A DNA stretch of 44,560 nt. Source: Deltaproteobacteria bacterium. GTDB lineage: Bacteria > Myxococcota_A > Polyangia > Polyangiales > JADJMO01. The notes under the pieces are model-generated. The model was not told the origin of the DNA, did no database searches, and saw only the letters and a program-made list of their open reading frames with translations. Position 1 is the stretch's first letter, and the number at the start of each line of letters is the position of its first letter. Location of the stretch: positions 1 through 44,560 of the forward strand of contig JALHOE010000050.1 of the NCBI GenBank assembly GCA_022843175.1. Reading direction: 5' to 3'. Made by a program: the position numbers and the translations under genes. Of this stretch, positions 1-44,560 are shown one piece after another.

Positions 1-2
1 CC

Positions 3-254
3 GCGAGCGCCTCGCCCGCGACCACGCCCGCGCCGAGCGCGACGGCGAAGGTCCCGCCGGCGTCGTGCGCGCCGCAGAAGTGCGCGGGCACCGGCAGTTG
101 CGACGCGTACTTCGAGCCGGGATGGCTGTGGACCGGCGCTGCCTGCGTGAAGTTCTCGGCGTCGGGCTGCGGCCTCACGGGCCCGGACTGCGGCAAGCTC
201 GCCGACGATCAAGCGACGTGCGTCGCGGCCCACGCGCACTGCAAGGGGAAGTGA
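3..254 (+). CDS. C-terminal part of a Cys-rich secreted protein (5' truncated by window edge)
   Basis: The reading frame is open from the window edge and stops with TGA at 252-254; the start lies outside. The visible 83 residues begin with an Ala/Ser/Pro/Thr linker. A compact segment with eight cysteines follows (CAPQKC, GSC, AACVKF, SGCG, PDCG, ATCV, AHC). Linker plus evenly spaced cysteines is typical of the disulfide-bonded C-terminus of an exported or lipid-anchored envelope protein. I do not recognise a named family. The gene ends about 150 bases before the next coding stretch. Its export and function are inferred only from composition. Confidence 0.6.
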   Translation, partial: ASASPATTPAPSATAKVPPASCAPQKCAGTGSCDAYFEPGWLWTGAACVKFSASGCGLTGPDCGKLADDQATCVAAHAHCKGK

Positions 255-407
255 TCCACGAAGTCCCCATGCTCCGCTGTGCGAGCAGCGTCGCCGCAGA
301 CTGCGCTGCTGTCTCGCCGCGCCACCCCGCTCTTCGTGACGCGACGCTCGGCGGCACTATCCGTGGGTACGGTTGTCGCTGCGCGTCGGGAAGAGTTGAA
401 TGCCTCC

Positions 408-1426
408 GTGTCGCTCGCGTCTCTCCTGAAGTCCGAGAAGGTCGCCGCCAAGTTCGCCGCGCGCGGGCTCGCCGCCGCGGAGGAGCTCCTCGACGCCATC
501 GTGAACAAGCGGTTCGAGGCGACCGGGTATCTCGAGAACGTCCTCCACGAGGTCCGCGATCCCGGGCTCGTCGAGCTGTACACCCCGCTCCTCGAGGGTG
601 ACGAGGCGTTCCTCGGTCTCCGCGCGCTCGGCGCGACGCGCGATCCGCGCGCGATCGCGCCGCTGGTGAAGTACATGCACAGCGGGCAGTGGCACGATCG
701 CGCCGCGTCCGCGCGCGCGACTGGGAGATGCGGCCGCTGCGCGCGCTCATCGACATCGCCGTGGGGCTCGCCCGCCTCGGCGATCACCAGCTCGCGTTCG
801 TGCCGATCGCGCTCATCGAGCACGAATACCCGAAGCGCACCGACCGGTTCGAGCAGCAGATGGTCCGCATCGAGGCGGCGCGCGCGCTCCGTCACGTCGT
901 CGGGCCCGGTCTCGAGGAAGCGATCGCGGCCTGCGTGCTCGGTCGCGAGGTCGAGGCGGCACGACACGGCGCGTTTGCGGCGTTCCTCGTCGGCACCGCG
1001 CCCATGGTGCCGCTGCTGGTCGCCGCCGCGAAGAGGCGCGACCACGAGCTCCAGAACAACGCGCCGATCTGGCTCCATCGAATGTTCGAGCGCGACGCGT
1101 CGTACGAAGAGCGCACGCCCCGCGCGCGCGCGAAGTGGCTCGCCGCGCAGCCGACGATCCCGGAAGGCGTCGTCTTTCGCAGCGGCAAGCCGCGCGTCGA
1201 GGAAGAAGTCGTCGAGCTCCTTCGCGGCGAATACGCGAGCGACGCGCTCCGCGAGCTCTCCATCACGCTCGGGGACTTCGCCGCGTCGCGGCTCCTCGAC
1301 GCGCGCGACCAGAAGGATCTCTACGCCCGCGCCCGCGCCCGCCTCGCCGAGCATCCAGCGCAGCCGGGCGCGCTCCGGCGCCACGGCGTCGACGTCCAGC
1401 GCTCGCAGTCATCTTCGCGTGGGTGA
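408..1426 (+). pseudogene. HEAT-repeat-like protein, interrupted by a frameshift near 711-720
   Basis: Two adjoining reading frames together make one helical-repeat protein. The first (408 to about 718) has segments such as LGLRALGATRDPRAIAPLV, a HEAT-like signature. The second (from about 715 to 1426) continues with DWEMRPLRALIDIAVGLARLG and further helical repeats (MVRIEAARALRHVVG). They join in an alternating GC tract at 711-719: removing one GC pair restores a single frame reading HDRAASARDWEMRP, about 338 residues. The start is uncertain. GTG at 408 is the last good start before the helices, and the frame is open up to a GTG at 279. HEAT proteins usually act as protein-binding scaffolds; no specific partner can be named. 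The lesion may be a true mutation in a slippage-prone tract or an assembly error. Confidence 0.55.
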
Positions 1427-1443
1427 TTCGCTCGGTGGTGCGC

Positions 1444-2315
1444 TCACCCCGGATCGACCACCACTCGCTCGAGCTTGCCCGCCGCGTCGAGCCGGAAGGC
1501 GGACGCGCCCCCCATCCTGTTCGCGATGAGCACCGCGAAGCGTCCGCGTGCAAAGAGATAGATGCCATGCAGCATGACGCCGCCCTTCCGGTAGTCGGCG
1601 TCGTCAAGGACGCGCACGGGTGCCTTGGCGAGGTCGCCGATGGGCGCCATCCGCAAGGTCAGCGCGCTCCCCTCGACGGCGAGGAACGCCACCACGCCAC
1701 CCAACGTCGTCGCTGCGAACGATTGACGCAGGTCGCTCACCGCGATCTTGAAGGCTCGAGGTCGTGGACGATGCCGTCGTCCGAAATCGGCGGGGCCGCG
1801 CCGATCCCGACCAGCTGCGCCGGCGCCGGGGGGAGCGGCACGTCGGAGACATCGCCGATCGTTCCCTTGATGCGGGATGCGGACCAGACGCGCTCGATCG
1901 GTGAGAGGAAATCCTGCGCGGCGATCTCGCCCTTCCGGAGGTCCGCTCTCAGTTGGTCGAGCGGACCCATGATTCCCTGCGCGTCGTCGACGGCGTTCGG
2001 GCCGTGGAACGCGTCGGGCAATGCGCGGTCGAGGTCGTGCGCGTAGCGATCGCATCGCGCCGGCCACTCCGCGTCGGCGGCGGCGGGGACTTGGCCAAGC
2101 TTTCGCTCCAAGACGCCGAGCTCGATGCGTCGAAGGCGCCGACTCGGAGTCTCGTTGCCGAGCGGCTCGCTGCCGACGAGGCAGCGAGAGAAGCGGGCGA
2201 ACGTCGTGGCGGCCTTGTTGCCCGCGTACCGACGCAACAACGCCCTGCCTCCGAAGAAGGCGCCGACGGCGCACGCGATCATCAGCAGCCAGACGAGCTT
2301 CGTGCGCCGGTTCAT
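1444..2315 (-). pseudogene. Membrane-anchored protein of unknown function, one-base frameshift near 1755
   Basis: Read on the minus strand from ATG at 2315. The product starts with a positively charged N-terminus and one membrane segment (residues about 6-22, VWLLMIACAVGAFFGG), then an exported region with a few cysteines and a Pro-rich stretch. The frame runs into a stop just after HDLEPSRSR. A different frame continues with AFKIAVSDLRQSFAATTLGG and ends VVVDPG at 1444. Adding one C at about 1755 (so that DLE is followed by AFKIAV) gives one continuous protein of about 290 residues. The total length of 872 bases also fits a single lost base. I do not recognise the family; an Asp-box lipoprotein gene is divergent 170 bases away. 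Real mutation and consensus error are both possible. Confidence 0.55.
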
Positions 2316-2484
2316 CCGCGCGAGACTACGATGGCCCCAACCGATCGGGCCGGACGAATCGCGATTCAGCCGAAGCACGACGGCGCAGGTGATGCCGCGC
2401 AGTTTCAGGGGGTAACGTCGCGGTGGATGGGTGGACACAGCCGAGCGCTCGTTCGCACCCTTCTCCGAGATCGGGGGCTCGAAG

Positions 2485-5445
2485 GTGTCTTGTCGGCCGC
2501 TGTTCGCGTTGTCGCTGTCCATCGCGTGCACGCGAACACCCGCGCTGCACTTCGCATCCGAGCCGCCCGGAGCCGCGCCGAGTGCGAGCGTCGCCACGAA
2601 AGCTCCGGCCGGCCCACCCTCGGCAGCCGATGCGCCGCTCGCGCAACCCTTCTGGCGCTACGAGCTCGACCGCGCTCACGTCCGAGTCCGTCTCGACGCC
2701 ACGACGGTCGTGCTCCTCGGTAGACGCGGAGAACGTGCCATCGAGGTCGCCAACGGCGACCCCAAAACGGCGGAAGACGTCGCCGATCGTTCGCTCGTCG
2801 CCGTGCAGCGGCTTGCTTCCGGCTTTCGGTTCATCGCGGCAGACGGCTCGACGTGGAGCACCAAAACGCTGCTCGGACCACTCGGCGCGCGCACGGCGCC
2901 GCCGCAGACCTTCGAAGATGCGTCCGCGAGCGAGCGGGCCATCGTCGCCGTCGGCGGTGGCGCCGTTCATCGGAGCACCGATGGCGTGACGTGGGCGAAG
3001 GTCGCAGTGCCGGTCGCGGGAGCCGCGCCGCGCAGGATCCGCATGCGCGCGGACGGCGTCGGCCTCCTCCTCTTCTCACCCGAGCGCCTGCTCGTCACGA
3101 CCGACGACGGCGCCACATTTCGCCCCATCGCTTCACCAACAGCGGGTGCCCTCGCGATCGATCGCGACGAGACCGGCGACCTCTTCGTTCTCGGCGTGGC
3201 GAGTGGTTCCGGGTACGAGGCGAGCGCGTCCGAGGCTGCGCGCCTGACCGGAACGCCGCCAAGCCTCGTCGCAGCGAAGTACAGCTCGTCGGTGTTCGTC
3301 TCTCACCGCACGCCGCGTTTGCTCCACGGCGTGCACGCCCGGGGCGAAGCCGGGGTGTTTGGTGCCAACGAGTGGCTGGAGCTCATTCCGTCGGATACGA
3401 GCGTCGAGCTGGTCCGGCAGAACCTCGGGGAGCTCACTTCGTCGAAGCCCCTGGCCAAGCTCGACGACTGCCGCGACGCGACCCTCGCCGTTGCAGGCGA
3501 CGCGCTCGTCGTGGCCTGCGTGCGCGAGGCACCTCTGGTGGAAGTGCTGCGCAGCAGCGATCGAGGCAAGTTGTGGTCGGTGCTCGCGAAGCTGGTTCGC
3601 AACAAGACCAGTACGCTGCGCCTGTTCGGCGGCGGAGACGGCTCGCTCTTGATCTCGGGTGCGTGCCTCACCGGACCGAGCTGTGCTTCGCCGTGGCTCG
3701 TGCGCAGCGGCGGCTCGTCCGCCTTCACACCCGCCGTCGTGCCCGCTCCCGGCGCATCGCTTCTCGACGCACACTTCGTCGGCACCGAGATCGTCGCGCT
3801 CGGAGCCTCCGCGAAGCGGGCGCCGACGGTGTTTCGATCGGTGGACGGGGGGAAGTCTTTCGACGCACACGAGCTCGGTCCCGCGGCGCCGCATGCTCCA
3901 CCGCCTGCGCCGGCGATGCGCGGTGCGCTGGGCATCGATCCCAGTGCCCGCGTCGTGACGTTCGCCGATGGGTTCGTACGCCGTGCCTGGTCGAAGCGCG
4001 AGGGCTCGCCCGGTTGGAGCGCGATCGATCTGCCGTTCGGTACGATGGAGCTCGGCGTCGCCGGCGCGCGCCTGCTCATTGGGACCGCGACCGGCTCGAT
4101 GATGGAGAGCAGCGACGCGGGCTCGACCTGGCGTCGCGTCGCGGCTCCCTCCAGTGGCGGGACAATCCACTGCAGCGCTGCGCAGTGTTGGATCGGCTCC
4201 GCCGCCCTCCGCGTGGGTTGGTCGCCCGACCCGACGCCGAGCGAACCGAGCAAGGGGCCCCCGGCCCACAGGCACGGCACCCCGCTGCGCTGCCACGAAG
4301 AGGGCAAGCCCGCGCACGTCGGGTGGACCGCCAGCAGTGGATGGACGGAGGATCGCTCCCGGGGTGTCGCGTGGTCGCGCTTCGTTCGCTCGTCCGGCGC
4401 GCTCGAGCTCGTGACGCGATCCGCGCTGAAGCCGGTGCTCGAGCGGGTGAGCCTGCTCCCATCGAAGCACGCTGTCGGCTACTTCACGCGCACAGGGGCT
4501 CTCGCGCTCGAATCGATCCCGTACGGCCCCCCGCCCGATGGCCTCCCAACGCTCTCGGTGGCCTTCGCCGTATGGCATGCGAAGACGGGCAAGCTCACGC
4601 GCGGGACGATCGACAAGCTGCCGTGGGGCATGGGCCCGGAGCTGCTCGGCGCAGACGACACGGGCTTCGTGATTCGCCACGGAGACGCATTGTTCGCCGT
4701 GTCATGGACAGGCAAGGTCCTCGAAGAACGCGCGGCGCCGCCCTACCTGCGGCGACTGACCGACGCGCGCGTCCTTCGCAAGGGAACGGGTTGGTCGATC
4801 GTTGCGAGCCCCACGCTCGGAACCGGGCTCGTCGCCGAGTCGGCCTCGATGAGCGCGCCGTGGACGCTTCGCGCATTCCAATTGCAGCTCGGCTTCCCCC
4901 TGTCGGGTCCAAACGTCACGCAGGCGCTGACGTTCGGCGACGAGACGCTGTTCGCGCTCGTTCGCACCGCGGGCGACAACAACTCCTTCCTCGCATCGGC
5001 ACCGGTCGCCGCCTCTCCTCCCGAAATCAGGGCGACCTTCGCGCGCCCGGTCGGGTTGCCCGACCCGCCTCCACCCTGCCCCCCCGAAGCCGACGCCCGG
5101 GAGACGATTGTGTTCGAAGATGCCGAGCTGCCTCGGCCGATCCTCTTCGGCGCGGCGGGCAAGGAACAACTGTTCGTGTCCTCGCGCACTGCGCTCGCGG
5201 TCGCGCGCGATGGCCGCTCGTGCGTACGCGGAGTCACCGCGTCGCCGCTCGAACCTCGCGAGCCCGGCGTCGAGCTCGAGATTCCGTTCGGCGATCTGGC
5301 CCACGCGTCGGCGTTCACCTCGACCGCGGCCGGTACGACGTTCACTCCCGTGCGTTGCAGCTTCGACGCCACTGCGTTCTCGGAGACCCACCCCCGCGCG
5401 CGCGAGCTCGCAGAATACGTCGCCTCCAAGAGCGCGATCCCCTGA
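2485..5445 (+). CDS. Large lipoprotein with Asp-box (BNR) beta-propeller repeats
   Basis: I chose GTG at 2485 because it gives a clean lipoprotein signal peptide (MSCRPLFALSLSIAC, lipobox SIAC, Cys15); the frame is open further upstream to 2431 but without a signal. The mature protein of about 970 residues starts with an Ala/Pro linker. It then shows repeated Asp-box motifs (S/T-x-D-x-G-x-T/S-W/F): HRSTDGVTW, VTTDDGATF, RSSDRGKLW, RSVDGGKSF, ESSDAGSTW. These mark blades of sialidase, sortilin or YCF48-type propellers. No catalytic residues of a sialidase were recognised, so a structural or binding role at the cell surface is more likely. A similar protein lies at 39452-41485. The divergent neighbour is a single-pass membrane protein. 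Confidence 0.85.
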   Translation: MSCRPLFALSLSIACTRTPALHFASEPPGAAPSASVATKAPAGPPSAADAPLAQPFWRYELDRAHVRVRLDATTVVLLGRRGERAIEVANGDPKTAEDVADRSLVAVQRLASGFRFIAADGSTWSTKTLLGPLGARTAPPQTFEDASASERAIVAVGGGAVHRSTDGVTWAKVAVPVAGAAPRRIRMRADGVGLLLFSPERLLVTTDDGATFRPIASPTAGALAIDRDETGDLFVLGVASGSGYEASASEAARLTGTPPSLVAAKYSSSVFVSHRTPRLLHGVHARGEAGVFGANEWLELIPSDTSVELVRQNLGELTSSKPLAKLDDCRDATLAVAGDALVVACVREAPLVEVLRSSDRGKLWSVLAKLVRNKTSTLRLFGGGDGSLLISGACLTGPSCASPWLVRSGGSSAFTPAVVPAPGASLLDAHFVGTEIVALGASAKRAPTVFRSVDGGKSFDAHELGPAAPHAPPPAPAMRGALGIDPSARVVTFADGFVRRAWSKREGSPGWSAIDLPFGTMELGVAGARLLIGTATGSMMESSDAGSTWRRVAAPSSGGTIHCSAAQCWIGSAALRVGWSPDPTPSEPSKGPPAHRHGTPLRCHEEGKPAHVGWTASSGWTEDRSRGVAWSRFVRSSGALELVTRSALKPVLERVSLLPSKHAVGYFTRTGALALESIPYGPPPDGLPTLSVAFAVWHAKTGKLTRGTIDKLPWGMGPELLGADDTGFVIRHGDALFAVSWTGKVLEERAAPPYLRRLTDARVLRKGTGWSIVASPTLGTGLVAESASMSAPWTLRAFQLQLGFPLSGPNVTQALTFGDETLFALVRTAGDNNSFLASAPVAASPPEIRATFARPVGLPDPPPPCPPEADARETIVFEDAELPRPILFGAAGKEQLFVSSRTALAVARDGRSCVRGVTASPLEPREPGVELEIPFGDLAHASAFTSTAAGTTFTPVRCSFDATAFSETHPRARELAEYVASKSAIP

Positions 5446-5484
5446 CGCTCACGCATCGAGCCGCACGACGAGGAGCACCCACAG

Positions 5485-6078
5485 TCACAAGACGTCGGCG
5501 CGTTTCAGCTCGGCCTCGAACGCGGCTTCGTTCGCTCGGGTGCGGCGCTCCTTGTGGCGCAGCCACAGCAACAGCCCGGTGAGGATCACCGCCACACCCC
5601 CGAACCCGACCGCCGCGCGCCACGGCTCGGCGCGGTAGGCGTCGGCGTGTTTGGACGCGAACCAGATCGCCCACGGGGTGATGATCGCGAGGAGGGCGTA
5701 CGTCCATCGCCGCGAGAATTCGACCCAGCGGCGGTCGATCGCGAAGCGCCGACGGGTCAGGGTGACGAAGGCCTCGGTCGTCTCGCCGCTCGCGGAGAAC
5801 GCGCCCTCGCGCAGCGTGAAGAAGTAGGTGAGCCACGCGCCGTTGAAGATCAGGATGAACGCCAGCATCGCCACGACCTCGATGGCGCCGCGCGAACGCA
5901 CGAGCAGCCACACGCAGATCGAGGTGGAGACGATCACCCCGGCGATCTCCCCCAGCGTCGACGTGCGCAGCTTGCGGCCGTCGCGGCGGGCGCGTTCGGC
6001 GAGGGCCGCGGCGAAATCGGCGCCGCCGCCGAGGGATTGCCATTCGCGTTGCCAGGACTTGAGCTCGGAGTCGGTCAT
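5485..6078 (-). CDS. Four-helix membrane protein coupled to an ECF sigma factor (possible anti-sigma)
   Basis: 197 residues from ATG at 6078. The start overlaps the stop of the sigma-factor gene by four bases (ATGA), so translation is probably coupled. The cytoplasmic N-terminus (about 40 residues, rich in Arg and Glu) is followed by four predicted membrane helices at about residues 42-60, 68-87, 125-142 and 155-174, then a charged tail. Genes placed like this downstream of ECF factors often encode the membrane anti-sigma factor. This protein lacks the HxxxCxxC zinc anti-sigma motif, so such a role is an inference from position only. It belongs to no family that I can name. Confidence 0.8.
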   Translation of the reverse strand: MTDSELKSWQREWQSLGGGADFAAALAERARRDGRKLRTSTLGEIAGVIVSTSICVWLLVRSRGAIEVVAMLAFILIFNGAWLTYFFTLREGAFSASGETTEAFVTLTRRRFAIDRRWVEFSRRWTYALLAIITPWAIWFASKHADAYRAEPWRAAVGFGGVAVILTGLLLWLRHKERRTRANEAAFEAELKRADVL

Positions 6079-6605
6079 GTTCCCTCCAGAAGGGCACGGA
6101 GCGCGTTTCGCGCGCGGTTGGCGCGGACCGCGACGACGTTCTCGGTGACACCGAGCACGTCCGCGATCTCGCGGTGGGAGAGGCCCTCCAGGAGGAGGGT
6201 GATCACCTGTCGGTGCACGACGGGGAGCGCACGGACGGCCGCGAACATGCGGTGGGTGCGCTCGTTGCGTTCGTAGGCAACCGCGGGGTTCTTTCCGGTG
6301 GTGGCGGCGACGTTGTCGTCGTCGATCTCCTCGAAGCGCTCGCGGGGGCCGCCGCGCCGCGTGACGTAGCTGAGCGCGCGGTTGTGCGCGATGCGGAGGA
6401 GGAAGGTCTTCTCGCTGCAGGCGCCGCGGAACGACGGAAGCGCCGTCCACAGGGCGAGGGCGATCTCCTGGCGGAGATCGTTGCGGTCGGCCTCGGAGCG
6501 GACGTAGCTCGCGACGACCCGCTCCAGCGCGCGCTGGTGCTCGCTCAGGATCGTCGCGACGCGGTCGTCGTTCCCGGTCACGGGGAGGGTTCTCGTTGGG
6601 GTCAC
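6075..6605 (-). CDS. ECF-type RNA polymerase sigma-70 family factor
   Basis: 176 residues, the usual size for an ECF sigma factor with only domains 2 and 4. Region 2 is visible around residues 25-85 (DLRQEIALALWTALPSF, then TFLLRIAHNRALSYVTRR, the helix that contacts the -10 element). Region 4 is visible around 128-170 (LPVVHRQVITLLLEGLSHRE, then ADVLGVTENVVAVRANRARN, a helix-turn-helix for the -35 element). The start is GTG at 6605; a second GTG at 6581 is possible but has no better ribosome-binding site. The membrane protein gene downstream overlaps by four bases. Likely role: transcription of a small stress or envelope regulon together with its own operon. Confidence 0.92.
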   Translation of the reverse strand: MTPTRTLPVTGNDDRVATILSEHQRALERVVASYVRSEADRNDLRQEIALALWTALPSFRGACSEKTFLLRIAHNRALSYVTRRGGPRERFEEIDDDNVAATTGKNPAVAYERNERTHRMFAAVRALPVVHRQVITLLLEGLSHREIADVLGVTENVVAVRANRARNALRALLEGT

Positions 6606-6612
6606 AGGGGGA

Positions 6613-6640
6613 TAGTCCCGACGCCCGGGGAAACCTTACA
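6613..6640 (-). promoter_or_regulatory. Possible ECF-type promoter of the sigma-factor operon
   Basis: On the minus strand just before the sigma-factor start there is TGTAAGGTTT (6640-6631) and, about 17 bases past TGTAA, GGACTA (6618-6613). The arrangement resembles the GTAA-type -35 and short -10 elements seen before autoregulated ECF operons. The expected transcription start would fall almost on the GTG at 6605, implying a leaderless or very short leader. The match is by eye only and weak. Confidence 0.3.
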
Positions 6641-6692
6641 ACGAGAGCCCCGGCGCCCCCGAGGGGCCGTGCCCGCGTGATAGGTTCGCCCG

Positions 6693-8681
6693 ATGCGCGC
6701 GGTCGTGGTGATGCTGGTCGCCTGCAGTGGATCGCCCGCTGCAGCGCCCGTTGCACCCCCGGCGCCGCGACCGGTCTCGAGCGCTCGCGCCGGGGACGCC
6801 GCGCCGATCGACTGGGTGCTGGACGTCGTACGGCGCGGTCCGTTCCGCGGCGTCTCGGCGGCGCACGATCCCAAGGGCGCGCTCGCGTTTGTATACGGAG
6901 ATTATGCAACGCAGAGCCTGCTGCTCGGGCGCGCCGAGAAGAGCGAATGGACGACGGTGCTCGCGGGAGGCGTGGAGAACGATCTCGGGATCGCCTTCGC
7001 CGGCGAGGCCACGCACGTGATCTCGATCGGCCCTTCCTTCAAAGAGGGGCTGGTGCACGCCGTCACGCTGCGCGCGGGCGGGCGCGAGGAGCAGGTCGTG
7101 TTCAAGGGAGCGCGCGAGCACAGCTCGGGGGTCGCACGCCGGCTGGCCGTCGATGCGTCGGGGGGGCTGCACCTCTGCTTCGTGCAGACCGGCGGCGAGC
7201 TCATGTACGCGCGAAAGAGCGGCGGAGCGTGGTCGACGGAGCAGATCGCGCCGAGCGGCGAGACGTGCTCGCTCGCGCTCGACGCCGCGGGGAGGCCGCG
7301 CGTCGTCTACGAGTCGGCGGGCGTGAGGTATGCGAGCCGGGACGGCGGTTGGCAGGTCACGGCGCTCGAGAAGGGCGCGGATCCGGTGCTCGTCGTCGAT
7401 GGCAATGGCCACGAGCACGTCGCGTTCGCGACGCCCAACGGCGTGAGGCACGCGACGTTGGCGGGAACGAAGTGGAAAGGTGAGCCGGTCGCGATGGCGG
7501 AGCTGGTGATGCCAGCGTGGATCGATCTCGCGGTGGGCGGAGACGGCGTCGCGCACGTCGCGTTCCTCGCGCGAGAGCACCCGAAGCTGCCGCCCTCGGT
7601 GCGCTATGCGGCGCTGCGGGAGGGTGCGTGGAAGGTGGAGCGCATCGCCGACGCGACCGATCTGGGGCTGTCGCTCACCCTCGATCCGAGCGGCCGCCCG
7701 TTCGTCTTCTTCCACGCAGCCCGGCCCTTCCTCACCGTCGCGCGGCCGCGTCGCACCGGCGATTGCCCGGCGGGGTCCGCGCGCGCGTTCTCGACGTGCG
7801 TCGCGCTCGACGCGTTCGTGGCGACGTCGATGGTCGAGTGCGCGCGCGGGGTGGAGGGCGCGACCTGGCCGCTCGCGTGTCGCGATCTCGAGGCGAGGAT
7901 CAAAGAGGTCGAGTCCACCGCGCGCACCCGGTGCGAGCAGGACGATCGCGACGCGTGCATGCTGCTCGCGCGCGCCGAGGACGCCGTCGTCGAGGGCTAC
8001 GAGTTCGAGCTCGAGGATCCGCCCTGCGCGAAGGGCAAATCGTGCTCGGGATACCGCGCGATGCGGCTCTCGTGGAACCTCGCGGGAGCGACGGCGGCCA
8101 AGGATCAGGGGCGCGCGACGTATGCGCGCGCGTGCAAGCTCGGTCGCGCGGACGCGTGCGTTCTGCTCGCGGATCTCGTGATGAAGACGTCTGCGGGGGA
8201 GGCGATGAAGGTCGCGCGGGTCGGGTGCGACGCCGGCTCCGCGATGGGCTGCGCGATCGCCGTGCGGCTCGCGATCGACGCCCAGCTCAAGGACGAAGCG
8301 CTGTTCGGAAAGACGGCGGCGCTGTTCGCCAAGGGGTGCGAGGGCGGCGCTGCCGCGTCGTGCACCAACGCGGGCTACATGCTCGCGACCGGTCGCGGCG
8401 TGAAGCGCGACGTGGACGGAGCGGCGACGCACTTCCACAAGGGGTGCGCCGCGGGGCGCACCGCCGCGTGCGCGGGGCTCGTGTATCTGCGCGGGCAGGC
8501 GGCGTTCAAGGTGAAGGCCGACGTGCTCGCGGCGACGAAGAAGGTCGCCGATGCCTGCGCGGACGAGCCGCTCGCGTGCGTCGCGGCGGCGTTCGCGTAC
8601 GAGAAGGGGATCGGCACCGCCCCGAACGCCGCCAAGGCGAAGGACTACCGGAAGAAGGCCTGCGACGCCGGCCTCTGCTGA
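6693..8681 (+). CDS. Lipoprotein with N-terminal propeller-like region and Cys-bearing Sel1-type repeats
   Basis: 662 residues from ATG at 6693. A very short signal peptide ends in lipobox LVAC (Cys11), followed by an Ala/Pro linker. Residues about 40-330 contain repeating beta motifs of the type LAVDASGGLHLCFVQTGGEL, suggesting a propeller. From about 350 there is an alpha-helical region with Sel1-like repeats, each carrying paired cysteines (CKLGRADACVLLADL, CDAGSAMGCAIAVRL, CEGGAAASCTNAGYMLATG, CAAGRTAACAGLVYL, KKACDAGLC). Sel1 repeats with Cys pairs are known from secreted Hcp-type proteins and mediate protein binding. It is divergent from the sigma factor and could belong to its regulon. 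The 3' end overlaps the convergent hydrolase gene by 37 bases. Confidence 0.85.
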   Translation: MRAVVVMLVACSGSPAAAPVAPPAPRPVSSARAGDAAPIDWVLDVVRRGPFRGVSAAHDPKGALAFVYGDYATQSLLLGRAEKSEWTTVLAGGVENDLGIAFAGEATHVISIGPSFKEGLVHAVTLRAGGREEQVVFKGAREHSSGVARRLAVDASGGLHLCFVQTGGELMYARKSGGAWSTEQIAPSGETCSLALDAAGRPRVVYESAGVRYASRDGGWQVTALEKGADPVLVVDGNGHEHVAFATPNGVRHATLAGTKWKGEPVAMAELVMPAWIDLAVGGDGVAHVAFLAREHPKLPPSVRYAALREGAWKVERIADATDLGLSLTLDPSGRPFVFFHAARPFLTVARPRRTGDCPAGSARAFSTCVALDAFVATSMVECARGVEGATWPLACRDLEARIKEVESTARTRCEQDDRDACMLLARAEDAVVEGYEFELEDPPCAKGKSCSGYRAMRLSWNLAGATAAKDQGRATYARACKLGRADACVLLADLVMKTSAGEAMKVARVGCDAGSAMGCAIAVRLAIDAQLKDEALFGKTAALFAKGCEGGAAASCTNAGYMLATGRGVKRDVDGAATHFHKGCAAGRTAACAGLVYLRGQAAFKVKADVLAATKKVADACADEPLACVAAAFAYEKGIGTAPNAAKAKDYRKKACDAGLC

Positions 8682-9901
8682 TCGGGAAGGAACGACAGCT
8701 CGCGGAGGAACCGCTCGAGCTGCCGGAGGTACTCACCCCGATCGAGGTGCACCAGGTGACTGCCCGCGAACCAGTGGATGCGACAGCGCTCCCAGTGCTC
8801 CCAGAGCAGGCGCGAGTGCTTCGGCGGCGCGAGGCGATCGGCGACGCCGCCGATGATGAAGCGTCGCTCGCGCGGGACGAGCGGCTTCCAGGTGAGCGGG
8901 CTGCAGGGAGCGAGCGCGGCGCGCACGTCGGCGAGGCTCTGCCCATGGGCGCGCATCGTCGCGCGCGCGGCCATGCCGATGGGCTCCCACTCGAGGATGA
9001 GGTCGGCGAGGCTCACCAGGGCGACGTTGGGGACCACGAACGCGGGGCGGGGATCGACGCACGCGAGCAGCGCGCTCGTGTACCCGCCGAGACTCACGCC
9101 GGTCACGCCCGTCTCCGGTGCTCCCTGCGCCTCGAGCCAATCGAGGAGGATGCGTAGATCGAACACCGCCTGCGCGAACGCCTCGTTCAAGCGATTGAGC
9201 CCGCCGGCGAAGAAGCCGTGCCCCGAGAACGGGGAAAACCGCGTGCTCCGCCGCCCGTGGAAGGGCAGCGTGAAGCACACCACGTCGCAGCCGAGCGCGT
9301 AGAGCCACGGCAGCGCGAAGAACCACTCGTTGAGGTGGTAGAGATCTGCCGAGAACCCGTGGAGCGCGATCACCGTCGGTCGCGGGCCGTGCCGGTGACG
9401 CCACACGCGCGCGTGCGCGATGCGGTTCTGGCGGTGCGAGAGGTAGCGCTCTCGCTCGCCCTCGTACATCGGCACAAAGGGACTCTCGAACGAGAGATCC
9501 TCGCAGACGCCGTCCTTCGGCTTGAACAACGTGCCGCGCGCCGGCTTCAGCGTGACCGGCACGTCGGACGGAGGCTTGAGGAAGAACCGCGCCGGATCGC
9601 CGCCCCGCGCGAGCCCCTCGTAGAACCCGCGCGCCTCGGTCGCACGCCGGATCGCCGCGGGGTGATAGCCGAGCGGGAACGCCAGCGTGCCCACCAGCGT
9701 CGCGCCGAGGGTGCGGAGCACGACGTCGCACGCCGCGGTGACCGAGACCTTGGCGCGATCGAGCGCGCGCATCTCGAACCGATCGCGGAGCTCGGGGAAG
9801 TCCTCGCGGAGCGACTCCCACCAGACGTCGCCGCCACCGAGGCCATAGCTCTCCTCGGCGTGACGAATGCGGGAGACGACCGACGGCAACGCCTTCAGCA
9901 T
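8645..9901 (-). CDS. Alpha/beta-hydrolase fold protein
   Basis: 418 residues from ATG at 9901, with GGGAGAG just upstream as ribosome-binding site. An N-terminal helical region (about 1-160) precedes the hydrolase core. The core has the oxyanion-hole strand end VIALHGFSAD (His181-Gly182), a second strand CDVVCFTLPFHG, and the nucleophile elbow GVSLGG with Ser270. Likely partners are Asp355 (GGVADRL) and His382 or His385 (GSHLVH). Members are esterases, lipases or related enzymes. The long N-terminal extension recalls ABHD18-like proteins, but I cannot assign a substrate. No signal peptide or membrane helix is evident, so a cytoplasmic enzyme is likely. Confidence 0.85.
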   Translation of the reverse strand: MLKALPSVVSRIRHAEESYGLGGGDVWWESLREDFPELRDRFEMRALDRAKVSVTAACDVVLRTLGATLVGTLAFPLGYHPAAIRRATEARGFYEGLARGGDPARFFLKPPSDVPVTLKPARGTLFKPKDGVCEDLSFESPFVPMYEGERERYLSHRQNRIAHARVWRHRHGPRPTVIALHGFSADLYHLNEWFFALPWLYALGCDVVCFTLPFHGRRSTRFSPFSGHGFFAGGLNRLNEAFAQAVFDLRILLDWLEAQGAPETGVTGVSLGGYTSALLACVDPRPAFVVPNVALVSLADLILEWEPIGMAARATMRAHGQSLADVRAALAPCSPLTWKPLVPRERRFIIGGVADRLAPPKHSRLLWEHWERCRIHWFAGSHLVHLDRGEYLRQLERFLRELSFLPDQQRPASQAFFR

Positions 9902-9950
9902 ACTCTCCCGGTCGACGTGCCAGCCACCGAAGTCGGTCTACGCTCGCGGC

Positions 9951-10553
9951 ATGACCTCCCGCGAACGCATCCTCGCGCGGCGTAGCCAGCTGGTCGCCGC
10001 GGCCCTGGCCTTGAGCGGATGTCGTTCGCCGCAGCCCGGGCCCGCGCCGGTCATTGCGTCCACGACCGCGGATGCCGGCCCTCCCGTCGACGCCGCTCAC
10101 GACGGGATCCCCGACGCCGTCGACGAGTGTCCCGAGGTCGCGGGTGCCCCCGACAAGCACGGCTGTCCGCCGATGCCTCGAACCAGCCCGCGGATGCGCT
10201 ACCGAGGACCAGCCCGGCGCGAACTTCTGTCGCCGCAAATGCGCCGTCGGAGGTGGTCACGGTTCCGAGGAGGCCGACGCTCGTCGTCGTCCTCGAGCAT
10301 TTGGTCGAGAGCACGTGGCTGCCGCACTTCACAGTCGGCACCGGGTGTTGCAGCATCACAGCTCAGGACAGCAAACGCGCGAGTAGCTCGGACACGCCGA
10401 GCGCCTCGGCGGTCTCCCGCATGTAGGCGAGATCGAGACGGTCGCGACGCGTCCTCACGACGCCGAGCGCGTCCTCCCATTGGCGTTGCGCGACCTCGCC
10501 GCCGAGCCGATACCAATGGAGCTTCTGCACGATCACGTCCTCGGCCGAGATGA
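9951..10553 (+). pseudogene. Lipoprotein remnant with one thrombospondin-type-3-like calcium motif
   Basis: From ATG at 9951 the product begins with a lipoprotein signal whose lipobox is ALSGC (Cys23), preceded by RRSQL. A Pro/Ala linker and one TSP3-like motif (DGIPDAVDECPEVAGAPDKH) follow, as found before OmpA-like domains. After GCPP at about 10175 the frame turns Arg/Ser-rich and no longer looks coding, though it stays open to 10553 and runs into the convergent gene ending at 10363. Another frame from about 10165 reads ADASNQPADALPRTSPART, a plausible linker, so a frameshift near 10170 is possible. No OmpA domain remains. I judge this to be a truncated or decayed gene; the true 3' limit is unclear. 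Confidence 0.4.
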
Positions 10554-10929
10554 CGCGAAGCTGCTGATCGCCGAAGTCGAACACCTCGGCTCGCGCGAGC
10601 TCGCGTCGTGCGACAAGGTCGAGGCGCGGCACGAAGACGTCGATCTTGAAGATCGCCGGCTGGTAGATCACGTTGAACTCGCTGCGGCGCTGGATGGCGT
10701 CACGCACCATGTCGGCGTCGACGTAGAAGTCGTCGCCGAGCTGCTCGACGAACCGGACGACGTGCTCCTCGCGTAGGGACGCGACCACGTCGACGTCGTT
10801 CGTCGTTCGGAACACGCCCTGGACCGAGCTGGCGAACGAACCGCCCACGGCGTAGGTCACGGCGAGCCCGTCGAGCACCGCTGCCACACGGAGCACGGCG
10901 GTCAGCGCGTCGCTCTGCGCGAAGCTCAT
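10363..10929 (-). CDS. Nucleotidyltransferase-fold protein (AbiEii/MNT-like)
   Basis: 188 residues. The Pol-beta-type nucleotidyltransferase signature is complete: GGS at 29-31 (AVGGSFASSVQG), DVD at 45-47 (RTTNDVDVVA) and a third acidic residue at Asp97 (FKIDVFV). These would bind the metal ions and nucleotide. A helical C-terminal part (SAEDVIVQKLHWYR) is common in proteins that modify tRNA or proteins in toxin-antitoxin pairs. The gene overlaps the small upstream gene by four bases (ATGA at 10926-10929), forming a two-gene unit. A toxin-antitoxin role is inferred from fold and pairing; no nucleotide or target can be named. Confidence 0.8.
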   Translation of the reverse strand: MSFAQSDALTAVLRVAAVLDGLAVTYAVGGSFASSVQGVFRTTNDVDVVASLREEHVVRFVEQLGDDFYVDADMVRDAIQRRSEFNVIYQPAIFKIDVFVPRLDLVARRELARAEVFDFGDQQLRVISAEDVIVQKLHWYRLGGEVAQRQWEDALGVVRTRRDRLDLAYMRETAEALGVSELLARLLS

Positions 10930-11186
10930 TCGTACTCGGGGCCGGGATCGATCCCCGTCGCCCTACGGACCAACTCGCGCCCGTAAACCAGCGCGGCCAC
11001 GCGGACATCGACCTCTCGTTCGGAGAGCTCTGGGTGATCCCTGCGGATGCGTGCGGCGGACAGGGCTCGCGCAGCGCGGTTGAGGTCGAAGATGCGCGCA
11101 GCCTTCTCTTGCGGCGTCAGCTGCCGGTAGAGCTGCAGCATGCGCTCTTCGACTTCGGGCCGGGTGTCACGCGCTCCGAGCGTCAC
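10926..11186 (-). CDS. Small protein paired with the nucleotidyltransferase
   Basis: About 86 residues from GTG at 11186. An upstream TTG at 11219 and a downstream ATG beginning MLQLYRQL are alternatives. The product is helical and charged, with the core MLQLYRQLTPQEKAARIF and then a segment like HPELSEREVDVRVAALVYGR. I know this pattern as a conserved hypothetical protein commonly encoded next to nucleotidyltransferase genes, but it has no firm function. Coupling with the next gene by ATGA suggests that the two products act together, perhaps as partner or antidote. No DNA-binding motif is obvious. Confidence 0.7.
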   Translation of the reverse strand: MTLGARDTRPEVEERMLQLYRQLTPQEKAARIFDLNRAARALSAARIRRDHPELSEREVDVRVAALVYGRELVRRATGIDPGPEYE

Positions 11187-11231
11187 ACCGCGAGGATAGC
11201 ACTCGACTTCTGGTTCCAACCCGGACCCGAG

Positions 11232-12770
11232 CTACGACTTCGAATACGCCCGCACCGCGTCGAGCACGCGGTTCACCAGCGCCGGCAGATCGAACGGCTT
11301 CTCCAGGATCCCGTCCACGTCCGCGCCGCTCGTCTCCACCACGTACGCATTGGGGTTCAGCTGCCGGAGCCGGCGGGCCACGTCCTCGCCGCTCCCGTCG
11401 CCGAGATCGCGATCGATGATCGCCGCGACGATGCGCTTGGGATCGGCCTCGACGATCTCGAGCGCCGACGCTCGATCCGCAGCCTCTGCCACCGCGAGCC
11501 CGGCGGCCGCGAGCTCGCGCGCGCACGCCCTTCGCAGGCCGCGCTCGTCGTCGGCGACGAGCACCAGCGGGGGGCGGAAGCCGGCGGTCGATTTGCGCTG
11601 GGTCGCGGGCAGCGCGATGGCGACGCGCGCGCCGCCCTCGGGCGACTTCGTGACGAACACGCCGCCGCCGTGCGCGGTCGCCGTCATCTTCACGAGGAAC
11701 AAGCCGAGGCCGCTGCCGCGCTCGCCCTTGGTGGTGAAGCCGGGCTCGAAGATCTTGTCGCGCGCAGCGGCGTCGATGCCGGGGCCGTCGTCGTCGACCG
11801 CGAGGAGCGCCCATTGGCCCGCCGTCTGCCAGGGGCGCTGCAGATCGGGCGTGGTCACGCTCTGTGCGAGCACGCGCACCGTCACCCGGCCGCCGCGGTC
11901 GCGCACGGCGTCGCGCGCGTTGAGCACCAGGTTGAGGAGCGCCTGCTCGATCGCGTGGTCGTCGCCGCGGATCTCGATCGGCAGGTCCGGCGGAACCAGG
12001 CGCAGGTCGATCCACCCGCCGCCGCTCTGGCTGCCGAACAGCCCGCGCGCGATCGCCACGGCCTTGGAGGCGATCGCGGTGGGATCGAGCCCGCGCCGAC
12101 GCGACTGCTTGGGATCGCTCCGGCCGACGTCGCGAAGACGAGCGATCAGCTCCTTGGCCGCCTCGAGCGATGCGGTGATCTCCTCGATCGGCTCGCGCGC
12201 TTCGCGCAGCTGCCGGTCCTCGACGATGCGCGCGAGCGAGCCGAGGTTGGCGAGCGCGGACGAGATGATGTTGCCGAAGTCGTGCGCCAGGCCGCGGGCG
12301 AGCAAGCCGGCGAGGCGCGCGCGCTCGACGTCGACCGCCCGCTCGATCGTGATCATCTCCTCCATCTCGGTCGCGACCGCGCGCGCGAGGTCCGCCACCA
12401 GCTCGGCGTCGCCGGTGCCGAAGGTGCGGTCGTCGCGGTGGAGCGCCGCGAGGATGCCGATGATCGTGCCGTCGCGGAGGTTGACCGGGACGACGAGCGC
12501 CGCGCGCGCGCCGAGCTCCCGCTCGAAGCGGGTGGCGATCGGGAGCGGGCCGCCCCGGAGGACCGGGGCGCCGCTCTGCTGGACGACGCCGGCCAGCGTC
12601 TCGACCACCGGCACCACCGTGCCCGTGGTCACCGCGCCACGGACCAGATCAATCCCTTCGTGGATAACGAGCGTTTCATCGACGATACGCCCGACAAACG
12701 AGAGCTCCGCACCGAGCAGCCGCTTCAGGACGGAGAGAACCGCCTGGGAAATCGGGTGCGTGGCGGCCAT
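11232..12770 (-). CDS. GAF-sensor hybrid histidine kinase with C-terminal receiver domain
   Basis: 512 residues from ATG at 12770. Domain order: GAF-like sensor (about 1-145); dimerisation helix with phospho-acceptor His163 in GLAHDFGN; HATPase with N box LNLVLNARDA (Asn284), G1 DDDGPGI (328-332) and G2 GSGLGL (352-357); linker; receiver domain (about 402-505). The receiver has the acidic pair Asp407-Asp408, phospho-acceptor Asp453, Thr480 and Lys491 (EKPF), so all key residues are present. No membrane segment is visible; the kinase is probably soluble and senses a small molecule through GAF. Phosphorelay within the protein is expected. No separate response regulator with an output domain lies nearby. 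It is divergent from the Ser/Thr kinase at 12827. Confidence 0.93.
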   Translation of the reverse strand: MAATHPISQAVLSVLKRLLGAELSFVGRIVDETLVIHEGIDLVRGAVTTGTVVPVVETLAGVVQQSGAPVLRGGPLPIATRFERELGARAALVVPVNLRDGTIIGILAALHRDDRTFGTGDAELVADLARAVATEMEEMITIERAVDVERARLAGLLARGLAHDFGNIISSALANLGSLARIVEDRQLREAREPIEEITASLEAAKELIARLRDVGRSDPKQSRRRGLDPTAIASKAVAIARGLFGSQSGGGWIDLRLVPPDLPIEIRGDDHAIEQALLNLVLNARDAVRDRGGRVTVRVLAQSVTTPDLQRPWQTAGQWALLAVDDDGPGIDAAARDKIFEPGFTTKGERGSGLGLFLVKMTATAHGGGVFVTKSPEGGARVAIALPATQRKSTAGFRPPLVLVADDERGLRRACARELAAAGLAVAEAADRASALEIVEADPKRIVAAIIDRDLGDGSGEDVARRLRQLNPNAYVVETSGADVDGILEKPFDLPALVNRVLDAVRAYSKS

Positions 12771-12790
12771 GCGCGTCAAAGGTAGACGTG

Positions 12791-12813
12791 ACAGTCGAGT
12801 GTCGACAGTCGAG
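12791..12813. repeat. Direct repeat ACAGTCGAG x2 between two divergent kinase genes
   Basis: ACAGTCGAG occurs at 12791-12799 and again at 12805-12813, a spacing of 14 bases. The stretch is partly self-complementary (CTCGACTGTCGACACTCGAC on the other strand). It fills the 56-base gap between the histidine kinase start (12770) and the Ser/Thr kinase start (12827), where an operator would be expected. Regulation is inferred. Confidence 0.4.
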
Positions 12814-12826
12814 AATTGTCTCTTCG

Positions 12827-14953
12827 ATGGTCGAGCCCGAGGAAGCAGTCAGCGGAGAGGGCGACAACCGTCGCACCGATCCGACTGCCGGCCCGCCGAC
12901 CGAGGCCGAGTCGGTGCGCCCCTCCGCGCCCACGATCCAGGGCGACTCGGACCCGAACGTCGCTCCGCGCAAACCGGTCATGATCCGCACGCCGATCCCG
13001 CCGAGCGCGATCGACAGCGTCGTCCCCGCGCTCTCCAGCGTCACCAGCGGCCCGAGCAACCCGAGCCCGATCAGCACCACGCTCCGCTCCGGCGCCAGCC
13101 GCACGCTCATCGGCACCACGCTCGGCCGCTACGAGATCGTCGACGAGCTCGGTCACGGCGGCATGGCCTCGGTGTAGCGCGCGCGCGATCCGCGGCTCGA
13201 GCGCGACGTCGCGCTCAAGGTCATCCACCGCCACCTCCGCGACAACACCGAGATCGCCGAGCGCTTCCGTCACGAGGCGCGCGCCGTCGCCAAGCTCAAG
13301 CACCCGTCCATCGTCGAGATCTACGACGTGCCGGACATCGACGACGAGGAGCGCTTCCTCGTCGCCGAGCTCGTCGACGGCCCCTCGCTCCGCAAATACC
13401 TGCAGAACCTCCGCGCCGAGCTGGGCCACGACTCGCCGGCGCTCTTCCCGCCGGAGATGGCGGCGGCGCTCGTCCTGCAAATCCTCTCCGCGCTCGCTCG
13501 CGCCCACCACGAGGGCATCGTCCACCGCGACGTCAAACCCGAGAACATCCTCATCGCCGGCCTCAAGGCCGACGCCGATAGCCCGCGCACCTCGCAGCGC
13601 CAGAGCGATCCCTCGCGCCCGGCGCCGGTCGCCAAGCTCACCGACTTCGGCATCGCCAAGATCCTCGACGCGCAGTCGATGACGTCCACCGGGCAAATCC
13701 TCGGCTCGCCCGCGCACATGGCGCCCGAGCAGATCGAGTCCGGCGACATCACCCCCAAGGTCGATATCTTCGCGACCGGGGTCCTCTTCTACGAGCTCCT
13801 CACCGGGCAGCTGCCGTTCGACGGCAAGAACCCGGCGCAGGTGATCCGCCGCGTGCTCGAGGGCGATTTCTCCCCGGCCGAGCGCGTCGCGCCGACGGTC
13901 GGCGGTCGCTGGAGCGCGATCGTCGCGTCGATGCTCGCGCGCGATCCCGAGCGCCGCCCGGGAACGGTCGACGAGGTCGAGGCGGCGATCCGCGCCGAGC
14001 TCGACGCGATGGGGGTGAAGGAGCCGGACCGTGAGCTCCTCGACTTCGTCCACGACCCGCGCGCCATCGCCGGCAAGTGGGGCGAGCGCATGAAGCCAAT
14101 CCTCCTGCAGCGCGCCATCGCCGCGCGCGAACGCGGCGACATCGTCGGCAGCGCGCACGATCTCAACCGCGCGCTCGCCTACGACCCCACCGATCCCAAG
14201 CTCGTGCGCGCCGTCACCACGCTGCGCACCCGCGAACGCCGCATGCGCGGGCTGCGGCGCGCCATCCCGATCGCGGCCGCCGCGCTCCTCGTCTCCGGCG
14301 GCACCTTCGGGGTCGTGCGCTGGTCGCAGTCGCGCGCGCACACGGCCCCCTCGGCGAGCGTGTCGGTCGCCCCGGTGCCGACCAAGAGCGTGAGCGCCGA
14401 GCCGAGCACCGCCCCGAGCGCGCGCGTCGACGCCGGCGTCCCCTCGGCGTCGGTGGCGATCCTCACCACCGTCCCGCCGATCGTCACCGGCGGACCGGCC
14501 GACGCCGGCGCGTCCAAGCGGCGAGTACGCATCAGCGTGTTCCCGCCCGGCACCTACTCCGTCGACGGCGGCGCCCCGCACGACTCGTTCGGCGATCCGG
14601 TGCAGGAGCTCTCGATGGGCGAGCACACCATCAGCATCACCGGCCGCTCGGGCTGCTGCGAGCCGTTCACCCAGAAGTTCCGCGTCGAGGCGGGCGAGGG
14701 GGAGCAGTCGCAGACGTTCAAGCTCGCGCTCAAACCGGCGCGCATCAACGTGATCGGCGCCGAGGGCGCCAAGGTCACCGTCGTGCGTCAGTCGGACGGC
14801 GTGCAGCTCGCGACCGGGCCCGCGCCGCTCAGCGTCGTGCTGACCGACACCCAGGTGCCGGTCACGATCACGGTCGAAGCATCGGGCTTTCCAACGAAGT
14901 CGGAGACCGTTACCCTCGTCCCCGGCGACGCCCGAGCCGTCCGCTTCGACTGA
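12827..14953 (+). pseudogene. Transmembrane Ser/Thr protein kinase interrupted by an in-frame TAG at 13175-13177
   Basis: The frame from ATG at 12827 encodes a Pro/Ser/Thr-rich N-terminus of about 100 residues, then a Hanks-type kinase domain. The glycine-rich loop reads LGHGGMASV, a TAG stop at codon 117, then RARD. Relatives have Tyr (TAC or TAT) at this exact place, so a single base change explains the stop. Everything downstream stays in frame and looks intact: Lys131 (VALKVIH), HRDVKPEN (233-240), DFG (273-275), APE (299-301). It continues with a TPR-like helical part, a membrane helix at about 479-497, a Pro/Ser linker and a PEGA-like beta domain to 14953. Any restart past the TAG would lack the ATP-binding loop. 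The gene is the first of a kinase/envelope cluster. Pseudogene, sequence error and stop-codon readthrough are the options. Confidence 0.8.
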
Positions 14954-14958
14954 GAAAA

Positions 14959-15849
14959 ATGCGCTTCGAGCACCTCGGCGTCGTGGCCCTCGTCGCGACC
15001 GCAGCCACTGCGTCCGCCGCGCCGACCCAGGCCGAGCTCGACGCGTTCAAGGTCGGCAAGAAGTTCTACGAGGACGGCAACCACAACCAGGCCGCGCAAC
15101 ACTTCGCGCTCGCGACCGACGGACCGACGCCGAGCATCAAGGACCCGGGGCTGATCAACCAAGCGCGCATGATCCGCGGGGCCAGCGACATGTACCTCGG
15201 TCGCATCGCCGACGCCGACGCGCAGTTCGAGCGCATTCTCCGCAGCAACGCGAAGTTCGAGCCCGACGCGATCCTCTTCCCCCCCGGCGTCCTCGACGAG
15301 TTCCGTCGCATCCGCGAGAAGCTCGAGAAGGAGGCCGCCGACAAGAAGGCGGGAGACGCCAACACCAAGAAGATCGCCGCCCTCGAGGCCGAGAACGCGA
15401 AGCTCGGGCTCCGCGTGAAGGGGCTCGAGGAATACGCGAGCCGCTACGACACCGTCACCAAGCGCTCGCGCGTGCTCGCGTCGATCCCCTTCGGCTACGG
15501 CCAGTTCCAGAACGGCGACCCGGGCCTCGGGATCTTCTTCGCGTCGACCGAGCTGCTCGCCCTCGGCACCGCGACGGTCTCGTATTTCTACCATCAGTCC
15601 CTGCCGCGCGATCCGGTCGACGCCAACGAGGCGCGCTCCGCTGCCGACACCGCGCGGGTCGTGAACTGGATCAGCCTCGGCACGTTCGTCGCGCTCGCCG
15701 TGGGGGGGGTGGTCCAGGCCCACGTCTCGTTCGTCCCGGAGACCAAAGAGACCAAGTCGCGCCCCCTCCCGAAGACGCTTACCTCTTTTCACCCCTTCAC
15801 CACCCCCGTTGCGGGCGGAGCGGTTCTCGGGTTGGGAGCAGCGTTCTGA
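14959..15849 (+). CDS. Secreted TPR-type protein with coiled coil and C-terminal membrane segments
   Basis: 296 residues. It begins five bases after the kinase stop, so the two form one operon. A signal peptide (cleavage near ATASAAP) is followed by TPR-like helices (FKVGKKFYEDGNHNQAAQHF; FERILRSNAKFEPDA). A short coiled coil (KIAALEAENAKLGLRVKGLE, about 138-157) follows, then hydrophobic stretches at about 175-215 and 233-258. The layout matches the TPR plus membrane proteins encoded beside Ser/Thr kinases in myxobacteria, thought to work at the cell envelope. The exact role is unknown. SRPLPK and following residues form a basic tail before the last beta-like segment. Confidence 0.8.
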   Translation: MRFEHLGVVALVATAATASAAPTQAELDAFKVGKKFYEDGNHNQAAQHFALATDGPTPSIKDPGLINQARMIRGASDMYLGRIADADAQFERILRSNAKFEPDAILFPPGVLDEFRRIREKLEKEAADKKAGDANTKKIAALEAENAKLGLRVKGLEEYASRYDTVTKRSRVLASIPFGYGQFQNGDPGLGIFFASTELLALGTATVSYFYHQSLPRDPVDANEARSAADTARVVNWISLGTFVALAVGGVVQAHVSFVPETKETKSRPLPKTLTSFHPFTTPVAGGAVLGLGAAF

Positions 15850-15875
15850 TTTGGTGCTAGAGTGGCCGGCTAATC

Positions 15876-17021
15876 GTGCTTATCCGGCGAACGGCTTCGG
15901 CGGGTGTGATCGTGCTGGCCTGCGCAACGACCGCGTGGGGAGTCGCGTGCTCGTTCGAGACGGACCCGTTCGTGAGCGCGGTTCCGCGCCCGGACACCGC
16001 GGTCGGCGACACCGGCACCACCGACACCGCCGTCGACAGCACGCTCGACACGCGCGACACGAGCCCGCTCAAGGACTCGACGATCACCGAGACTTCGGCC
16101 GATAGCGCCGACACCGCCGACGCCCCGGTCGATACGCGCCCCGACGTCGATACCGGACCGCCCACGGTGTTCCCCAACTGCACCACCGTCGTGCCCGACA
16201 TGCTCTGCATCCCGAAGGGCGGCGTCTCGCTCGGTGCCGCCAACCCGACCGCGTGCTCGCCGTCCGGCTGTCCGCACGAGCAACCCAAGGTGTCGGTCAC
16301 CGTCAACGAGTTCCACATCGATCCGCACGAGGTCTCGGTCAAGCGCTTCCGCGCCTGGTGGAACGCGACACCGCGGTACTGGCCGCCGGCCAACGCATCG
16401 TTCTTCAAGGCCGGGTCCAAGGACCTCAAATGGCGTAACAGCTGGCCCACGGCGCCCACCGAGCCGCCCACGAGCGGCTGCACCTGGGCCGGCGCCACGA
16501 GCGACATCAACGACGACAAGCCGATCAACTGCGTCGACTGGTTCACCGCGCTCGCCTTCTGCATGTCCGAGGGCAAGCGCCTGCCGACCGAGGCCGAATG
16601 GGAGCTCGCGGCGGGCGGCGACGACCGGCTGTTCCCCTGGTCGGACCCGGGCACCGAGGACGATCCGTTCGCCGAGGGCGACATAGACTGCGTGCACGCG
16701 CTCAAGGGCTCGTGCACGCCACTGAGCGCCTCGGCCACCTCCACCGTGTGGGGACGCAGCAAATACGGCGTCTGGAACATGGCCGGCAGCTTCAGCGAGT
16801 GGATGCTCGACGCGCACGCGAGCAGCTACTCCGGCGTCACCGCGGGCTCGGTCGACCCGATCACCGACCCGAGCACGCTGGTGACCAACAACCGGCTGAC
16901 CCGCGGCGGCAGCCACCTCAACATCGCCGCGGCGCTGCGCGTCGCGGCCCGCTCGGCGACGAGCATCGCGGCGACCGCGCCCGATTCGCAGATCGGCTTC
17001 CGATGCGCGAAGCGTCTGTAA
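15876..17021 (+). CDS. Lipoprotein with formylglycine-generating-enzyme (SUMF1) fold, catalytic cysteines absent
   Basis: 381 residues from GTG at 15876. The signal peptide ends at WGVAC (lipobox, Cys25), followed by a 70-residue Thr/Asp/Ser-rich linker. The FGE-sulfatase domain spans about 108-381, with the hallmarks MLCIPKGGVSLGA, NEFHIDPHEVSVKRF, PINCVDWFTALAFC, GKRLPTEAEWELAA, YGVWNMAGSFSEWM, LTRGGSH and IGFRCAKRL. True FGE has two catalytic cysteines in a CYRYRC-type segment; here the matching stretch reads ALRVAARS, so oxidase activity is unlikely. Many such proteins are non-catalytic binding modules. The gene sits between two TPR proteins in the kinase cluster. Confidence 0.88.
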   Translation: MLIRRTASAGVIVLACATTAWGVACSFETDPFVSAVPRPDTAVGDTGTTDTAVDSTLDTRDTSPLKDSTITETSADSADTADAPVDTRPDVDTGPPTVFPNCTTVVPDMLCIPKGGVSLGAANPTACSPSGCPHEQPKVSVTVNEFHIDPHEVSVKRFRAWWNATPRYWPPANASFFKAGSKDLKWRNSWPTAPTEPPTSGCTWAGATSDINDDKPINCVDWFTALAFCMSEGKRLPTEAEWELAAGGDDRLFPWSDPGTEDDPFAEGDIDCVHALKGSCTPLSASATSTVWGRSKYGVWNMAGSFSEWMLDAHASSYSGVTAGSVDPITDPSTLVTNNRLTRGGSHLNIAAALRVAARSATSIAATAPDSQIGFRCAKRL

Positions 17022-17035
17022 TAGGCTGAACCGGC

Positions 17036-18109
17036 GTGCGACTCCCCTCCACCCAGCGCCATCGTCCGACCGCGATGCTCCTCGCGATCACGATCGCAGC
17101 CGCGCCCTTCGCGGCATTCGCGGGCCCGGCCGAGGACAAGGCGACCGCGCGCGAGCTCGCGAAAGAGGGCATCGCCGCGGAGCAGAAGGGCGACTGCGCC
17201 ACGGCGATCGATCGCCTGGAGCGCGCCGAGTCGCTGTTCCACGCGCCGCCGCACCTGCAGTTCCTCGCGCGGTGTTACGGCAAGGTCGGCCGCCTCGTCG
17301 ACGCCACGGAGACCTGGCGCAGGCTCACGCTCGAGCCGCTCCCCGCCAACGCGCCCCCCGCGTTCAAGGACGCGATCACCGAGGCCAAGCTCGAGCTCCC
17401 GAAGCTGGAGCCGCGCCTCGGTCACCTCACGCTCCGCGCCGCCCAGAAGTACGACGGCTTCGCCGCCGAGGTCGACGGCAAGGCCTGGCCCACGGCGGCG
17501 CTCGACGTCCCGCGGATCATCGACCCCGGCAAGCACGTCATTCGCGCCCGCGCCATCGGCTACAAGACCTCCGAGGAGTCCGTCGACATCGGCGAGGGCA
17601 AGAGCGAGAGCGTCACGCTCACGCTCGAGGCGGGTACCGATCCCGGGGGCACGCCGCCCGTCGCTTCGTCGTCGTCGTCATCCTCATCCTCATCCTCCGC
17701 CGCGCCGACCGCGTCGACCTCGGTCGCGCCCACCAGTTCCTCGACCTCCGATCGCCCGCCCACCGGCTCGAGCCCGCTGAAGACGGCCGGCTTCGTCACG
17801 CTCTCGGTCGGCGTCGCCGCCCTCGCGGGGGGCGTCGTGGTGGGGCTCATCGGGACCAACAAGTTCAACAGTCTCAAAGCGGACTGCGCTGCGCCAAAGT
17901 CCTGCCGTGATGCAAGTCAACGCGCCGACGAGGTGGACCGCCTCGAGCTCACGGCCAACATCCTCTACGCCACCGGGGGAATCCTCGCTGCGGCGGGCCT
18001 GACCATGGTCCTGCTCGCCCCCTCCGGCAAGCAGTCACCCCCCCCCGTAAGCCTGCAGTTTTCGCCCGGCCCCTCCGGCGGACATGTCTCGTTGACCGGT
18101 TCGTTCTAG
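17036..18109 (+). CDS. TPR / PEGA-domain envelope protein with poly-Ser linker
   Basis: 357 residues from GTG at 17036. The signal peptide cleaves after AAFAGPA. A TPR-like part (ARELAKEGIAAEQKGDCATA; ESLFHAPPHLQFLARCYGKV) is followed by a PEGA-like beta domain (PGKHVIRARAIGYKTSEESV), the surface-exposed module often seen in this group. Next is a run of 11 serines, a Thr/Ser linker, a membrane helix at about 248-272, a short Cys-containing loop (CAAPKSC) and a second helix at about 306-325. Such proteins are abundant in Polyangia beside kinases. The kinase at 18121 starts 11 bases downstream, so they are probably co-transcribed. Confidence 0.82.
   Translation: MRLPSTQRHRPTAMLLAITIAAAPFAAFAGPAEDKATARELAKEGIAAEQKGDCATAIDRLERAESLFHAPPHLQFLARCYGKVGRLVDATETWRRLTLEPLPANAPPAFKDAITEAKLELPKLEPRLGHLTLRAAQKYDGFAAEVDGKAWPTAALDVPRIIDPGKHVIRARAIGYKTSEESVDIGEGKSESVTLTLEAGTDPGGTPPVASSSSSSSSSSSAAPTASTSVAPTSSSTSDRPPTGSSPLKTAGFVTLSVGVAALAGGVVVGLIGTNKFNSLKADCAAPKSCRDASQRADEVDRLELTANILYATGGILAAAGLTMVLLAPSGKQSPPPVSLQFSPGPSGGHVSLTGSF
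17666..17698 (+). repeat. In-frame trinucleotide repeat coding for 11 serines
   Basis: Four TCG codons followed by alternating TCA and TCC codons form a perfect serine run inside the TPR/PEGA gene. Slippage here by whole codons would change the linker length without a frameshift. Confidence 0.8.
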
Positions 18110-18120
18110 ACTAGGCCGCG

Positions 18121-19557
18121 ATGGTCGAATCGGTCGTCGAGGAGCTTGCGCGCAAGCGCCTCGGCAGAACCATCAAGGGCAAGTGGCGTCTCGATCGCCT
18201 GATCGGCGTTGGAGGCATGGCCGCGGTGTACGCCGCCACGCATCGCAACGGCGCGCGGGTCGCCATCAAGATGCTCCACCCGACGATCAGCGCGTCGCAG
18301 CAGATCCGCGCGCGGTTCATTCGCGAGGGCTACCTCGCCAACAAGGTCGACCACCCCGGCGTGGTCCGCGTGCTCGACGACGACGTCGACGACACCGATC
18401 AGTCGGCGTTCCTCGTCATGGACCTGGTCGTCGGCTCCACCCTCGCCGAGCGCGCCATGGAGCGCCTGCTCGATGCGGGCGAGGTGCTCGACGTGGCCGA
18501 GCAGGTCCTGCTCGTGCTGCACGCCGCCCACGAGAAGAGCATCGTCCACCGCGACCTCAAGCCGGACAATCTCCTCGTCGACAAGGACGGCAAGATCCAC
18601 GTCCTCGACTTCGGCATCGCGCGCCTGCTCGACGACGTCACCGGCGGAATCACGTCCACCAAGACCGGCACCGCGTTCGGCACGCCCGGGTTCATGGCCC
18701 CCGAGCAGGCGCTCGGAAAGACGGCGCAGATCTCCGCGCGCACCGACCTCTACGCCCTCGGCGCCACGCTGTTCGCGCTCGTATGCGGAGACTTCGTCCA
18801 CGCCGCCGAGAATCCGCAGGAGCTCCTGGTGCTCGTCGCCACGCAGCCCGCGCGTTCGCTCGCGGAGCTCGCGCCGTCGATGCACCCGGACGTCGTCGCC
18901 ATCATCGACAAGTCCACCCGCAACGTGCCCGAGGAGCGCTGGTCGTCGGCGGCCGCGATGCTCGAAGCCGTGCGGAGCGCGCGCACGCGGCTCGGCGTCA
19001 CCAGCACACGCGTCCTCCCGCTCAACCTCAACCTCACCCCGCCGCCCGGCGACATCGCGCCGTACCGACGCACGCCCGACCACTCGCCCGCGCCCCCGGC
19101 ACCGACGCCGGTGCCGCTGTTCGCGGCTCCGGAGCGCAACTCGCATCCCGATCCGATGGCCTACGCGCCGAGCGATCCGCCGAGCGGAATCGGCCCCACG
19201 CCGTTCACCGTCCACAGCGACGACGAGCCGGCCGTCCCGCAGCGCCGTCCCAAGCTCGTCCCCGTCGCGATCGCGTTCGGCATCGCCGCGCTCATCGCGG
19301 TCATCGCGGTCGTCACGTCGAACGGCCGGCGCGCAGACCTCAAGCCCGCGGCCGCCCCGACGCCCACCGCCACCGAAGAGCCCAAGTCCGCGAAGCCCGC
19401 CGAGACCGCCGCCCCCGAGGCCACGCCGAGCGACACCGCCAGCGTCGCCGCGCCGAGCACCACCCCGTCGCCCAAGGCCACCGCGGCCAAGACCGGCGTC
19501 GTGAAGGTGAAGCCGGTGCCGAGCGCGAGCCAGAAGAAGATCGACGTCGGCTACTGA
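18121..19557 (+). CDS. Transmembrane Ser/Thr protein kinase
   Basis: 478 residues from ATG at 18121. A complete Hanks-type kinase domain covers about 22-285: glycine-rich loop GVGGMAAVY (29-37), Lys50 in VAIKML, HRDLKPDN (143-150), DFG (163-165), GTPGFMAPEQ with APE at 193-195. All catalytic residues are intact, in contrast to the kinase at 12827. A juxtamembrane Pro-rich region, one membrane helix (about 380-399) and an Ala/Pro/Thr-rich extracytoplasmic tail follow. There is no recognisable sensor domain outside, only low complexity. The gene closes the plus-strand kinase/envelope cluster and ends 14 bases before the convergent cbb3 operon. Confidence 0.94.
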   Translation: MVESVVEELARKRLGRTIKGKWRLDRLIGVGGMAAVYAATHRNGARVAIKMLHPTISASQQIRARFIREGYLANKVDHPGVVRVLDDDVDDTDQSAFLVMDLVVGSTLAERAMERLLDAGEVLDVAEQVLLVLHAAHEKSIVHRDLKPDNLLVDKDGKIHVLDFGIARLLDDVTGGITSTKTGTAFGTPGFMAPEQALGKTAQISARTDLYALGATLFALVCGDFVHAAENPQELLVLVATQPARSLAELAPSMHPDVVAIIDKSTRNVPEERWSSAAAMLEAVRSARTRLGVTSTRVLPLNLNLTPPPGDIAPYRRTPDHSPAPPAPTPVPLFAAPERNSHPDPMAYAPSDPPSGIGPTPFTVHSDDEPAVPQRRPKLVPVAIAFGIAALIAVIAVVTSNGRRADLKPAAAPTPTATEEPKSAKPAETAAPEATPSDTASVAAPSTTPSPKATAAKTGVVKVKPVPSASQKKIDVGY

Positions 19558-19571
19558 GCTCTACGGGCGCG

Positions 19572-20192
19572 CTACGGGTGCTTCGCTGCGCAGCAGGCGT
19601 GCGGCTGTTGGACGCGTGTGGCCTGGAAGGCCGTGAGCGCGGCCACGGCGAAGAGCGCGCCGGCAGCGACGCGGCGGAGGTGGCCGAAGCGCTTCGCGAG
19701 CGACGTCGCGCCGAGCACCGCGCCGACGAGCGCAGGCGTGCTCGCGAGCGCGAACGCGGCCATCGCGAGCGAGCCGGCGACCGCGCCGCCGCTGGTGCTC
19801 GCGACGATCCACCCCGAGAGCAGCGCCCCACAGGGGAACAACGACGTCGCCGCGCCGAGCAGGCCCGGGTGGAAGCTCTTCTTGCGTCGGAGCGGGACGA
19901 GCGCGCGATCGGGCGGCGGGCGCAGCAGCTTGATCGCGGAGCGGACGAGCACGAACGCCGCGATGGCCGCCGCTGCGATGCGGATCGGCACCTGGTGGCT
20001 CCCGGTCAGCGGCGCGCCGATCGCGCCGATCGCGGCGCCGACGAGCGTGTAACCGACGAGCCGCGCGACCGCGTAGGTGCTGAGCGAGCTGCGCGAGGAG
20101 CAGCTCGCGACGGCGATCGGACCGCACATCGTCACGCAATGGAACGACGACGCGAGCCCCACGCCGGCGCCGGCGACGAGCGCGGTGATCAC
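19572..20192 (-). CDS. TauE/SafE-type (UreH-like) membrane protein of the cbb3 operon
   Basis: 206 residues from GTG at 20192, overlapping the ccoG stop by four bases (GTGA). Six or so membrane helices are visible. The first bears FHCVTMCGP (Cys19 and Cys23), the CxxxC signature of the UreH-like branch of sulfite-exporter/DsbD-like proteins, and the short tail ends HACCAAKHP. Members of this branch are repeatedly found at the end of cbb3 oxidase operons and are thought to help copper or redox handling during oxidase assembly. Annotation as a sulfite exporter would be by family name only. It is the last gene of the operon. Confidence 0.85.
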   Translation of the reverse strand: MITALVAGAGVGLASSFHCVTMCGPIAVASCSSRSSLSTYAVARLVGYTLVGAAIGAIGAPLTGSHQVPIRIAAAAIAAFVLVRSAIKLLRPPPDRALVPLRRKKSFHPGLLGAATSLFPCGALLSGWIVASTSGGAVAGSLAMAAFALASTPALVGAVLGATSLAKRFGHLRRVAAGALFAVAALTAFQATRVQQPHACCAAKHP

Positions 20193-21562
20193 AGCCCACC
20201 CACCGGTCCGAGGACGACCGCGTTCACGCTGCGCACCGTGCCGTCGGCGGCACGGACCTCGACGGTGATCGGGACCGAGCTCTTGCCGCGCGGGATCGTC
20301 GCCACGATCGGCACGGTGGTGCGGCCGAAACCGGCGAGCTCGACCCGCGCGATGGGAATGACGAACGCGACACCCTCGCCCCTCGCCGAAACCACGAACG
20401 TCTCCGGGTCGTTGCGCTTGTTGACGATGTGCACGGTAAACGCGTTGCGCACGTCGGTACCATCGAGCACGAACGGCGCGGCGCCGACGCGAGCGAGCCC
20501 GGCCTCGAACGTGGTGTGCCCGCGGAACGCGAACACGGCGCCGACCACCCAGAGCAGCGTGACCGCAGCGTAGAGATAGATCCGGAAGCGGAGCACCTTG
20601 GCCTTGCCGCCCTCGAGGACGTTGGTGGCCGCGTGGCGGATGAGCCCGCGCGGCCGCTCGAGCTTGTCCATGATCTGATCGCAGGCGTCGATGCACTGCG
20701 CGCAGTTGATGCAGTCGGGCTGGAGGCCATTGCGAACGTCGATGCCCATCGGGCACACGACCACGCACCGCTTGCAGTCGACGCAGTCGCCGGTGGTCGT
20801 CCCCACCTTGCCGCGCGGCTCGCCGCGGATGGCGTCGTAACCGACGACGACGGTGTCCTTGTCGATCAACACCGACTGGAGGCGACCGTAGGGGCAGACG
20901 CCGACGCAGGTCTGCTCGCGGAAGCGCGCGAAGTTGCCGTAGAAGAGGGCAGTGAGGCCGGTGGCCCAGCCGAAGGCCTCGGGGTGGCGCCCCGGCCCCT
21001 CGCCGATCATCGCCCACAGCTTCCAGGGCGTGACGAAGTAGCCGACGAAGATGTGCGCGACGAGCGCCGCGGTCAGCACGAACAGCGTCTGCTTGAGGAC
21101 CTTCTTGAAGGTCTTCGAGAGGCCCCACGGCGCCTTGTCGAGGCGGATGCGCGCCTCGCGATCACCCTCGATCAGGCGCTCGATCGGGCGAAAGAAGCCC
21201 TCGAGGAACACCGTCTGGGGGCACGCCCACCCGCACCACACGCGACCGAGGAACGTGGTGGCGATCACCAGTGCGAGGCCGATGCCGCCCAGCACGAACA
21301 CCAATAGCCAGGCGTCCTGCGCGCCGAAGGTGGCGCCGAAGATGAAGAAGCGGCGCTGCGCGACGTCGAGTTGCATGACCGGATGGCCCCGCATCTCGAG
21401 GAACGGCAGCACCGCCCACAGCACGACGAGCAGGCCAAACACGATGCGGCGCGCACGTAGCCACCGTCCATGTACGTCCGCGGGGTAAACCCAGTTGCGG
21501 GTTCCATCGGCACGAAGGGACGTCTGGACTTCCTGGATCACGGGCAGGCGCACGCCGGCCAT
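20189..21562 (-). CDS. ccoG: CcoG: iron-sulfur membrane protein for cbb3 oxidase maturation
   Basis: 457 residues, the normal length. Helices near the N-terminus are followed by WCGWACPQTVF (Cys110, Cys114) and EQTCVGVCPYGR. Two full 4Fe-4S ferredoxin motifs come next, Cys260-263-266-270 and Cys284-287-290-294, then another helix and the immunoglobulin-like C-terminal domain typical of FixG/CcoG. CcoG is known as a cupric reductase that supplies Cu(I) for the oxidase CuB centre. It lies four bases after ccoP and is translationally coupled to the TauE/SafE-like gene. No ccoH/fixH gene is found in this operon. Confidence 0.95.
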   Translation of the reverse strand: MAGVRLPVIQEVQTSLRADGTRNWVYPADVHGRWLRARRIVFGLLVVLWAVLPFLEMRGHPVMQLDVAQRRFFIFGATFGAQDAWLLVFVLGGIGLALVIATTFLGRVWCGWACPQTVFLEGFFRPIERLIEGDREARIRLDKAPWGLSKTFKKVLKQTLFVLTAALVAHIFVGYFVTPWKLWAMIGEGPGRHPEAFGWATGLTALFYGNFARFREQTCVGVCPYGRLQSVLIDKDTVVVGYDAIRGEPRGKVGTTTGDCVDCKRCVVVCPMGIDVRNGLQPDCINCAQCIDACDQIMDKLERPRGLIRHAATNVLEGGKAKVLRFRIYLYAAVTLLWVVGAVFAFRGHTTFEAGLARVGAAPFVLDGTDVRNAFTVHIVNKRNDPETFVVSARGEGVAFVIPIARVELAGFGRTTVPIVATIPRGKSSVPITVEVRAADGTVRSVNAVVLGPVGGL

Positions 21563-21566
21563 AGGA

Positions 21567-22142
21567 CTACAGCTCCGGTTCTCCCTGGGGCGCCTTGCCG
21601 CCCGGGGCCTTGGTGTTCTTCAACGTGAGCACGTAGGCCGACACGAGCCGCACGCGCTCCTCGCCGAGCGAGCCCCCCCATGCGGGCATGCCCTTGGCGA
21701 CGACGCCGTCCTTGATCGTTCCGTAGATCTTGGTCGGCGCACCGCCGTGCATCCAGAACTCGTCGGTGAGGTTCGGACCGATCCCGCCGCCGCCGGTCGC
21801 CGCGTGGCACGGCGCGCAGGTAGTGGCGAACACCGTCTTCCCGTCCTCGAGGCTCTTTCCGTCCTTGGCGAGCGCCGCGAGGCTCTCGTTGGTGACCGAG
21901 CCGAGGGCCTTCATCTTCTGCGCCTCCTCGGCCGCGACGAGGTCCATCTCGGCCTGGTAGGCAGCGCGCGGCGAGGCGGTCGTCTTGAACGCCTCCGCGC
22001 TGAGCCAGTACGCGGCCCCGAAGGTGATGGTGCCGAAGAAGATCCACAGCCACCAACGCGGGAGCGCGTTGTCGCACTCCTCGATGCCGTCGTAGACGTG
22101 GACGACCTTGTCCTTCTGATCCTTGGTGTTGTGAGCGGACAT
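21567..22142 (-). CDS. ccoP: CcoP-like membrane cytochrome c subunit with a single haem site
   Basis: 191 residues. A cytoplasmic N-terminus (VVHVYDGIEECDNALPRWW, the conserved CcoP start) leads into one membrane helix at about 30-48 (WLWIFFGTITFGAAYWLSA). A periplasmic cytochrome c domain follows with one CxxCH motif (CAPCH) and the distal Met in KGMPAWGG. Canonical CcoP is near 300 residues and carries two haem c; the second domain is absent here, not broken by a visible frameshift. It would pass electrons to the catalytic subunit. It is preceded by ccoQ with one base between stop and start. Confidence 0.93.
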   Translation of the reverse strand: MSAHNTKDQKDKVVHVYDGIEECDNALPRWWLWIFFGTITFGAAYWLSAEAFKTTASPRAAYQAEMDLVAAEEAQKMKALGSVTNESLAALAKDGKSLEDGKTVFATTCAPCHAATGGGGIGPNLTDEFWMHGGAPTKIYGTIKDGVVAKGMPAWGGSLGEERVRLVSAYVLTLKNTKAPGGKAPQGEPEL

Positions 22143-22143
22143 G

Positions 22144-22302
22144 TCAGTCGTCTCCCAGCGGCAGGGAAGCGGTGCGGTCGTAGCTCTCGGCGCGACGCGA
22201 GTAGGTGCGGATGACCTGCGCGACGAACGTCGTGAGGAACAACACGAGCGCGATCAGCGGGAAGATGAGGAGCGAGCTGTGCTCGAGGAGTTGGCGGTAC
22301 AT
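22144..22302 (-). CDS. ccoQ: CcoQ-like small membrane subunit
   Basis: 52 residues: MYRQLLEHSSLLIFPLIALV, then LFLTTFVAQVIRTYSRR and an acidic tail ending GDD. There is a single membrane helix at about 10-31, followed by basic residues. Size, helix and place between ccoO and ccoP fit CcoQ, which stabilises the cbb3 complex. Its ATG shares a base with the ccoNO stop (TGATG), so translation is coupled. The protein is too small for many gene callers. Sequence conservation of CcoQ is low, so the call rests mainly on context. Confidence 0.82.
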   Translation of the reverse strand: MYRQLLEHSSLLIFPLIALVLFLTTFVAQVIRTYSRRAESYDRTASLPLGDD

Positions 22303-24650
22303 CAGTGCATGCTCACGGTTTGGGTCTTCGCCGGGGCCGGCGGAGGCGCGTTCTTTCCGAGGCGCTGCAGGTAGGCGATCAGCGCGACGAGCTCACTGTC
22401 GGGAGAGACCTTGGCGCCGTTCTGCGCGAGGTCGGCGGTGACTTCGGCGGCTTGCGACTTGGCGTCGGCGACCGCGGACTGGACCTGTTGCGGGGTGTAG
22501 GGGACGCCCACCGCGCGCATCGCTCGGAGCTTCGACTCGGTGTTGCTCCAGTCGATCGAGGCCTTGGCGAGGTGGTCGTAGTTGGGCATGTTCGAGCCGG
22601 TCGACACCGAGCGCGGATCGAGCATGTGCTGGTAGTGCCAGAGGTTCGGGTACTTGCCGCCGAGGCGAGACAGGTCTGGCCCGGTGCGCTTGCTACCCCA
22701 CTGGAACGGGTGGTCGAACTTGCTGTCGTTGAGCGTGGAGAGGTCGCCGTACCGCAGCGTCTCGTGACGGAAGGGACGAATCATCTGCGAGTGGCAGTTG
22801 TAACAACCCTCCTTGAGGTAGACGTCGCGACCCTCGAGCTCGAGCGCGCGATAGGGGTGGGTCTCCTTGCCCGCGAGCGCCTTGGTGCCCGCGCCGGAGT
22901 TGGGGATGACGATCGCCGGGATGATCTCGGCAACGCCGCCGATGAGCACCGCGATCACGGTGAGGACGGTGAAGATCATCGTGCGGCCCTCGACCATCGA
23001 GTGCCAGCCCGGCTTGCTGTCGTCCTTGAGCGTCCAGCCGATGAACACCGCGCCGAAGGCGATGCACGCAGCGAGGATGATGAACGCGCCGGCGCCGATG
23101 CCGTCGGTGAGCGCGATGCCCCCGAGCACGAGGATGCAGACCGCGGAGGTGATCACGGGCCACCCGAAGACGATCTTCCGCGCGGGGACCTTCTCCTCGA
23201 CCTCGACCACGTCGACGACGACCTCGGTGGTACCGTCGACCGCCTTGCCCTGACGCGCGGTCTTCACGAGGTTCCACGCCATCATGCACATGCCGGTGAA
23301 GTACATGAGACCGCCGATGAGGCGCATCCAGTACATCGGCTTGATGGCGTCGAGCGTCGCCATGAAGCTCGGGTGCATCAGCGCGCCCTTGGCGTCGATC
23401 GCGCGGAGCATCAGCCCCTGCGTGATGCCGCTCACCCACATCGACACGACGTAGAGCAGGATGCCGATGGTGCCGATCCAGAAGTGCCACTCGGCGGCGC
23501 GCTTGCTGTAGAGCGTCGTGCCGAACAGGCGCGGCACCATCCAGTAGAACATGCCGGCCGCGAGGAACCCGTTCCAGCCGAGGGCGCCGGCGTGCACGTG
23601 GCCGACGATCCAGTCGGTGTAGTGCGCGAGCGCGCTCACGCTCTTGATCGAGAGGAGCGGCCCCTCGAAGGTGGCCATGCCGTAGAACGTGAGGCCGGCG
23701 ACGAAGAACTTGAGCACCGGATCGGTGCGGACCTTGTCCCAGGCGCCGCGGATCGTGAACAGGCCGTTGAGCATGCCGCCCCACGACGGCGCGATGAGGG
23801 CGACGCTGAAGATCATGCCCAGCGTCTGAGCCCAATCGGGCAGCGCCGTGTTGAGCAGGTGGTGCGGGCCCGCCCAGATGTACATGAACACCAGGGCCCA
23901 GAAGTGGATGATCGACAGCCGGTAGCTGTAGACGGGGCGCTCCGCGGCCTTCGGAACGAAGTAGTACATGATGCCGAGGATCGGCGTGGTGAGGAAGAAC
24001 GCGACCGCGTTATGGCCGTACCACCACTGCACCAACGCATCCTGCGCGCCGCCGTACACCGAGTAGCTCTTGAACCACGTGACGGGGATCGCGAGCGAGT
24101 TGACGATGTGGAGCACCGCGACGGTGACGATGGTCGCGATGTAGAACCACACCGCGACGTACAGCTGCTTCTCGTGACGCTTGTAGAGCGTCCAGAAGAA
24201 GTTCACCGCGAAGACGACCCACACCGCGGCGATGGCGATGTCGATCGGCCACTCGAGCTCCGCGTACTCCTTGCCCTGGGTGAAACCCAACGGGAGGGAG
24301 ACCGCGGCGGCGACGATGATCGCCTGCCAGCCCCAGAAGTGGATTCGTCCGAGCTTGCTCGAGGCGATGCGCGCTTTGACCAGCCGCTGCGTCGAGTAGT
24401 AGACGCCGGCGAACATCATGTTGCCGACGAAGGCGAAGATCGCCGCGTTCGTGTGCAGCGGGCGGAGCCGCCCGAAGTTGAACATCGGGTAGACGTTCGC
24501 CTTGAAGAACGCGAGCTGCAGCGCGGCGATGACGCCGATGAGCATCGCGACGATTCCCCACCCCACCGACGCGAACACGAACCAGCGAGCGAGCGAGTCG
24601 TCGTAGGTGATCTTCTTCACTTCCTGCTTGGCAGCGATGACCTGGCTCAT
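22302..24650 (-). CDS. ccoNO: Fused CcoN-CcoO: cbb3 oxidase catalytic subunit joined to the mono-haem cytochrome c subunit
   Basis: 782 residues. Residues 1 to about 465 are CcoN: low-spin haem ligand His66 (RPLHTNAA), CuB ligands His213 (WWYGHNAV), His263 and His264 (WAGPHHLL), and haem ligands in VGHVHAG (His351, His353). After a charged linker (about 465-490) come extra helices at about 495-540. The CcoO part has its helix at 557-580, one CxxCH (CYNCH, 616-620), the conserved SQMIRPFRHET and Met in GSNMPNYDHL. It reduces oxygen to water and pumps protons at low oxygen. A ccoN-ccoO fusion is known in several groups, notably Bacteroidota. The start overlaps the ccoS stop by ATGA. Confidence 0.96.
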   Translation of the reverse strand: MSQVIAAKQEVKKITYDDSLARWFVFASVGWGIVAMLIGVIAALQLAFFKANVYPMFNFGRLRPLHTNAAIFAFVGNMMFAGVYYSTQRLVKARIASSKLGRIHFWGWQAIIVAAAVSLPLGFTQGKEYAELEWPIDIAIAAVWVVFAVNFFWTLYKRHEKQLYVAVWFYIATIVTVAVLHIVNSLAIPVTWFKSYSVYGGAQDALVQWWYGHNAVAFFLTTPILGIMYYFVPKAAERPVYSYRLSIIHFWALVFMYIWAGPHHLLNTALPDWAQTLGMIFSVALIAPSWGGMLNGLFTIRGAWDKVRTDPVLKFFVAGLTFYGMATFEGPLLSIKSVSALAHYTDWIVGHVHAGALGWNGFLAAGMFYWMVPRLFGTTLYSKRAAEWHFWIGTIGILLYVVSMWVSGITQGLMLRAIDAKGALMHPSFMATLDAIKPMYWMRLIGGLMYFTGMCMMAWNLVKTARQGKAVDGTTEVVVDVVEVEEKVPARKIVFGWPVITSAVCILVLGGIALTDGIGAGAFIILAACIAFGAVFIGWTLKDDSKPGWHSMVEGRTMIFTVLTVIAVLIGGVAEIIPAIVIPNSGAGTKALAGKETHPYRALELEGRDVYLKEGCYNCHSQMIRPFRHETLRYGDLSTLNDSKFDHPFQWGSKRTGPDLSRLGGKYPNLWHYQHMLDPRSVSTGSNMPNYDHLAKASIDWSNTESKLRAMRAVGVPYTPQQVQSAVADAKSQAAEVTADLAQNGAKVSPDSELVALIAYLQRLGKNAPPPAPAKTQTVSMH

Positions 24651-24802
24651 TTCTTCTTCTCTCCGTCGTCGTCCTCGATGGGAAAGAGTGCGAGTCGGTC
24701 GGCGTGCTCGACGTCTCGCTGACGCGTGGAGAACGCGAACATCAGGAGAGAGCCGACGACGAGGAGCAGGCTCACGAAGATCTGGAGGTAGATGACGTCC
24801 AT
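24647..24802 (-). CDS. ccoS: CcoS: small cbb3 oxidase assembly protein
   Basis: 51 residues: MDVIYLQIFVSLLLVVGSLL, MFAFSTRQRDVEHADRLALF, then an acidic and lysine tail. The single membrane helix followed by the FSTRQRD...D-R-x-A-L-F-P motif is the CcoS signature. CcoS is needed for placing haem and copper into CcoN. The ATG at 24802 lies inside the 3' end of ccoI (31-base overlap), and its TGA overlaps the ccoNO ATG. The gene is short and easily missed in annotation. Confidence 0.92.
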   Translation of the reverse strand: MDVIYLQIFVSLLLVVGSLLMFAFSTRQRDVEHADRLALFPIEDDDGEKKK

Positions 24803-27069
24803 GGTTCGAGTGCTTTCGCGCGGTGCCAGCGCTCGCCGTTGAGCGAGAGGATCACCGCGAGGATCGTGCTGAGCGAAGACGCGGGCATGAGCACCGCGCA
24901 GAGCAACGGAGTCATCAAGCCGGCGTACGCCAGCGCGATGGTGACCGCGTTATAAGCAAGGGCAACGCCAAGGGTCAGGCGCAGGACTCGCGCGAGCCGC
25001 CGCGCGGCCTCGAGGGCCACCCGGATGGGGGCGAGCCCAGCCGAGACCAGGTAGAAATCGCTCCGCGCTGCGATGAAGGGGCGATCGATCGCCGGAGTTC
25101 CGCTGCAGAACGCGGTCGCGATGGCGGGCCCGTCGTTGATGCCGTCGCCCACGACCAACGTGTCCTCGGAATCGACGGCGCGAACGTAGTCCGCCTTGTC
25201 TGCCGGCGTCTGGTCGCCCCTCGCCTCGGTGATACCGACCCGGTCGGCGAGCGCGCGGACCCGGTCGCCCGTGTCGCCGCTCAGGATTCCGACCTCGTAG
25301 CCGTCGTCGCGCAAGGCTTGCACCTCGCGCGCAGCATCCGCGCGGAGGTCCTCGGTCGTCTCGATGTCGAGCAGCACCCGATCGTCGACGGAAAACGCGA
25401 GATCGCGGCCGCCGCGACCGAGGGTGTAGTTGTGCCCGTCGAGCTCGAGCTCGACGCCATGACCGACGTGCTCGATCACGGTCAAGTCGTCGCGGAAGCC
25501 GTCATGACCCACTGCGCGTGCAACGGCTGCGCTCTTCGGGTGGTTGCTCCGGTTGGCGAGGTTGACGAGCGCGACCCGCGCTTCGGGCGACAGCGAGCTG
25601 AAGTCCGCGAGCGCGCGGAGGCGCCCCGTGGTGAGCGTGCCGGTCTTGTCGAACACGACCCGACGCACGCGCGCGGCCCGGTCGAGGAAGGTCGCGCTGC
25701 GAACGAACAGGCCCACGCGACGGAGCCGCGCCTGCACGATTTGGTAGGCGAGCGGGGCCGCGATCCCGAACGCGCACGGGCAGGTGACGATGAGGACCGC
25801 GGTCACCCGATCGAGACCGCCGCGCGCGTCCGCGGCGACGAAGAACGCACCGGCCGCGATCACGAGCACGCTGATGGTCCAGAGCTGGGCGAAGCGGTGC
25901 CAGAACTTGCTCACGCCGTCGTCGCCGCGCGCGGGAGTGCGCAGGAGCTCGAGCAGGATCGAGTCCTTGAAATCCTGCTTGGCCTCGACGACGCGCGTCT
26001 CGTCGCCGGCGAGGAACGCCCCGGCAGGAACCGTGTCGTGGAACGCGCGCGGCGCGCTCTCCCCGTTGATCCAGTCGAGCGAGAAGCTCGCGGGCTCGCC
26101 GATCGCGGCCTCGACCGGGACCACATCACCCGGCGACAGCAGCAGCCGATCGCCCTTCTTGAGCTCGGAGCACCGGACCAGCTTCGGGCGGCCATCCTCG
26201 AGCCGACGCGTGAGGATCGCCTCGACCCCGTCGTCGGCGAGCAGACGCCGCCGGTTCTGGTCGAGCACCCGCTGCTGGATGAACCGACCGACGAGCATCA
26301 GCGCGATGAAGACGTTGAGCGGGTCGAAGTAGCCGAGCGCGTCGTGGTCGAGGTACGCCCAGGCCGAGGACGAGAACGCGAGCGCGATGCCGAGTGCGAT
26401 GGGCAGGTCGAGGTGGAGGACGCCGCGGCGAAGCGCATTGAACGCCGAGCGGAAGAACCAGGACCCGCCGACGAGCACGCTGGCGCACGAGAACGCGAAG
26501 GTCATCGCGCGAAAGAAGGGGCCGAGCGCGGAGGAGTCGGCGCCCGCGTAGAGCGCCACCGCGACGACCATCCCGTTCATCGCGAACGCGATGGTGAGGC
26601 CCATCCGGAGGAGCAGCCCGCGATCGGTCTGCTCGGTCTTGCGCGCCGGGCCGAGCAGGTAGCCGCACGACTCGACCCGCTCCACGAATTTTCGGACCGG
26701 GAACTGCGGGGCGACCGACATCGACAAGCTGCCGAGCGCGGGGTTGACCACGATGCGGAGCGCGCCGGCCTCACGGCGGAAGAGCTGGTCGATGAGCCAT
26801 ACGCACGCGGCGCAGGACAGGCCCTGCACGTCGAGGTCGACGCGAGAGATCCCCTCTTCCTGCGCGATCTGCTCCTCGATGGGCTCGAGCCACTTGCGGT
26901 CGCGGTTGTCGGTCGGGGCGACGGGCTCCCCTCGCGGCCCGCGCAGCGCGTAATACTTCTCGAGCCCCTCGTCGTTGAGGATCCGCGCGACGAAGCGACA
27001 GCCGATACAACAGTACTGATCGCGGCTGCCCTCGAGGGGACCTCCGCAGTGGAGACACGTCTCGCTCAC
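24772..27069 (-). CDS. ccoI: CcoI: copper-exporting P1B-type ATPase for cbb3 oxidase assembly
   Basis: 765 residues from GTG at 27069. The N-terminal Cys cluster (CLHCGG at 5-10; CCIGC at 20-24) typical of FixI/CcoI is followed by a heavy-metal-associated domain with GLSCAAC (Cys86, Cys89). Then come eight membrane helices, a phosphatase domain with NGES (335-338) in place of TGES, the CPC transport motif (430-432), phosphorylation site DKTGT (474-478), HP in NHPKSAA, and GDGINDGP. It pumps Cu(I) to the periplasm for oxidase assembly rather than for tolerance. First gene of the operon, with a possible -24/-12 promoter just upstream. Confidence 0.95.
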   Translation of the reverse strand: MSETCLHCGGPLEGSRDQYCCIGCRFVARILNDEGLEKYYALRGPRGEPVAPTDNRDRKWLEPIEEQIAQEEGISRVDLDVQGLSCAACVWLIDQLFRREAGALRIVVNPALGSLSMSVAPQFPVRKFVERVESCGYLLGPARKTEQTDRGLLLRMGLTIAFAMNGMVVAVALYAGADSSALGPFFRAMTFAFSCASVLVGGSWFFRSAFNALRRGVLHLDLPIALGIALAFSSSAWAYLDHDALGYFDPLNVFIALMLVGRFIQQRVLDQNRRRLLADDGVEAILTRRLEDGRPKLVRCSELKKGDRLLLSPGDVVPVEAAIGEPASFSLDWINGESAPRAFHDTVPAGAFLAGDETRVVEAKQDFKDSILLELLRTPARGDDGVSKFWHRFAQLWTISVLVIAAGAFFVAADARGGLDRVTAVLIVTCPCAFGIAAPLAYQIVQARLRRVGLFVRSATFLDRAARVRRVVFDKTGTLTTGRLRALADFSSLSPEARVALVNLANRSNHPKSAAVARAVGHDGFRDDLTVIEHVGHGVELELDGHNYTLGRGGRDLAFSVDDRVLLDIETTEDLRADAAREVQALRDDGYEVGILSGDTGDRVRALADRVGITEARGDQTPADKADYVRAVDSEDTLVVGDGINDGPAIATAFCSGTPAIDRPFIAARSDFYLVSAGLAPIRVALEAARRLARVLRLTLGVALAYNAVTIALAYAGLMTPLLCAVLMPASSLSTILAVILSLNGERWHRAKALEPWTSSTSRSS

Positions 27070-27082
27070 GGACCGCCGCTAT

Positions 27083-27098
27083 CGCAAGCCCGATGCCG
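27083..27098 (-). promoter_or_regulatory. Possible sigma-54 promoter of the cbb3 operon
   Basis: On the minus strand CGGCAT (27098-27093), five bases, then TTGCG (27087-27083) gives GG-N10-GC, the -24/-12 spacing. It departs from consensus TGGCAC-N5-TTGCW at three positions. The start of transcription would be at about 27072, three bases before the ccoI GTG. A chance match is quite possible in DNA this rich in GC. Confidence 0.3.
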
Positions 27099-27208
27099 CC
27101 GCGTCGAGTGAGAATTTCAGGGCAAAAACGCTGCATGCGCTGCAGCGACGACGCAGGAATTGCGCGACCCGAGCGGTGTTCACGCGAGAGCGACCGCGGA
27201 TGTCCGTG

Positions 27209-27224
27209 TGGCACCTGCATTGCT
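27209..27224 (+). promoter_or_regulatory. Consensus sigma-54 (-24/-12) promoter of hpf
   Basis: TGGCAC (27209-27214), CTGCA, TTGCT (27220-27224) matches the sigma-54 consensus TGGCAC-N5-TTGCW at every position. Transcription would start near 27235, two bases before the hpf ATG at 27237, implying an almost leaderless message. An NtrC-family activator would be required; none is encoded in the window. Confidence 0.6.
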
Positions 27225-27236
27225 GGTTGATCGTGC

Positions 27237-27563
27237 ATGAACATCCCGATCACCTTCCGTGATTTCCCTCCTTCGGCTGCAATTCAAGAACACGTGACTG
27301 GCCTGGCCAACGACCTCCAGACGGAGGCCAAGGCGATTACCTCTTGTCGCGTCACGATCGGGCAGACGAACAAGAGCCATAACAAGGGAGACCGCTTCCA
27401 GGTTCACGTGGAGGTTCACGTCCCCCACGCGACGCTCGTCGCCGAGCGGACCTCGGGTGACACCGATGACGTGTACGGCATGCTGAACGCGGCGTTCGAC
27501 GATCTGCGCGCTCGGCTGCTCAACCATTTCGAACGCGCTCGAGAGCGAAGAAACGAGGTTTAG
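27237..27563 (+). CDS. hpf: Short ribosome hibernation promoting factor (HPF/RaiA family)
   Basis: 108 residues, the length of the short HPF/YfiA class. The sequence starts directly with the first strand (MNIPITFRDFPPSAAIQEHV) and continues through CRVTIGQTNKSHNKGDRF, VHVEVHVPHATLVAER and a last helix AAFDDLRARLLNHFERAR, giving the beta-alpha-beta-beta-beta-alpha fold. It binds the small subunit at the mRNA/tRNA channel and silences ribosomes during starvation or anoxia. The C-terminal dimerisation domain of long HPF is absent. It lies under the consensus sigma-54 promoter, divergent from the cbb3 operon, and two bases before the next gene. Confidence 0.9.
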   Translation: MNIPITFRDFPPSAAIQEHVTGLANDLQTEAKAITSCRVTIGQTNKSHNKGDRFQVHVEVHVPHATLVAERTSGDTDDVYGMLNAAFDDLRARLLNHFERARERRNEV

Positions 27564-27565
27564 CC

Positions 27566-28054
27566 ATGCATCCGCGCACCGAAATCGTCGAGCGGATCGA
27601 GGAGCTCACCTCGCATGAGCGCAAGAACCTGATCGCGCTCCTGCACGAGCTGCTCAACACCGCCTACGACGCCAGCGAGGGCTATGATACGGCCGCTCGC
27701 GTGGTGCGCGACCCGGAGCTCGCCGATCTCTTCCGCAGCTGCGCGGACGACCGGCGCGACATGGTGAGGCAGCTCCGCGATGTGCTCGCCGACCTCGGCG
27801 AGCCGGCCGGCCCGCACCCGGGCGTCGGCGCGGAGCTGCACCGCACCCTGATCGCGTTCCGCGGCGCCGTCGAGCGCGGCGATGCCACCGCCATCCTCGC
27901 CGAGTGCGAGCGAGGCGAGCACATCGCGCTCGGACGGTACGAGCGGGGCCTCTCCGAAAAGATGCCGCAGCGAATCGCCTCGGTGCTCCTCGACCACGCA
28001 GCGCTCATCCGCGCCTCCCACGCGGCCTTCGAGCGCATGCGTCATCCGTGGTAG
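27566..28054 (+). CDS. PA2169-like four-helix bundle protein (DUF2383 family)
   Basis: 162 residues from ATG at 27566, two bases after hpf, so both are on one message. The sequence is all-helical: IEELTSHERKNLIALLHELL, then EGYDTAARVVRDPELADLF, CADDRRDMVRQLRDVLADLG, and a second half starting GVGAELHRTLIAFRGAVERG. The pattern of Glu/Asp/His in the helices matches the ferritin-like PA2169 family, whose members are mostly uncharacterised and often stress-induced. No signal peptide is present. Metal binding is possible but not shown. Co-transcription with hpf suggests action in slow growth or low oxygen. Confidence 0.82.
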   Translation: MHPRTEIVERIEELTSHERKNLIALLHELLNTAYDASEGYDTAARVVRDPELADLFRSCADDRRDMVRQLRDVLADLGEPAGPHPGVGAELHRTLIAFRGAVERGDATAILAECERGEHIALGRYERGLSEKMPQRIASVLLDHAALIRASHAAFERMRHPW

Positions 28055-28078
28055 CGCCCACCCAAAGGAGCGTTGAGA

Positions 28079-28972
28079 CTAGACAAGGGAGGAGCGAGCC
28101 TGCCGGAGGGCATCGATGGACTTCTCGAGTGCCGCGCGCTCGGGCTCGTCCATGTCCGGCATGATGACCTCGACCGCGCCGCCGCGGTCGACGACGCAAG
28201 GCAGCGAGAAGACCGTGTCGCCATGCATGCGCGACACGGTCAGCACGCGGCGCTCGCTGCGGAGGATGCTCCGCAAGAGATCGGCAGTCGCAAGCCCAAT
28301 CGCGTGATTGGTGGCGCCCTTGCGCTTGATGATCTCGTAGGCCGCGCGACGAACCTCGCTGGCGACCTTCGTCTCCGATGATTTCGACCAGGCGGTGCGA
28401 GAGCGCAAGCGCGCCCCGCCGACGGTCGCGCTCGAGAAGAGGGCCACCTCGGAGTCGCCGTGCTCGCCGACCACCTGCGCGTGGATCGACCGGGCGTCGA
28501 TGCCGATCGAGCGCGCGAGGACGTGACGCAGACGCGCGGTGTCGAGCGTGGTCCCGGTTCCGATCACGCGCTCGACGGGGAGCACCGCGGCCTCGAGCAC
28601 CTCTTGGGTGAAGATGTCGACCGGGTTGGTGACGCAGACGACGATGCCGCGGTAGTTGCGCAGGCGCGAGCCGAGATCGCGCGCGACCGCCACGTTGTCG
28701 CGGAGGAGCTGCAGGCGCGACTCGCCGGCCTTGCTGCCGCGGCCGGCGGCGATCACGACGACGTCGGCGGTGGGCATCTCGTCGAGCTTCCCGGCGCGCA
28801 CCTCGGCGTGCGGATAGAACGGCGCGCCGTGGGCGAGGTCCATCGCCTCGCCCTCGGCGATCTCCTGACGGACGTCGCAGAGCAACATCTTGCTGGCGAG
28901 GCCCGCGTGCAGCGTCGACATGGCGACGCTCGACCCGACCCAGCCCATGCCCACGATCGCGACGGTGCTCAT
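28079..28972 (-). CDS. L-lactate/malate dehydrogenase family protein with altered specificity residue
   Basis: 297 residues. The NAD-binding loop is GMGWVG (8-13) and an acidic residue follows in LLCDVR. Active-site residues by family alignment: Arg86 in GESR (Arg109 of LDH), Asp144 and Arg147 in LDTARLR (168 and 171), His171 in VVGEHGDSE (His195). At the position that reads Gln in lactate and Arg in malate dehydrogenases, this protein has Ser80 (GRGSKAGESR), so the substrate side chain is not predictable; another 2-oxo acid is possible. The gene is the last of a three-gene operon with a universal stress protein and an amidase, each junction an ATGA overlap. Confidence 0.88.
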   Translation of the reverse strand: MSTVAIVGMGWVGSSVAMSTLHAGLASKMLLCDVRQEIAEGEAMDLAHGAPFYPHAEVRAGKLDEMPTADVVVIAAGRGSKAGESRLQLLRDNVAVARDLGSRLRNYRGIVVCVTNPVDIFTQEVLEAAVLPVERVIGTGTTLDTARLRHVLARSIGIDARSIHAQVVGEHGDSEVALFSSATVGGARLRSRTAWSKSSETKVASEVRRAAYEIIKRKGATNHAIGLATADLLRSILRSERRVLTVSRMHGDTVFSLPCVVDRGGAVEVIMPDMDEPERAALEKSIDALRQARSSLV

Positions 28973-29703
28973 CGTTGCTCCAGGGGGACGACCAAAACCG
29001 AGCAGGAAGCCTTGCGCACCACCGCGCCCGCGACGCTCCCGATGATCAAGCGAGCGAGGCCCTTGCGACCACGGGAGGCGACCACGATCAGCTCCGCGTC
29101 GAGGCGCTCGGCGACGGCGACGATCGCGCTCGCGGCGTCTCCCGTCTCGATCTTCACCTTGCCGGTGGGCGGGAGCAGCCGGCGCACGCGCTTGAGCTCG
29201 AGCGTCTCCTTCGGGTTCGGCGTCGAGGGTCGGACGTGGACCACGGTGACGCGCGCGTGGGTCGGCTTCGCGAGCTCGACCGCCTTCTGCACCGAGGGCA
29301 GCCCGCTCTCGGTGAGGTCGGTCGCGGCGACGATCTCGCCAACGGCGCGGTGCTGCCGCGCGATGAGCACCGGGATGGTGGTGCGCGAGAGGATCGCCTC
29401 GGCGACGCTGCCGAACACCCGCTTGCCGCTCGGCGCGCGGCCGCCGAGCACGATGAGATCGATCTCCCGCTCGGCCGCGAGCTGGAGCAGGCGGTCGGCC
29501 GGTTTGCCCTGCTCGACGAGCAGCTCGCTGTCGGAGAGGTCCGACGGCATGCGGGCGCGGAGGCGCGCGGCCGCCTCGGGGGTCCAGGCGGCGAGGACGT
29601 GAACGATCGCGATCGAGCCGCCGTGACGCGCGCGCATCGCGCGGCCAACGTCGATCGCGACGTCCCCGTCGTCGCTCAGGTCGGTCGCGACGAGGAGCTT
29701 CAT
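28969..29703 (-). CDS. Tandem universal stress protein (two UspA domains)
   Basis: 244 residues from ATG at 29703. Domain 1 (about 1-118) starts MKLLVATDLSDDGDVAIDVG and ends with FGSVAEAILSRTTIPVLIAR. Domain 2 (about 122-244) starts EIVAATDLTESGLPSVQKAV and ends with GRKGLARLIIGSVAGAVVRK, then CSVLVVP. The second domain has the G-x2-G-x9-G-S nucleotide-binding pattern; the first is less regular. Two-domain Usp proteins act under stationary or hypoxic stress. The gene overlaps both neighbours by four bases. Confidence 0.92.
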   Translation of the reverse strand: MKLLVATDLSDDGDVAIDVGRAMRARHGGSIAIVHVLAAWTPEAAARLRARMPSDLSDSELLVEQGKPADRLLQLAAEREIDLIVLGGRAPSGKRVFGSVAEAILSRTTIPVLIARQHRAVGEIVAATDLTESGLPSVQKAVELAKPTHARVTVVHVRPSTPNPKETLELKRVRRLLPPTGKVKIETGDAASAIVAVAERLDAELIVVASRGRKGLARLIIGSVAGAVVRKASCSVLVVPLEQR

Positions 29704-31187
29704 TGGGCGAACACCGGCGGCCGTCGCTGCGCCCACGGGCGCGCCTTCTCGAGCTGCGCCGCGAGACGGAACAGCGTGGCCTCGTCGCCGAAGCGGGCGG
29801 TGAACATCGACCCGACCGGCAGGTTGTCGCGGTTCCAATGCAGCGGCACGCTCATCGAGGGCAGACCGGTCACGTTGGCGAGCGGCGTGTAGGGGATGAA
29901 CCCGTAGGTCTTCGCGGCGATCTTCGCGATAAGCCCCGGAATGCGCAGCACCGGCGTGAGCCCGCGATCGGCGACGAGCTCCTGCACGCGGCGCTCGAGG
30001 CCCTTCGGCTGCAACGAGCCGATCCGCGGAGGCGGGAGCCCGAGCGTCGGCGTGAGCAGGACATCGAACCGCTCGAAGAACGCGCCCATGGTGCGACCGA
30101 GCATCTGCAGGCGGCGCTTGGCCTCTTCGTACTGGAGGCCGCCGATCGTGCGGCCCAACATCGCGACGACGCGGGTGTTGAGCTCGAAGTCGTCGCGCGT
30201 GGCCTTGCGACCGAACGAGTGCTCGGCAGACGCCACGTCGGCGGCGACGGCCACCGAGACGACGGTCGCGAAGTCGGTCGCGGTCTGCTCGACGTCGATC
30301 GGCGGCGTCGCCTCTTCGACGTCGTGACCGAGCGACGCGCACAGCTTGGCCGCGTCCTCCGCGGCCGCGATGACGTCGGCGTGGGGCTTGGCGGGCAGGT
30401 GCGGCGCGCGACAGAGCGCGATGCGCAGCTTGTCGGGATCGCGGCGCGTCTCCTCGAGATAGCTGCCGGAAGGCGGCGCGTCGTACGGATCGCCGGCCCC
30501 ATAGCCCTTGGTCGCGTCGAGGAGCGCGGCGCTGTCGCGCACGCTGCGCGTGATCGCGTGGTCGAGCGCGAAACCCGCCCAGCCCTCGGCGGCGTCCGGC
30601 GGACCGGGCGTGCGACCTCGCGTCGGCTTCATCCCGAACACGCCGCAGCAAGCCGCGGGGATGCGGATCGAGCCACCGCCGTCGCCGCCGTGTCCCATGG
30701 GAACGACGCCCGCGGCGACGACCGCAGCCGAGCCGCCGCTCGAGCCGCCGGTGGTGTGGTCGAGGTTCCACGGGTTCCTCGCGGCGCCGTGCCTCACCGG
30801 CTCGGTGAACGGCGTGAGGCCGAACTCGGGCGTGTTGGTCTTGCCCACGAACACGAGCCCGGCGCGGCGATACCGCCGGATCAGCTCGGAGTCCTCGGTC
30901 GGCACGTCGTCGCGGAAGAAGTTGCTGCCGCGGGTGAACGGCACACCCTCGACCGACTGCACGAGGTCCTTGATGACGAAGGGGACGCCAGCGAACGGGC
31001 CGTCGAGAGGGCGTGCGGCGTCGGCGCGCGCACGATCGTACATGCGCGCGACGACCGCGTTGAGGTGCGACGTGCGCTCGATGCGCTCGATGCACGCCTC
31101 GACGAGCTCGAGCGGGGAGATCTCCTTGCGTCGGACCAGCTCGGCGAGGGCGACTGCGTCGTGTTGGGCGTACTCCGGGAAGCTCAT
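29700..31187 (-). CDS. Amidase-signature family hydrolase
   Basis: 495 residues from ATG at 31187. The amidase signature is complete: catalytic Lys73 (FVIKDL), cis-Ser149 in GGSSGGSAA, and nucleophile Ser173 in GGDGGGSIRIP, 24 residues further on as expected. The N-terminal SPLELVEACIERIE and the C-terminal FIPYTPLANVTGLPSMSVP are also typical. The family hydrolyses amide bonds of many small substrates; GatA is less likely because no GatB/GatC genes accompany it. There is no signal peptide. First gene of the amidase, Usp, dehydrogenase operon; its stop overlaps the Usp start. Confidence 0.92.
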   Translation of the reverse strand: MSFPEYAQHDAVALAELVRRKEISPLELVEACIERIERTSHLNAVVARMYDRARADAARPLDGPFAGVPFVIKDLVQSVEGVPFTRGSNFFRDDVPTEDSELIRRYRRAGLVFVGKTNTPEFGLTPFTEPVRHGAARNPWNLDHTTGGSSGGSAAVVAAGVVPMGHGGDGGGSIRIPAACCGVFGMKPTRGRTPGPPDAAEGWAGFALDHAITRSVRDSAALLDATKGYGAGDPYDAPPSGSYLEETRRDPDKLRIALCRAPHLPAKPHADVIAAAEDAAKLCASLGHDVEEATPPIDVEQTATDFATVVSVAVAADVASAEHSFGRKATRDDFELNTRVVAMLGRTIGGLQYEEAKRRLQMLGRTMGAFFERFDVLLTPTLGLPPPRIGSLQPKGLERRVQELVADRGLTPVLRIPGLIAKIAAKTYGFIPYTPLANVTGLPSMSVPLHWNRDNLPVGSMFTARFGDEATLFRLAAQLEKARPWAQRRPPVFAQ

Positions 31188-31244
31188 GCGGAGGAGCTTA
31201 TCGGATCGGAAAGTGCTCGTAGCGAGGAGTGGAGGACTCCGAAC

Positions 31245-31736
31245 ATGTCGCTCTTCCGTCATATCCTGGTCGCAACCGATTTCAGCGAGTGCTCCGAGCG
31301 CGCGGTCGAGCTCGCGGTTCGGATGGCCGGCGCGCTCGACGCCAAGTTGACCGTCGTCCACGTCTGGGATGCCCCGTCGTTCGTGTACGCAGACCCGGTC
31401 GCGCCGGCCGGCGACGTGATCACGCCGCTCCACGACGCGGCGGCCGCGTGCCTCAACGAGGTCGTCGGCCGGGCCCGACGCACCCGGCCCGACGTCATCG
31501 CCGTGCTCCGGCGCGGCGTCGCCTGGCGCGAGATCCTGGAGACGCGCGACGAGATCGGGGCCGACCTCATCATCGTGGGGACCCACGGGCGCTCCGGGCT
31601 CAGCCACGTGGTCCTCGGCAGCGTCGCCGAGCACGTCGTCCGCATCGCGCCCGTCCCGGTCCTCACCGTCCACGCCACCGGCCCGCTCTCGCGCGTCATG
31701 CGCGGCGAGTCCGCGAGCGCCCCCCCCGCCGTGTAG
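31245..31736 (+). CDS. Universal stress protein, single UspA domain
   Basis: 163 residues. ATG at 31245 is preceded by GGAGG at 31230-31234, a good ribosome-binding site. The fold is clear: RHILVATDFSECSERAVELA, then KLTVVHVWDAPSF, ADLIIVGTHGRSGLSHVVLG and SVAEHVVRIAPVPVLTVHA. The G-x2-G-x9-G-S motif of ATP-binding Usp proteins is present (GRSG to LGS). The gene is divergent from the amidase operon that encodes the tandem Usp, with 57 bases between them, so the two may share control. A Pro/Ala tail of about 12 residues ends the protein. Confidence 0.93.
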   Translation: MSLFRHILVATDFSECSERAVELAVRMAGALDAKLTVVHVWDAPSFVYADPVAPAGDVITPLHDAAAACLNEVVGRARRTRPDVIAVLRRGVAWREILETRDEIGADLIIVGTHGRSGLSHVVLGSVAEHVVRIAPVPVLTVHATGPLSRVMRGESASAPPAV

Positions 31737-31739
31737 TCG

Positions 31740-32153
31740 TCAGAGCACGCGAATCTCGATCGGGCTCACGTCGAGCGGCTTGCCGTTGATGGTGATGGCG
31801 TTGTCGAAGCTCACGCGTACGAGCGTGTTGCGGAGACCCGCCCAGTCGTAGCGCAGGTTGAGCTCGCGGGCGGTGCCCGGCTGCAGCGTGTAGCTGTGCG
31901 CGATGCCGCCCGGCAGCCGCTTGCGCACACCGAGGTCTGTGACCAGCACGACGGCATCGCGATCGATGACCAACGGCTGAGTGCCGTTGTTCCAAACGGT
32001 GAACTCGAGGATGTCGTTGTTGATCTCCTTGAGCGAGATCTTCACGACGTCCTGCACCTGGACGACCGACTTCGTCGGGTGCATCGGCGGAGCAATCGGC
32101 GCGCACGAGGCGAGTCCGAGAGACAGCGTGAGCAGAGCGATCGCGGTGTTCAT
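31740..32153 (-). CDS. Small lipoprotein with immunoglobulin-like (YcfL-type) domain
   Basis: 137 residues from ATG at 32153. The signal peptide MNTAIALLTLSLGLASC ends in lipobox LASC (Cys17). After APIAPPMHPTKS comes a beta-rich domain (VVQVQDVVKISLKEINNDIL, EFTVWNNGTQPLVIDRDAVV, TARELNLRYDWAG) resembling YcfL/DUF1425 periplasmic lipoproteins, in which the conserved LNLRYDWAG-like stretch is a hallmark. The role is probably in the envelope. Convergent with the Usp gene, four bases apart. Confidence 0.82.
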   Translation of the reverse strand: MNTAIALLTLSLGLASCAPIAPPMHPTKSVVQVQDVVKISLKEINNDILEFTVWNNGTQPLVIDRDAVVLVTDLGVRKRLPGGIAHSYTLQPGTARELNLRYDWAGLRNTLVRVSFDNAITINGKPLDVSPIEIRVL

Positions 32154-32222
32154 GCGCGGCGATGCTGCATGACGCGAGCCACCGGTATCCGTCTTGCTCA
32201 CACCCGAACGCATGGACAAACA

Positions 32223-32260
32223 CGCTGCATTTCCCGCAGTTCTTGCGATGCAACGCAGCG
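32223..32260. repeat. Imperfect inverted repeat before the DUF6544-like gene
   Basis: CGCTGCAT at 32223-32230 pairs with ATGCAACGCAGCG ending at 32260; the outer six bases (CGCTGC/GCAGCG) are perfect. It lies 20 bases before the ATG at 32280 and could be an operator or an RNA hairpin. A weak GG-N10-GC pattern (CGGTAT-N5-TTGCT) sits just upstream at 32183-32198. Confidence 0.3.
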
Positions 32261-32279
32261 CGTTCGTCGGAGGCTGATC

Positions 32280-33323
32280 ATGCGCGCGCTCCTTCTTGTG
32301 CTCCTGCTCGTCCACGGCGCGATTCACCTGATCGGCTTCTTCCGCCCGCATGGTCGCGTGGAGGCTTGGCTCTGGCTCGCGACGACTGTGCTGTTCCTGG
32401 CGACGGCGGTGCTCCTGCTCGCCTACCAGCCGGCGTTCTGGGTGGTGGCCGCCGTGGCGGTGGTCCTCTCGCAGGTGCTCATCGTGCAGCAGTGGCGCGA
32501 GGCGTGGGCCGGCACGCTGGCGAACGGCGTCATCGCGCTCGCCGCGCTCGTGGGCGGCGCGACTGCGCGGTTCGAGCAGCGGGTCGACGACGAAGCGCTC
32601 CAGCTCCTGTCCCACTGCGCGGACAGGACGCCGGTGCGCGCGTCGGAGCTCGCCCTCCTGCCGCGCCCGGTCGCCCGCTGGCTCGAGGTGTCGGGAGTCG
32701 TCGGCCAACCGCGCGCGTCGACGGTGCGGCTCCGCCAACGCGGCGAGCTGCGCACCGAACCCGACGCAGCGTGGATGCCCGCGCGCGCGGTGCAGTACTT
32801 CTCGGTGAGCGAGCCCGGCTTCGTGTGGAAGGTCGACGTCACGATGATGCGCGTGCTCCCCGTGATCGGCCGCGACAAGTACGCGGGTGGCCAGGGGTTC
32901 ATGCTGATCAGGGCGGGCGCGCTGATCAACGTGGCCAACGCGCGCGGTCCGGCGATCGATCAGGGCGCGATGCTCCGCTACCTCGGCGAGATCGTGTGGT
33001 TCCCCTCGGCGGCGCTCGCGCCGTACCTCGCGTGGGAGTCGATCGACGACTCGCATGCGCGCGCGACGATGCGTCATCGCGGCCTCGCGGTGTCGGGCGT
33101 CTTCGCCTTCGACGAGCGGGGCCGCGTCGCGTCGTTCTCGGCGGAGCGATACCTCGGCGACAAGCTCGAGAAGTGGTTCGTCCCCATCTCCGAGTGGAGG
33201 GTCATCCGCGGCGTCGAGGTGCCGGTGCGCGGCGACGTCGTGTGGAAGCTCTCGACCGGCGACTTCAACTACTACCGCTGGGAGATCCTCGACGTAGAGG
33301 CCAATCCCACAGAGATCTATTAG
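32280..33323 (+). CDS. Membrane protein of DUF6544 (DUF6920) type
   Basis: 347 residues from ATG at 32280. An N-terminal membrane part has about three helices (3-21, 28-48, 52-70; then GTLANGVIALAALVGGA). A long domain follows with no further helices, with landmarks LLPRPVARWLEVSGVVGQPR, LRQRGELRTEPDAAWMP, DVTMMRVLPVIGRDKYAGGQ, MLRYLGEIVWFPSAALAP and FNYYRWEILDVEANP. I recognise this as the conserved DUF6544 family, of unknown function. The stop codon TAG at 33321-33323 lies inside the target-site duplication of the MITE that follows, so the insertion just spared the reading frame. Confidence 0.8.
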   Translation: MRALLLVLLLVHGAIHLIGFFRPHGRVEAWLWLATTVLFLATAVLLLAYQPAFWVVAAVAVVLSQVLIVQQWREAWAGTLANGVIALAALVGGATARFEQRVDDEALQLLSHCADRTPVRASELALLPRPVARWLEVSGVVGQPRASTVRLRQRGELRTEPDAAWMPARAVQYFSVSEPGFVWKVDVTMMRVLPVIGRDKYAGGQGFMLIRAGALINVANARGPAIDQGAMLRYLGEIVWFPSAALAPYLAWESIDDSHARATMRHRGLAVSGVFAFDERGRVASFSAERYLGDKLEKWFVPISEWRVIRGVEVPVRGDVVWKLSTGDFNYYRWEILDVEANPTEIY

Positions 33324-33326
33324 AGC

Positions 33327-33556
33327 CAATGCCCTTCGGATAAGAGGACCGGTCGCCAGGGAGAGCTCACGCCAAGGCCGCCCGAGATTTATATGGGGCG
33401 CAGCCCATGGGTGCGCATCGACGGGTGCGCTGCATTTTGCGGCAACGACGTCTCGGCGAGCATCGGCAGACGGCTTCGCTCCCGGGCGTTCTTGGCGTGA
33501 GGCTCTTCTCCCTGGCGCCCGGTTTGTCGCTGCGCGGCGTTAACCGAACGGCATTG
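33327..33556. mobile_element. 230-bp MITE with IS4-family-like ends and 10-bp target-site duplication
   Basis: The left end CAATGCCCTTCGGATAAG (33327-33344) and the right end, read on the other strand, CAATGCCGTTCGGTTAAC (33556-33539) are terminal inverted repeats. They resemble the IS4-group terminus AATGCCGATCAGTTAAG. Directly outside lie CTATTAGAGC (33317-33326) and CTATTGGAGC (33557-33566), a 10-bp duplication with one mismatch; IS4-family elements duplicate 9-13 bp. The inverted repeat continues inward: CGCCAGGGAGA plus TCACGCCAAG around 33354-33375 pair with 33491-33517. No transposase fits inside, so this is a non-autonomous element or deletion remnant. The message could fold into one long hairpin. 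Confidence 0.75.
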
Positions 33557-33685
33557 CTATTGGAGCCTGCTAGATCCTAAGGCGCAGGGTCTGCGTGGGC
33601 GCGCAAAGCTCGCGCAGGCGAGCGCGCACGCGTTCCCCCGGCTCGGCAATTCCCGCCGGGCGCGGGGCTTGCTCACTGCGCGTTC

Positions 33686-34774
33686 ATGCACTGGATCCGT
33701 GGACGGGTCGCACGGCAGGCCCACGTCGCGCTCCCCGAGGGGACGGTCGAGGAGGAGTTCGCGCGCCGCGGCTTCTTCGGTCGCACGTCGCACCTTTATC
33801 GCACGCATTCTCCCTGCAATTGGACGCGGATCGAGGGCGATCTCCGTCCGGTGGCGCTCGCACCGCGCGTCGAGCTCGGCGATTGGATCGAGGGTCGAGT
33901 CTCGCTGCTCGGCAACGACGACGTCGACATCGGGCTCAGCCGGCTCCAGGGCCAGATGCCCTACGCGTTCCGCAACGCAGACGGCGACGAGCTGCTCTTC
34001 GTCCACGCCGGCGAGGGCTCGGTCGAGACCGACTTCGGCGTGATGGCCTACGAGGCGGGCGACTACCTCTTGTTCCCCCGCGGCGCCGCGTATCGCCTCG
34101 CCGCGCGCGCACCCTCTACCTTCCTCACGATCGAGTCGCGCGACGAGCTCGAGATCCCCGATCGCGGACCGCTCGGGCGCCACGCGCTGTTCGACCTCGA
34201 CGTGCTCGAGGTGCCGACGCCGCTCACCGCCGCGCCGCGCGATCCGCGCGACGAGTGGCTGCTCAAGGTGCAGCGCCGCGGTCGGATCACGACCATCGCC
34301 TACCCCCACGACCCGTTCGACGCCGTCGGTTGGAAGGGCGACCTCGCGCCCCTCCGGCTCGCGATGCGCGACATCCGCCCGGTGATGAGCGAGCGCTACC
34401 ACCTGCCGCCGAGCGCGCACACCACGTTCCTCGCGCGCAACGTGGTGGTGTGCTCGTTCCTGCCGCGCGGGCTCGAGACGGGAGACGAAGCGGCGCTGAA
34501 GGTGCCGTTCTTCCACTCCAACATCGACTTCGACGAGGTCATCTTCTATCACGCGGGCGACTTCTTCAGCCGCGCCGGTATCGCGCCGGGGATGCTCACG
34601 TTCCATCCGCAGGGCATCCACCACGGGCCGAACCCGCGCGCCGTCGAGGCGAGCAAGCACAAGACGCGGACCGAGGAGCAGGCGGTGATGATCGACACCC
34701 GCATGCCGCTCGATCTGTTCGAGGCCGACTTCGCGGTGAAGGACTACGAGTACTCATGGACGAGGGACGCATGA
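33686..34774 (+). CDS. hmgA: Homogentisate 1,2-dioxygenase
   Basis: 362 residues from ATG at 33686. Cupin fold with the iron ligands in PFFHSNIDFDEVIFYHAGDF (His277, Glu284) and FHPQGIHHGP (His312 or His313). The N-terminal cupin half contains MPYAFRNADGDELLFVHAGE and FPRGAAYRL. The enzyme opens the ring of homogentisate to maleylacetoacetate with oxygen, the central step of tyrosine and phenylalanine breakdown. It is shorter than eukaryotic forms (about 445) and close to the compact bacterial ones. The HPPD gene follows with an ATGA overlap, which makes the assignment firm. Genes for the two later steps are not in this window. Confidence 0.95.
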   Translation: MHWIRGRVARQAHVALPEGTVEEEFARRGFFGRTSHLYRTHSPCNWTRIEGDLRPVALAPRVELGDWIEGRVSLLGNDDVDIGLSRLQGQMPYAFRNADGDELLFVHAGEGSVETDFGVMAYEAGDYLLFPRGAAYRLAARAPSTFLTIESRDELEIPDRGPLGRHALFDLDVLEVPTPLTAAPRDPRDEWLLKVQRRGRITTIAYPHDPFDAVGWKGDLAPLRLAMRDIRPVMSERYHLPPSAHTTFLARNVVVCSFLPRGLETGDEAALKVPFFHSNIDFDEVIFYHAGDFFSRAGIAPGMLTFHPQGIHHGPNPRAVEASKHKTRTEEQAVMIDTRMPLDLFEADFAVKDYEYSWTRDA

Positions 34775-35796
34775 AGAGCAGCAATCCGTTGGACATCCTC
34801 GGTCTCGCGTTCGTCGAGCTCGCGAGCCCCACGCCGTCCGAGGTGGAGGCGCTCCTTCACTCCTTCGGCTTCTCGCGCACCCACGAGCACGGCCGTCGCG
34901 AGGTCGAGCTGTATCGCCAGCACAACATCAACCTGCTCCTCACGCGGGAGCACGGCAGCCACGCCCACGGCTTCGCCGAGATGCACGGCCCGTCGATCAG
35001 CGCGATCGGCCTCCGTGTGTCCAACGCGCCGCTCGCGCAGGAGCTCGCCGTGCGCCTCGGCGCCGAGGCCATCCCCCACGGCCTCGGCACGTCGATCGAC
35101 GCACCGGCCGTGATCGGCATCGGCGGGAGCCTCATCTACTTCGTCGAGGACAGCTGGGTCTCGCGGCTGCTCGTGCCCCACCGCGAGCCGCTGATCGTCC
35201 CGAGCAAGGGCTTCCTCACGATCGATCACCTCACCAACAACGTGCACAACGGCACGCTCGGGCGGTGGGCGAAGTTCTACAAGGGCATCTTCGGCTTCAC
35301 CGAGATCCGCAGCTTCGACATCCGTGGCGAGCGCACCGGCCTCTACTCCTACGCGCTCCGCTCGCCGTGCGGCACCTTCTCCATCCCGATCAACGAGGGC
35401 AAGGAGTCCGCGTCGCAGATCGAGGAGTATCTCCGCGAGTATCGCGGGCCGGGCGTGCAGCACCTCGCCTTCCTCACCCACGACATCGTCTCGTCGATCG
35501 ACGCGCTCGAGGGCAAGGTCCCGATGCTCGACATCGAGCCCGACTACTATCGCGAGGTGTTCGCGCGGGTGCCGGGCGTGCGCGAGGACCCCGCGAAGAT
35601 TCGCGAGCGGAGCATCCTCGTCGACGGCGACGCCGAGGGATACCTGCTGCAGATCTTCACCAAGAACCTGCTCGGCCCGATCTTCATCGAGCTGATTCAG
35701 CGCGAGAACCACCTCTCGTTCGGCGAGGGCAACTTCGGCGCCCTGTTCCGCTCCATCGAGCGCGATCAAGAGCGCAGAGGCGTATTCTCGACGTGA
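34771..35796 (+). CDS. hpd: 4-Hydroxyphenylpyruvate dioxygenase
   Basis: 341 residues from ATG at 34771, which overlaps the hmgA stop; an ATG at 34756 is also in frame. Two vicinal-oxygen-chelate domains are present. The C-terminal one carries the iron ligands His153 (TIDHLTNNV), His231 (GVQHLAFLTHD) and Glu307 (FIELIQR). Other HPPD hallmarks are RWAKFYKGIFGFTEIRSFDI, IPINEGKESASQIEEYL and the C-terminal GEGNFGALFRSIE. It converts 4-hydroxyphenylpyruvate to homogentisate, the substrate of the preceding gene product. The next gene starts within its stop codon. Confidence 0.96.
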   Translation: MKSSNPLDILGLAFVELASPTPSEVEALLHSFGFSRTHEHGRREVELYRQHNINLLLTREHGSHAHGFAEMHGPSISAIGLRVSNAPLAQELAVRLGAEAIPHGLGTSIDAPAVIGIGGSLIYFVEDSWVSRLLVPHREPLIVPSKGFLTIDHLTNNVHNGTLGRWAKFYKGIFGFTEIRSFDIRGERTGLYSYALRSPCGTFSIPINEGKESASQIEEYLREYRGPGVQHLAFLTHDIVSSIDALEGKVPMLDIEPDYYREVFARVPGVREDPAKIRERSILVDGDAEGYLLQIFTKNLLGPIFIELIQRENHLSFGEGNFGALFRSIERDQERRGVFST

Positions 35797-36422
35797 ACGT
35801 CATGGCGCTACCGCGACGAAACTCGCCGGTGGCGACCCTCTGCTTCACGACGTTCGCGATCGGCTTCGCGATCGCCGCGATCCGCCCGCTGTTCCCGCGC
35901 GCGTGGCTGCTCGAGCACGTGCCGACGGCGCTCGCGGTGCCGTTGATGGTCTACCTCGTGCGCAAGCGGATCCTCTCGGACCGTTCGCTCGTGCAGATCA
36001 CGCTGTTCGGGCTGCTCCACCTCTACGGCGCCCACTACACCTACGCCAACACGCCGCTCGGCTTCGCGCTCCGCGACGCGCTCGAGCTGTCGCGCAACCA
36101 CTACGACCGCATCGTCCACTTCGCCTCGGGGGTGCTCCTGCTCCGACCGTTCCGCGAGCTCGCGTTCCCCGAGGACCATCGCAGCACCACCGGCCGCGAG
36201 CTCGCGATCAGCGTGTGCATCATCGGCGCGATCGCCCTCGCCTACGAGCAGCTCGAGTGGCTGACGGCGATCATGGTCGATCCCGCCGCCGGCACGGCAT
36301 TCTTGGGCACTCAGGGCGACGACTGGGATGCGCAGAAGGACGCCACCGCGGCCACGCTCGGGGCGCTCCTCGCGCTCCCGTTCGAGCACCGTATGCTGAG
36401 GGAGGACGATGCGCGGCTTTAA
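35793..36422 (+). CDS. YjdF-like integral membrane protein (DUF2238)
   Basis: 209 residues if started at GTG 35793, which overlaps the hpd stop (GTGA); ATG at 35802 is the alternative. Several membrane helices are visible (about 15-33, 37-55, 64-78, 103-120, 138-156, 180-198). Family landmarks are the segments GLLHLYGAHYTYANTPLG, SRNHYDRIVHFASGVLL, AYEQLEWLTAIMVDP and FLGTQGDDWDAQKDATAATLGA, all matching YjdF/DUF2238. Its function is unknown; conserved His, Tyr, Glu and Asp within the membrane suggest an enzyme or carrier. The position in a tyrosine operon may be incidental. Confidence 0.87.
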   Translation: MNVMALPRRNSPVATLCFTTFAIGFAIAAIRPLFPRAWLLEHVPTALAVPLMVYLVRKRILSDRSLVQITLFGLLHLYGAHYTYANTPLGFALRDALELSRNHYDRIVHFASGVLLLRPFRELAFPEDHRSTTGRELAISVCIIGAIALAYEQLEWLTAIMVDPAAGTAFLGTQGDDWDAQKDATAATLGALLALPFEHRMLREDDARL

Positions 36423-37224
36423 GCGAGAGAAGCACTTGTCGACGTGGCGCCAGATGGCGCTCCACGCGTGGCGGGGGCCGGGCGATCCGAGCGTGTACGG
36501 CACGCTCGAGATCGACGCCGGGGAGGCGCGCGACGTGGTCCGCGAGCTGCGACAGCAGAGCGGGCGGCGCGTCACGATCACCCACCTCGTCGGCCGCGCC
36601 ATCGCCCTCGCCCTCCGCGAGAGGCCCGAGGTCAACGCGATCATCCGCTTCGGGCAGCTCTACCGGCGGGACTCGATCGACGTGTTCTTCCAGGTCGCCT
36701 TCGAGGGCGGCGAGGACCTCAACGGCGCGAAGATCGCCGACGCCGACCAGAAGACCGCCGTCGAGCTCGCCGCCGAGCTGGAAGAAGCCGCGCGCGCGGT
36801 TCGCGAGCGCAAGACCGCCGGCGTGAAGACCGCGCGCCGCTTCAAGAGCATCCCCCGCGCGCTCACGGGCACGCTGCTCCGCGCGACCACCTTCGTCACC
36901 TACGATCTCGGGGTCGACCTCTCGCGCTTCGGCGTGCCCTACGACGCGTTCGGCACGGTGATGATCACCAACGTCGGGTCGTTCGGTCTCTCGAGCGGCC
37001 TCGCGCCGCTGCTCCCCTTCTCACGCTGTCCGATCATCCTCCTGCTCGGCGAGATCGGCGACCGTCCGGTGGTACGCGACGGCGCGGTCGTCGCCCGGCC
37101 GATCCTGCCGATCGGCGTCACCTTCGATCACCGCCTCATCGACGGATTCCAGGCCGGGAAGATGGCGGCGCGGTTCAAGGAGATCCTCGAGCACCCACGC
37201 GCGGCGCTCGCCGCCGAGCTGTAG
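36409..37224 (+). CDS. Stand-alone 2-oxoacid dehydrogenase acyltransferase (E2) catalytic domain
   Basis: 271 residues, overlapping the previous gene by 14 bases. The whole length aligns with the catalytic domain of dihydrolipoamide acyltransferases. Landmarks are ITHLVGRAIALALRERPEVN, the substrate strand GTVMITNVGSFG and the active-site motif DHRLIDG with His241 and Asp245. The lipoyl domain and the peripheral subunit-binding domain of true E2 proteins are missing, so it cannot by itself act in a dehydrogenase complex. It probably transfers an acyl group from CoA to something else, chloramphenicol-acetyltransferase-like. No E1 or E3 gene is nearby. Confidence 0.88.
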   Translation: MRGFKREKHLSTWRQMALHAWRGPGDPSVYGTLEIDAGEARDVVRELRQQSGRRVTITHLVGRAIALALRERPEVNAIIRFGQLYRRDSIDVFFQVAFEGGEDLNGAKIADADQKTAVELAAELEEAARAVRERKTAGVKTARRFKSIPRALTGTLLRATTFVTYDLGVDLSRFGVPYDAFGTVMITNVGSFGLSSGLAPLLPFSRCPIILLLGEIGDRPVVRDGAVVARPILPIGVTFDHRLIDGFQAGKMAARFKEILEHPRAALAAEL

Positions 37225-37270
37225 CGCGGAAACCCTCCCTCGCGGTCTTTACACCCTCTACCCTGGCGCG

Positions 37271-37837
37271 ATGGAGCGGCGGCGGTTTCTCCGCAGCGCG
37301 GTCGCGTGGGGGGTGTCCTCCGCGGCCGTCGTCGCGTCGTTCGTTCGCGTGCTCGACTACGACCGGTCGGATCGGCGGATCGGGCACATGCGCGCGCTCG
37401 CGGCGTGGGAGGTCGCGGTGGTCGACGCGCTCGCCGAGCGGCTGTGCGCGGCGGACGTGGCGTACGGTGAGCTCGGCGCACCGCCCACGCCGCGCGAGTG
37501 CGAGGTCGTCGCGTTCGTCGATTCGTTCGTCGCCGCGTCCGAGCCCGCGATCGCGCGCGAGCTCCACGCGGCGTTCGGCGCCGTCGAGCACGCGTTCCCG
37601 ATGTTGATCCGCTCGCCGCGGCGGTTCTCGCGGCTGTCCGAAGCCGACCGCGATCGCGTCCTCGCAGCGATGGAGAGCTCCTCGTTCGAGCTCGTGCGCG
37701 GGTGTTTCGCGGGGGTGAAGTCGCTCGTGATGATGGGCTACTACCGGGACCCGCGGACGTGGGGCGTGCTCGGCTACGACGGGCCGCTCGTCGCGCGCCC
37801 CGCCGGCGGCTGGGTGCCGCTGCGGCACAAGCCATGA
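37271..37837 (+). CDS. Tat-exported small subunit of a GMC oxidoreductase (gluconate 2-dehydrogenase subunit 3-like)
   Basis: 188 residues. The N-terminus MERRRFLRSAVAWGVSSAAV is a twin-arginine signal (RRRFLRS). The rest is helical, with ALAAWEVAVVDALAERLCAA and a C-terminal stretch VKSLVMMGYYRDPRTWGVLG, which matches the subunit-3 family of periplasmic gluconate-type dehydrogenases (the G-Y-Y-x-D/S-P-x-x-W motif). The gene overlaps the oxidoreductase gene by ATGA. The small subunit provides the Tat signal for export of the large flavoprotein, which has none. The cytochrome c subunit of the classical three-part enzyme is absent here. Confidence 0.87.
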   Translation: MERRRFLRSAVAWGVSSAAVVASFVRVLDYDRSDRRIGHMRALAAWEVAVVDALAERLCAADVAYGELGAPPTPRECEVVAFVDSFVAASEPAIARELHAAFGAVEHAFPMLIRSPRRFSRLSEADRDRVLAAMESSSFELVRGCFAGVKSLVMMGYYRDPRTWGVLGYDGPLVARPAGGWVPLRHKP

Positions 37838-39297
37838 TCGTCTCCGGCCGCACCCTCGCGCACGACGTCACGATCGACGCGCCCGCATGCGTCGTCGGCA
37901 CCGGCGCGGGTGGCTCCGTGGTGCTGCGCGAGCTCGCGCGCGCCGGCCTCTCGCCGATCGGCCTCGAAGAGGGCCCCGATCATGGCGCCTTCGATCAACG
38001 CGAGGAGCGCATGCTCCCCGAGCTCTTTCAGGAGCACGGCGGCCGGATGACCGACGATCTCGGCATCACCGTGCTCGGCGGCCGCGGCCTCGGCGGCTCG
38101 ACGATCCACAACACCAACCTGTGCAAGCGCATCCCCCCCGAGGTGCTCGCGGAGTGGAAGAAGACGGTGAGCGGGCTCGACTCGGTGGGCTCGTCGTTCG
38201 ACGCCATCGAGCGCGACCTGTCGGTCTCGCCGATCCCCGAGGTCAACGCGAACAACGACATCCTCCGTCGCGGCGTCAACGCGCTCGGCTGGCGCGGCGG
38301 CCTCCTCTCGCACAACCGTGTCGGCTGCATCGGGAGCGGCTTCTGCGAGCTCGGCTGCGCGTACAACGCCAAGCAGAACGCGCGCAAGGTGCTGATCCCC
38401 GAGGCGCTCGAGCGCGGCGCACGGATCTACTGTGACGTCCGCGCGCTCCGGATTCAGCACGACGGCGCGGTCTCGGCGGTGATCGCGCGCGCGGCGTCGG
38501 GCGCGACGGTGACGATTCGCACCAAGGTGGTCGTCCTCGCCGGCAGCGCCGTCGGCAGCGCGGCGCTCGCGCTCGCGAGCAACGTCCCCGACCCGCACGT
38601 CCAGCAGGGTCAGTCGCTCCGCATCCATCCGGGCAGCGTGGTCGCCGGCGTGTTCGATCGCGACATCGACGGCTGGCGAGGAATCCCGCAGAGCTGGGAG
38701 TGCACCGAGCACCTCGACTTCCGCGAGGGCTCCGAGAAGCGCGTGTGGATCACCACGGCCTTCGCCCACCCGATCGGCACCGCGGTCACGCTGCCCGGCT
38801 TCGGCGCCGCGCACATGAAGATGATGCGCTCGTATCGCAAGCTCGCCGTCCTCACCGCGATGGTCCACGACCAAACGGCGGGTCGCGTGTACGTCGACGG
38901 CGAGCGCCCTCGCCTCCGCTACAAGATGCTCCCCAGCGACCGCGCGCAGATGACGCTCGGCCTGCGCGCGTGCGCGGAGATCCTCCTCGCGGCCGGCGCG
39001 CGCGAGGTGATGATCCCCGGCGTTCCACCGCGCACGGTGCGGCGCGCGTCCGAGCTCGCGTCCGTCGAGCCGCGGATGATCCCGCTGACCGCCGTCCACC
39101 CGATGGGCACCATGCGCATGGCCGATTCGCCCAGGAACGGTGTGGTGGGACCGACCGGCGAGCACCACCACTTGAAGGGGCTCTTCGTCGCAGACGGCTC
39201 GCTGTTCCCCACCAGCATCGGCGGCCCCCCGCAGATCTCGATCTACGCGTTCGCGCTCCACGTAACCCCCCACATCATCGCCGCCGCCCGCCGCTAA
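37834..39297 (+). CDS. GMC-family FAD oxidoreductase (gluconate/alcohol dehydrogenase-like large subunit)
   Basis: 487 residues. FAD binding: CVVGTGAGGSVVLRELA (motif 22-27) and VLGGRGLGGSTIHNTN. The C-terminal active-site block is VHPMGTMRMADSP (His422), followed by VADGSLFPTSIGGPPQISIY. Between them is a Cys cluster GCIGSGFCELGC (Cys165, Cys171, Cys175), seen in the branch of GMC dehydrogenases that carries an iron-sulfur or disulfide element. It oxidises an alcohol or sugar-type substrate, likely in the periplasm through co-export with the Tat subunit. The substrate is not predictable. The stop codon TAA at 39295-39297 lies in the first unit of a tandem repeat. Confidence 0.92.
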   Translation: MIVSGRTLAHDVTIDAPACVVGTGAGGSVVLRELARAGLSPIGLEEGPDHGAFDQREERMLPELFQEHGGRMTDDLGITVLGGRGLGGSTIHNTNLCKRIPPEVLAEWKKTVSGLDSVGSSFDAIERDLSVSPIPEVNANNDILRRGVNALGWRGGLLSHNRVGCIGSGFCELGCAYNAKQNARKVLIPEALERGARIYCDVRALRIQHDGAVSAVIARAASGATVTIRTKVVVLAGSAVGSAALALASNVPDPHVQQGQSLRIHPGSVVAGVFDRDIDGWRGIPQSWECTEHLDFREGSEKRVWITTAFAHPIGTAVTLPGFGAAHMKMMRSYRKLAVLTAMVHDQTAGRVYVDGERPRLRYKMLPSDRAQMTLGLRACAEILLAAGAREVMIPGVPPRTVRRASELASVEPRMIPLTAVHPMGTMRMADSPRNGVVGPTGEHHHLKGLFVADGSLFPTSIGGPPQISIYAFALHVTPHIIAAARR

Positions 39298-39423
39298 CCT
39301 CACGCGCCGCCAACCGCGCGCGCCGCCCACCACGCGCGCCGACAACCAGGCGCGCCGCCAACCACGCGCGCCGCCAACCACGCGCGCCGCCAACCTCGCG
39401 CGCCGCCAACCAGGCGCGCGCGT
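39296..39423. repeat. Eight tandem units of a 16-bp repeat
   Basis: Eight 16-bp units with consensus AACCACGCGCGCCGCC run without gaps from 39296 to 39423. Units 5 and 6 are identical; the others differ mostly in one to three positions, usually base 5 or 6, and the last is degenerate. GGCGCGCC palindromes appear where base 6 is G. The array starts inside the stop codon of the GMC gene and ends 28 bases before the convergent gene's stop, so it fills the space where transcription from both sides must end. Confidence 0.9.
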
Positions 39424-39451
39424 CAGCGAGCGTCTAACCTGCAGGAACGCC

Positions 39452-41485
39452 TCACTCGTCGAATCGATACACGCCGGCGTAGGTGGCCGCGAAGAGCCGC
39501 CCCGCACGATCGAACGCCGCCTCGCCCACCCACTGAGCGTGCAGCCCCTCGTGATACGGATGGAACGACGCGCCACCGTCGATCGACGCGTAGATCAAGC
39601 TCGAGCTGATCCCATCGGGGTGGCCGACGAAGCCGCGCGCGAAGAACATCCCGAGCGGCGCGCGCGGCGCGTATGCGAGGAGCTCGCGACGCTCGGAGGG
39701 AAGCCCCGCCGAGTGCTGCTTGCCCCACGAGATGCCGTCGTCGCTCGAGCGATAGATCGCGTCGCGCGACCAGATAAAGATCTCGCCCGAGGGGGCGATC
39801 TCCATCGCGCCGCGGATGCTGGTCGAGATCTTCCTCGTCTTCCATGTCTCGCCCCGGTCGCTCGACACCGCGAGCGCCCCGTTGCCGAGCGCGAAGAGAA
39901 CGCCCTTCGAGGACACGGCCATCGTCGAGAGCCCGATCGTCGGCGTGGTCTTGGTCTGCCAGGTGAGACCGCCGTCGGGCGACAGCGCGAACGTCGAGTA
40001 CGACGACGCAGGTGATGCGATGACCACGCCGCCGCCCGCGCGAACGAACGGACTCGCGACACTGGCAAGGACCTTGGTCCACGATGCGCCGCCGTCCGTC
40101 GATCGGTGAATCGCAACCGACGATCCGACGAGCACCGCTCCAGTGGCTTCATCGATCGCGAAGCCGGAGACGAGCTCGCCGAAGCGCGAGCTCCACGTCG
40201 CGCCGCCGTCGGTCGAACGAAACAGGCCCGTCGAGCTCACCCACAGATCGCCATTCGCTCCGGCCGCGCCCTTCTGTTGAACCGCGGCGCGGAGTGTCGG
40301 GGCGGGGATCGAGAACGCTGGCTTCCACGTCTCTCCGTCGTCATCGGAGTGGCTCTCCCATGCGTCGACGCGTTGCTCGTCGCCGACGGCTAGGCGAAAC
40401 ATGTAGCCACTGACAGGCGGAGGCGCCGTCAGCTTCGTGAACGTCTCCCCACCGTCGCGCGAGCGCAGAAGGAAGAATTCGCCCACCGGCTTCGACCGGC
40501 CACCGACGAAAACGCGCTTGCCGCGCGCGGGGAACGGCCAATCGCTGAAGACATTGTCGGTCGTCGAGGTCCACGTCGTCATCCACGACTTACCGTTATC
40601 CTTGGAGAGACGGATGCTCGATCCGTCGATCGCGACGACTCCGCGATCGGTCAGCGCCACCGGTCCGGCGATCACCCCGGGCGACGAGACGAGCTCGACG
40701 AAGGTCTTCCCGTCGTCGGACGACAGCAGCAGGGGCACGCGAGACACGAGAGCATCCCCGCTCGCCTCGATAACGCTCTGACACTGCATCAGCACGCGAG
40801 ACTCCAACACTCCGCGGAAGCTGCAGCCTGCGCGATCGCCGATGGGGATCGGAGCCCACGTGGCGCCGTCGTCGGCCGTGCGGAACACCTCCGTCTTGGC
40901 GCCGACCAGGCGGCGCAGCAGGATCGCGCCGGTAATGGTCTGCACGGCGTCGCCGCACGCCTCGAGCGGCCCGAGCGACGAGGCCGGACACGCGACGCGG
41001 GTCCACGCGGTCGCCGAGGGCGACGCTCGAAACAGCCCCCGCTTGGTGCCGAGGATGAAGCCTCCCGCCGCAGAGACCGAAGGCGGGTCGAAGGAGAGCC
41101 CGTCGAGATCGCGGGGGCCGAGGCGCAGGACATCGGCCGGATCCGCGAAGGGCTCGCCCGCCTTTCCCCCGACCGAACGAAACAAGAATCCGAACCCGGT
41201 CACCGACGTGCCGCCGGACTCCACACGCCCCGCCGGGATGTCCTTGGGGACCAGCGGCCCGCGGAGCGCGGTCCAGCGGCCCTTGGGAGGTCCGACGCCC
41301 GAGGGGTTGCCCGGGAGATCGGTGATGGCAGGGATCAGATCGTCGGGGTCGATCGTCGAGTCGATCGGGTCGACGTCGGGAGGGAGGCTTGTCTCGACCT
41401 CGACAAGCGCGGCGTCGGCTGAGGCCTCCGAGGTCGCTCGCCCGCACCCCAGGATGGCCGACAACAGCAACCCACGCGCGTTCAT
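39452..41485 (-). CDS. Lipoprotein with Asp-box (BNR) beta-propeller repeats
   Basis: 677 residues. The signal peptide MNARGLLLSAILGC has lipobox AILGC (Cys14) and is followed by an Asp/Pro-rich linker. At least nine Asp-boxes are visible: RTADDGATW, LSSDDGKTF, LSKDNGKSW, RSRDGGETF, HSDDDGETW, RSTDGGATW (and RSTDGGASW), LSPDGGLTW, SSDRGETW, RSSDDGISW, ASIDGGASF. They indicate one or two propellers of the sialidase/sortilin/YCF48 type. No catalytic residues are recognised, so a surface binding protein is likely. The gene follows the ferritin-like lipoprotein with an ATGA overlap. It resembles the protein at 2485-5445. Confidence 0.88.
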   Translation of the reverse strand: MNARGLLLSAILGCGRATSEASADAALVEVETSLPPDVDPIDSTIDPDDLIPAITDLPGNPSGVGPPKGRWTALRGPLVPKDIPAGRVESGGTSVTGFGFLFRSVGGKAGEPFADPADVLRLGPRDLDGLSFDPPSVSAAGGFILGTKRGLFRASPSATAWTRVACPASSLGPLEACGDAVQTITGAILLRRLVGAKTEVFRTADDGATWAPIPIGDRAGCSFRGVLESRVLMQCQSVIEASGDALVSRVPLLLSSDDGKTFVELVSSPGVIAGPVALTDRGVVAIDGSSIRLSKDNGKSWMTTWTSTTDNVFSDWPFPARGKRVFVGGRSKPVGEFFLLRSRDGGETFTKLTAPPPVSGYMFRLAVGDEQRVDAWESHSDDDGETWKPAFSIPAPTLRAAVQQKGAAGANGDLWVSSTGLFRSTDGGATWSSRFGELVSGFAIDEATGAVLVGSSVAIHRSTDGGASWTKVLASVASPFVRAGGGVVIASPASSYSTFALSPDGGLTWQTKTTPTIGLSTMAVSSKGVLFALGNGALAVSSDRGETWKTRKISTSIRGAMEIAPSGEIFIWSRDAIYRSSDDGISWGKQHSAGLPSERRELLAYAPRAPLGMFFARGFVGHPDGISSSLIYASIDGGASFHPYHEGLHAQWVGEAAFDRAGRLFAATYAGVYRFDE

Positions 41486-42477
41486 GCCATCACTGCCGCG
41501 AGCGACTCAGCGATTCTCGCTCGTTGGGCGGCCGGCGGGATGCCGAGCACCGCGTCGCCGCGATCGAACCCTTCGCGCGGCCGCAGGGCGCGGAGCCATG
41601 TCTTGTGGACACGCGCCCGCTGGCGCGCGTCGAGCTGTGCGCAGAGCCAGGCGTGCATCCGCAGCGCCAGCGATGCGTGACGAAGCTCGTCACGCGCGAT
41701 CGTCGCATAGAACGCGCGCACCTCGGGATCGCGCGCATGCTCGGCCTGATAGAGGCCGATCGCCGCGCCGAACAGCTCCCGACCACAGCCCTCTCGCGCG
41801 TTTTCGAGCGCGATCGCCAACAACGTGCGAGTGACTTTCATGCGCCCCACGCGCGGCGCGATCACGACGCCGCCGAAACGACGGGCGAGCGCGCTCGCGA
41901 GCTCCGCGTGGCGAATCTCGTCGACCCGCGCGCGGTTCACCGATTCGAGGAGCGCGCGTGGTGCGCCGTGCGCGCGCAGCTCCCTCGCGAGAATCGCGAA
42001 GGCCTCGACGGACGCGGCTTCGTAGAAGGCCATTCGCGCGAAGTGGCCGCCGAGGTCGGGCGTCGCGAGAGGCGCGTTGTCCAGCCGCGGCGGCCGTCGA
42101 CCATCCACCGGCCCCGCCTCCATCGGACACATCGGCGTGCACGTCACCGCGCCCGCATCCTCGTCGAGCCGACACGTCACCGGCTGCCCGCAGAGCGCGA
42201 GGCAATCGCTGCACGTCGAGGGATCACCCGCGACCATCACCACATAAGCCGCGCATGACCCGGGAGGAGAGGGGGTAGTAGCGGGGCGGCACGCGTCGGC
42301 AGCGAACCACGCGACGTCGCCCCCGCTCGCATCCGACGCCGATACAGCAGCGCTGTCGGAAGATGCGTCATCCCTTGTCGCATCCACCGCGCCCGCACAG
42401 GAAAACGTGGTCCCGACAGCGCTGGCGGTGAGGACCTGCAACACGATGGCGCGGAGCTTGTTCGCTCGCATCGACAT
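41482..42477 (-). CDS. Lipoprotein with Cys-rich N-terminal part and ferritin-like domain
   Basis: 331 residues from ATG at 42477 (ATG at 42471 also possible). The lipobox is TFSC (Cys27). A Ser/Asp/Ala linker and a segment with eight cysteines (STCSDCLALCGQPVTC, VTCTPMC) precede a four-helix ferritin-like domain at about 145-290. Candidate metal ligands are Glu158 (EAASVEAF), Glu187 and His190 (DEIRHAEL), Glu229 or Glu234 (AREGCGREL) and Glu264 with His267 (RDELRHASL). The paired E-x-x-H motifs support a di-iron or di-manganese site. A ferritin-like domain on a lipoprotein would sit in the periplasm or on the surface; its reaction is unknown. First gene of a two-gene unit. Confidence 0.83.
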   Translation of the reverse strand: MSMRANKLRAIVLQVLTASAVGTTFSCAGAVDATRDDASSDSAAVSASDASGGDVAWFAADACRPATTPSPPGSCAAYVVMVAGDPSTCSDCLALCGQPVTCRLDEDAGAVTCTPMCPMEAGPVDGRRPPRLDNAPLATPDLGGHFARMAFYEAASVEAFAILARELRAHGAPRALLESVNRARVDEIRHAELASALARRFGGVVIAPRVGRMKVTRTLLAIALENAREGCGRELFGAAIGLYQAEHARDPEVRAFYATIARDELRHASLALRMHAWLCAQLDARQRARVHKTWLRALRPREGFDRGDAVLGIPPAAQRARIAESLAAVMA

Positions 42478-42484
42478 CAATCTA

Positions 42485-42494
42485 GTCGATCGAC
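42485..42494. promoter_or_regulatory. Palindrome GTCGATCGAC between divergent lipoprotein genes
   Basis: A perfect 10-base palindrome lies in the 43-base gap between the starts at 42477 and 42521. The spot is right for a shared operator, but so short a palindrome can arise by chance. Confidence 0.3.
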
Positions 42495-42520
42495 CTCGAT
42501 CGCGCCGTCATACTCACTTT

Positions 42521-44359
42521 ATGTCGCTTCGCTTTGCGTGCGTCGCGGGCGCCCTCGCCCTCTCGAGCTGCGGTCCCTCAGCCGCATCGAAGGAGCAAGG
42601 AGGCCAGGAGCCGGCGGGCCCGGTCCCCGGCGGCACCAACCCCGGTTCGATGCGACCGATCCCGCGCGGGATCTCCACGCTGTGCGGCGACGGCGCGTGG
42701 TGCTTCGTCCACCCCTACCCGACCGGCACCCGCCTCAGGGACGTGTGGAGCACGGCCGACAGCGACGTTTGGTTCGGCGGCCAATCCGGCACGCTGCTTC
42801 GCTTCGACGGCAACACGTGGACGGGGGAAATCGGCCTGAGCATGCGTGAGCTCGTCGGCTTCGCGGGCACGGGGCCCGACGACGTGTGGGCGATCGACGC
42901 GCCCTATCGCGTCGTTCACTGGGACGGCAAGACCTGGTCGGCGGTGGAGCTTTCGGGCGCGCGGCGTCCAGGGCAGCTCAGCGTCCGCGCGCGGGACGAC
43001 GTCTGGCTCCGGCGCGGTGCGTATGACGATGGGTCCGAGCTCCTCCACTTCGACGGAAAGTCATGGACGACCATCGCGGGCACGCCGCGGTTCATCACGT
43101 CGCTGCAACATCGCGGTCCCAATGAGGCTTGGTTTGGCAGCGACGAGGGGCTCTTTCGCGTTGCGCGCGGCGGCGCGCCGGAGCGAGTCGGCGATCTACG
43201 CAAGGTGCGCGCGTTATGGTCGGGGGGCGGTCCGCTCTGGGCGCTGACCGATGAAGAAGTGCTGCGGGGAGACGGCGCGACGATGACGCTGGTCGCCGCG
43301 ATCCACTTTCCTCAAGTGCTCACTGGATGCGGCGTGGACGACGTGTACGTTCGCGGCAATCCAAGCCCCGTATACCACTGGGATGGCAAGGCGCTCTCTG
43401 CGATCGCGCTCCCGTTCGAGCCAGAGCTGATGCACTGCACGAAGGGCGGCGATCTCTGGATCCTCGCCGGCCCGCGCATCGCACGACGTCGCGGCGAGAC
43501 GTGGTGGGCGCCGCCCGGCAACGCGACGTTGAGTAACTCCCATGGTCTCGGCTCGATGTGGGGTCCGGCTGCCAACGACCTCTATCTGACCGGCGGAAGG
43601 AACCTCTTCCACTTCGACGGACGAACCTGGTCGAGGACCGAGGAGTTCTCCGGCTCCGTCGCCTCGATCAGCGGCAGCTCGGCGAGCGACATCTGGGTCA
43701 GTGCGCCCTACGAGGGCACGCCCGGTGTTCTGCATCGCGAAGGCGCGGCGTGGAAGCGATACGACATCCCCGAGGCCAGCCCGATCATTCTCGTCTCCGC
43801 GATCGGCCCGAAGGACGTCTGGGCGATCGAATCGAAGATCCCGGCACGCGCGCATCACTGGGATGGCTCGTCCTGGGCCCACCACGACCTCCTCGGGACC
43901 TATGACGCTCGCGCCATCGTCGCTCGCGACTCGAACGACATTTGGCTCGGGATGGCGGGAGGCTTGTTGCACTACACGGGCGGCGCGTGGACCAAGGTCC
44001 CCTTGCCCGATCCCTTCCCCGGCTTCGTGGAAGCGCTCGCCGACACCGACCAAGGCCCGCTCCTGGCCTATGGATCCGCCACGACGCCCGCCCGAATCGT
44101 TCGCATGCAGAGCGGCGCTTTCACCACGCTCTTCATGGGCATGAACAACGCGTGGATCATGGGACTGTCCGCCGAACCCAACGGCGACATCTGGGCGGTC
44201 GGATCGGGAATTCACTGGTTCCACGACGGCGCGTGGACACGCACCGCATCCCTCGACCTCAACACACGTCTCTACAGCAAACGCGAGGGCGATCTGTGGG
44301 CGTTCGGTTCAAGCAATGGTCCCATCGTGCTGCGGAGGCTCGCCCCGGGCCTGCAGTGA
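42521..44359 (+). CDS. Lipoprotein with Trp-rich propeller-like repeats
   Basis: 612 residues from ATG at 42521. The signal peptide MSLRFACVAGALALSSC has lipobox LSSC (Cys17). A Gly/Pro linker follows, then about ten to twelve repeats pairing D-V/I-W (as in SDVWFGGQSGTLLRFDGNTW, PDDVWAIDAPYRVVHWDGKT, SDIWVSAPYEG, KDVWAIESKIPARAHHWDGS, GDIWAVGSGIHWFHDGAW). The unit of some 40 to 50 residues with W-x-G/D and F-D-G-x-x-W is common in very large secreted proteins of myxobacteria and is thought to form a propeller. It has no Asp-box and so differs from the neighbours at 39452 and 2485. Likely a surface-exposed binding protein; function unknown. Confidence 0.87.
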   Translation: MSLRFACVAGALALSSCGPSAASKEQGGQEPAGPVPGGTNPGSMRPIPRGISTLCGDGAWCFVHPYPTGTRLRDVWSTADSDVWFGGQSGTLLRFDGNTWTGEIGLSMRELVGFAGTGPDDVWAIDAPYRVVHWDGKTWSAVELSGARRPGQLSVRARDDVWLRRGAYDDGSELLHFDGKSWTTIAGTPRFITSLQHRGPNEAWFGSDEGLFRVARGGAPERVGDLRKVRALWSGGGPLWALTDEEVLRGDGATMTLVAAIHFPQVLTGCGVDDVYVRGNPSPVYHWDGKALSAIALPFEPELMHCTKGGDLWILAGPRIARRRGETWWAPPGNATLSNSHGLGSMWGPAANDLYLTGGRNLFHFDGRTWSRTEEFSGSVASISGSSASDIWVSAPYEGTPGVLHREGAAWKRYDIPEASPIILVSAIGPKDVWAIESKIPARAHHWDGSSWAHHDLLGTYDARAIVARDSNDIWLGMAGGLLHYTGGAWTKVPLPDPFPGFVEALADTDQGPLLAYGSATTPARIVRMQSGAFTTLFMGMNNAWIMGLSAEPNGDIWAVGSGIHWFHDGAWTRTASLDLNTRLYSKREGDLWAFGSSNGPIVLRRLAPGLQ

Positions 44360-44515
44360 CGCCGGGTCTCGCGTTTGCACCGGCATGCGTCGCTCGTTGT
44401 CGCAAGCCCGAACCCGCGCCGACAGCTCGAGAACGTAGCCCCACGCTGCATAGCGGACGCGGGGGTGTGCGAGCTCGCCGGACGCCGTAGCGAGGCTTTG
44501 CGAGCGGGAGGCGAG

Positions 44516-44538
44516 GCGTCTCGGAGGTGTTGAGACGC
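44516..44538. repeat. Hairpin GCGTCTC / GAGACGC near the window end
   Basis: A perfect 7-base stem (GCGTCTC at 44516-44522, GAGACGC at 44532-44538) encloses a 9-base loop. There is no T-run after it, so a Rho-independent terminator is not supported. I see no gene I can support in 44360-44560. Confidence 0.35.
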
Positions 44539-44560
44539 GTAAGATCGAGGGAGCCGAGGG

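Follow-up and report, generated by a model that had tools for sequence, protein, structure and literature searches.

Hanks-type Ser/Thr protein kinases (Pfam family PF00069) occur in large sets in Myxococcota. Young nonsense alleles are common in bacteria, and one such mutation, or one error, in several hundred genes is unremarkable. An in-frame TAG inside a conserved gene is also encountered in amber recoding, which comprises pyrrolysine insertion, suppressor tRNAs and reassignment of TAG. In E. coli, misreading of TAG inserts Tyr, Gln or Lys, the mean TAG signal of reporters stays below 1% at each listed temperature and medium, and a G-rich, T-poor sequence downstream of the codon raises TAG readthrough (PMC11126739).

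The stretch of DNA analysed here (hereafter, the window; 44,560 nucleotides) comes from an uncultured bacterium related to Myxococcota. It is contig C50 of a 9.75 Mb draft genome that consists of 470 contigs, is 95% complete and has metagenome-assembled Deltaproteobacteria as its nearest relatives. In the assembled window, a Ser/Thr kinase gene contains TAG at a position where relatives have a Tyr codon, within a frame that is otherwise intact and constrained, and in a genome where TAG is used normally.

The interrupted kinase gene and its neighbourhood

The kinase gene (12827..14953, + strand) likely starts at ATG 12827 and ends with TGA at 14951-14953; its frame is also open upstream of this ATG, up to GTG 12788. 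Direct inspection of the window sequence shows TAG at 13175-13177, in frame and within the glycine-rich loop (GGMASV-TAG-RARD), and this is the only internal stop that interrupts the frame between the start and the C-terminus. The read-through protein matches PF00069 over residues 115-393 (E = 2.4e-47) with 162 bits, well above the gathering cut-off of 31.7 bits, and reaches the cut-off of no named NCBIfam kinase family. The VALK, HRDVKPEN, DFG and APE motifs are all in frame, 591 sense codons follow the TAG, and the gene has no other stops or frameshifts. These observations agree with the initial annotation, which described a TAG that replaces the tyrosine in the glycine loop of a Ser/Thr kinase, with the other catalytic motifs in frame and about 590 further codons free of decay.

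The surrounding genes are intact. Upstream, in divergent orientation, lies a protein with GAF, histidine-kinase ATPase and receiver domains (11232..12779, − strand) whose gene ends in TAG. Downstream, on the + strand, the kinase gene is followed by a gene that is conserved in the sister genome (14959..15849), an FGE-sulfatase domain protein (15876..17021), a second gene ending in TAG (17036..18109) and a second Ser/Thr kinase (18121..19557), and this downstream gene order is the same in the congener G001. The TPR partners that had been proposed for the kinase could not be confirmed: the products of 14959-15849 and 17036-18109 match no Pfam family. Elsewhere in the window, COX1 and FixO domains share one open frame (22302-24650, − strand) in which two cbb3 oxidase subunits are fused; the sister genome has a single frame here as well.

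The codon in relatives and the age of the lesion

We aligned the position of the TAG across 120 other loci, a set that includes some places fetched twice and 11 paralogs from the window's own genome. An aromatic residue occupies the position at all 120 (Tyr at 103, Phe at 14, Trp at 3), encoded by TAC (70), TAT (33), TTC (10), TTT (4) or TGG (3); no locus has a stop there, and TAG is found in the window alone. Tyr is thus the expected residue, as had been proposed. Comparison with four other genomes of the family, including G001 as the only congener, shows TAT or TAC at the site in each, so that the TAG is private to the window's genome and lies one base from the codon of its relatives. The kinase orthologs in these relatives are 54-69% identical to the window's (67-69% for the sister ortholog), and a search of viral contigs for the exact site found no match. 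One ortholog, in another family member (locus L016, G004:C115), carries a TGA close to its contig end (query position 500, with some 18-60 bases left to the edge), which is either an artefact of that edge or a lesion that arose independently.

Substitution rates (NG86 values) bear on the age of the interruption. The two kinase genes differ by a dS of about 0.5, and dN/dS in the kinase domain 3' of the stop is about 0.32. With two outgroups, 10-11 amino-acid changes in this domain are specific to the window, compared with 21-23 specific to the sister, which indicates that constraint was not relaxed on the window lineage; in the C-terminal part, the corresponding numbers are 33-35 in the window and 23-32 in the sister. 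About 2% of random substitutions in the 591 codons after the TAG would create a stop, and if half of the sister dS (0.25) is assigned to the window branch, about 9 further stops are expected for a gene free of selection along that whole branch (591 × 3 × 0.25 × 0.02 = 8.9), whereas none is observed. Taken together, the lack of additional stops and the unrelaxed constraint indicate that the lesion is very young or absent from the organism, and the original proposal of a very recent event or an error therefore holds.

Such lesions are rare in the assembly where we looked. In ten further genes that match the sister contig, all of them syntenic neighbours, no internal stop occurs. The same kinase query has 153 matches in the window's genome (E ≤ 0.001), a very large set of some 150 kinase-like genes. 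Realignment of those that had been flagged with internal stops left no stop inside a kinase core; the remaining stops lie upstream of the core, at query positions 79, 86, 93, 99 and 105, where the alignments overrun the start of the gene. The stop-free neighbours and realigned kinase cores indicate that lesions are not frequent in the assembly.

Recent nonsense mutation or assembly error

The most likely reading, which we favour with moderate confidence, is that the TAG represents a recent nonsense allele and leaves the kinase inactive. A stop private to one genome, intact relatives (the congener and three other family members carry TAT or TAC) and no added decay are the marks of such an allele; the otherwise undamaged gene and its constrained kinase domain point to a young lesion, and the stop-free neighbours and kinase cores to a lesion-poor assembly. 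Under this reading, a single-base change in the sampled strain or population would have turned a Tyr codon into amber very recently. Ribosomes would stop after about 116 codons, ahead of the catalytic Lys, and no working kinase would be made save for traces from ordinary misreading of TAG. The loss of one among so many kinase-like genes would plausibly be tolerated. Both the reality of the base in the organism and the loss of the kinase are inferences, and two observations weigh against this reading: purifying selection up to the present would also appear under an error, and a lone changed base beside an alternating GC run might equally be a miscall. The changed base, 13177, opens a run of 11 alternating G and C bases (13177..13187, + strand). 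The change lengthens this run by one base, which fits a replication slip or a miscall alike and does not decide between them.

Next most likely, with a substantial though smaller share of our belief, is an assembly or base-calling error, in which case the organism itself would carry Tyr at this codon and possess a normal kinase. The fragmentation of the draft, the metagenome-assembled origin of its relatives, the intact and constrained remainder of the gene, the adjoining GC run and the presence of TAG in no other genome compared are all consistent with an error. However, neither the neighbours nor the kinase paralogs (about 150) show a comparable lesion where checked, and the error rate is thus not high. 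No paper on erroneous stop codons in metagenome-assembled genomes came up in a literature search. Our preference for mutation over error follows from the low lesion background and the commonness of young nonsense alleles rather than from a direct test.

Translation beyond the amber codon

We consider it improbable that translation restarts downstream of the TAG to give a membrane-bound pseudokinase that lacks its ATP-binding loop. In-frame start codons exist, the first being GTG 13328, 50 codons after the TAG, followed by ATG 13457, and the C-terminal part is intact. However, neither start has a clear ribosome site, and even the longest possible restart frame, from the GTG (13328..14953, + strand), would begin inside the kinase N-lobe, past the glycine loop, the catalytic Lys and helix C. 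The GTG is a Val codon within the conserved EIYDVPD stretch, and the kinase-domain constraint resembles that of intact relatives, with no sign of a new role. The restart product suggested in the initial annotation thus found no positive evidence.

Functional readthrough or suppression, in which Tyr or another residue would be inserted at a useful rate and the full-length kinase made, is similarly improbable. It would account for the intact and constrained frame, and the sequence 3' of the stop is G-rich and T-poor, the kind that raises readthrough in E. coli; the mean TAG readthrough of the E. coli reporters, however, remains under 1% (PMC11126739). TAG terminates intact genes of the window that are conserved in the sister (among them 11232-12779, 17036-18109, 21567-22142 and 28079-28972), and release factor RF1 is present and uninterrupted (485.7 bits); on these grounds genome-wide reassignment of amber is rejected. 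The search for a suppressor tRNA that had been proposed as a check was run on the genome: about 70 tRNA genes were found and no CUA anticodon occurs among them, although at 95% completeness such a gene could lie in a gap. A second set of poorly conserved tRNAs on contig C135 (locus L154) likewise has no CUA anticodon; three of its members, missed or poorly typed by ARAGORN, were inspected by eye and show CGT, GAT and, in one case, an 8-base loop around TTCG. Additional weak tRNA matches on contigs C60, C2 and C3 yielded no tRNA with ARAGORN. The best match to PylS has 25 bits, far under the curated cut-off of 178, and a pyrrolysine system is rejected. The 100 bases after the stop fold like shuffled sequences (z-score 0.05) and hold no stimulating RNA structure, and no relative has the stop, so that neither hallmark of programmed readthrough, conservation of the stop or a stimulatory fold 3' of it, is seen here. 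With no CUA tRNA, no PylS above its cut-off, no unusual structure and RF1 present, only basal misreading is left, and the readthrough raised in the initial annotation is not borne out as a dedicated mechanism. Least likely of all is the variant in which the amber is real, fixed in the species and usefully read through with Tyr, with stop efficiency setting the amount of kinase.

The C135 tRNAs form an array of their own (L154 10158-19992): about 27 poorly scoring genes on one strand, mostly one per amino acid and additional to the normal tRNA set. Genes for an ARPP-1 protein (L154 15150-16094) and a Ro60 vWA/TROVE protein (L154 17743-19515) lie beside them, and the array resembles a tRNA cluster accompanied by genes of the RNA-repair type.

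The TAG is an ordinary recent knock-out or an assembly error, and represents no new way of reading the code: a single stop in one of the many kinase-like genes of a draft is a routine loss or a routine error. The case cautions that an intact frame past a stop does not alone indicate recoding. The codons of the sister, RF1, the tRNA set, terminator use and lineage-specific rates are simple checks that resolve most of the question. Compared with known systems, the window copy shares all standard motifs with the Hanks-type Ser/Thr kinases if read through, and differs from them by the TAG in its glycine-rich loop. It resembles recoded genes in its in-frame TAG, whereas its genome lacks a CUA tRNA and an above-cut-off PylS, contains RF1 and uses TAG as an ordinary terminator, and the codon itself is not conserved. 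From the young nonsense and sequencing-error pseudogenes of draft bacterial genomes, which likewise combine one private stop with no further decay and intact relatives, the window copy shows no difference.
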